NCBI GenBank assembly: GCA_019459325.1
Contig: JAIBFA010000046.1
Location: forward strand, 1-41,401
DNA: 41,401 nucleotides
Direction: 5' to 3'
Source of the DNA: Thiobacillus sp.
GTDB taxonomy: Bacteria > Pseudomonadota > Gammaproteobacteria > Burkholderiales > Thiobacillaceae
Under the pieces are notes generated by a model that saw only the letters and a program-made list of their open reading frames with translations, made no database searches and was not told the DNA's origin. The translations under genes were made by a program, and so were the position numbers. Of the stretch, positions 1 through 41,401 are shown in pieces. Each line of letters starts with the position of its first letter. The stretch's first letter is position 1.

Positions 1-85
1 CGCGCCCTCGGCCAGTCGCGAAAAAGCGGGTAGGGCAGCGGCATCCGGGCTGCTAGAATCGCGGCTTTCCTCCTGGCTGGCGCTC

Positions 86-1087
86 ATGCTCTTTCTCGAA
101 CTCATCGGTTATCTGCTCGTCATCCTCGTGGCGGCGGAAATCTTTGTCAACGAGCTCGAACACCTGGGCGAAAAACTCAAAATCTCGGAAGGCGTGACCG
201 GCTCGCTGTTTGCCGCGGTCGGCACCGCCATGCCCGAGACCCTGGTGCCGCTGCTGGCGATTTTTGCCACCACAGGCAACGCCACCACCAACGAGGAAAT
301 CGGCGTCGGCGCCATTCTGGGGGCGCCGCTGATGCTGTCGACGCTGTCGCTGTTTTTGATGAGCGTGGCCGTGTTGAAGCGGCGCGGCATTCAGGGGCAT
401 CTCACCCCGGAAAAGACCGGCCTCAAGCGCGACCTCGATTTCTTCCTGATGGCGTTTTTGCTGGCCTTCGTCGCCATGTTCGTGCCGCACGGCGAAGGCT
501 GGGTGCGCGGTGCGCTCGCCTTCGTCATGGTGCTGATCTACTTCGTCTACGTGATGATGACCCTGCGCGCGTCGGCCAAACTGGTGGAAGAAGGTCACGC
601 CACCGAGGCCGGTTCGCCGATGTTGCTGACCCGTCTGGGGCTGCCGCAGAATCTGCTGTTCATCGTGGTGCAGCTGGCGCTGGGCCTGGCCCTGCTGGTC
701 GCCGGCGCCAAGGGCTTCATCCACGGCGTGGAAGAAGCCGCGCCCATCATCGGCATCTCCGCGCTGCTGCTGTCGCTGATGATCATCCCGATCGCCACCG
801 AGCTGCCGGAGAAGGTGAATTCGATCCTGTGGATCCGCAAGCACAAGGACACGCTGGCCTTCGGCAACATCACCGGCGCCATGGTGTTCCAGGGCACGCT
901 GTTGCCCGCCATCGGCATCTCGCTGACGCCATGGGCGCCGCAGAAGGAAGTGCTGCTGGGTGTGCTGGTGACGCTGGTTGCAGCTTTCTGGCTGCGCTGG
1001 GCGGCATTGAGCGGCGGGCTGCGTGTGTGGCACCTATTCGTCAACGGCGCCTTGTACGTGACCTATCTGACAGCAGTCCTGGTGTAA
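86..1087 (+). CDS. Sodium/calcium exchanger (CaCA) family membrane protein
   Basis: 333-residue inner-membrane protein made almost wholly of hydrophobic helices. It has the two inverted alpha-repeats of the CaCA cation antiporter family: the first near residues 45-60 (GTAMPETLVPLLA), the second near residues 232-268 (IPIATELPEKVNS, then GNITGAMVFQGTL). In this family the acidic residues of these repeats bind Ca2+ or Na+, so cation/H+ or Na+/Ca2+ antiport is the likely role; the ion is not evident from sequence. Length fits bacterial members (about 320-360). The ATG at 86 opens directly into the first membrane segment. It appears to stand alone and converges on the next gene across a hairpin. 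Confidence 0.85.
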   Translation: MLFLELIGYLLVILVAAEIFVNELEHLGEKLKISEGVTGSLFAAVGTAMPETLVPLLAIFATTGNATTNEEIGVGAILGAPLMLSTLSLFLMSVAVLKRRGIQGHLTPEKTGLKRDLDFFLMAFLLAFVAMFVPHGEGWVRGALAFVMVLIYFVYVMMTLRASAKLVEEGHATEAGSPMLLTRLGLPQNLLFIVVQLALGLALLVAGAKGFIHGVEEAAPIIGISALLLSLMIIPIATELPEKVNSILWIRKHKDTLAFGNITGAMVFQGTLLPAIGISLTPWAPQKEVLLGVLVTLVAAFWLRWAALSGGLRVWHLFVNGALYVTYLTAVLV

Positions 1088-1091
1088 AGAA

Positions 1092-1113
1092 AACGGCGGG
1101 GAAACCCGCCGTT
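1092..1113 (-). terminator. Hairpin terminator between convergent genes
   Basis: A perfect 9-bp stem (AACGGCGGG with CCCGCCGTT) closes a GAAA loop. Read on the minus strand the stem is followed by a T-rich tail (TTTTCTTT), so it best serves the minus-strand gene ending at 1135. On the plus strand it lies just after the exchanger stop codon but lacks a T-run. Confidence 0.75.
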
Positions 1114-1134
1114 GTGTCGTGTGGCGTATCCGCC

Positions 1135-2322
1135 TTATGCCGGGCTCGGCGGTTCGCGGCGGAACGGCCCCTCGAGTTCATCCATGTAATGGCTGATGGC
1201 ATCGGTCTCGCGTTCCAGGAAGCGGTCGACCGCCTCGCGGAATTCGGCGTTTTCCAGCCAGTGCCAGGAATGCGTGGCGGTAGGCACGAGGCCGCGCGAC
1301 AGCTTGTGCTCGCCCTGCGCGCCGCCTTCGAAAACCTGCAGGCCGTGCGCGATCGCGTATTCGATTCCCTGCTGATAGCAGGTTTCGAAGTGCAGCCCGG
1401 GCACGTATTCCAGCGTGCCCCAGTGGCGGCCATACAGGCGCTGGCCGTCCTTGATGCAGAACGAGCAGGCGACGGGCTCGCCGTCCTTGTCCGCAATGAT
1501 CAGCAGCAGGTTGTCCGGCATCGTCTCGCGCAGGTTGGAAAAAAAGGCGCGGTTGAGATGCGGTTCGCTGCGGTGGCGGGCGTAGGTGTCGGCGTAGCAG
1601 CGATAGAAATGGTCCCAGTCGGTGTCGGCGCTCTGTGCGCCTTCGACCCAGCGAAACGTCACGCCCAGCGTGTCCAGCTTCTTCCGTTCCTGGCGGATCT
1701 TCTTGCGCTTGTCGTGCGTCATCGCGGCAAGGAAGTCGTCGAAGGCGGCGTAGCCCGCATTGTTCCAGTGGAACTGGAAGCCGCTGCGATGCAGCAGCGG
1801 CATCGCATTGAGCGCGGCATGATCAGGCTCGGTGGGGAACAGGATGTGGAAGGACGAAAATCCCAATTCCTGCGTGAGCTTGAGCGCGGCCTGGATCAAT
1901 GCGGTGCGGTCGGCATCGTTCTTCGCCAGCAGCCGCGGGCCGGGCACCGGCGAGAAGGGCACGCAGCACACCAGCTTGGGGTAGTAGTTGAGCCCATGAC
2001 GGCGGTAGGCGTCGGCCCACGCCCAGTCGAACACGAATTCGCCCCAGGAATGATGCTTCACGTAAAGCGGCATCGCGGCTTCGAGCCGGCCGCCGCGGAA
2101 CAGCGCCAAGTGCACCGGCTCCCAGCCGATGTGGGCGCCGACGCACTCGGTGGCTTCCAGTGCATGCAGAAAGGCGTGCTGAACGAAGGGCGAATCGCCT
2201 GCAAGGGCATCCCAATCTGCCGGATCAAGGTCTGCCATGCGCGGAACCACGCGAATGACCGTCTCGGCGGCTTCCGCATCGGGGGGGTTTGCTTCAAAAT
2301 GCACGTTTTGGCGAGCTTCCAT
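1135..2322 (-). CDS. GNAT/FemAB-like protein (COG3146, 'peptidogalycan biosynthesis' family)
   Basis: 395 residues in the family annotated as peptidogalycan biosynthesis proteins, which have a FemAB-like double acyltransferase fold. Recognisable blocks are ADLDPADWDALAG near the N-terminus, FVQHAFLHALE, a basic KRKKIRQERKKL segment mid-protein, and RLYGRHWGTLEYVPGLHFE then FEGGAQGEHKLSRG towards the C-terminus. The reaction is not established; transfer to a cell-envelope amine is only an inference from the fold. The ATG at 2322 adds about 20 residues before the conserved region; the next in-frame ATG is at 2238, so the start is uncertain. The start lies 10 bp from the divergent sucC start. 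Confidence 0.75.
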   Translation of the reverse strand: MEARQNVHFEANPPDAEAAETVIRVVPRMADLDPADWDALAGDSPFVQHAFLHALEATECVGAHIGWEPVHLALFRGGRLEAAMPLYVKHHSWGEFVFDWAWADAYRRHGLNYYPKLVCCVPFSPVPGPRLLAKNDADRTALIQAALKLTQELGFSSFHILFPTEPDHAALNAMPLLHRSGFQFHWNNAGYAAFDDFLAAMTHDKRKKIRQERKKLDTLGVTFRWVEGAQSADTDWDHFYRCYADTYARHRSEPHLNRAFFSNLRETMPDNLLLIIADKDGEPVACSFCIKDGQRLYGRHWGTLEYVPGLHFETCYQQGIEYAIAHGLQVFEGGAQGEHKLSRGLVPTATHSWHWLENAEFREAVDRFLERETDAISHYMDELEGPFRREPPSPA

Positions 2323-2332
2323 CGAAAAACAC

Positions 2333-3489
<1,157 letters not shown>

Positions 3490-3493
<4 letters not shown>

Positions 3494-4365
3494 GCATCCT
3501 CGTCGACCACAACACCAAGGTCATCTGCCAGGGCTTCACCGGCAAGCAGGGCAGCTTCCATTCGGAGCAGGCGATCGCCTACGGCACCCAGATGGTCGGC
3601 GGCGTCACCCCCGGCAAGGGCGGGCAGACGCACCTGAACCTGCCCGTCTTCAACACCGTGCGCGACGCGGTGCGCCAGACCGGCGCCAACGCGACCATGA
3701 TCTACGTGCCGGCCGCCTTCGCCGCCGACTCGATCCTGGAAGCCGCCGACGCCGGCATCGAGGTCATCGTCTGCATCACCGAGGGCATCCCGGTGCTGGA
3801 CATGCTGAACGTGAAGGCCGCGCTGCGCGCCAACGGCGCGAAACTGATCGGTCCCAACTGCCCCGGCATCATCACCTCGGGCGAGTGCAAGATCGGCATC
3901 ATGCCCGGCGTCATCCACCAGAAGGGCAGGATCGGTATCGTCTCGCGCTCCGGCACGCTCACCTACGAAGCGGTGCACCAGACCACGCGGCTGGGGCTGG
4001 GGCAGTCGACCTGCGTCGGCATCGGCGGCGACCCGATCAAGGGCCTGGACTTCATCGACTGCCTGGAAATGTTCGAGGCCGACCCGCAGACCGAAGCGGT
4101 GATCCTGGTCGGCGAAATCGGCGGCAGCCGCGAGGAAGAAGCGGCCGAGTTCATCCGCTCCAACATGAAGAAACCGGTCGCCGCCTACATCGCCGGTCGC
4201 ACCGCGCCCAAGGGCAAGCGCATGGGCCACGCCGGCGCGATCATCGCCGGCTCTGCCGGTACGGCTGATGCAAAAATCCGCGCGCTCGAAGCCGCCGGCG
4301 TCGTCGTCGCGCAAAGCCCGGCCTGGCTGGGCGAGGCCGTGCAGCAGGCAATGGCGGCGCGCTGA
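3490..4365 (+). CDS. sucD: Succinyl-CoA synthetase alpha subunit
   Basis: 291 residues, standard length. Binds CoA and carries the phosphohistidine intermediate of succinyl-CoA synthetase. The active-site histidine is His247 in [12 protein letters not shown]. The CoA-binding Rossmann domain is at the N-terminus ([16 protein letters not shown]) and the ligase motif [10 protein letters not shown] follows in mid-protein. Starts inside the sucC stop codon (4-bp overlap). The nadE gene follows after 10 bp, so sucC-sucD-nadE-glnB probably form one transcript. Confidence 0.97.
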
Positions 4366-4375
4366 AGACCACCCG

Positions 4376-6324
<1,949 letters not shown>

Positions 6325-6870
6325 ACCCGGGCAGCGTTTGCTGGCTTTTCAGTTAATGTCATGTTGACTGCCTCCGCGACCGCCAAAGCTCACGGTCGAG
6401 GTGTGTCTGTTAGTTCGCTCAGCGTTCGCTTATGAGGGGGCTTGCGGAGTTCTTAAATCAGCCAGGAAGAGACGGTCGAGGTTGTCGCCGAGGTCCGGTG
6501 TTCGGCCAAAGGCGACACTGGCGCCTTGATCCAACCACTTCCGCTATGGATTCGTTACCGGGCATAAACCAGAAAATCCACTGAACGGTCAGCTTTGGCG
6601 AATATTTATTGGCGGGCGTCCTCCGTAGCCGGGCCATTGCCCGGACGCGGATGCCCGTGCTTGACGGCCACCGCTGTGCGACAGCGCACATAGGTAATGC
6701 GCCTGCTGGTCTATAGTGTTTTAGCACTTGGCTCGTTATGACCGCTCAGATATCGGTTGAACGGACCTGACTTGTCGATGTAGTCGGGCGTGCCTCAGGC
6801 CGCTTGAGAAAATGCCTTTTCAAGCGTCCGTCACCGGTGAAGCCTTCCCCGTGTTTTTTGAGGAGCCAAC
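6325..6870. other. Intergenic region, no gene recognised
   Basis: About 550 bp between glnB and the CHRD gene. No open frame here looks like a protein. It contains copy A1 of a dispersed repeat (6499-6588) and no clear rho-independent terminator. The ribosome site of the CHRD gene (GAGGAG) is at its right edge. Confidence 0.6.
6499..6588 (-). repeat. Dispersed repeat A, copy 1
   Basis: The reverse complement aligns without gaps to 32075-32164 at about 69 of 90 positions, including a 19-bp exact core (GGTAACGAATCCATAGCGG) and an exact GGCCGAACA end. Both copies stay open in one frame with a similar short peptide (core GNESIA), but no complete gene surrounds either. Confidence 0.7.
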
Positions 6871-7344
6871 ATGAACATTCCATCCAAATCCACCACGATC
6901 CCGCTGAGTCGGCTGGTCCCGCGCACCCTGCTGCTCCTGGCTTCTGCGAACCTGCATGCGCAGCAGCCCATGTTGATTTCCCTGACTGGCAACGCCGAGG
7001 TACCACCGGTAACCACTTCAGCGAAGGGCACCGGGAACATTACGGTAATGCCTGATCGCACGGTGAGCGGCAGTATCAAGGTTTCCAGTCTTGTCCCGAC
7101 GGTGGTGCATATTCATGAGGGCGCCGTCGGAAAAAACGGCCCGCCCAACATTATCCTGACGCAAACCGCCCGTGACAGTTTTGTCGTCCCCGCCGGAGCC
7201 AGACTGACCAATGCGCAGTACACGGGTTTCACGCGCGGCAATCTGTACGTCAATGTGCACAGCGCCCAGTATCCGAATGGTGAAATCCGTGCGCAATTGC
7301 TGCGCACGGAAGCCGCCGCCACACCGACGCGTGCGACTAACTGA
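6871..7344 (+). CDS. Secreted CHRD-domain protein
   Basis: 157 residues. A Sec-type signal peptide ([18 protein letters not shown]) ends near residue 31, so the protein is exported. The rest is one CHRD domain, a small beta-fold first described in chordin, recognised by [14 protein letters not shown] and the terminal [11 protein letters not shown] motif. Its bacterial role is unknown. A strong ribosome site (GAGGAG) precedes the ATG. The next gene starts 22 bp after the stop, so the two are probably co-transcribed. Confidence 0.8.
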
Positions 7345-7366
7345 CCCGCATTCGAGGAGGAAGACC

Positions 7367-8785
7367 ATGAGCCTGGCAAGCATGGGGGTGGAAGGTGATC
7401 GTCAACATGGTGCTGCGGGTATTGTGGCGACTGTGAAGGGGCGTTCCCGCTTTACCCTCAATCCAGTGCGACTGCGCTTGTCGCCACGGTTATTTGGCGT
7501 GGTGGTCCTGGCACTCACCGCCTGCAGTGAAGTGGCCACGCTGCCGATCTCGGCCGGCACCGGGCCACAGCCTACGCTGCCGCCACCCCAGCAGAGGCTG
7601 ATTCCTACTGTTCACATCGCGCCCGCCCAGGGCTGGCCGTCCGGTACGACACCGCTGGCAGCACCGGGTACGCGTGTCGTGGCGTTTGCGGGCGGCCTGG
7701 ATCATCCGCGCTGGTTGCTTGTGCTGCCCAACGGTGACGTGCTGGTGGCGGAGACCAATGCGCCGCCCAAGCCCGACGACGCCAAGGGCATCAAGGGGTG
7801 GGTGATGGGGCTGGTGATGAAGCGGGCGGGTGCGGGGGTGCCGAGTGCCAACCGCATCACGCTGTTGCGCGACACCGATGGAAATGGGGTGGCGGACCTG
7901 CGTTCGGTCTTGCTGGCAGGCTTGAACTCACCGTTTGGCATGGCCTTGGTCGGCAACGATCTCTATGTGGCCAACTCCGACGCCGTGCTGCGCTTTCCAT
8001 ACGTTGCGGGAGACACTCGCATCACCGCGCCTGGGATCAAGGTGGTCGATCTGCCGGCGGGTCCGATTAATCATCACTGGACCAGGAATCTCATTGCCAG
8101 CCCGGACGGCAGCAAACTCTATGTGACGGTGGGCTCCAACAGCAACGTGGCCGAACGCGGCATGGCGGTGGAGGTCGGGCGTGCCGCCATCTGGGAGGTG
8201 GACACCCGGAGCGGCGCGCACCGCATCTTTGCCTCTGGCCTGCGCAACCCCAACGGCCTGGCCTGGGAATCCCACAGCGGCGCGTTGTGGACGGTGGTGA
8301 ACGAGCGCGATGAGCTTGGCAGCGACCTGGTACCCGACTACCTGACCTCGGTGCGCGACGGCGGCTTCTATGGCTGGCCCTACAGCTACTACGGCCAGCA
8401 TGTCGACACACGGGTGAAGCCGCAGCGGCCAGAATGGGTGGCACAGGCGATTGTCCCGGACTATGCCCTGGGGCCGCACGTCGCCCCGTTGGGTCTGGCG
8501 TCTTCCACCGGCACCACGCTGCCGGCCGTCTTCGCCAACGGCATGTTCATCGGCCAGCATGGTTCGTGGAACCGCCGGCCGCATAGCGGCTACAAGGTGA
8601 TCTTCGTGCCCTTCGAAAACGGCAAGCCTGCGGGTTCGCCCATCGATGTGCTGACCGGTTTTCTCAGTGAAGCAGGCAATGCCTACGGCCGCCCGGTTGG
8701 CGTGGCGCTCGACAGGCAGGGCGCGCTGCTGGTGGCCGACGATGTGGGCAATGTGGTCTGGCGCGTGAGCGCGGGGCCGCGCTGA
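7367..8785 (+). CDS. PQQ-dependent sugar dehydrogenase-like lipoprotein (sorbosone dehydrogenase family)
   Basis: 472 residues. A lipobox (LALTAC, Cys53) follows an unusually long basic N-region, suggesting an envelope lipoprotein. The mature part is a six-bladed beta-propeller of the glucose/L-sorbosone dehydrogenase type: [61 protein letters not shown], then GQHGSWNRR and [17 protein letters not shown]. Family members oxidise aldoses or related alcohols with PQQ, but many annotated ones are untested; the substrate here is unknown. The ATG at 7367 has a strong ribosome site (GAGGAGG). No PQQ synthesis genes are in the window. Confidence 0.8.
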
Positions 8786-8897
8786 CACGCCCCGGCCTCT
8801 AGTCCGGCAACAGTGGTCCCGTTACCCATCGCACTGAGCAGCCCGTGCAATGGCAGAGGGTGAAGGTGCTGAATACGGAAAGATCGAGGAGAACGAA

Positions 8898-9518
8898 ATG
8901 CCGATTACCCCTCCGCTTGATCGACACTACGAACCCAGGAATTTTTCCGACCGGATTGCTTATGCTTTCGTTGTATTCCTGCGGTTCTTCGCCGACACTT
9001 TTTTTGCCCGACGGTATGGCCATCGCGCGGTTGTGCTGGAAACGGTTGCTGCCGTGCCGGGCATAGTTGGCGGTGTTCTGCAACATTTGCAGTCCCTGCG
9101 TCGAATCGAAGCCGATTACGGCAGGATCCGCTTACTGCTGGGCGAAGCAGAGAACGAACGCATGCACTTGATGACCTTCATTCAAATTACCCAGCCATCT
9201 GGATTTGAGCGCCTGCTGATTTGGCTTGCCCAAGGCGTCTTCTTCAACCTTTACTTTCTGCTTTACCTGATTTCACAGAAGACCGCGCACCGTGTCGTGG
9301 GCTATCTGGAGGAAGAAGCGGTCCACAGCTACACCGAGTATCTGGCTGGGGTGGACAACGGCACTCACGCCAATGTTCCGGCGCCCCGGATTGCTATTGA
9401 TTACTGGAAACTCGCGCCCGACGCACGGCTGCACGATGTCATCGTCGCAGTCCGTGCAGATGAGATACGTCACCGCGAAGTCAATCACGCGCTTGCCGAT
9501 ACGCTGGCTCGATCCTGA
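8898..9518 (+). CDS. Alternative oxidase (cyanide-insensitive ubiquinol oxidase)
   Basis: 206 residues, close to other bacterial alternative oxidases. This di-iron membrane-associated enzyme oxidises ubiquinol and reduces O2 to water without pumping protons. Motifs with the carboxylate and histidine ligands are all visible: [13 protein letters not shown] (Glu48), [10 protein letters not shown] (Glu87, His90), [13 protein letters not shown] (residues 137-149) and [10 protein letters not shown] (Glu189, His192). A hydrophobic stretch ([16 protein letters not shown]) lies between the second and third. The ATG at 8898 follows a GAGGAG ribosome site; an ATG at 8850 has none. It stands alone, converging on the stress gene after 23 bp. 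Confidence 0.92.
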
Positions 9519-9541
9519 TCTATGCCGGCAGGATAATCGCG

Positions 9542-10066
9542 TCATGCCATGTTGATGTCCTTGGAGTCGCCGACAGAAGCCTGGATGACTTCTCCTGCAA
9601 TTGCCGTTTCCTGCGGCGTCCGGGTTTCGACCACCAGCACGACCTGACCGCTGGCGATCGCATCGCCGATCAGGTCAGACAACCAGCCGTCCTTGTCTCC
9701 GGCACCCGGCGTGGCACCGGCTGCTGCGCCGATCAGGCCACCGATGCTGGCACCCCAGCCCAGCAACATCAGGGGGGCGACCAAGGGGCTGGCGACGAAC
9801 AGACTCACGCTCGCCGCTGCCAGCGCCACGCTTCCCAGCGCGCCGATGCCGGTGCCGACTGCGGTTCCGATGGTGGCGTCAACCAGCACGTCCTTCAACA
9901 CCGCATTGCTGCCCTCTTTGGGCGCAGTGTCGGACGCAGCCGGGTCGTTTGCGAAGATGCGTAGCCGCTCGCGCGGCAGCCCCTGCTCGACGAGCCTGGA
10001 AAGGGCACTTTCGGCTTGTTCGCGGTGGGCAAAAAAGCCTGATACGTGGTGGCGGTATTCGTCCAT
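9542..10066 (-). CDS. YflT-like general-stress protein with glycine-zipper membrane segment
   Basis: 174 residues. The N-terminal 40 residues (VSGFFAHREQAESALSRLVEQG) resemble the domain of YflT-type stress proteins. A long Gly/Ala-rich hydrophobic segment (residues about 65-125) with repeated small-residue spacing suggests a glycine-zipper membrane hairpin. The C-terminal part (DLIGDAIASGQVVLVVETRT) resembles the cytoplasmic tail of related proteins. Function is not established. The ATG at 10066 has a clear AGGAG ribosome site; the longer frame upstream belongs to the broken SRPBCC gene. Confidence 0.7.
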   Translation of the reverse strand: MDEYRHHVSGFFAHREQAESALSRLVEQGLPRERLRIFANDPAASDTAPKEGSNAVLKDVLVDATIGTAVGTGIGALGSVALAAASVSLFVASPLVAPLMLLGWGASIGGLIGAAAGATPGAGDKDGWLSDLIGDAIASGQVVLVVETRTPQETAIAGEVIQASVGDSKDINMA

Positions 10067-10165
10067 GTTTTTTCTCCTGGAAAATGATCCGTACGAAACG
10101 GATGATGTTTCAAGCCTATCCGGTGGTCGCTGAGGCGTCTGTGCGTTGTCGTACAGTCGCGCGCC

Positions 10166-10191
10166 GTGATGACACCTCTGGGCGTCATCAC
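10166..10191. other. 8-bp inverted repeat upstream of the stress gene
   Basis: GTGATGAC and GTCATCAC are separated by 10 bases. It lies between the end of the broken SRPBCC gene and the start of the stress gene. It could be a weak terminator or a regulator site; it has no T-tract on either side. Confidence 0.4.
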
Positions 10192-10200
10192 CCTGACGGC

Positions 10201-10639
10201 TTATTTGGGCCGCGGACGTGACAGACTCGGTTGCATTGCCTGGAGCCGGCCAGCACGCAATTCGACCACAGCCTTCGCCACACCGATCAGGCCGAGTCCA
10301 AGGAAGTCGTCCATCAGCGTGTGCGCGTTGGGCACGCTGCGCAGCTTCCAGCCCAGATGGCCCAGTGCGGCGCCAGACAGGACTCTGATGGCGATTCCCG
10401 CCAGCGTGGCCCACAAGCCGGGTGGCGCGCACTTCGAACACCATCCGGTAAGGCAATCGACCCTCCCAGACATACCGCAGGATGCTGTTGACCCCATTGG
10501 TATCACCGGCCGCAACCTCCTCCATTTTCTGCATGCCCGGCCACCAGTCCGGCCAGCGCGGTGAATTGTGGATGGCTGCGTACACTTCCTCCAGCGGCGC
10601 GTTAATGCGCGAGATCGTCAGCAAGCGATATTCCGCCAC
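10201..10639 (-). pseudogene. SRPBCC-family protein, frameshifted
   Basis: From a GTG start at 10639 the first 75 residues are a clear START/SRPBCC polyketide-cyclase-like N-terminus (ISRINAPLEEVYAAIHN, WPDWWPGMQKMEEV, then LPYRMVFEVRATRL). After that the frame loses family resemblance and runs on into the next gene's region. A neighbouring frame carries a plausible hydrophobic C-terminal tail (GHLGWKLRSVPNAHTLMDDF ending at a stop at 10201). The middle of the fold appears missing, so I call it broken by at least one frameshift or deletion; a sequencing error is the alternative. Confidence 0.5.
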
Positions 10640-10909
10640 GGTGTCTCCAGAAAATGACTAAAGTGAATTAGCGGTGGCCACGAAGCAAACCGGTGACGAG
10701 GACTGCCGCAGGCCGTAGGCGTGAGTTTGTCCGAGTTCAGTGTGCGCTTTCGTACAGACAGGTGTCTTCCCATGAGTAGTATGGCAAGCAAGGACATGGC
10801 AATGACACCAAGCCGGCATTCCCAGAAAGACCTCGATCCTGACTTTGGATGATGATTTATCGCTTCTCGCCCGAGTGTGAGGAACTAATTGAACAAAAGG
10901 AACATGATC

Positions 10910-11278
10910 ATGAACGATTCAACTCAGGATTTCGTACGCCCAGGCTACGAAACCCAGCCCATTCCGGGTTTCCCCCATGCCCCCTTCGACTGGTCCCGCG
11001 AACAGGCCGAGGAAGTCGCCCAAACGGAAGGCCTGACGCTGACGGAAGCGCACTGGCAGGTCGTGCGTGCGTTGCAGGAGATCTGTGCGCACCATGCGGA
11101 ACCTGCCCTGAACGCCCGCGACCTGCACGATGCGCTCGATGAGCATTTCCATGCCGAAGGCGGCATCAAGTATCTCTACGAACTGTTCCCCAAGGGCCCT
11201 CTGGCCCAAGGCTGCCTGCTCGCCGGCGTGGAACCGCCGGCAGGAACTCAGGATCAGGGCATGGGCAGCGCAGTCTGA
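10910..11278 (+). CDS. DsrC/TusE-family sulfur-relay-like protein lacking the terminal cysteine
   Basis: 122 residues. Family signatures are GFPHAPFDWSREQAEEVAQ, EGLTLTEAHWQVVRALQE and the C-terminal LFPKGPLAQGCLLAGV. DsrC carries persulfide sulfur on two C-terminal cysteines spaced C-X10-C; TusE keeps only the last. Here the first is present (Cys102) but the last position is Thr113, followed by nine extra residues, a pattern fitting neither class. Start: the ATG at 10910 sits nine bases from AAAAGG; ATG 10904 and TTG 10889 are less well placed. It could be a regulatory or degenerate paralogue. Flanking genes give no dsr or tus context. Confidence 0.8.
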   Translation: MNDSTQDFVRPGYETQPIPGFPHAPFDWSREQAEEVAQTEGLTLTEAHWQVVRALQEICAHHAEPALNARDLHDALDEHFHAEGGIKYLYELFPKGPLAQGCLLAGVEPPAGTQDQGMGSAV

Positions 11279-11913
11279 GTGCTTGGCATCCGGCAACAAG
11301 GCGGATCCACCCCCGCGCAACCCCTCTGTGGGTTTGCTCGGCTCCGTCATGTATTGCTCAGTGGTCCCGCGCCAGCCCGGCCGATCATCGCCAGAAACTC
11401 GCGGCGTGTCGGCCAGCGGCAGTTCAGTTGGGGAAGTCAGACCATCTAAGTCAGAACTTGCGCTGTTGGCCGATTGCACGCATCCACGATGCCCTCCTGA
11501 ATGCGGACATACACGACTCGGCAACACAATTGGACGCCTTCGACCCCGTAGGCGTCTGAAATGGTATTCAATCAAACGCGGGAACCCTGGAACAAAGGCA
11601 AACCGGTTGGTCAAAAACCACCCCTCAAGCCGAAGGATATCTAATGCCGTGAACGTGGGCTGCACGCAAGCAATGATTGATTGCGCTTCGTGTGGCCGCT
11701 TTTGGCGCGATATCGTATGCGTGCAATGAATCTCAAGCGGGCATTGGCGCGGTTGGACAGGAACCTCTCTGCACCTCGGCCGATGCTGCCCGTCGTGATT
11801 TCATTGAATAAATCCAAGCTCCGATTATGCTGATTCAAGATGGTCGTTACGCGGTGATTGAATGTGGGTAGTGGGTGCCGGCACGCCGCGTAAACTTGTC
11901 TGAGGGCAAATTT
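11279..11913. other. Intergenic region with possible gene remnant
   Basis: About 630 bp with no convincing intact gene. On the minus strand, 11409 down to 11365 reads TRREFLAMIGRAGAG, which resembles a twin-arginine signal, followed soon by a stop. This may be a relic of a Tat-exported enzyme; evidence is slight. No promoter or terminator stands out. Confidence 0.4.
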
Positions 11914-13098
11914 ATGTCAAACATGATTCTGCTCGGTACGCGCAAAGGTACCGTCATTTTTGATCGTTCGAATTCCGCCTGGATACCTCGGCCCATCGAG
12001 CATGCGGGCATACCGGTGTGCTACGCGGCGCGCGATCCGCGTAACGGTAGCTTGTGGGCTTCCCTGGATCACGGCCACTGGGGACCCAAGTTGTCACGTT
12101 CACGCGACGGTGGCATGACATGGGAGGACGTGCAGTCCTTGAAATATCCAGAAGGCGCGCGCTACATCGTCCAATACCTGCCTACGCCGGATTTCGACCC
12201 GGAGGCGCCTGTGGGACAGCCCGAGTACAAGGACGCGACCGTTTTCAAAATCTGGACCCTGACGTTCGGTACCGCCGAGCAACCTCGCAGACTGTATGCC
12301 GGCACGATCCCCGGCGGCTTGTTCGTCAGCAATGATGGCGGAGACAGCTGGGAGCTCAACCGACCCCTCTGGAACCATGAAAGCCGGGGCGGCAATCTGT
12401 TCGCTGGCGAGGCGACAAGCGAGAACCGGTGGAGCGGTACGCCGGCCAGCATTGACTATGGCGTGTTCGAGCCGGGCATTCATTCAATCGTCATTGACCC
12501 GCGCGATCCACTGCATATGCACATCGCGGTGTCCTCCGCAGGCGTGCTGGAGACCACCGATGGAGGCCTATCCTGGACGGGACGCAATCTCGGCATGCTG
12601 AACGATTACATGCCGAATCCGGAAGCGGAGTGGGGGCACGATCCGCATTTCGTGGCCGGATGTCCGGGGCAGCCGGAGCATCTCTGGCAACAGAACCACT
12701 GCGGTGTGTTTTATAGCGATGACGGCGCGATGAAATGGAAAAAAGTCAGCATGCCCGATGCCGGCGTGCATTTCGGCTTCCCAGTCGCTGTCGACGCACA
12801 TGACGGGCGTACCGCATGGGTCGTACCAGCGCGCGCGGACATGGAGCGCATGGCCATCGGCGGCGGCTTATGCGTCGCGCGAACCACGGACGGCGGGCAA
12901 TCGTGGCAATCCTTCCGCAACGGCCTGCCGCAGGAAAACGCCTATGACATCGTGCTGAGGCATGGCCTCGACGTATCCGGCGATAGCCTGTGTTTCGGCA
13001 GCACGACCGGCAACGTCTACCTTTCGGAAGACCGCGGCGAAACCTGGCGATGCCTGGGCCACCACTTCCCACCGGTGTATTCGGTTCGATTCGGCTGA
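11914..13098 (+). CDS. BNR/Asp-box beta-propeller protein (exo-sialidase-like fold)
   Basis: 394 residues with no signal peptide. At least six Asp-box repeats are spread through the protein: SRDGGMTWED, SNDGGDSWEL, TTDGGLSWTG, SDDGAMKWKK, TTDGGQSWQS and SEDRGETWRC. They indicate a sialidase/sortilin-type propeller. The N-terminal MILLGTRKGTVIF and the middle WGHDPHFVAGCPGQP mark a family usually annotated as glycosyl hydrolase or YVTN-repeat protein, with no proven activity. The ATG at 11914 follows GAGGG. The MoaD-like gene starts 5 bp after the stop, so they are surely co-expressed. Confidence 0.8.
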   Translation: MSNMILLGTRKGTVIFDRSNSAWIPRPIEHAGIPVCYAARDPRNGSLWASLDHGHWGPKLSRSRDGGMTWEDVQSLKYPEGARYIVQYLPTPDFDPEAPVGQPEYKDATVFKIWTLTFGTAEQPRRLYAGTIPGGLFVSNDGGDSWELNRPLWNHESRGGNLFAGEATSENRWSGTPASIDYGVFEPGIHSIVIDPRDPLHMHIAVSSAGVLETTDGGLSWTGRNLGMLNDYMPNPEAEWGHDPHFVAGCPGQPEHLWQQNHCGVFYSDDGAMKWKKVSMPDAGVHFGFPVAVDAHDGRTAWVVPARADMERMAIGGGLCVARTTDGGQSWQSFRNGLPQENAYDIVLRHGLDVSGDSLCFGSTTGNVYLSEDRGETWRCLGHHFPPVYSVRFG

Positions 13099-13103
13099 GC
13101 GAC

Positions 13104-13382
13104 ATGCCTACGGTGGAAGTGACCCGGCATCTGTACCGCTACTTTCCGGCGCTCGAGAACCGCACGATAAGGGTGCCGGCCGGCTCGGTAGCGGAAGTCC
13201 TGCGCGCGGTTGACGAGCACGCCCCAGGATTCTCCGATTACGTGCTCGACGAACATGGAGCACTACGCCGGCATGTCAATGTCTGCCTCAACGACACCAT
13301 CGTGATCGATCGAAAAACCCTCTCTGATCGCGTGCCTGAGGATGCGACCCTCTACATATTCCAGGCGCTGAGTGGGGGGTAG
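13104..13382 (+). CDS. MoaD/ThiS-family ubiquitin-like protein
   Basis: 92 residues with a beta-grasp pattern (VEVTRHLYRYFP, VPAGSVAEVLRAVDE, RRHVNVCLND, LYIFQALSGG) ending exactly in Gly-Gly. In MoaD and ThiS this C-terminus is adenylated and thiocarboxylated to donate sulfur; in TtuB-like proteins it also conjugates to proteins. No MoaE, ThiG or E1-like enzyme is nearby. The partner is the propeller gene 5 bp upstream; I recall this pairing in other bacteria without an assigned function. Sulfur transfer or protein tagging for the propeller is a hypothesis. Confidence 0.78.
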   Translation: MPTVEVTRHLYRYFPALENRTIRVPAGSVAEVLRAVDEHAPGFSDYVLDEHGALRRHVNVCLNDTIVIDRKTLSDRVPEDATLYIFQALSGG

Positions 13383-13717
13383 GGACTTGGGGCAGCTATT
13401 GATGAGTTTACTTGCAGAAGCTCGGGCTTGGACTGGCATTCAATTTCAAATTTAATCAGATATTGAATGACCGAAATTCGGAGAGTGCCGGCGGTTGCAT
13501 TGGAAAAGCCACTGTTCAGGCTGGCTTCGGTGCCAATGTCGGCAATGCGCACCACACCGACCACTCAGCTGAGCAAACGCCATGGGCCGGAATGGCCACG
13601 AGGACCAGACGCTCTTTGTAACCAGCACGACCGACCGTCAGGGTCGCGAGCGGTTCTATCTGGTTAACTGGCAGCGGACACTAATGAATGTCCATCATCC
13701 ACAGGCGGATGCCTCGA
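13383..13717. other. Intergenic region with repeat
   Basis: About 335 bp between the MoaD-like gene and the convergent bamD. It holds copy B1 of a dispersed repeat. No gene or hairpin terminator was recognised. Confidence 0.6.
13599..13647 (-). repeat. Dispersed repeat B, copy 1
   Basis: The reverse complement matches 21882-21931 with about six differences (one a single-base gap) in 50 columns; similarity fades beyond it. The core reads CGGTCGGTCGTGC. Confidence 0.7.
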
Positions 13718-14545
13718 TTACCAGAACCGATACCAGGCCTTGCCTTCGGTGCTCACACCCTTGCTGTACTTGCTGTTGGGGAAGTTGAGCGTCAGCACGC
13801 GCTGCGCATCGTCGCGCAGGTCGGTCAGTCCCAGCTTGTCGTAGGAAATCACCATGATCGCCAGCGCCTCCTCCAGCGCGGGGGCTTCGGGGTAGGTCTT
13901 CAGCACTTCCTTGGCGCGGTTGGCGGCGGCCACATACGCCTCGCGCTTGAGGTAATACTTGGCGACGTGGATTTCGTTGCCGGCCAGCGCGTTGACCAGG
14001 TATTTCATGCGGGCGGTCGAATCAGGGGCATATTTGCTGTCGGGGAAGCGGGTGACCAGTTCCTTGAACGCCAGAAACGCATCGCGGGCGGCTCTGGGGT
14101 CGCGCTCGCTCATGTCCTGATCGACCAGGTTGCCCAACAGGCCGAGATCGTCGTTAAAATTCGCCAGGCCCTTCAGGTAGTAGGCGTAATCGACGTTAGG
14201 GTGGTTGGGGTGCAGCTTGATGAAACGGTCGCACGCGGCGATGGCGGAAATCGGCTCGTTGTCCTTGTAATAGGCGTAGGCCACTTCCAGCTGGGCCTGC
14301 TGGGCATAGCGGCCGAAGGGATAACGCGCTTCCAGCGTCTCGAACAGCTTGACGGCGCGTTCGTAATTGCCGTCGTTGAGATTATCCTTGGCTTCGGAAT
14401 AGAGCTTTTGCGCCGACCAGCCCGTGGTTTCGTCCTTGACCTCGGGCAACAGGCCGCAGCCGCCCAGGGTGAGCGTGGCAGCCAGCAGTACGCTGCCCAA
14501 CACCCGATTGAATGTAATGAAACCGGAAGAACGTAGCTTAAGCAT
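13718..14545 (-). CDS. bamD: Outer-membrane protein assembly factor BamD
   Basis: 275-residue lipoprotein with lipobox LTLGGC (Cys30). It carries the TPR pairs of BamD (SAQKLYSEAKDNLNDGNYER, LEARYPFGRYAQQAQLEVAY, FIKLHPNHPNVDYAYYLKGL, FPDSKYAPDSTARMKYL). BamD is an essential part of the BAM complex that inserts beta-barrels into the outer membrane, working on the same pathway as TamA/TamB further along. The start at 14545 gives a normal signal peptide; an ATG at 14557 is also possible. Its start codon overlaps the putative rluD start on the opposite strand. Confidence 0.95.
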   Translation of the reverse strand: MLKLRSSGFITFNRVLGSVLLAATLTLGGCGLLPEVKDETTGWSAQKLYSEAKDNLNDGNYERAVKLFETLEARYPFGRYAQQAQLEVAYAYYKDNEPISAIAACDRFIKLHPNHPNVDYAYYLKGLANFNDDLGLLGNLVDQDMSERDPRAARDAFLAFKELVTRFPDSKYAPDSTARMKYLVNALAGNEIHVAKYYLKREAYVAAANRAKEVLKTYPEAPALEEALAIMVISYDKLGLTDLRDDAQRVLTLNFPNSKYSKGVSTEGKAWYRFW

Positions 14546-15521
14546 GGAAAAAGACACAGAGAAGTTGTCGGCTGATTATAAGGGAAATACGGAAGGCGAT
14601 ATCCGCCAGCTCGTGATCCCCGATGCACAGGGCGGCCAGCGCCTGGACCAGGCCTTGTCCGCCATGCTGCCCGAGTTCTCGCGCAACCGCATCCAGAACT
14701 GGATCCGCGCGCGCAAGATCGCGGTGGACGATGCCTGGGGCACCACCCGGATGAAAGTCAGCGGGGGGGAGTCGGTGCGGGTCGAGATCGAGCCCGATCC
14801 GAATGCTACCCCCGATGCGCCCGAGGCCATCCCGCTCGACGTGGTGTTCGAGGATTCGATGCTGCTGGTGATCAACAAACCGGTCGGCCTGGTCGTCCAT
14901 CCCGGCAGCGGCAACCGCCACGGCACCTTGCTCAACGCGTTGCTGCACCGGGTGCCACAAGTGGCCGAGTTGCCGCGCGCCGGCATCGTGCACCGGCTCG
15001 ACAAGGACACCTCCGGCCTGCTGGTCGTCGCCAAAACCCTGAAGTCGCATACCGACCTGGTGCGTCAGTTGCAGGCGCGCACCGTCAAGCGCGAGTATCT
15101 CGCCCTGGTGTATGGCGAGGTCGATCACGCCGGCACCGTCAATGCGCCGCTGGCCCGCGATCCGCACAACCGCACCAAGCGTACCGTGCACACCATGGGC
15201 AAGGAAGCGGTCACGCATTACGACGTGGTCGAGCGCTTTCCCGGCGTGACGCTTCTGCGCTGCAAGCTGGAAACCGGGCGCACTCATCAGATCCGGGTGC
15301 ACATGCAGCACATCGGCCATCCGCTGGTCGGCGAACAGATCTACAGCGCAAGCCGCCGCAGCCACCTCAAGATTCCCTTCCCGCGCCAGGCGCTGCATGC
15401 CGAGCGGCTGGGCCTGATCCATCCGGTCACCCAGGAATTCATGCAGTGGGAATGCCCCGTGCCGCCCGATTTCGCCTCGTTGCTGGACGCTCTGCGCGCA
15501 AACACCGACTGGATCAAGTGA
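14544..15521 (+). CDS. rluD: 23S rRNA pseudouridine synthase (RluD type)
   Basis: 325 residues. An N-terminal S4 RNA-binding domain (QRLDQALSAMLPEFSRNRIQ) precedes the RluA-family catalytic domain with the active Asp153 in HRLDKDTSG. KPVGLVVHPGSGN and LETGRTHQIRVHMQHIGHP are also typical. RluD modifies helix 69 of 23S rRNA; the position next to bamD supports RluD over RluA or RluC. The ATG at 14544 is favoured; an upstream in-frame ATG at 14514 adds ten residues. The stop overlaps the GTG start of pgeF. Confidence 0.93.
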   Translation: MEKDTEKLSADYKGNTEGDIRQLVIPDAQGGQRLDQALSAMLPEFSRNRIQNWIRARKIAVDDAWGTTRMKVSGGESVRVEIEPDPNATPDAPEAIPLDVVFEDSMLLVINKPVGLVVHPGSGNRHGTLLNALLHRVPQVAELPRAGIVHRLDKDTSGLLVVAKTLKSHTDLVRQLQARTVKREYLALVYGEVDHAGTVNAPLARDPHNRTKRTVHTMGKEAVTHYDVVERFPGVTLLRCKLETGRTHQIRVHMQHIGHPLVGEQIYSASRRSHLKIPFPRQALHAERLGLIHPVTQEFMQWECPVPPDFASLLDALRANTDWIK

Positions 15522-16240
15522 ACCTGATTGTTCCCGACTGGCCCGCCCCTGCGCGGATCAAAGGCCTGATGACCACTCGCGTGGGCGGGGTGAGTCAGGC
15601 GCCGTGGGCCAGCTTCAATCTCGGCGACCATGTCGGCGACGAGCCGGCCCACGTGGCAGCCAACCGTGCGCGCCTGCGCCAGCATCTGCCGGCCGAGCCG
15701 GGCTGGCTCAAGCAGGTTCACAGCGCCCGCGTGGCCGAACTCGGGCAGGAGTCCAATCCCGAAGCCGACGCCGCCTTCACGCGCCAGGCCGGGCAGGTCT
15801 GCCCGGTGCTTACCGCAGACTGCCTGCCGGTGTTGTTCTGCGACCGCGCCGGCAGCGTGGTGGCTGCCGCGCACGCCGGCTGGCGCGGGCTGGCCGATGG
15901 CGTGCTGGAAGCCACCGTCGCCGCCATGCAGGTGCCGCCGGGTGAGATCCTTGCCTGGATGGGCGCCGCCATCGGTCCGCTGGCGTTCGAAGTGGGCGAC
16001 GAGGTGCGGCAGGCGTTTGTTGCGCAGCATGCCGAGGCCGCCGGGGCGTTTGTGCAGCAGCCCGTGCCGGGCAAGTGGCTTGCCGATATCTACCAGCTTG
16101 CGCGCATCCGCCTCAGCCATGCTGGCGTGAAAGCTGTGTATGGTGGCGGACGTTGCACCTTCAACGAAGCCGCCACCTTTTATTCTTACCGTCGCGAGGG
16201 CGTGACCGGACGCATGGCGTCGCTGATCTGGCTGGCATAA
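15518..16240 (+). CDS. pgeF: Peptidoglycan editing factor PgeF (laccase-domain, YfiH)
   Basis: 240 residues. The Zn-binding laccase-domain residues are visible: His68 (QVHSARV), Cys102 (TADCLPVLFCD) and His119 (AAAHAGWRGL). E. coli YfiH/PgeF removes L-Ser-containing peptidoglycan precursors made by mistake; homologues also show purine nucleoside phosphorylase activity. The start is a GTG overlapping the rluD stop by 4 bp, the only start that gives the usual N-terminus; a longer ATG frame merely shadows rluD. rluD-pgeF is a common proteobacterial pair. Confidence 0.92.
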   Translation: MNLIVPDWPAPARIKGLMTTRVGGVSQAPWASFNLGDHVGDEPAHVAANRARLRQHLPAEPGWLKQVHSARVAELGQESNPEADAAFTRQAGQVCPVLTADCLPVLFCDRAGSVVAAAHAGWRGLADGVLEATVAAMQVPPGEILAWMGAAIGPLAFEVGDEVRQAFVAQHAEAAGAFVQQPVPGKWLADIYQLARIRLSHAGVKAVYGGGRCTFNEAATFYSYRREGVTGRMASLIWLA

Positions 16241-16311
16241 GCGCGGCGTTCCGGCAAGTAAGGGCCACCCCGCGCGAGATGGGAAATCACCGGGTGTAGG
16301 GGAGAGGATGC

Positions 16312-16902
16312 ATGGGGACGAATAGATTGGAAGCCTTCAGCGATGGCGTCCTGGCCATCATCATCACCATCATGGTGCTGGAGTTGAAGGTGCCCCATGG
16401 CGAGAAGCTCGATGTCTTGCTGCCACTTGTGCCGACCTTTCTCAGCTACGTGCTGAGCTTCGTTTACCTCGGCATCTACTGGAACAACCATCATCACATG
16501 CTGCATGTCGCCACACGGGTCACGGGCCCCATGCTGTGGGCGAATCTTTATCTGCTGTTCTGGTTGTCGCTGTTTCCGTTTGCCACAGGTTGGATGGGCG
16601 AGAACCACTTCGCCCCGATGCCGTCGGCGCTGTATGGCCTGGTGCTGCTGATGGCGGCGGTCGCCTATTGGGTGCTGGAGCAGGCGATCATCGCTTCCGA
16701 GGGGTCCGCCTCGTTACTCAGGCGTGCCGTCGGGCGGGACTGGAAAGGCAAGCTGTCGCCTGTTCTCTACGCTGTCGCCATCGTGACCACCTTCCTGGTT
16801 CCGTGGATTGCGCTAGCCATCTATGTATTCGTGGCGATTCTCTGGCTGGTGCCCGATCCCCGCATCGAGAGGGCGCTCCATCGGGGAGGGCCCCGACCCT
16901 AA
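16312..16902 (+). CDS. TMEM175/DUF1211-family potassium channel-like protein
   Basis: 196 residues with about six membrane helices. The family hallmark FSDGV lies at residues 9-13, in the first helix (RLEAFSDGVLAIIITIMVLEL). YWNNHHHMLH is the second family signature. Bacterial TMEM175 proteins form tetrameric K+ channels. A GGGGAGAGG ribosome site precedes the ATG. The stop overlaps the stop of the convergent ligase gene by 4 bp. Confidence 0.88.
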   Translation: MGTNRLEAFSDGVLAIIITIMVLELKVPHGEKLDVLLPLVPTFLSYVLSFVYLGIYWNNHHHMLHVATRVTGPMLWANLYLLFWLSLFPFATGWMGENHFAPMPSALYGLVLLMAAVAYWVLEQAIIASEGSASLLRRAVGRDWKGKLSPVLYAVAIVTTFLVPWIALAIYVFVAILWLVPDPRIERALHRGGPRP

Positions 16903-17759
16903 AACTCTTCGCGCACGCGCAGGTAGCGCGGAAAACGCGGCATACCGTTCTTCGTCAGATGCTGATAACGATAGGTGATGCGCGTGCCGATCGGCGGCGG
17001 CTGGTGGCGCAGGGCATCGGAAAGACCGCTGCCGATGCGGAAGCGCTTGCCGTCCGGCATTTCCATTTCCAGCGCGCCGGTCATGCCCTGGTATTTCCCC
17101 TTGCCCGGCGTATGGCCGACCACGACCGCCTCGGCGTCCTGCCAGGGTTTCAGCTTCAGCAGCGCATCGCTGCGGCCCGTCACATAAGGCGCGTCGGCGC
17201 GATGCAGCATCAGGCCTTCGCCGCCCGCGCGCACCACGATGTCGAGTTGCCGCATCAGCGTGGCGCGGTCGGCCACGCGCCGCTGCTCGACGGCCTGCAG
17301 CCAGGGCACGGCGGCCAGTTCGACTATCGTCTGCATCTGCCGGACGCGCGCGCTGAAATCCCCCGCCGCGCCGGGCAACTCGAAAACCAGGTAGCGCACC
17401 TGCCGCCAGTCGGCATCCACGGGTTCGACCTTGCGCACGATGCCTGACAGGGTGTCGAAGGCGTCGCGCGCGATCCAGAGTTCGCCATCCAGCGGCACCG
17501 CCGGGAAATTCGCGGTGAACCATGCGGGCGCAGGGACGACTCCGCCGCCGCGAAAGCGCAGGGTGCGGCCGTCCCACTGGGCGCGCACGCCGTCGAGTTT
17601 TTCGCTCACCCAATACTCGCCGACGTCGACGTCGGCAGCGTAGACCTCGGCCAGCAGCATGGCCGGGGCGGCCGGCGGCGTGTCGGCCCACGCCGGATGA
17701 GCGGCCAGCGCCCACAGCACCAGCCACAGCGCGGAAAGCGCGCGCTTCAATCCAGCCAT
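16899..17759 (-). CDS. Secreted ATP-dependent DNA ligase (LigE-like)
   Basis: 286 residues. A signal peptide (ALSALWLVLWALAAHPAWA) points to the periplasm. The adenylation domain has motif I at Lys54 (SEKLDGVRAQWDG), motif III-like YLVFELP, motif IV GGEGLMLH and motif V LKLKPW. A short OB domain follows, with no extra N-terminal DNA-binding domain. That matches minimal periplasmic ligases (Lig E) proposed to act on incoming or extracellular DNA. The start overlaps the end of the GNAT gene by 13 bp, so it is the third gene of the nadC set. Confidence 0.85.
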   Translation of the reverse strand: MAGLKRALSALWLVLWALAAHPAWADTPPAAPAMLLAEVYAADVDVGEYWVSEKLDGVRAQWDGRTLRFRGGGVVPAPAWFTANFPAVPLDGELWIARDAFDTLSGIVRKVEPVDADWRQVRYLVFELPGAAGDFSARVRQMQTIVELAAVPWLQAVEQRRVADRATLMRQLDIVVRAGGEGLMLHRADAPYVTGRSDALLKLKPWQDAEAVVVGHTPGKGKYQGMTGALEMEMPDGKRFRIGSGLSDALRHQPPPIGTRITYRYQHLTKNGMPRFPRYLRVREEF

Positions 17760-18229
17760 TTCTGCATGAATTGCGCGTGCCCCATGCCGGGGTCGAGCCG
17801 GTAGTCGTCGAACCCCAGCTTTTCGTAGAGCGTGCGCGCGGCGCGGTTGCCGGAGAGGACTTCGAGCGTGAGCTTGCAGGCGCCGCGTTCGCGGGCGATG
17901 GCCTCGACCTCGGCGAACAGCTGCGCCGCGATGCCCTGACCGCGATGGCTGGGCATGACGACGACATCGTGCACATTGACCAGCGGGCGGCAGGCAAAGG
18001 TGGAAAAACCTTCGATGGCGTTGACGAGGCCGACCGCCGTGGCGCCGTCGAAGGCCAGCACACTGAAAATGCAGGGCCGGGCGGCGAGTTCGTCGATCAG
18101 ATTGACGCGGGAAAACTCGGAGAGCGGTTCGCCGCCGCCCGCCGGATCGCGCGCATAGGCGTCCAGCAGCTCGACCAGCGCGGATGCGTGCGCCGGGTCG
18201 TCGTAACGCGCGCGAATGAGCTCGATCAT
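17747..18229 (-). CDS. GNAT-family N-acetyltransferase
   Basis: 160 residues. The acetyl-CoA-binding motif A is VHDVVVMPSHRGQGIAAQLF, with the Q/RxxGxG/A core RGQGIA. The C-terminal NRAARTLYEKLGF segment is typical. The substrate is unknown. The start overlaps the nadC stop (ATGA) and its stop overlaps the ligase start, placing it in a tight three-gene unit. Confidence 0.87.
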   Translation of the reverse strand: MIELIRARYDDPAHASALVELLDAYARDPAGGGEPLSEFSRVNLIDELAARPCIFSVLAFDGATAVGLVNAIEGFSTFACRPLVNVHDVVVMPSHRGQGIAAQLFAEVEAIARERGACKLTLEVLSGNRAARTLYEKLGFDDYRLDPGMGHAQFMQKWLD

Positions 18230-19068
18230 TGGGTGTCGATGCGCATCGACAGATCGACCGCACGGACGTGCTTGGTGAGGCTGCCGATGGAAATGCGATC
18301 CACCCCGGTTTCGGCCACCGCGCGCACGCTGTCCAGCGTAATGTTGCCGGAGGCTTCGAGCAACGCGCGGCCATGGGTGACCTGCACCGCATGGCGCATG
18401 TCCGCGAGGCTGAAGTTGTCGAGCAGGATGAGCGGCGCACCGGCACTCAGGGCCTGTTCGAGCTCGTCGATGTTTTCCACTTCGATCTGCACGCTGACCT
18501 TGCCCTCGGCCAACCGGAACGCGGCATCGAGCACCTGCGCGATGCCGCCCGCCGCCGTGATGTGGTTTTCCTTGATCAGGATGCCGTCGTACAGGCCGGT
18601 GCGCTGGTTTTGTCCGCCGCCCACCTGCACCGCGTATTTCTCGGCGATGCGCAGTCCGGGCAGGGTCTTGCGGGTGTCGAGGATGGCCGCGTGGGTGCCG
18701 CGCACGGCCTCGACATACGGCCGCGTCGCGCTGGCCACCCCCGACAGGGTCTGCAGAAAATTCAGCGCCGGGCGCTCGGCGGTCAGCAGGGCGCGGGCAT
18801 TGCCGCTGATCTCGACCAGCACGCTGTCGGCCGTCACGGTGTCGCCCTCGTTGACCCGCCAGTCGATGACGCAACCGAGATCGAGCGCCCGAAAACAGGC
18901 GTCGAACCAGGGCCGGCCGGCGATCACGGCCGTTTCGCGGGTGATGACGCGGGCGCGGGCGGTTTGGGTCGAGGGGATGAGCAGGGCGGTGAGATCGCCG
19001 CTGCCGACATCCTCGGCCAGCGCGCGCGTGACATCGGTTTCGATAGCGGAAGCAATCAATTCGGACAT
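18226..19068 (-). CDS. nadC: Quinolinate phosphoribosyltransferase (decarboxylating)
   Basis: 280 residues. Makes nicotinate mononucleotide from quinolinate and PRPP in de novo NAD synthesis. Signatures are EDVGSGDLTA, the TAERPALNFLQTLSGVA helix, LDTRKTLPGLR, VGGGQNQRTGLYDGILIKEN, EVENIDELEQAL and ASGNITLDSVRAVAETGVD. The ATG at 19068 is preferred over the 19116 alternative, which adds residues unlike the family. It shares the NAD pathway with nadE at 4376. Divergent from clpB. Confidence 0.96.
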   Translation of the reverse strand: MSELIASAIETDVTRALAEDVGSGDLTALLIPSTQTARARVITRETAVIAGRPWFDACFRALDLGCVIDWRVNEGDTVTADSVLVEISGNARALLTAERPALNFLQTLSGVASATRPYVEAVRGTHAAILDTRKTLPGLRIAEKYAVQVGGGQNQRTGLYDGILIKENHITAAGGIAQVLDAAFRLAEGKVSVQIEVENIDELEQALSAGAPLILLDNFSLADMRHAVQVTHGRALLEASGNITLDSVRAVAETGVDRISIGSLTKHVRAVDLSMRIDTQ

Positions 19069-19094
19069 GGTGGGTTTAATTAGGAGTCGGCGGG

Positions 19095-19120
19095 TTGAAA
19101 TCGGCGTAAACGCCACTATT
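19095..19120 (+). promoter_or_regulatory. Candidate heat-shock (sigma32) promoter of clpB
   Basis: TTGAAA at 19095-19100 (in GGTTGAAA) is followed after 12 bases by CCACTATT at 19113-19120. This resembles the sigma32 pattern CTTGAAA / CCCCATNT at slightly short spacing. It lies about 40 bp before the clpB start. clpB is a standard sigma32 target. Confidence 0.5.
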
Positions 19121-19157
19121 TGGGTGGCATCGAATATACCTTAGCACGAGGTCTCCT

Positions 19158-21749
<2,592 letters not shown>

Positions 21750-21772
21750 TTGAATTGGGCAAGTCTAGTGAG

Positions 21773-21800
21773 AGAGGGCGGGCTTCCGCCCTCTTTTTTT
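21773..21800 (+). terminator. Rho-independent terminator of clpB
   Basis: A 9-bp GC-rich stem (AGAGGGCGG with CCGCCCTCT) with a 4-base loop is followed by a seven-T run. It lies 24 bp after the clpB stop. Confidence 0.92.
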
Positions 21801-22208
21801 GGAGGGGCTGGCTAAAAAACACCCCGCATGTCGGGTTCGGGGGCGGGGGGATTTAATACGGGCCGGGATCAATGACTGGTTGCGACCCTGAACGGTCGGT
21901 CGTGCCGGTTACAACCATCGTCTGGTTCTCGGCCAGAGCCGCCGGTGGCGTTCTAAGCAAACCAGGTCTGCTATGCGCTGCGCACCGGTCATTGGCTAGA
22001 AATGCCGCTGAATGGCCGCTTTCAACTTTGGCGAATGCGTACTCCCGACCCACAACGGAAGCTCAGACAGGTTATGGCGGCCATCAATTTAGCTCGGACA
22101 GCGGCCACTTTTTTTGTGATTTTTTTTGAACGGGCATGCAATTCAGACGGCATCTGTCCCGTTGTTTACCGCCAGTAACGAACTCGCAAGCAGAAGGCGA
22201 AGCGCGAT
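21801..22208. other. Intergenic region with repeat
   Basis: About 400 bp between the clpB terminator and the convergent chelatase gene. It contains repeat copy B2. A segment near 22010-22040 resembles the flank of repeat A1 (CTGAAYGG followed by CTTTGGCGAAT). No gene recognised. Confidence 0.6.
21882..21931 (+). repeat. Dispersed repeat B, copy 2
   Basis: Matches the reverse complement of 13599-13647 with about six differences in 50 columns. It lies just outside the left edge of the second accessory block. Confidence 0.7.
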
Positions 22209-22574
22209 TCAGGCCGCGCTGGCAACTTGCAGAATGGCTTGTGGCAGCAAATCGGAATCCCCAAGATGCCGGGTCAGGCTGACCTTGATCTGGGGATGAG
22301 CGGCCTGAAACGCCTGAATGGCTTCCGGGATATCGTGCGCTACATGGGTTCCGGCGGCCAGAAAATAGGGAAACACCACAATCTCGGAAGCGCCCCTGGC
22401 CAGACAGGCTGCCAAGCCTTCGGGAATGGATGGTTGCGCCAATTCCAGAAAAGCGGTTTCGACACCCGAGAACCCTGGTGGGTTGATACCATTCAGGCGC
22501 TTGGTCAGTTGACGAACTTCGTCGTTGGATGCTGCGCGACGGCTACCGTGGGCAATCAGTAACAGGGTTTTCAT
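22209..22574 (-). CDS. Small CbiX/SirB-type sirohydrochlorin chelatase
   Basis: 121 residues, the size of the short CbiX chelatases. LLLIAHGSRR at the N-terminus carries the first metal-site histidine (His9). FPYFLAAGTHVAHDIP carries the second (His77, with His80). These enzymes insert Co2+ (towards cobalamin) or Fe2+ (towards sirohaem) into sirohydrochlorin; the sequence does not settle which. It is the distal gene of a minus-strand row with a SOUL haem-binding protein and a B12-binding regulator, which slightly favours a tetrapyrrole link. Confidence 0.87.
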   Translation of the reverse strand: MKTLLLIAHGSRRAASNDEVRQLTKRLNGINPPGFSGVETAFLELAQPSIPEGLAACLARGASEIVVFPYFLAAGTHVAHDIPEAIQAFQAAHPQIKVSLTRHLGDSDLLPQAILQVASAA

Positions 22575-22695
22575 GGATGCTTCCTCAAGGTTGATATGAA
22601 GTGTTTTTCGTCATGCGATCGACCAGAACATTCCCCTGACATGGCTGGTGATTCGGTCGTTGCAAGTGTGATCTGTGCCGCCAATTCCATTGAGA

Positions 22696-23316
22696 TCAGT
22701 GATCACCCGCAATCTCCACCATCACTTCGTTGCGGCGAGAAAAAGGCAGGGTCCAAGGTGGGTTGAAAAAAGCGTAGGTGGGCGCCGATAGGGATTTGAG
22801 TTCTTTTGCCGTGATGAATGCACTCAGCTCTTCTGTGTGGCGCTTCAGGCTGTCTTCCCCCGCCATGCCAGAAAAGCGGATTACCGCGAAGCGCTTGCCT
22901 CCGATTTCTTTCAGCTTTACAGCGGAATTGTTGGGCTTGGGTAGCGTGTCCATCGTGTAGCTGGCAGGCATGACAAAGTGCACATGCCAGGTATCCCCGT
23001 CACCTTGCTGCGTGACTGGCGCGGTCATCGCGATCTTTTCGCTCCCCTGCTGGGTGACGGGAGCGGTCATCGACACTTTCTGCGCCGTGGAATTATTGCC
23101 AAAGATGTAATCGGCAATAATGCGGAAGCCTTCGCTTATTGCCTTTTCCCGCGCCCCCGACACTTCAGTTTCCGCCACGATCATTGGCGCGTAGTCGCGT
23201 ATCTCGATGTTGTTGTTCTGCTCAACCACACTGTATTTGGCCTGTTCTACATTGCTCACAATCGGTCCCCATAATGCCGAACCAAGGATGGTCACACCCA
23301 CAATCGTCCACCACAT
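22696..23316 (-). CDS. SOUL-family haem-binding protein
   Basis: 206 residues. An N-terminal hydrophobic segment (WWTIVGVTILGSALWGPIV) suggests export or membrane anchoring. The SOUL/HBP signatures are YSVVEQNNNIEIRDYAPMIV, FRIIADYIFGNN, KVSMTAPVT and RFAVIRFSG. The TAPVTQQG segment occurs twice in tandem (about residues 85-105). SOUL proteins bind haem or other tetrapyrroles. The second ATG (23316) has a GGAG ribosome site six bases upstream and is preferred over 23328. Separated by 120-150 bp from both neighbours. Confidence 0.87.
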   Translation of the reverse strand: MWWTIVGVTILGSALWGPIVSNVEQAKYSVVEQNNNIEIRDYAPMIVAETEVSGAREKAISEGFRIIADYIFGNNSTAQKVSMTAPVTQQGSEKIAMTAPVTQQGDGDTWHVHFVMPASYTMDTLPKPNNSAVKLKEIGGKRFAVIRFSGMAGEDSLKRHTEELSAFITAKELKSLSAPTYAFFNPPWTLPFSRRNEVMVEIAGDH

Positions 23317-23468
23317 GGTTTTCTCCATTTGTCCGTTTTTGAGTATCGGGCCAGGCCAAAGCCTAAGCGCGCAGTCCAGCTGGTTTCATTGCGTTCTGGC
23401 TTCGGCCAAGCGCTCAATCGGCGCGAGCCTGAACATCCCGCTGGAGTTTTCAAGCTGATCACACTGGC

Positions 23469-24398
23469 TTAAACGGGGTTGCGGCCATGTTCGGTTCGCC
23501 ATTTTTCGAGGCAGTCATACAGATCCTGGAACTCGGGCATCAGACAGACCCCATCGATGGGTTTGCGGATTGCCTTGACACCGTAGCCGCCTGCCCACAG
23601 CTCGATGCCAGCGGGCAGCATCTGTCGCAGGTCACGCATACCCTGTGCCGCAAGGGTGGGCGAATAGGCACTGCTGAACGACAGGCACACGGCATCGACC
23701 TGTTTGAGCTGCGCAGCGCGCAGGATTTCGTCGATGGGTGTCTGCGGGCCCAACAGCACTGGGTAGACGCCTTCCACCACCATCAGGGCTTCCACCATCA
23801 GCAGCCCCAGTGTGTGTTCCTCGCCGGACAGGGTGGTGAGCAGCACACGCGGGTTGCCATGCTGCGGCTGCATGTTGGCCAGCACGGTGCGGAACATTTT
23901 TTCCAGATGCTGCGAGAACAGATGCTCCTCGAATATGCCGAGTTCATTGCGCGACCAGGCTTCACCCACGCGCGTAATCAGAGGTGCGACGATGTCCTGG
24001 ACAAAACCCGCCAAACCCCGCTTGGCCAGCTCGCGATAAAACTGCCGCTGCAGGGCTTCGCTGTCGTGGGTTTTGACCAGATGCATCCAGGTATCGAGCT
24101 GTAGCACGTCGGGGGTGGCCAATACGCTGGGACGGGCTTCGTCGAGTGCTATCAGGGCCGCATCATCCAGCGCCAGGAGCTTGCCCGGGCGGTACCCGCG
24201 ATCCATCAAACGCTTGATTTGCGTCAGTCGTTGCACCTGCGTCGGCGCATACAGGCGCTCGCCATTCGCATCCCGCCCGGGTGTCGGAAAACCATAGCGC
24301 CGCTCCCATACGCGCAAGGTGTCCTTGGACAAACCGGTTTCGCGCTCGACTGATGCGATCGGCAGACCCGAAACGAATGATGTGGTTTCAGTATTCAT
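23469..24398 (-). CDS. MerR-family regulator with cobalamin-binding domain (CarH/LitR type)
   Basis: 309 residues. The N-terminal MerR helix-turn-helix (PIASVERETGLSKDTLRVWE, then RRYGFPTPGRD) is followed by a B12-binding half. The adenosylcobalamin contact motif W-x9-E-H is intact (Trp148, Glu158-His159), as is E-x-H-x-x-G (Glu193, His195, Gly198), whose histidine is the lower cobalt ligand. CarH/LitR proteins bind DNA as tetramers in the dark and release it when light breaks the Co-C bond. It is divergent from the lipid-modification operon, with a palindrome just upstream of its own start, so it probably represses both. Not a standard metal- or drug-sensing MerR. Confidence 0.92.
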   Translation of the reverse strand: MNTETTSFVSGLPIASVERETGLSKDTLRVWERRYGFPTPGRDANGERLYAPTQVQRLTQIKRLMDRGYRPGKLLALDDAALIALDEARPSVLATPDVLQLDTWMHLVKTHDSEALQRQFYRELAKRGLAGFVQDIVAPLITRVGEAWSRNELGIFEEHLFSQHLEKMFRTVLANMQPQHGNPRVLLTTLSGEEHTLGLLMVEALMVVEGVYPVLLGPQTPIDEILRAAQLKQVDAVCLSFSSAYSPTLAAQGMRDLRQMLPAGIELWAGGYGVKAIRKPIDGVCLMPEFQDLYDCLEKWRTEHGRNPV

Positions 24399-24401
24399 TT
24401 A

Positions 24402-24414
24402 TTGTCCAGGACAA
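24402..24414. promoter_or_regulatory. Candidate operator palindrome for the B12-dependent regulator
   Basis: TTGTCCAGGACAA is a perfect palindrome (6-1-6). It starts 4 bp upstream of the regulator start codon and ends 4 bp before the -35 box of the divergent operon. A half-site TGTCCAG recurs at 24455-24461. Its placement would allow control of both directions. Assignment to the CarH-like protein is inferred. Confidence 0.55.
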
Positions 24415-24418
24415 AGTG

Positions 24419-24447
24419 TTGACATGTGCAAATTATTGGCCTAATTT
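24419..24447 (+). promoter_or_regulatory. Sigma70 promoter of the ten-gene operon
   Basis: TTGACA (24419-24424), a 17-bp spacer and TAATTT (24442-24447) give a near-consensus promoter, 32 bp before the first start codon. Such a strong promoter beside a repressor gene fits negative control. On the other strand TTGGTC and TAAATT, 18 bp apart, could be the regulator promoter. Confidence 0.7.
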
Positions 24448-24478
24448 AAGCACGTGTCCAGCTTTTGACCAAGACAAG

Positions 24479-24718
24479 ATGCGCACGCAATCTCAACTAC
24501 TCGTTTCATTGGCCGGATTGGCTGCGGTGTTGCTGATCGGCGAACCAGCGGCTGTTGTCCGTACGCCGTCATCGCCGCGAACGGATTGCGCCGCCGTTAC
24601 GGCAACCGTTCCTGCCGACTACTGGTTCTATCACGCGCTGGCCGCATCGCATTCGTCTCTGTTCGATCCAGGTGCCGGATCGGCCCCCTGTCCTGCCCGC
24701 AAGGTAACCCGCACATGA
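24479..24718 (+). CDS. Small secreted protein of unknown function, first gene of operon
   Basis: 79 residues. The N-terminus has a hydrophobic segment (LLVSLAGLAAVLLIGEPAA) that could be a signal peptide or anchor; the rest is short and includes DYWFYHALAASHS. No family recognised. Support for its being real: it lies 32 bp after a strong promoter, and its stop overlaps the start of the glutathione peroxidase gene (ATGA) like the downstream junctions. Its ribosome site is weak. Confidence 0.55.
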   Translation: MRTQSQLLVSLAGLAAVLLIGEPAAVVRTPSSPRTDCAAVTATVPADYWFYHALAASHSSLFDPGAGSAPCPARKVTRT

Positions 24719-25290
24719 AACCCATGCTTTTTATCGCAACGCTGCTGCTGACAACCATCGTAAACGCTGCGCCCGCCTGCCCGCCGCTGCTCAACTTCAG
24801 CCTCACGGATATCGACGGCGAGACCCGCAACCTGTGCGCATACGCCGGCAAGGTGGTGCTGGTGGTGAACACTGCCAGCCAGTGCGGTTATACCGGCCAG
24901 TACAAGGGCTTGCAGGCGCTGTCCGACCAATACGGGCCGCAGGGACTGGTGGTGCTGGGCTTGCCAGCCAACGATTTCGGCGGGCAGGAGCCCGGCAGCA
25001 ACGCCAAGATCAAAAATTTCTGCGAGGTTGGCTATCAGGTCGATTTCCCGCTGTTCGCCAAAACCGGCGTGACGGTCGCCAACGCCAACCCGCTGCACGA
25101 AGCGCTGGCCAAGGCCACCGGCGAGCGGCCGCGCTGGAATTTCCACAAATACCTGATCGACCGCAGCGGTACCCGCGCGCTGTCGTTTGCCAGCCAGGTG
25201 GAGCCGCAGTCGAAGGAGATGGTGCAAGCCATCGAGTCCCTGCTCAAGGCCAAACCCGCGCCGGCCCAAATTTCGCAGAGGGAGAAATAG
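24715..25290 (+). CDS. Secreted glutathione peroxidase-family protein
   Basis: 191 residues. A signal peptide (MLFIATLLLTTIVNAAPA) puts it in the periplasm. The thioredoxin-fold peroxidase has the catalytic Cys in NTASQCGYTGQY, the Gln in ANDFGGQEPGS and the Trp-Asn in RWNFHKYLID. Cysteine-type bacterial homologues usually use thioredoxin and reduce lipid hydroperoxides. Its place ahead of lipid-modifying genes suggests defence against peroxidised membrane lipids. The start overlaps the small gene's stop. Confidence 0.92.
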   Translation: MKPMLFIATLLLTTIVNAAPACPPLLNFSLTDIDGETRNLCAYAGKVVLVVNTASQCGYTGQYKGLQALSDQYGPQGLVVLGLPANDFGGQEPGSNAKIKNFCEVGYQVDFPLFAKTGVTVANANPLHEALAKATGERPRWNFHKYLIDRSGTRALSFASQVEPQSKEMVQAIESLLKAKPAPAQISQREK

Positions 25291-25291
25291 C

Positions 25292-26560
25292 ATGCGCATC
25301 GCAGTCGTCGGTTCCGGCATTTCCGGCCTGTCGGCCGCCTGGCTGTTGAGCCAGCGCCACCAGGTCACGCTGTTCGAAGCGGAGAACCGTTTGGGCGGCC
25401 ACACCCACACGGTGGACGTCACGCTGGACGGCCAGACGTTCCCGGTCGACACCGGCTTTCTGGTGTTCAACCATCGCACCTACCCCGAACTCACCAAACT
25501 GTTCGACACGCTGGAGGTGGAAACCGTGGCCAGCGAAATGTCGTTCAGCGTGCGCCTCGACCGGCCCGACCTGGAATGGGCGGGTACCTCGCTCGGCACC
25601 GTGTTCGGCCAGCGCGCGAACCTTGCGCGTCCCGCGTTCTGGTCGATGCTGCGCGACCTGCTGCGCTTCAACCACGAGGCGGTGCGCGAGCCGGAACTCG
25701 CCAGCAGCATGGCGCTGGGCGACTACCTGAAGCTGCGCGGCTACGGCAAGCCCTTCATCGAGTGGTATCTGCTGCCGATGGCGTCCGCGATCTGGTCGTG
25801 CCCGGCGGCGCAGATGCTGGAGTTTCCGCTGTCGTCCTTCGTCACCTTCTGCCACAACCACGGCCTGCTGCAGGTGACCAACCGGCCGCAGTGGCGCACC
25901 GTCAAGGGCGGCGGACGCGAATATGTGAACAAGCTGGCCGCCGGCATCGGCGAGATTCATCTGGGCCAGCCGGTGGAGTCGCTGCGCCCGCGCGGCGGCC
26001 AGGTCGAACTGGTGAGCGGCAGCGTGTCGGGGCTCTACGACCAGGTGGTGCTGGCCTGCCACAGCGACCAGTCGCGCGCCGTTCTGGCGCAGCACTATCC
26101 GACCCAGTCCCGGCTGTTGCGGCACATCCCCTACCAGTCGAATCGTGCGGTGTTGCACAGCGATGCCAGAATGCTGCCGCGCCGCAAGAACCTGTGGGCG
26201 GCGTGGAACTACCAGTCGGGCCACGGCACGCTGAGCGAGCGGCCGGTGGCGGTGCATTACCTGATCAACCGCCTGCAGCCGCTGCCGACCGAAACCCCGA
26301 TGATCGTTTCGCTCAATCCGCTGCAGGATCCTGATCCGGCGCTGGTGCATGGCAGCTTCCACTACAGCCATCCGGTGTTCAACCGCCAGTCCGTCGGCAT
26401 CCAGCGCCAGATCGCGGCCGCCAACGGCCGCGACGGCATCTGGCTCGCCGGCGCCTGGCTCGGCTACGGCTTTCACGAGGACGGCCTCGCCTCCGCGCTG
26501 CGGGTGGCGCGCCAGCTCGATGCCGACCTCTCCTGGCAGGGCCTCGCCCATGCGGCCTGA
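25292..26560 (+). CDS. FAD-dependent amine-oxidase-like protein (cyclopropane/furan fatty-acid cluster type)
   Basis: 422 residues. The N-terminal dinucleotide fold is MRIAVVGSGISGLSAAWLLS with FEAENRLGGHTHT. VDTGFLVFNHRTYP and the C-terminal WLAGAWLGYGFHEDGLASA are typical of the FAD proteins found beside DUF1365 and cfa genes. Some relatives are described as desaturases in furan-fatty-acid synthesis in alphaproteobacteria; whether that holds here is inference. The ATG at 25292 has a GAGGGAG ribosome site. The stop overlaps the DUF1365 start by 11 bp. Confidence 0.87.
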   Translation: MRIAVVGSGISGLSAAWLLSQRHQVTLFEAENRLGGHTHTVDVTLDGQTFPVDTGFLVFNHRTYPELTKLFDTLEVETVASEMSFSVRLDRPDLEWAGTSLGTVFGQRANLARPAFWSMLRDLLRFNHEAVREPELASSMALGDYLKLRGYGKPFIEWYLLPMASAIWSCPAAQMLEFPLSSFVTFCHNHGLLQVTNRPQWRTVKGGGREYVNKLAAGIGEIHLGQPVESLRPRGGQVELVSGSVSGLYDQVVLACHSDQSRAVLAQHYPTQSRLLRHIPYQSNRAVLHSDARMLPRRKNLWAAWNYQSGHGTLSERPVAVHYLINRLQPLPTETPMIVSLNPLQDPDPALVHGSFHYSHPVFNRQSVGIQRQIAAANGRDGIWLAGAWLGYGFHEDGLASALRVARQLDADLSWQGLAHAA

Positions 26561-27302
26561 CCCCCGCTCCGGCGCGCAGATCGGCTTTGGCCGCGTGATG
26601 CACGTGCGGCAGCAGCCGGTCACGCATCGCTTCGACTATCCGGTGTATTTCGTGCGCCTGCCGCTGCACGACCTGGCGCAGAGTGATACGCGGTGGTTCT
26701 CGCGCAACCGTTTCAACCTGCTGAGTTTTCACGAAGCGGACCACGGCGACGGCGGCGACAGCCTGGCCTGGGCGCGCGGCCTGCTGCGCCAGCATGGCCT
26801 CGCCGCCGATGGCGAGATCTGGCTCACCACGTTTCCGCGCGTACTCGGCTACGCCTTCAAGCCGGTGAGTTTCTGGCATTGCCACGCCGCCGACGGCGGC
26901 CTGGTGGCGGTGCTGGCCGAGGTCAACAACACCTTCGGCGAACGCCACGTCTACCTGCTGCGCACCGACGATCCCGGCGCCACGCTGCACGCCGAAAAGG
27001 TGTTCCACGTCTCGCCGTTCTTTCCGGTGCGCGGCGACTACAGCTTTCATTTCCAGCGGCACGCCGACCTGTTCCACGCGCGCATCGACTACGCCACCGG
27101 CAGCGGCGAAACCCTGCGCACCGCCTGGTGGGGCCGGCTCGAACCCTTGACGCCGCGCGCCTGCCTGCGCGCCTTTTTCCGCTACCCGCTGATGACCTGG
27201 GGCGTGATCGCGCGCATCCACCTGCAGGCGCTGCGCCTGTTCATCAAGCGCGTGCCGTTTTTCCGCAAACCCCCGGCTCCACTCGAAGAGGTCACCGAAT
27301 GA
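26550..27302 (+). CDS. DUF1365 domain protein
   Basis: 250 residues. Family blocks: FGRVMHVRQQPVTHRFDYPV, FSRNRFNLLSFHEADHGDG, LTTFPRVLGYAFKPVSFWHC, EVNNTFGERHVYLL, and KVFHVSPFFPVRGDYSFHF. The biochemical role is unproven; it nearly always sits between an FAD protein and a cfa-like methyltransferase, so it probably takes part in the same fatty-acyl modification. It overlaps both neighbours (11 bp and 4 bp). Confidence 0.9.
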   Translation: MRPDPRSGAQIGFGRVMHVRQQPVTHRFDYPVYFVRLPLHDLAQSDTRWFSRNRFNLLSFHEADHGDGGDSLAWARGLLRQHGLAADGEIWLTTFPRVLGYAFKPVSFWHCHAADGGLVAVLAEVNNTFGERHVYLLRTDDPGATLHAEKVFHVSPFFPVRGDYSFHFQRHADLFHARIDYATGSGETLRTAWWGRLEPLTPRACLRAFFRYPLMTWGVIARIHLQALRLFIKRVPFFRKPPAPLEEVTE

Positions 27303-28528
27303 ACACCGCCACGCTGAACACTGCCCGCCTCAACGCCGCCCTGCAGCACAGCAACACGCCCTGGTATGCCCGCCAGGTGATCCATCTGCTGCAGGAAATC
27401 GAACACGGCTGTCTGCATCTGGAATTGCCCAACGGCATGCAGCTGACCGTCGGCCACGGCACGCCGGATGCCTATCTCAAGTTCGACCAGTGGAGCGCGT
27501 TCCGCGATGTCTTGAGCAAGGGCGACATCGGCTTTGCCGAAGGCTATATCGCCGGCACCTGGCACACCGCCGACCTCACCGGCGTGCTGACCCTGCTGGC
27601 CAACAACCGCAGCGCGCTCGACCGCGCCATCTATGGACGCTGGTGGGGGCGCCTGTACAACCGCCTGCGCCACCTGCTGAACGCCAACACGCTGCAGGGC
27701 TCGCGCCGTAACATCGCCAGCCACTACGACCTCGGCAACGATTTTTATGCGCTGTGGCTCGACCCTTCGATGACCTATTCCAGCGCGCGCTTCGACGGCG
27801 ACCTGTCGCTGTCACTGGAGCAGGCGCAGATCCGCAAATACCAGCGCATGCTCGACCTGCTCGATCTGCCGGACGGCCAGCCGCTGCTGGAAATCGGCTG
27901 CGGCTGGGGCGGCTTTGCCGAGCACGCGACACGCACAGCGGGCCACCGGGTACGCGGCATCACCCTGTCGCAGCAGCAGCTTGATTACGCCCGCAAGCGC
28001 ATTGCCGAGGCTGGGCTGGGCAACCGCTGCCAGTTCGAGTTTCAGGATTACCGTGAGGAAGTGCAGCAGTACGACGCCATCGTCTCGATCGAAATGTTCG
28101 AGGCGGTGGGCGAAGCCTACTGGCCGACCTACTTCGACACCGTCAAGCGCAGCCTCAAGCCGGGCGGCCGCGCCGTGGTGCAGACCATCCTCATCGACGA
28201 CGCCCTGTTCGAGCGCTACCGCACCGGCTCCGACTTCATCCAGCAGTACGTGTTTCCCGGCGGCATGCTGCCCTCGCCGTCGCGCTTCACCGAGGAAGCC
28301 GCGCGCGCCGGGCTCAAGGTGACCCGGCAGGAAAACTTCGGCCTTGATTACGCCGAAACCCTGAAGCGCTGGCGCCTCCGCTTCCACGAGCAGATCGACG
28401 CCGTGCGCGCGCAGGCTTACGACGAGCGCTTCCTGCGCATCTGGCATTTCTATCTGGCTTACTGCGAGGCCGGCTTTCACGCCGGATCGGTCGATGTCGC
28501 GCAATTCCGTCTTGAACACGCGGCTTAG
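27299..28528 (+). CDS. Cyclopropane-fatty-acid-synthase-family SAM methyltransferase
   Basis: 409 residues. An N-terminal lipid-binding region (AYLKFDQWSAFRDVLSKGDI, GFAEGYIAGTWHT) precedes the SAM-binding core LEIGCGWGGFAEHA at about 197-210. NIASHYDLGNDFYALWLDPS and MTYSSARF are CFA-synthase hallmarks. The C-terminal YLAYCEAGF provides the conserved cysteine. It transfers a methyl(ene) group from SAM to unsaturated acyl chains of membrane phospholipids; the product may be a cyclopropane or a methylated furan precursor. The start overlaps the DUF1365 stop by 4 bp. Confidence 0.92.
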   Translation: MNTATLNTARLNAALQHSNTPWYARQVIHLLQEIEHGCLHLELPNGMQLTVGHGTPDAYLKFDQWSAFRDVLSKGDIGFAEGYIAGTWHTADLTGVLTLLANNRSALDRAIYGRWWGRLYNRLRHLLNANTLQGSRRNIASHYDLGNDFYALWLDPSMTYSSARFDGDLSLSLEQAQIRKYQRMLDLLDLPDGQPLLEIGCGWGGFAEHATRTAGHRVRGITLSQQQLDYARKRIAEAGLGNRCQFEFQDYREEVQQYDAIVSIEMFEAVGEAYWPTYFDTVKRSLKPGGRAVVQTILIDDALFERYRTGSDFIQQYVFPGGMLPSPSRFTEEAARAGLKVTRQENFGLDYAETLKRWRLRFHEQIDAVRAQAYDERFLRIWHFYLAYCEAGFHAGSVDVAQFRLEHAA

Positions 28529-29027
28529 CACGACGCTGGCCGCAGCCTGTCTGCTTGCAGCATCGCTGCTGCACGCCAGCCCGCTGCCGCACCTGCCCAG
28601 CTTCGAGGCGGTCGGCAGCGGCACCATGCGCTTCTTCGGCCTGCGCCTCTACGATGCCACGCTGTGGTCGCCCGGCGGCGTGTGGTCGGCCAGCCAGTCC
28701 TATGCGCTGGAACTGGTCTACGCGCGCAGCTTCGACGGCGCCGCCATTGCGCAGCGCTCGATCGAGGAAATGCGCGCCCAGCGCCCCTGGCCCGAGTCCA
28801 CCCTGGCGCGCTGGGAGAAAGACATGCGCGCGCTGTTCCCCGATGTCGACAAGGGCGACCGCCTCATCGGCGTGCGCATGCCCGGCGCCGGCGCGACGTT
28901 TTACAGCGGCACCCGCAAGCTCGGACAGATCAATGACGAGGCATTTGCCGACGCCTTCTTCGGCATCTGGCTCAACCCGGCCACCCGCGCGCCCGACCTG
29001 CGCGCGCAGTTGCTGAAGTCGCCATGA
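28494..29027 (+). CDS. Secreted chalcone isomerase-like protein
   Basis: 177 residues. A signal peptide (LSTTLAAACLLAASLLHASP) indicates export. The body (FEAVGSGTMRFFGLRLYDAT, LELVYARSFDGAAIAQRSIE, RLIGVRMPGAGATFY, FADAFFGIWLNPATRAPDLR) fits the bacterial chalcone-isomerase-like family, some members of which bind fatty acids. Enzymatic activity is doubtful. It overlaps cfa by 35 bp and the MFS gene by 4 bp. Confidence 0.85.
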   Translation: MSRNSVLNTRLSTTLAAACLLAASLLHASPLPHLPSFEAVGSGTMRFFGLRLYDATLWSPGGVWSASQSYALELVYARSFDGAAIAQRSIEEMRAQRPWPESTLARWEKDMRALFPDVDKGDRLIGVRMPGAGATFYSGTRKLGQINDEAFADAFFGIWLNPATRAPDLRAQLLKSP

Positions 29028-30262
29028 GTCCGTTGCCGCGCACGCGCCTGCTGGCCTATGGCGGCCTTGGCCTGCCGCTCGCGTTCGCGGCGCTGCCGCT
29101 TTACGTCCACCTCGCGCCGTTCTACAGTGGCGTGATCTCGCTTTCCCTGCTCGGCGCAATCCTGCTCGCGCTGCGCTTTCTCGACGCTGCTATCGATCCG
29201 CTGATCGGCGCGTTGTTCGACCGCTTTCCACATCCGCGCACGCTGGTTGCGCTCTCCTTGCCTGTGCTCGGGCTGGGCTGGATCGGCGTTTTTACCCTGC
29301 CCGAAGCCTGGCCCGTGGTGCCCTGGCTGATCGTGATGCTGACGCTGACCACGGTCGGCTACAGCCTCGCCACCGTGGTGCACACCAGCTGGGGCGCGCG
29401 GCTGTCGAACGTGCCGCACGAACGCACCCGGCTGTTCGCCGCACGCGAAGGCTTCGGACTGATTGGCGTGGTGCTGGCCGCTGCGTTGCCGACGGTGCTG
29501 GCGGCCACGCTGGCCGAGGGCCTGGCGCGCATGGGCTGGATTTTTCTCGGACTGCTGCTGGTCTTTGCCACGCTCACCCTCGTCGCCACCCCGCCGATGC
29601 AGCGCAGCGCCCGCTCGCCGGGATTGCGCCAGATGCTGCGCCCACTGGCCAACCCCGCGTTCGCTCGTTTCGCGCCCGGCTATCTGCTGAACGGCGTTGC
29701 CGCCGCGCTGCCCGCCACGCTGGTGATTTTCTTCATCGACGATGTGCTGCAGCTCGCCAGCCACAGCGGGCTGTTTCTGGTGATTTATTTTCTGAGCGGC
29801 GCGCTCGGCCTGCCGCTGTGGGTGCGGCTGGCCAAACGCATCGGCACGCTCGACGCCTGGCTGCTGTCGATGGCGCTGTCGATCGCTGCCTTCAGCGGCG
29901 CGTTCTGGCTCGGCGCGGGCGACCTGGTTGGCTATGCGCTGGTGTGCGCGGCGTCCGGCCTCGCGCTCGGCGCCGACCTCGCGCTGCCGCCCGCGCTGGT
30001 CGCCGACATGATCGACGCCGACCCCGCGCCGCAGCCCGGCGCCTACTACGGGCTGATGAGCTTTTTCGCCAAGCTCACGCTCGCGCTCGCCGCCGGCCTT
30101 GCGCTGCCGCTGCTCGATTTCTGGGGCTACGCGCCCGGCGGCGGCAACCTGTTCGCGCTGTCGGCCACCTATGCCCTGCTGCCCATCCTTATGAAACTCG
30201 GCGCGCTGGCCTGGTTCTGGCGCGCCCGCCCAATCGGCCATCCTGGAGTCGCCCCATGCTGA
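29024..30262 (+). CDS. MFS transporter (GPH/MelB-like)
   Basis: 412 residues with about twelve membrane helices. The cation-symporter-like motif RFLDAAIDPLIGALFDRF lies after the second helix region, as in GPH (MelB-type) carriers. The substrate is unknown; in this context a lipid, fatty acid or pigment-related compound is as likely as a sugar. The start overlaps the preceding stop (ATGA) and the DUF3833 gene begins 7 bp before its end. Confidence 0.87.
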   Translation: MSPLPRTRLLAYGGLGLPLAFAALPLYVHLAPFYSGVISLSLLGAILLALRFLDAAIDPLIGALFDRFPHPRTLVALSLPVLGLGWIGVFTLPEAWPVVPWLIVMLTLTTVGYSLATVVHTSWGARLSNVPHERTRLFAAREGFGLIGVVLAAALPTVLAATLAEGLARMGWIFLGLLLVFATLTLVATPPMQRSARSPGLRQMLRPLANPAFARFAPGYLLNGVAAALPATLVIFFIDDVLQLASHSGLFLVIYFLSGALGLPLWVRLAKRIGTLDAWLLSMALSIAAFSGAFWLGAGDLVGYALVCAASGLALGADLALPPALVADMIDADPAPQPGAYYGLMSFFAKLTLALAAGLALPLLDFWGYAPGGGNLFALSATYALLPILMKLGALAWFWRARPIGHPGVAPC

Positions 30263-30786
30263 AAAAATCGCTCGCCGCTTTGTGTACCGTGCTGGGCCTG
30301 ACCGGCTGCGCCGGCGTTTCGCCCGAGGTCTATCGCGACCAGACACCCACGCTCGACATCGCCACCTACTTCAACGGCCCGCTCACCGCCTGGGGCTATT
30401 TCGCCGACCGCTCGGGCGAGGTCAAGCGCCGCTTCACCGTGCACATGACCGGTGAATGGCGCGGCAACGAAGGCGTGCTGACCGAGAACTTCATCTGGTC
30501 GGACGGCGAAAAATCGCAGCGCATCTGGCGCATCAGCAAGCTCGACGCGCACCGCTATATCGGCCGCGCGGACGACGTGAAGGGCGAAGCTACCGGCACC
30601 GCCTACGGCAACGCGCTGCAGTGGAAATACACCCTGCTGCTGCCGGTGGACGGCAAGACCTACGAGGTGCAGTTCGACGACTGGATGTACCAGATGGACG
30701 ACACGACGATGCTGAACAAATCCGAGATGCGCAAGTTCGGCTTCAAGCTTGGTGAAATCGTCATCAGCTTCAGGAAAGGCCCATGA
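30256..30786 (+). CDS. DUF3833 lipoprotein
   Basis: 176 residues. Lipobox LGLTGC with Cys18 indicates an envelope lipoprotein. Family blocks include LDIATYFNGPLTAWGYFADR, RRFTVHMTGEW and LPVDGKTYEVQFDDWMYQMD. The fold is probably lipocalin-like, suggesting a lipid ligand, but the function is unproven. Overlaps the MFS gene by 7 bp and the SDR gene by 4 bp. Confidence 0.87.
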   Translation: MLKKSLAALCTVLGLTGCAGVSPEVYRDQTPTLDIATYFNGPLTAWGYFADRSGEVKRRFTVHMTGEWRGNEGVLTENFIWSDGEKSQRIWRISKLDAHRYIGRADDVKGEATGTAYGNALQWKYTLLLPVDGKTYEVQFDDWMYQMDDTTMLNKSEMRKFGFKLGEIVISFRKGP

Positions 30787-31550
30787 GCCTGAACCCCAGA
30801 CTCGCCGACTGGCGCGGCCAGCGCGTATGGCTGATCGGCGCCAGCTCGGGCATCGGCGAAGCCACCGCAAAGTTGCTGATGGCGCGCCGCGCGCGGGTGG
30901 CGCTCACCAGCCGCTCGCGTGAAACGCTGGAAAAACTGGCCGACGGCAACGCGCGGGTCGCGCCCGCCGATGTTACCGACCGCGCCAGCCTCGCGGCTGC
31001 GTTCGACTCGATCCAGGCTGAGTTCGGCGGCATCGACGTGGCGATCATCAACGCCGGCACGCATCAGCCGGTGCGCGCGTGGGAACTCGACGCCGTCGCC
31101 GCCGAACAGCTGGTGCAGGTCAATCTGGTCGGCGCGATGAATGCTGCTGCCCTGCTCGCGCCCTACTTCGCGCAGCGCGGCAGCGGACGGCTGGCGATCA
31201 CTGCCAGCGTCGCCGGCTACGGCGGCCTGCCGAGCGGACTGGTCTACGGCGCAACCAAGGCTGCGCTGATCAACTTTGCCGAAACGCTGTATCTCGACCT
31301 GGCGCCCAAAGGCGTGGCGGTGCACCTGATCAACCCCGGCTTCGTCAAAACCCCGCTGACCGATCTCAACGACTTCAAGATGCCGGCGCTGATCGAAGCC
31401 GGTGAAGCGGCGCGCGAAATTCTGGCCGGCATCGAAGCAGGGGCATTCGAGATTCATTTCCCCAAACGCTTCACCCGCGTGCTGAAGGCGCTGAACCTGC
31501 TGCCGTATCGCGCCTACTTCCCCCTTGTCCACCGGATCACTGGCTTATGA
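30783..31550 (+). CDS. Short-chain dehydrogenase/reductase
   Basis: 255 residues. Classical SDR: NAD(P)-binding GASSGIGEA near the N-terminus, structural INAG, and catalytic Ser142, Tyr155 and Lys159 (YGATK). The substrate is unknown; position suggests an acyl or lipid carbonyl. Overlaps both neighbours by 4 bp. Confidence 0.92.
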   Translation: MSLNPRLADWRGQRVWLIGASSGIGEATAKLLMARRARVALTSRSRETLEKLADGNARVAPADVTDRASLAAAFDSIQAEFGGIDVAIINAGTHQPVRAWELDAVAAEQLVQVNLVGAMNAAALLAPYFAQRGSGRLAITASVAGYGGLPSGLVYGATKAALINFAETLYLDLAPKGVAVHLINPGFVKTPLTDLNDFKMPALIEAGEAAREILAGIEAGAFEIHFPKRFTRVLKALNLLPYRAYFPLVHRITGL

Positions 31551-31975
31551 ATGCACTCGACGCCCTGTGTGTCTATTTCGAAAAACTGTCCGCCAACAAC
31601 CTGGACGCGCTCGACACCTACTACGCGGCTGATGCGCGCTTCAAGGATCCTTTCCACGAGGTGACCGGCGTTGCCGCCATCCGCGCCATCCTGCGTCACA
31701 CCTTCGACAAGCTGCCGGGCGCGCGCTTTCGCGTCACCGGGCGCTTTCCGGGAGAAGGCGGGCACGCCGTCATCCTGTGGGAAATGGATTTCACCATGCC
31801 GGTCACGCGCCAGCCCACCACCATTCGCGGTGCCACCCACCTGGCTTTTGCCACTGACGGCAAGGTGACGCTGCATCGCGATTACTGGGATGCCGCCGAA
31901 GAACTCTATGGCCGTCTGCCAGTTCTGAAATGGCTGATGCGCGCACTGGCCCGGCAGGCGGCAGCACCACACTAA
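31547..31975 (+). CDS. NTF2-like (SnoaL-type) protein
   Basis: 142 residues with an NTF2 fold pattern: LDTYYAADARFKDPFHEVTG, IRAILRHTFDKLPGARFRV and the closing HLAFATDGKVTLHRDYWDAAE. Such domains bind small hydrophobic ligands or act as isomerases. It is the last gene of the operon and overlaps the SDR stop by 4 bp. It is typically found in the same gene set as the SDR, FAD protein and cfa. Confidence 0.87.
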   Translation: MNALDALCVYFEKLSANNLDALDTYYAADARFKDPFHEVTGVAAIRAILRHTFDKLPGARFRVTGRFPGEGGHAVILWEMDFTMPVTRQPTTIRGATHLAFATDGKVTLHRDYWDAAEELYGRLPVLKWLMRALARQAAAPH

Positions 31976-31979
31976 AACC

Positions 31980-32025
31980 GAGGGGGGCGCTTCGGCGGAG
32001 AGCCGGATGTAAGGTTCGCCCCTCT
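31980..32025 (+). other. Imperfect hairpin downstream of the operon
   Basis: GAGGGGGGCG pairs with CGCCCCTC, with one or two bulged G, around a 27-base loop containing GAGAGCCGGATG. It may help end transcription, but lacks a T-run. The loop slightly recalls a conserved group II intron segment; no other intron part is visible. Confidence 0.35.
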
Positions 32026-32074
32026 GGCTGACTGCCATGGGTCGGGTTCTGCCGCAGAGGAAATCAAAAAATTG

Positions 32075-32164
32075 ACGTTCGGTGGATTTCCTTGCCTACG
32101 TCCGGTAACGAATCCATAGCGGTAGCAGTCGGGTCAAATCTCCAGCGGCAGCTTAGGCCGAACA
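32075..32164 (+). repeat. Dispersed repeat A, copy 2
   Basis: Aligns without gaps to the reverse complement of 6499-6588 at about 77% identity, with a 19-bp exact core. It marks the right edge of the second accessory block. Confidence 0.7.
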
Positions 32165-32354
32165 AGAGACAGTCGGGCTTCCCAACCTGAACTTTCGCTT
32201 CTGGCCGGACACGGACCGAGGCGTTCCCCCGAGCCGGCATTCAGGGACGCGGACAAGCCTAATCAGTCGCGACGTCCGTCCGAATTGCCGCTGTGAATGA
32301 CCACTGCTGGAAATATCGAACTGCCCCATCGTTCTTCCCAAGGGCGGCTAGGGA

Positions 32355-33758
32355 CTACGACTGATCTGACGCCTGGCCGAACTGCTCACGCAGGCTGTTC
32401 AAGGTCTCCTGCTCGCCGCGGACGCGGAAGAACGCACCTTCATCGTCGGCGCGCTCATCCAGCACTTCACAGCGAGCGAATATTTCCCCACGCAGTTGCT
32501 GTGCCGACCAGGGAAGAAAAAGCTCGGCCTCGACGAGGTCTTGCTGGAAAAACGCGACGATCGCCTTGTGCAATTTTGCGACGTCGGCGGGGTGGCGCGC
32601 ACTCATCACGATGCAACCGGGGTACTCGGCGCGTAGCGCAGCCTCGCGTTCGGCTTGCGCCGTTGCGTCGCCGACGTGGTCGATCTTGTTGAAAATGCGG
32701 ATGCGCGGCACATCCTGCGCGCCGATCTCGGACAGGACTTCGTCGGTGGTTGCGCGCTGCCGTTCAAAGCCGGGATCGCTTGCATCGATGACATGGAGCA
32801 GAAGCGACGCATCGAGCGCCTCTTCGAGCGTCGACTTGAACGACGCGACCAGCCCGTGAGGCAGATTCTTGATGAAGCCGACCGTGTCGCTGACCAGTAC
32901 GCGCGGGATGCTCTCGGGGTAAAGGGTGCGCACGGTGGTGTCGAGCGTCGCGAAGAGTTTGTTGGCGACCAGCACCTCGCTCCCCGTGAGTGCGCGCATC
33001 AGGGTGGACTTGCCCGCGTTGGTGTAGCCCACGAGCGCCACGCTGGCGAGCCCCTCGTGCGCTCGCCGCCGGGCGCGCTGCGTCTTGCGATCCGCGTCCA
33101 TTGCCGTGATTTCCTTCTGCAGTTCGGCGATGCGGTCGCGGATCTTGCGCTTGTCCAGTTCGGTGTGCGACTCACCGGCGCCGCGCCCGCCCACGCCGCT
33201 GCGCTGCCGTCCTTGCGGCCCCGCCAGTTTCGCCGCTTCGCGCAGGCGCGGCGCCATGTAGCCCAGGCGCGCGATTTCCACCTGCGCGCGCGCAGCGGGG
33301 GAGCGCGCGTTGCGGTGGAAGATTTCGAGGATGACCATGGTGCGATCCATCACCTGGCAGCCGACCTCGTTTTCGAGGTTGCGCGCCTGCGAGGGTGATA
33401 TCTCGTGATCGACGAAGAGGACGTCGATCGGGTGGGGCGAGACCTCGTCGTCCAGGCCTTCGACGAACGTGGAGAGGCGATGCAGGGGATTCTGCGGTTC
33501 GCGGTCGGGCTCGGTTTCGTCGCCCGGTTTGCTGTTGACGAAGCGGCGGATCTCCTGCCGCTTGCCCCCGCCCAGATACGCCGTCGAGTCGAAGCCGGAC
33601 CGTTTTTGCACGAACGTGCGGGTGACCGTGAACCCCAGTGTCTTTGCCAGCTCGCGCAGCTCGGTCAGCGACGCCTCGAACTCGACGTCGCTCACGCCCG
33701 GCAGCTGCACCGCCGCCACGACGGCGTACTGGGGCTTTTCTTTGATTTCCTTTTGCAT
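32355..33758 (-). CDS. hflX: GTPase HflX
   Basis: 467 residues. Ribosome-associated GTPase that splits stalled or heat-damaged ribosomes. The N-terminal HflX domain (YLGGGKRQEI, DHEISPSQARNLE, QVMDRTMVILEIFHRNA) precedes a glycine-rich linker (GVGGRGAGE) and the G domain: G1 GYTNAGKST at 244-252, G3 DTVGF, G4 NKID. The ATG at 33758 gives a normal N-terminus; a TTG start 48 bp upstream is less likely. No hfq lies beside it here. Divergent from tamA. Confidence 0.95.
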   Translation of the reverse strand: MQKEIKEKPQYAVVAAVQLPGVSDVEFEASLTELRELAKTLGFTVTRTFVQKRSGFDSTAYLGGGKRQEIRRFVNSKPGDETEPDREPQNPLHRLSTFVEGLDDEVSPHPIDVLFVDHEISPSQARNLENEVGCQVMDRTMVILEIFHRNARSPAARAQVEIARLGYMAPRLREAAKLAGPQGRQRSGVGGRGAGESHTELDKRKIRDRIAELQKEITAMDADRKTQRARRRAHEGLASVALVGYTNAGKSTLMRALTGSEVLVANKLFATLDTTVRTLYPESIPRVLVSDTVGFIKNLPHGLVASFKSTLEEALDASLLLHVIDASDPGFERQRATTDEVLSEIGAQDVPRIRIFNKIDHVGDATAQAEREAALRAEYPGCIVMSARHPADVAKLHKAIVAFFQQDLVEAELFLPWSAQQLRGEIFARCEVLDERADDEGAFFRVRGEQETLNSLREQFGQASDQS

Positions 33759-33922
33759 ACGGCGTGTGCTTCTGTTGGGTGGGCGAAGCGAGGCATTATC
33801 CGCCAATGTAATCGGCGCCGGTATTGCGTATGTGCAGGGATTTCCCGTGCGGCCGTCCGGCGTTTTGCCCGATTCCAGCGCACCCCCTAGAATGGGCTGA
33901 CGTTATTTCCGCTGGATTTGCC

Positions 33923-35656
33923 TTGCCCGTTCGCCTTTTCAAAGCCTTGCTGCTCCTCGCCGCGCTGTGCGCGACGCCTGCGCATGCGCTGACGGTGGAG
34001 GTGGAGGCGCCGGATGAGCTCAAGGCGTTGCTGACGCAGCATCTGGAAACGGCGCGGGCGGCGCGGCAGGGCGAGGCGCTGGACGAGGCGGAGTTGGCGC
34101 GGCTGCGCAGTCTGAGTGAGGAAACCGCGCGCGAATTGCTGGCCACGGAGGGGTATTTTTCGCCGCAGATCGACAGCACGCTGACGCGGTCGGGGGACGA
34201 CTGGGCGCTGCGTTATGCGGTGACGCCGGGTCCGCGCACCCGCGTTCGGAAGGTGAAGATCGACTTTACCGGGGCGCTGGCGGATGCGGACGAGTCGCGC
34301 TTGCGCACGCGCGCAGAGAACAGTTTCACGCTGCAGCCGGAGATGCCTTTTCGTCAGGCCGACTGGAATGCGGCCAAGGTGGCCCTGCTGCGTCCGCTGC
34401 TCACCGCCCGTTATCCGGCGGCGCGGCTGGCGGCGAGCGAGGCGCGTATCGATCCCGTCACGCAGTCGGCGGATCTGACGCTGACGGTGGACAGCGGGCC
34501 GGCGTTTTTTTACGGCGCACCGGTCATCAGCGGCAGCCAGCGTTATCCCGAGTCGATCATCCGCAATCTGAGTCCGCTGAAGCCGGGCCGGCCGTATCGG
34601 CAGCAGGATCTGCTGGACTACCAGGCGGCGCTGGATATGAGCGGCTATTACGCGCAGGCCACGGTGCGCATCGACCCCGATCCCGCGCTGGCGGCGGCGG
34701 TGCCGATCCGGGTGGACGTGGTCGAGCGGCCGGAAAAACTGTTCAGCGTGGGTGTCGGCATCAGTACCGACACCGGCGCACGGGTGCAGACGTCGTGGAT
34801 GCATCGCGACATCCTGAATCGCGGGGTGCGCCTGAAGTTCGATGCGCGACTGGAAACCGCGCGGCAAACCGGGGCGGCCGAGCTGGCCTGGCCGCGCAAT
34901 GCCAACGGCTACGAGAACAGCCTCGGCCTGCAACTCAAGCAGGAAGACATCGAGGGACAGGAAACGACTGCCACGGTGCTGGCAGCCAAGCGCAGCCGCA
35001 CGCGCGGGCAGATCGAAACCACGCTGTCGCTGCAATACCAGACCGAACAGCAGGAAATCGGCGATGTGGTGAGCGCGCGCAACCGGGCGCTGTCCGCCAA
35101 CTATGCGTGGACCCAGCGCACGGTGGGGCGCGCGTTCTATCCACGGCGCGGTTATGTGTTGACCTTGCAGGGCGGCGGCGCGGCCGAGGCCTTGTTGTCG
35201 GACACCAGCTTTATCCGCCTGTATGGCCGCCACACCCAGTATTTCCGCGCCGGCGACAACGGGCGCCTGATCCTGCGCGGCGAACTCGGCAGCGTGCTGG
35301 CAAACACGCGCGACGGCATTCCCACCGATTTCCTGTTCCGCGCCGGCGGCGACGCCTCGGTGCGCGGCTACGCCTACCAGAGCCTGGGCCGCACGCTGGA
35401 AGGCGGGGTGGCATCGGTGCGCTATCTCGCCACCGGCAGCGTCGAATACAACCATTTCTTCGAAGGCAACTGGGGCATGGCCGTGTTCGTCGATGCGGGC
35501 GACGCGGCCGACAGCCCCGGTGCCCTGTCGCCGGCGTTCGGCTACGGCGTCGGCGCGCGCTACCGTTCGCCGGTGGGGCCGATCAACCTCGACCTGGCGT
35601 ATGGCGAAGCCACCGACGAATTCCGCCTGCATTTCTCGCTCGGGGTGTCGTTTTGA
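33923..35656 (+). CDS. tamA: Translocation and assembly module protein TamA
   Basis: 577 residues. Outer-membrane BamA-family barrel that, with TamB, helps insert certain outer-membrane proteins and move lipids. A signal peptide (RLFKALLLLAALCATPAHA) is followed by POTRA-type domains (about residues 25-240) and a C-terminal 16-strand barrel with the family motif FRAGGDASVRGYAYQ and terminal FSLGVSF. I chose TTG at 33923 because it starts exactly at the signal peptide; an in-frame ATG at 33830 would add about 30 residues unlike a signal sequence. Overlaps tamB by 4 bp. Confidence 0.92.
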   Translation: MPVRLFKALLLLAALCATPAHALTVEVEAPDELKALLTQHLETARAARQGEALDEAELARLRSLSEETARELLATEGYFSPQIDSTLTRSGDDWALRYAVTPGPRTRVRKVKIDFTGALADADESRLRTRAENSFTLQPEMPFRQADWNAAKVALLRPLLTARYPAARLAASEARIDPVTQSADLTLTVDSGPAFFYGAPVISGSQRYPESIIRNLSPLKPGRPYRQQDLLDYQAALDMSGYYAQATVRIDPDPALAAAVPIRVDVVERPEKLFSVGVGISTDTGARVQTSWMHRDILNRGVRLKFDARLETARQTGAAELAWPRNANGYENSLGLQLKQEDIEGQETTATVLAAKRSRTRGQIETTLSLQYQTEQQEIGDVVSARNRALSANYAWTQRTVGRAFYPRRGYVLTLQGGGAAEALLSDTSFIRLYGRHTQYFRAGDNGRLILRGELGSVLANTRDGIPTDFLFRAGGDASVRGYAYQSLGRTLEGGVASVRYLATGSVEYNHFFEGNWGMAVFVDAGDAADSPGALSPAFGYGVGARYRSPVGPINLDLAYGEATDEFRLHFSLGVSF

Positions 35657-38600
35657 AGCGCGTTGCCTGGGGGCTGGCGTCGTTGCTGGCCGGTCTGGCC
35701 GTGCTGGTGTTGGCGGTGATGTGGCTGACCACCACGGCCACGGGATTCCTGTGGCTGGCGAAACAGGCCACGCCGCTGAGCGATGGCCGCCTGGTGCTCG
35801 AAGGCGTGGAAGGTCATCTGGGCGCGTCGGTCCACATCCAGAAAATGATCATCAAGACGGACACGCAGCGCATCACCCTGCACCAGGTGCGACTGGACTG
35901 GCAACCCCGCTCGCTGTGGCATCGACTGATCGAGATCGACCTGCTGGCTGCGCAACGCGTGCAGGTGGATATCCTTAAAAAAGATCCGACCCCCCCCGCC
36001 TATCCCGGCACCTTGCGCTGGTTGCTGGACATCCGGGTGGCCGCGTGGGATGTGACGCACCTCGACGTGGTCGACCTGGGGCGGACGCTGAGCTTCAGCG
36101 CGCTGCATGGCAAGGTGGACGGCAGGGGCGACCGCTTTGACTTCATTGCCGCGGCCAGCACGTCGTGGGCGGATGTGGAGGGACGGTTCGGTATCCACAA
36201 GGATGCGCCGTTCAAATTACAAGGCCGGTTCAACGCGATCCGGAAAGCTCCCACGCCGGCGCAGGCCACGCTCGGACTGACAGGCGAACTGGCGGCGATT
36301 GATTTCAAGCTGGATGCCCTGGCTGAAGGCATGAATGTCATGGCCAGGGGACAGGCGGCGCCGTTTGCTCGCGTGCGTCTGCCCCGGCTGCTGCTGGCCG
36401 GGGAGGGCATCGATCCGCGCCAGTTCGTGGCGGGTGCGCCGAGCGCCGACCTGGCGTTTTCCGGCGTGTTCGAAGGCCAGCCGGGCGAACGACTGCTCGG
36501 CACCTTCAGCCTGTCCAACCGGCTGGCCGGACGCTTCGACCAGGATCGTCTGCCGCTCGCCAACCTGACCGGCGCAGTGCTGGGCGACGGCACGCACGCC
36601 GACTTTAGCGCGTTGGCGATCGACCTCGGCGCGGCCGGGCAATTCACCGGCGACGGCCAGTGGCGCGACGGCCGCTTTACGGTGAATCTGCAAAGCCCGC
36701 GCCTGAACCTGGCGGGCCTGCACCGCGACCTGAACGCCTCCCGGATCAAGACGACGCTGCAACTGGCAGGCGACGCGGCGCGCCAGACGCTCAACGGCGA
36801 GGTCAGCGAGACCTGGGGGCAGGGCCGCTTCACGCTCACGCATGCCGATGCGGCATTGCGGCTGGAATCGGCGAACTTCAGCGGCCAGGCGGGACGTCTC
36901 ATCGCGAAGGGTGCGTTGCAGCTCGATGCCAGCCGTGCGTTTTCTGCCGAATTCGACGCCGTGCAGATCAACCCGGCGCGCTTCGGCCAGTTTCCGCGTG
37001 CGCGGCTGAATGCGCGCGGCCAGGCAAGCGGAACGCTGCTGCCCGAACTGCGCCTGCAAACGCAGTTCACCCTGCCGCCGGGCGAGCTCGAAGGCCGCCC
37101 GGTAACCGGGCAAGGGCAGCTGCGCTACGAAAACCGGCATCTCGCCGACGTCGACGTCGACGTGAATCTGGCCGGTAATCTGGCGAAGCTGAAAGGTGCT
37201 TTTGGCCGCGCCGGCGACCGCCTCAACTGGGACATCGATGCCCCCGCGTTGGCGCGGCTCAAGCTGGGGCTGGCCGGACGCCTGACCAGCCGCGGCAGCG
37301 TGAGCGGCGACCCCGCTGTGCCGCAGATCGAGGCGGTGGTGGCCGCCAGCGGCCTGCGCCTGCCGGGCGATATCGCTGCCGACACGCTGAACCTGCAGCT
37401 CGATCTGCAGGCCACGGCCAACGGGGCCTTCAACGGCCAGCTCGATGCGCGCGGCGTGCAACTGGCCGGTCAGCGCCTGAGCAGCGTTCATGCCGATTTG
37501 CTGGGACGCCGCAATGCCCACACCCTGACGCTCGACGCCCGCATGCCCGACTGGCGGCTGACCGCGCGCCTGGCGGGCGGGCTGGATGACCGTCAGATCT
37601 GGCGCGGACAACTCACGCAGGCCGAGGCGCAGGGACCGTGGCCGATGCAGCTGCTGGCGCCGGCCACCCTGCTGCTGTCGCGCGAGCAGCAGCAGGTGAA
37701 CCAGTTGGCGCTGACGCTGGCGGGCGGCCGGCTGACGGTCGAGCAGTTCAACCGCCAGGGTACGCAACTGGCCAGTCGTGGCACGCTCGCCAACCTGCCG
37801 CTGGCACCGTTCCTGACGCTGCTGGAAACCGCACCGCCTTTCACCACCGATCTCAGGGTCAACGGCGACTGGAATCTGCGCGTCGGCAACACCCTCGATG
37901 GCGAGGTGCACCTCGTGCGCCAGTCGGGCGACGTGCGCATGAAAGAGCCGGCGCAGAGTCTGGGGTTAACGACGCTTGCGCTCGACCTCAACGCCGAGGC
38001 CAGCCGCGTCACGGCCCGCGTCGAGGCGGCCAGCCGCGAAGCCGGCCAGCTGCGCGCCGAAGGCCGCGCCACGCTGGAACGCGAAGGCGCCGGCTTCACC
38101 CTGCCGCGCAGCGCGCCGCTGGCGTGGACGGCACAACTCGACGTGCCCGACCTGCGTCTGGTCAAACCCTTTCTGCCGGTCGGTATCCGGCTGGATTCGC
38201 GCCTGGCCGCGCAACTTTCGGGCAGCGGCAGCCTGGCGGTGCCCCGCATCAATGGGCAGATCGATGCCAGCCGGATCCGGTTTGCCATGCCGGAAGAAGG
38301 CGTGGTGATTACCGACGGTACGCTCAAGCTCATCCTGGACGACGACCGCGTGCGGGTGCAGCAGGGCGAACTGAAGGGCAGCAGCGGCCGCATCGTAGTG
38401 AGCGGCGAGGCGCAGCTGAAAAATCCCCAGGCGGGTCTCACGCTCAACTTTGAAAAATTTGCCGTCACCAACCGCAGCGACCGCCGCGTGATCGTGTCCG
38501 GCACCACCCGACTCAATCTCGACCCCAAGCGCCTGGAACTCACCGGCGAACTCACCGCCGATCGCGCCCGGCTGGAAATGCCGGAAGCCAGTCGCCCCAC

Positions 38601-39375
38601 GCTGTCGTCCGATGTCGTCGTCGTCGGCCAGCCGCCGCGCGAAAAATCCGCGGTCCGGCGCATCCCGCTGCAACTCGATCTCACGCTCAATCTGGGCGAG
38701 GATTTCCTGTTCAAGGGCGCCGGGCTCGACGCGCGCCTGGGCGGCCAGTTGCGCGTGTTCACCGTGAACGAGGCACTGCGGGGCGAAGGCCGCATCCAGG
38801 TGGTCGAGGGGCGCTATGCCGCCTATGGGCAATCGCTCGTCATCGAGCGCGGCGTGCTGAGCTTCATCGGCCCGATCGACAACCCCGGGATCGATGTCCT
38901 GGCGGTGCGCAAAATGCCCACGGTCAAGGCCGGGGTACAGGTCAGGGGGACGGTGCAGCGTCCGCTGGTGACGCTGTATTCCGATCCCGCGCTGCCGGAT
39001 ACCGAGAAGCTTTCCTGGCTGGTGCTGGGGCATGGTCTGGACAGCGGGGGGCAGCAGGAGTTTGCCTTGCTGCAGATTGCCGCCGGCGCGCTGCTGAGCC
39101 AGACGGAATCGGTGAATTTTCAGGCGCAGCTTGCCGACGCGCTGCGTATCGACACCTTCGACGTGCGGGCGGGCGAGGGCGAAGATCTCACCAGCACCGT
39201 GGTCAGCGTCGGCAAGCGGCTGTCCTCGCGCGCCATGCTGAGCTACGAGCAAAGCCTCGATGGGCTGAGCCAGGTGGTCAAGGTGCTGTATCAGCTGTCG
39301 CCGCGTGTGCGGCTGGAAGCGCAGGCGGGCCAGCAAAGCAGTTTCGATGTGTTCTACACCCGGGAATACGACTGA
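35653..39375 (+). CDS. tamB: Translocation and assembly module protein TamB
   Basis: 1240 residues, the usual size. An N-terminal anchor (WGLASLLAGLAVLVLAVMW) holds it in the inner membrane. A very long repetitive beta-helix/groove spans the periplasm, and the C-terminal DUF490/TamB domain (from about residue 930) ends in QQSSFDVFYTREYD. TamB-type AsmA-like proteins are implicated in phospholipid transport to the outer membrane and in barrel assembly with TamA. The start is the TTG at 35653, overlapping the tamA stop as TTGA; no ATG or GTG is near. Confidence 0.94.
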   Translation: MKRVAWGLASLLAGLAVLVLAVMWLTTTATGFLWLAKQATPLSDGRLVLEGVEGHLGASVHIQKMIIKTDTQRITLHQVRLDWQPRSLWHRLIEIDLLAAQRVQVDILKKDPTPPAYPGTLRWLLDIRVAAWDVTHLDVVDLGRTLSFSALHGKVDGRGDRFDFIAAASTSWADVEGRFGIHKDAPFKLQGRFNAIRKAPTPAQATLGLTGELAAIDFKLDALAEGMNVMARGQAAPFARVRLPRLLLAGEGIDPRQFVAGAPSADLAFSGVFEGQPGERLLGTFSLSNRLAGRFDQDRLPLANLTGAVLGDGTHADFSALAIDLGAAGQFTGDGQWRDGRFTVNLQSPRLNLAGLHRDLNASRIKTTLQLAGDAARQTLNGEVSETWGQGRFTLTHADAALRLESANFSGQAGRLIAKGALQLDASRAFSAEFDAVQINPARFGQFPRARLNARGQASGTLLPELRLQTQFTLPPGELEGRPVTGQGQLRYENRHLADVDVDVNLAGNLAKLKGAFGRAGDRLNWDIDAPALARLKLGLAGRLTSRGSVSGDPAVPQIEAVVAASGLRLPGDIAADTLNLQLDLQATANGAFNGQLDARGVQLAGQRLSSVHADLLGRRNAHTLTLDARMPDWRLTARLAGGLDDRQIWRGQLTQAEAQGPWPMQLLAPATLLLSREQQQVNQLALTLAGGRLTVEQFNRQGTQLASRGTLANLPLAPFLTLLETAPPFTTDLRVNGDWNLRVGNTLDGEVHLVRQSGDVRMKEPAQSLGLTTLALDLNAEASRVTARVEAASREAGQLRAEGRATLEREGAGFTLPRSAPLAWTAQLDVPDLRLVKPFLPVGIRLDSRLAAQLSGSGSLAVPRINGQIDASRIRFAMPEEGVVITDGTLKLILDDDRVRVQQGELKGSSGRIVVSGEAQLKNPQAGLTLNFEKFAVTNRSDRRVIVSGTTRLNLDPKRLELTGELTADRARLEMPEASRPTLSSDVVVVGQPPREKSAVRRIPLQLDLTLNLGEDFLFKGAGLDARLGGQLRVFTVNEALRGEGRIQVVEGRYAAYGQSLVIERGVLSFIGPIDNPGIDVLAVRKMPTVKAGVQVRGTVQRPLVTLYSDPALPDTEKLSWLVLGHGLDSGGQQEFALLQIAAGALLSQTESVNFQAQLADALRIDTFDVRAGEGEDLTSTVVSVGKRLSSRAMLSYEQSLDGLSQVVKVLYQLSPRVRLEAQAGQQSSFDVFYTREYD

Positions 39376-39384
39376 GCCGGCATC

Positions 39385-39487
39385 CCGAAGGACGCGAAGA
39401 TCACGAAGGGGCAAATGCAAGGCCGGGGCGTCAGCCGTCCCTTCGCCGTTTCATTCACTTCGCGTCCTTGCGCGTCCTTTGTGGCGC
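39385..39487. repeat. Inverted array of 9-base units between tamB and surE
   Basis: The left arm has CGAAGGACG, CGAAGATCA and CGAAGGGGC in tandem. The right arm has CTTCGCGTC, CTTGCGCGTC and CTTTGTGGCG. AAGGACGCGAAG (39388-39399) and CTTCGCGTCCTT (39458-39469) are perfectly complementary. It can form a long stem; it may act as a terminator or be an intergenic repeat. Confidence 0.6.
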
Positions 39488-39611
39488 GAAGTGCGATTTG
39501 TACGCTGAATCGATCAAATCCCGATGTTAGAATCGGGCGCATGTTTGACGCCCGCATCATTGCCATGAGTTCCCTGTGCCGACTGCCTGTCTTGTCCGGA
39601 GGCTGCCGCTG

Positions 39612-40355
39612 ATGCGTATCCTGCTGTCCAACGACGACGGTTATTTCGCCCCGGGCCTGGCCGCGCTGGCGCAGGCGCTCTCGCCGCTTGCCGACGTGAC
39701 CGTGGTGGCGCCCGAGCGCGACCGCAGCGGCGCTTCCAATTCGCTCACGCTCGACCGCCCGCTGATGCTGCGACAGGCGCCCGGCGGTTTCTATTACGTC
39801 AACGGCACCCCGACCGATTGCGTGCATCTGGCCGTCACCGGCATGCTGGACCACATGCCCGACATGGTGATCTCCGGCATCAATCACGGCGCCAACATGG
39901 GCGACGACACGATTTATTCAGGCACGGTGGCTGCCGCCACCGAAGGCTATCTGCTGGGCATTCCATCGATTGCGGTTTCGCTCGCCAACCACAATGCCCA
40001 GCATTTCGACACTGCCGCGCGCGTCGTGGCCGAACTGGTGCAGCGCATCCAGACGCGGCCGCCGACCGAGCCGATGCTGCTCAACGTCAACGTGCCGGAC
40101 CGCGCCTGGGCCGAACTCGGCGGTCTCTCCGTGACCCGGCTGGGCAAGCGCCACAAGGCCGAATCGGTGGTGAAAACCACCAACCCGCGCGGGCAGATTG
40201 TCTACTGGGTGGGCGCGGCGGGTTTGGCACAGGACGCCGGCGAGGGCACCGACTTTCATGCCGTGGCCAACGGCTTCGTTTCGATCACCCCGCTGCAAAT
40301 GGACTTGACCCGTTTCAGCCAGATGGACAGCGTGAACGCATGGCTGAAACTCTGA
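39612..40355 (+). CDS. surE: 5'/3'-nucleotidase SurE
   Basis: 247 residues. Metal-dependent nucleotide and polyphosphate phosphatase with survival roles in stationary phase. Metal ligands are visible: Asp8-Asp9 ([12 protein letters not shown]), Ser39 ([10 protein letters not shown]) and Asn91 ([12 protein letters not shown]). The ATG at 39612 follows GGAGG and gives the standard N-terminus [10 protein letters not shown]. Heads the conserved surE-pcm-nlpD(-rpoS) order; the stop overlaps pcm by 16 bp. Confidence 0.95.
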
Positions 40356-41020
40356 ACCCCCGCGCCGGCATCGGCATGACTTCGGCGCGCACGCGCGGCC
40401 GCATGATCGAGCGCCTGCGCGAGCAGGGCATCCGTGACGAAATGGTACTGTCGGCGATGGGCAGCGTGCCGCGCCATCTGTTCGTCGACCAGGCGCTGGA
40501 ATCGCGCGCCTACGAAGACACCGCGCTGCCGATCGGTTTCGGGCAGACGATTTCCAATCCCTACATCGTCGCGCGCATGGCCGAACTGTCCCGTCACGGC
40601 GACAACGGCCACGGCCGGGCGCTCGGCCGCGTGCTCGAAATCGGGCTGGGCTGCGGCTATCAGGCGGCGGTGCTGGGCAAGCTGGCGCGCGAGGTGGTGT
40701 CGATGGAACGCATCGCCGCGCTGGTCGGCAAGACGCGCGTGCGGCTGCGCGAACTCAGGGTCAACAACGTCAAGCCCAAACACGGCGACGGCATGCATGG
40801 GGCGAAGGATTTCGCGCCGTTCGACGCCATCGTGCTCGCGGCCGCGTTTGCCGAGGTGCCGCAGGAATTATTGGCGCAGCTGGCCGACGGCGGACGCCTG
40901 GTGATGCCGCTCGGCAACGCCACCCAGACGCTGTGCGTGGTGGAACGCCAGGGCGATGAATTCACCGAGCGTCTGCACGAGGGGGTGAAATTCGTCCCCT
41001 TGCTGCCGGGGGTGGCGTAA
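40340..41020 (+). CDS. pcm: Protein-L-isoaspartate O-methyltransferase
   Basis: 226 residues. Methylates isoaspartyl residues with SAM to start protein repair. Signatures: [53 protein letters not shown], and the SAM motif [14 protein letters not shown], where the usual Thr of GTGCGYQ is Leu. The C-terminal [10 protein letters not shown] is typical. A start at ATG 40376 would remove twelve non-conserved residues. A 17-bp stretch at its 3' end is repeated inside the next gene. Confidence 0.93.
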
Positions 41021-41045
41021 TGAGGGTGGCTGCCGGGGGTGGCGT
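41002..41045 (+). repeat. 17-bp direct repeat across the pcm/nlpD junction
   Basis: GCTGCCGGGGGTGGCGT occurs at 41002-41018 and 41029-41045, with similar GAGGGT after each. It spans the pcm stop and the nlpD start, so a short tandem duplication has produced two possible nlpD starts. Confidence 0.7.
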
Positions 41046-41401
41046 GAGGGTTGCCGCTGTCGTGCTGGCGGCGTGGGCACTGAGTGCCTGTACCGCGTCT
41101 GGCCCGGCGCCAGTGAGCGATCGGTCCGCCGGGCGTACTGCCGCCAAGTCCGAGACGCCGCGTCCCGCAACGACGCAGATCGCCCCGTCCACCAACGGCC
41201 GGCATACCGTGCAGCGCGGCGACACGCTGTATGCCATCGCCTTTGCCAACGGTCTCGATCATCGCGAGATCGCCCTCTGGAACGGGCTCGAGTCGGCCGG
41301 CCTGATTCTGGTCGGGCAGGTGTTGGGGGGGGCGCCGCCCCCGGGGGGGGGGGCAAAAAAACCCCCCGACCACCCGCCCGCCCCCCGCGCGCCCCCCCGG
41401 G
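41020..41401 (+). CDS. nlpD: Lipoprotein NlpD (partial, cut by window end)
   Basis: The N-terminal part only. A signal peptide ends in lipobox LSAC; a Ser/Thr/Pro-rich linker is followed by a LysM domain (HTVQRGDTLYAIAFANGL, ALWNGLESAGLILVGQVL). NlpD normally ends in an LytM domain and activates the amidase AmiC at division. The start may be ATG 41020 or GTG 41044; the latter gives a shorter, more usual signal peptide. From about 41325 the frame is unreliable. rpoS would be expected downstream. Confidence 0.8.
   Translation, partial: MRVAAGGGVRVAAVVLAAWALSACTASGPAPVSDRSAGRTAAKSETPRPATTQIAPSTNGRHTVQRGDTLYAIAFANGLDHREIALWNGLESAGLILVGQVLGGAPPPGGGAKKPPDHPPAPRAPPR
41325..41401. other. Low-complexity, probably unreliable contig end
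   Basis: The last 75 bases are nearly only runs of G, C and A, unlike the balanced coding sequence before, and break the NlpD LysM domain. Most likely a sequencing or assembly artefact at a contig edge. Confidence 0.75.

Follow-up and report, generated by a model that had tools for sequence, protein, structure and literature searches.

The window analysed here, a contig of 41,401 nt from a Thiobacillus sp. genome, carries a litR/carH-like regulator gene that faces ten overlapping ORFs on the opposite strand (24479-31975; neighbours overlap by 4-35 bp, apart from one 1-bp gap; Table 1). The initial annotation had described a MerR protein with both cobalamin motifs of CarH/LitR, divergent from a tightly overlapping ten-gene operon, and both parts of this description were borne out: nine of the genes are those it had listed and the tenth is a 79-aa ORF. 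This small ORF, which overlaps the glutathione-peroxidase-like (GPX) gene by 4 bp, had no match in an NCBIfam search and was recognisable in 6 of the 80 loci taken as our comparison set, the best 80 of at least 559 regulator relatives. An Rfam search of the window gave no match. Also within 22209-31975 are genes for a SOUL haem protein and for CbiX; as general partners of the system both were rejected, SOUL being present in 1 and CbiX in 8 of these best 80 of at least 559 loci.

Table 1. Genes and putative regulatory elements of the regulator-operon locus, with window coordinates.
Feature	Position	Strand	Description and basis
Op3, putative intragenic operator	23991..24005	.	GATGTCCTGGACAAA (TTTGTCCAGGACATC on gene strand); codons F132-V-Q-D-I
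litR/carH-like gene	23469..24398	-	309 aa; MerR HTH, B12-binding_2 helical bundle, B12-binding Rossmann domain
Op1, putative operator	24401..24415	.	15-bp dyad ATTGTCCAGGACAAA; 2 bp from litR start codon, 3 bp before operon -35
Predicted operon promoter	24419..24447	+	TTGACA-N17-TAATTT; sequence and position relative to Op1
Op2, putative operator	24464..24478	.	15-bp dyad TTTGACCAAGACAAG; 63 bp from Op1, abuts first start codon
79-aa ORF (tenth ORF)	24479..24718	+	Signal-peptide-like N-terminus read from translation; clade-specific
Glutathione-peroxidase-like (GPX)	24715..25290	+	PF00255 9.7e-32; signal-peptide-like N-terminus read from translation
UfaD-like FAD protein, amine-oxidase-type	25292..26560	+	PF01593 1.4e-22
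UfaO-like DUF1365 protein	26550..27302	+	PF07103 2.2e-79
UfaM-like CMAS methyltransferase	27299..28528	+	PF02353 5.7e-84; S162/E265/A269 by residue comparison
Chalcone_3-like protein	28494..29027	+	PF16036 1.1e-9; signal-peptide-like N-terminus
MFS_2 transporter	29024..30262	+	PF13347 8.9e-53
DUF3833 protein	30256..30786	+	PF12915 1.6e-68; lipobox-like LTGC
SDR oxidoreductase	30783..31550	+	PF00106 1.8e-43
SnoaL/NTF2-like protein	31547..31975	+	PF12680 2.1e-19

Several comparisons support the assignment of the MerR protein to the CarH/LitR type. Pfam searches returned MerR_1 (1.9e-13), B12-binding_2 (2.1e-6) and B12-binding (2.8e-7), the last scoring 30.8 bits against a cut-off of 32.1 in the window search versus 32.8 bits, above the cut-off, in the genome search. 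Its nearest solved relatives by sequence are the CarH entries 3whp (E 1.7e-31) and 5c8d (E 2e-31) of the PDB, and CarH (5c8f/5c8d) also ranked highest in a Foldseek search with the AF2 model (mean pLDDT 92.3). Identity to Thermus thermophilus CarH is 32%, and the score against the NCBIfam CarH model NF052513 (136 bits) falls below the cut-off of 400. The cobalamin motifs read W148-x9-E158-H159 and E193-x-H195-x-x-G198. All four CarH signature elements (GxxW, EH, GxxH and GxxxP; W131, E141, H142, H177) are present, and their equivalents W148, E158, H159, H195 and G217-P221 are invariant in both regulator alignments, A1 and A2 (A2: 41 sequences, the window plus 40 of the best 80 of at least 559); among the relatives, GxxH does not always keep its Gly. 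The patterns W-x9-[ED]H and [ED]xHxxG were found in every one of the best 80 of at least 559 relatives, 8 of whose frames had a stop in the simple extension and were counted for motifs and left out of A2, and likewise in all 29 loci taken from other genomes, three of which are twins of loci in the 80. The genome of the window also encodes a BtuR-type corrinoid adenosyltransferase.

The residue of T. thermophilus CarH that forms the bis-His light state, H132, is Ser in the window regulator, and His occupies the position in none of 81 sequences (window plus best 80 of at least 559). The H132A variant of the Thermus protein is mostly tetrameric in the light, an earlier report having seen disassembly, according to PMC10442372; CtMerR, with Arg at this position, is described as light-responsive and still converts from tetramer to monomer (PMC11796333). 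For the window regulator and its operon we infer AdoCbl binding, a light response, DNA binding, repression and the lipid product. That the light response is among these, and that His132 is missing throughout the set, would fit an alternative in which the protein binds AdoCbl yet responds to cobalamin supply or redox state instead of light, being derepressed when AdoCbl is short or oxidised; the CarH-related CarA is reported to bind B12 yet not to need it (PMC8156234). We consider this reading unlikely in view of the Trp, Glu and His described as key AdoCbl-binding residues of CarH, which are invariant in both alignments, and of the light induction reported for homologous Pseudomonas genes (PMC9758184). 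Neighbouring genes also speak against it: folE2 occurs in 31 of the best 80 of at least 559 loci, in 30 of them between the FAD gene and the regulator, and photolyase-like genes in 6 of the same 80, in four of these past the NTF2-like gene and on the same strand as the operon, which we count as support for an association with light.

The promoter region shared by the regulator and the operon contains two copies of a 15-bp dyad, TTTGTC-NNN-GACAAA, which in the relatives are mostly 63 or 74 bp apart. With at most one mismatch the dyad was present in 67 of 81 upstream regions (window plus best 80 of at least 559); among shuffled regions the rate was 0.12%, among random stretches 2.6%. These figures are to be read with the dyad having been defined and counted in the same 81 regions, whose members are akin to each other. 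Pairs with at most three mismatches in each dyad were likewise found in 67 of the 81, 66 of them spaced 62-64 or 73-76 bp, versus 1 of 2430 shuffles (in which two-base blocks only were moved) for pairs at 63, 64, 73 or 74 bp. Among the 29 loci from other genomes, only 15 had the dyad with at most one mismatch and 17 carried a pair spaced 60-77 bp; in 4 there was no site even at three mismatches.

Between the dyads lies a second element. Regions of the 74-bp class carry TnnACA at positions +10, +21 and +32 from Op1 (in 20, 18 and 20 of 21 regions), a direct repeat of 11 bp with its third copy inside the -35; the extra 11 bp of this form amount to one further CarH-type direct repeat. The 63-bp class has two weaker TnnACA repeats, and the window, which belongs to it, has no T at position -3 relative to the first ACA. 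The same 11-bp period of TnnACA is seen in the carH promoter of T. thermophilus HB8; PMC8156234 describes the CarH-Tt operator as three 11-bp repeats and the known CarH operators as direct repeats, not dyads. The pair of 15-bp dyads around the promoter is new here, and its predicted role is that of an operator. A limited literature search found no printed account of such an operator or of a link between B12-type LitR and ufa genes; earlier LitR work may treat betaproteobacteria.

A further copy of the dyad, Op3, lies within the regulator coding sequence, with conserved synonymous codons, in 34 of 81 genes (window plus best 80 of at least 559), and the 47 regulator genes without FVQD show no Op3-like choice of codons (3 of 18 and 1 of the other 29 have TTTGTC). 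DNA looping between Op3 and Op1 is unsupported by helical phasing, since the 15 distinct distances seen in 37 loci cover all phases (R 0.48, related loci counted). A regulon beyond the locus was also considered and rejected, the count of exact TTGTCNNNGACAA in the genome being equal to that of the reversed control; its only occurrences are Op1 and C45:7606, the latter inside an ORF. Across 250 genomes of the order, the strict pattern TTTGTCYWRGACAAA gave 28 sites in 21 genomes versus 4 for the reversed pattern. Twenty-one loci comprising 22 of the 28 sites were examined by blastp, and 9 had a regulator, GPX or FAD gene; we take the sites at the remaining loci as chance matches or as unassigned.

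The arrangement of a regulator facing the operon recurs in many betaproteobacteria with a shared promoter code. The FAD gene was found in 71 of the best 80 of at least 559 loci, as a match anywhere in the analysed stretch (the rule for all gene counts in this set), and a GPX or FAD gene lies within the 4-kb stretch in 23 of the 29 loci from other genomes. Four betaproteobacterial plasmid homologues were examined: the operon accompanies the regulator in Azoarcus, and in Comamonas, Eleftheria and Caballeronia other genes are faced (a chemoreceptor gene in Comamonas, a fasciclin gene in Eleftheria, no gene of the operon in Caballeronia). These three would fit an accidental neighbourhood, with the regulator controlling something else, an explanation we regard as highly improbable given the counts above and the twin dyads in the shared promoter; because the same divergent layout recurs, chance does not account for it. 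An 82% identical MerR from a 6.2-Mb genome (L005/L143) was left out with the usual N-terminus missing in the frame; the 4 kb of L005 contain no operon gene and L143 no dyad pair.

As to the product of the operon, genes for a CMAS protein, an amine-oxidase-type FAD protein and a DUF1365 protein occur together, and both the trio and its tag order match ufaD-ufaO-ufaM of R. palustris (RPA2571-2569; PMC7380195). The correspondence of the FAD, DUF1365 and CMAS genes to ufaD, ufaO and ufaM, and so to furan fatty acids, is supported at the level of sequence; the FAD protein is 53% identical to its Azoarcus KH32C homologue and 43-47% to three from alphaproteobacteria. In the window CMAS, S162 and A269 stand where the canonical cyclopropane synthase of the genome (C34) has Cys and His, presumably the active-site residues of the bicarbonate pocket, C139 and H266 in E. 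coli. In an alignment of 65 relatives (68 matches reduced to those longer than 600 nt) the second position is Ala in 64 and the first is S in 47, A in 13, C in 4 and G in 1. Furan chemistry is favoured because the window CMAS lacks both residues; of the furan/cyclopropane synthesis that the initial annotation linked to similar gene sets in other proteobacteria, the furan half has its gene trio here, and the cyclopropane half lacks the synthase residues. A cyclopropane or other methylated lipid as the product seems improbable to us on account of these substitutions and of the UfaD/UfaO-type partners in R. palustris order (PMC7380195), even with CMAS proteins usually annotated as cyclopropane synthases and with a lipid product predicted from homologues other than the named, tested UfaM sequences.

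Light through B12 had been proposed as the likely sole local input, with neither a sigma/anti-sigma pair nor a carotenoid or photolyase gene in the window. For the anti-sigma factor this holds genome-wide, ChrR (TIGR02451) having no match in an assembly that is 87.8% complete. The absence of carotenoid and photolyase genes was confirmed as well: the single photolyase match (C109, with no dyad site of three or fewer mismatches in the surrounding 6 kb) and both phytoene/squalene-synthase matches (C105) lie off the window contig. A carotenoid link through the latter was set aside; squalene/hopanoid synthesis is likelier because the gene of an HpnE-like oxidase, read from translation, comes after the tandem pair of SQS_PSY genes. 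No local input other than B12 was seen, but the cell has a further candidate for a blue-light receptor, a BLUF protein (139-aa frame) encoded on contig C69. A separate BLUF or short LOV receptor could act as an anti-repressor of the MerR protein, in the manner of PmSB-LOV on PmlR2 (PMC9758184) and of BluF on BluR (PMC3509220), and in Comamonas endophytica the MerR gene and a BLUF gene 37% identical to that on C69 are 3.2 kb apart. We give this little credence: a tblastn search with the 139-aa query (E 1e-3) found no BLUF in the best 80 of at least 559 loci or in L001-L033, the 11 kb around the BLUF gene hold a single dyad with three mismatches, and both B12 domains are present, unlike in class II LitR.

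From the genes and their order, the motifs, the predicted fold, and the dyads with their spacing and conservation, we propose that a CarH/LitR-type AdoCbl repressor probably controls a furan-fatty-acid operon by light. In the dark, a multimer of the AdoCbl-bound regulator would sit on Op1 and Op2, bracketing the sigma70-type promoter; it would probably also bind its own leader, and autoregulation is probable because Op1 is only 2 bp from the regulator start codon. Green or blue light would break the Co-C bond, the multimer would lose its grip and the ten ORFs would be transcribed. The UfaM-, UfaD- and UfaO-like enzymes would then methylate, desaturate and oxidise cis-vaccenoyl phospholipid chains to a furan fatty acid that may help against photo-oxidants, with the peroxidase and small envelope proteins assisting. 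A bolder version, which we hold to be possible rather than probable, is that a betaproteobacterial B12 photoreceptor clade replaced sigma-E/ChrR as the furan-fatty-acid switch and works without the bis-His step, the AdoCbl multimer clamping the promoter through two phased dyads and the intervening 11-bp repeats, joined in many genomes by a third dyad within the coding sequence of the regulator itself.

B12 photoreceptors have been known mainly for switching carotenoid genes. If the proposal is true, a conserved B12-type repressor links vitamin B12, light and membrane protection in many non-phototrophic betaproteobacteria, and one protective pathway stands under three inputs: sigma-E/ChrR, LOV with class II LitR, and B12 LitR. 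Given the operator code, the claim lends itself to direct tests on reporter DNA and purified protein, and the regulators lacking His132 offer natural variants for the question of how CarH-type multimers release DNA.

The pathway UfaM-UfaD-UfaO yields the furan fatty acid 9M5-FuFA, and the UfaD, UfaO and UfaM functions are shared with the RpoE-ChrR regulon of Rhodobacter sphaeroides (RSP1087-1091 and ufaM), which is ChrR-controlled, ufaM being RSP2144, outside the RSP1087-1091 operon (PMC7380195), whereas the window genome, 87.8% complete, has no ChrR match. Ufa-like loci of Azospirillum thermophilum and Rhizobium tropici share FAD, DUF1365 and CMAS homologues, and the former also those of the MFS, DUF3833, SDR and NTF2 proteins (34-49% identity); they differ in having an ECF sigma factor and ChrR within about 3 kb, and a third alphaproteobacterial locus, in Paracoccus seriniphilus, has neither in 12.7 kb. 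In the Pseudomonas class II LitR region (PplR1/PmlR1) a LitR-type regulator likewise lies beside light-induced ufaM and phrB, FAD and SDR genes adjoin it, and there are two operators, the first overlapping the -35, the second located downstream of the start site. As reported in PMC9758184, light induces pmlR1, phrB and ufaM of P. mendocina beside a class II LitR; this class retains only one of two B12 domains, and PmlR2, partnered by a short LOV protein, binds TGTACA-N12-TGTACA; the window regulator, in contrast, has both B12 domains by Pfam. With Thermus thermophilus CarH it shares the MerR DNA-binding domain, the helical bundle and the B12 Rossmann domain, the Trp, the Glu-His and the His ligand, TnnACA 11-bp repeats over the -35 (three in most of the 74-bp class, two weaker ones in the 63-bp class of the window) and divergent target genes. 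It differs in lacking His at H132, in the 15-bp dyads that flank its promoter on both sides and in its target, which is a lipid operon where that of CarH is a set of carotenoid genes.

It is likely, judging from sequence comparisons, that a CarH/LitR-type repressor responding to light through adenosylcobalamin (AdoCbl) controls the furan-lipid operon of contig C85, which belongs to a 3.07-Mb assembly (87.8% complete). The arrangement proposed in the initial annotation, a tightly overlapping operon divergent from a MerR-type gene, was confirmed: ten ORFs, whose products, like the regulator domains, were named by Pfam, overlap by 4-35 bp, with a 1-bp gap 5' of the FAD gene as the sole exception. 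Named relatives were the best 80 of at least 559 confirmed loci (hereafter the best 80), some of them cut by contig ends; among the matches listed, those closest to the regulator lie in Thiobacillus and other Hydrogenophilales assemblies (94% identity in L034). Operon genes were found within the stretch of most of the best 80 loci (FAD 71, CMAS 68, DUF1365 67), followed by SDR (51), GPX (49), Chalcone_3 (49), MFS (48), DUF3833 (48) and NTF2-like (47). The first operon ORF (79 aa) is clade-specific, being recognised in six of the best 80 (E 1e-5), and folE2, one copy of which was identified by Pfam, occurs in 31 and sits between FAD and regulator in 30. Six of the best 80 have a photolyase-like gene. 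In four it is encoded on the operon strand, farther out than the NTF2-like gene; in a fifth it lies 3' of the regulator gene, and the sixth match is weak (25%). Regulator matches, many of them short HTH matches, occurred in 72 of 150 genomes sampled from the order. The 29 best loci taken from other genomes (L005-L033) span 2.6-3.9 kb each; 23 of them include a GPX or FAD gene, and in three the regulator matches one of the 80 at 99.5% identity or more.

Positions of the features discussed, in the window and in other loci
Feature	Locus	Position	Strand
CbiX-type chelatase, short	window	22209-22574	-
SOUL haem-binding protein	window	22696-23328	-
Regulator gene	window	23469-24398	-
Op3, intragenic dyad copy	window	23991-24005	
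Op1, 15-bp dyad	window	24401-24415	
Op2, 15-bp dyad	window	24464-24478	
Operon, ten ORFs facing the regulator gene	window	24479-31975	+
Second CMAS-type methyltransferase	L045	8008-9192	
Fatty-acid-desaturase gene (PF00487)	L094	3672-4589	
BLUF relative	Comamonas endophytica L149	5366-5764	
LitR homologue	Comamonas endophytica L149	8965-9906	
Twin exact dyads	Eleftheria terrae L150	8935-9011	
BLUF protein	L162 (G000:C69)	5101-5517	-

Several neighbouring genes vary. The SOUL gene, immediately 3' of the regulator gene on the same strand, is near the regulator in only one of the best 80 loci, and a CbiX gene, which may have a role in cobalamin or sirohaem synthesis, lies within the stretch of eight, in varying arrangements. 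The second methyltransferase of L045 sits between GPX and FAD, and the desaturase gene of L094, a Hydrogenophilaceae assembly, adjoins ufa-like genes. L143 (G005:C35), from a 6.2-Mb genome assigned to a different family, carries a MerR/B12 gene with 82% identity to that of the window; this gene lacks the usual N-terminus in the frame read, and a relic, a transfer or a stray contig are candidate explanations.

The cobalamin motifs of CarH/LitR noted initially in the MerR protein are both kept in all of the best 80 relatives and in 29/29 loci of other genomes, and the window regulator has all four CarH signature elements given in an excerpt of PMC11796333. CarH ranked first in a sequence search of solved structures (3whp, 1.7e-31; 5c8d, 2e-31), and an AlphaFold2 model (41 sequences; mean pLDDT 92.3, pTM 0.76) retrieved full-length CarH as the top Foldseek matches (5c8f, 1.6e-18; 5c8d, 1.7e-18). 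TM-scores to these full-length chains were only about 0.5 by query length, with large rmsd, so that domain placement differs between the model and CarH; isolated CarH cobalamin domains gave about 0.7-0.8 by target length. None of the 81 proteins has His at the position of Thermus thermophilus CarH (TtCarH) His132, which is occupied by E (22), M (17), A (15), S (12, including the window), L (9), V (3) and I, G and T (1 each). According to excerpts, TtCarH H132A remains mostly tetrameric in light, although an earlier report observed disassembly (PMC10442372), and the light-responsive CtMerR, with Arg at this position, still gives monomer in light (PMC11796333). B12 photochemistry is thus plausible for the regulator, and its DNA-release step must differ from that of TtCarH. 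A BtuR-type adenosyltransferase is encoded in the window's genome.

Enriched 8-mers revealed a 15-bp dyad, TTTGTC-NNN-GACAAA, common to the regions upstream of the regulator gene. At least one copy was present in 67, 75 and 81 of the 81 regions with at most one, two and three mismatches, against 0.12%, 1.2% and 9.8% of regions shuffled by two-base blocks and 2.6%, 4.5% and 11.4% of random stretches from the same loci; these controls overstate independence, since dyads were counted in the regions of their discovery and the loci are related. Two dyads (at most three mismatches each) occur in 67/81 regions, spaced 62-64 bp in 42, 73-76 bp in 24 and 149 bp in one, and a pair at 63, 64, 73 or 74 bp appeared once in 2430 shuffled controls. 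The best sigma70-like promoter sits between the two dyads. In the 63-bp class its -35 begins 18 bp after the Op1 start in 26/37 regions and 19 bp after it in a further five; in the 74-bp class the distance is 29 bp in 20/21, so that the extra 11 bp of this class falls between Op1 and -35. The 74-bp class (21 regions) has TnnACA at +10 in 20, +21 in 18 and +32 in 20, that is, three tandem 11-bp repeats, the third within the TTGACA of the -35. The HB8 carH promoter has TnnACA with the same period, and the CarH-Tt operator comprises three 11-bp repeats (excerpt of PMC8156234). The window promoter belongs to the 63-bp class, the one with weaker repeats: among 36 regions with both dyads at three mismatches or fewer, 33 have ACA at +10 and 20 at +21, the full TnnACA occurring in 19 at +10 and in 19 at +21. 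In Azoarcus sp. KH32C, where GPX is missing, the eight genes FAD to NTF2-like keep their order, the regulator is divergent and the dyads have a 74-bp spacing. Across L005-L033 the dyad signal is weaker (at most one mismatch in 15 of the 29, two in 21); a pair 60-77 bp apart occurs in 17, and four have no site within three mismatches. The layout of Op1 and Op2 resembles that of the P. mendocina LitR sites, one over the -35 and one 3' of the start site (excerpt of PMC9758184).

The intragenic copy Op3 coincides with a peptide, FVQD (residues 132-135 of the window regulator), found in 34/81 regulator genes, its first two codons being TTTGTC in 30; the pattern is absent from the other 47 genes. 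The Phe codon is TTT in 33/34, against 26/62 at two other conserved Phe pooled (p 1.5e-8), and the Val codon GTC in 31/34, against 42% elsewhere in the same genes (p 2.5e-9). Because these p-values ignore kinship and the contrast shrinks when only the first Phe is used (20/29, against 6/33 at the second), they give only a hint of DNA-level constraint. No constant helical phase to Op1 was found over distinct distances.

R. sphaeroides UfaM, UfaD and UfaO are enough to make the furan fatty acid 9M5-FuFA, as are their R. palustris counterparts, and the FAD-DUF1365-CMAS order of the window is that of the R. palustris locus tags RPA2571-2569 (both from excerpts of PMC7380195). The window's CMAS was compared with homologues only, no named tested UfaM sequence being among them. 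Of three CMAS matches elsewhere in the genome, one is strong, a canonical-looking cyclopropane synthase on contig C34, whose YSCAYF and MFEHVG correspond to YSSARF and EMFEAVG in the window's CMAS. The Cys and His of the C34 enzyme belong to the bicarbonate pocket of cyclopropane synthases. At the first of these two positions, the 65 aligned relatives have S (47), A (13), C (4) or G (1), and at the second A (64) or H (1); a ChrR-linked R. tropici protein likewise has S and A. The CMAS of L113 is of the canonical Cys/His kind.

In the dark, an AdoCbl-loaded regulator multimer would cover Op1, the -35 and Op2, shutting the operon and probably the regulator's own gene; light would split AdoCbl and open both, and the operon products would change membrane lipids and remove peroxides. 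Our confidence in this light-repressor explanation is slightly lowered by three of four plasmid homologues, those of the betaproteobacteria Comamonas, Eleftheria and Caballeronia, whose neighbour genes differ from the operon. The twin exact dyads of Eleftheria have a 62-bp spacing and separate a LitR homologue from a fasciclin-domain gene, which suggests that this kind of promoter module may also be used for other targets.

In Azospirillum thermophilum and Rhizobium tropici, the genes for homologous enzymes have an ECF sigma factor and ChrR no more than about 3 kb away; neither was found in 12.7 kb of the Paracoccus seriniphilus locus, and ChrR had no match in the window's genome as assembled (87.8% complete). 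On a Cupriavidus sp. USMAHM13 plasmid (L152) the FAD-DUF1365 pair adjoins a TetR-family gene, perhaps a further kind of control; Chalcone_3, two CMAS, DUF1295 and a cryptochrome/photolyase gene lie nearby. A second light input is conceivable, since a BLUF protein (139-aa frame) is encoded on contig C69, but no relative of it turned up (tblastn, E 1e-3) in the best 80 loci or in L001-L033. The neighbours of the C69 gene, read from translations, are CRP/FNR-like and copper-ATPase-like genes, and the surrounding 11 kb holds one dyad only, with three mismatches. In Comamonas endophytica a BLUF relative lies 3.2 kb from the LitR homologue, which a chemoreceptor gene adjoins.

The individual parts of the system are already known, and the dyad/repeat promoter code is new here; the literature searched, incomplete in coverage, contained no earlier account of the combination of a complete B12-type LitR with the furan-lipid operon, its betaproteobacterial breadth or the operator code. 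Light-induced ufaM and phrB in Pseudomonas (excerpt of PMC9758184) fit the proposed mechanism, as does the sigma-E/ChrR response of Rhodobacter, but there the sensor differs.
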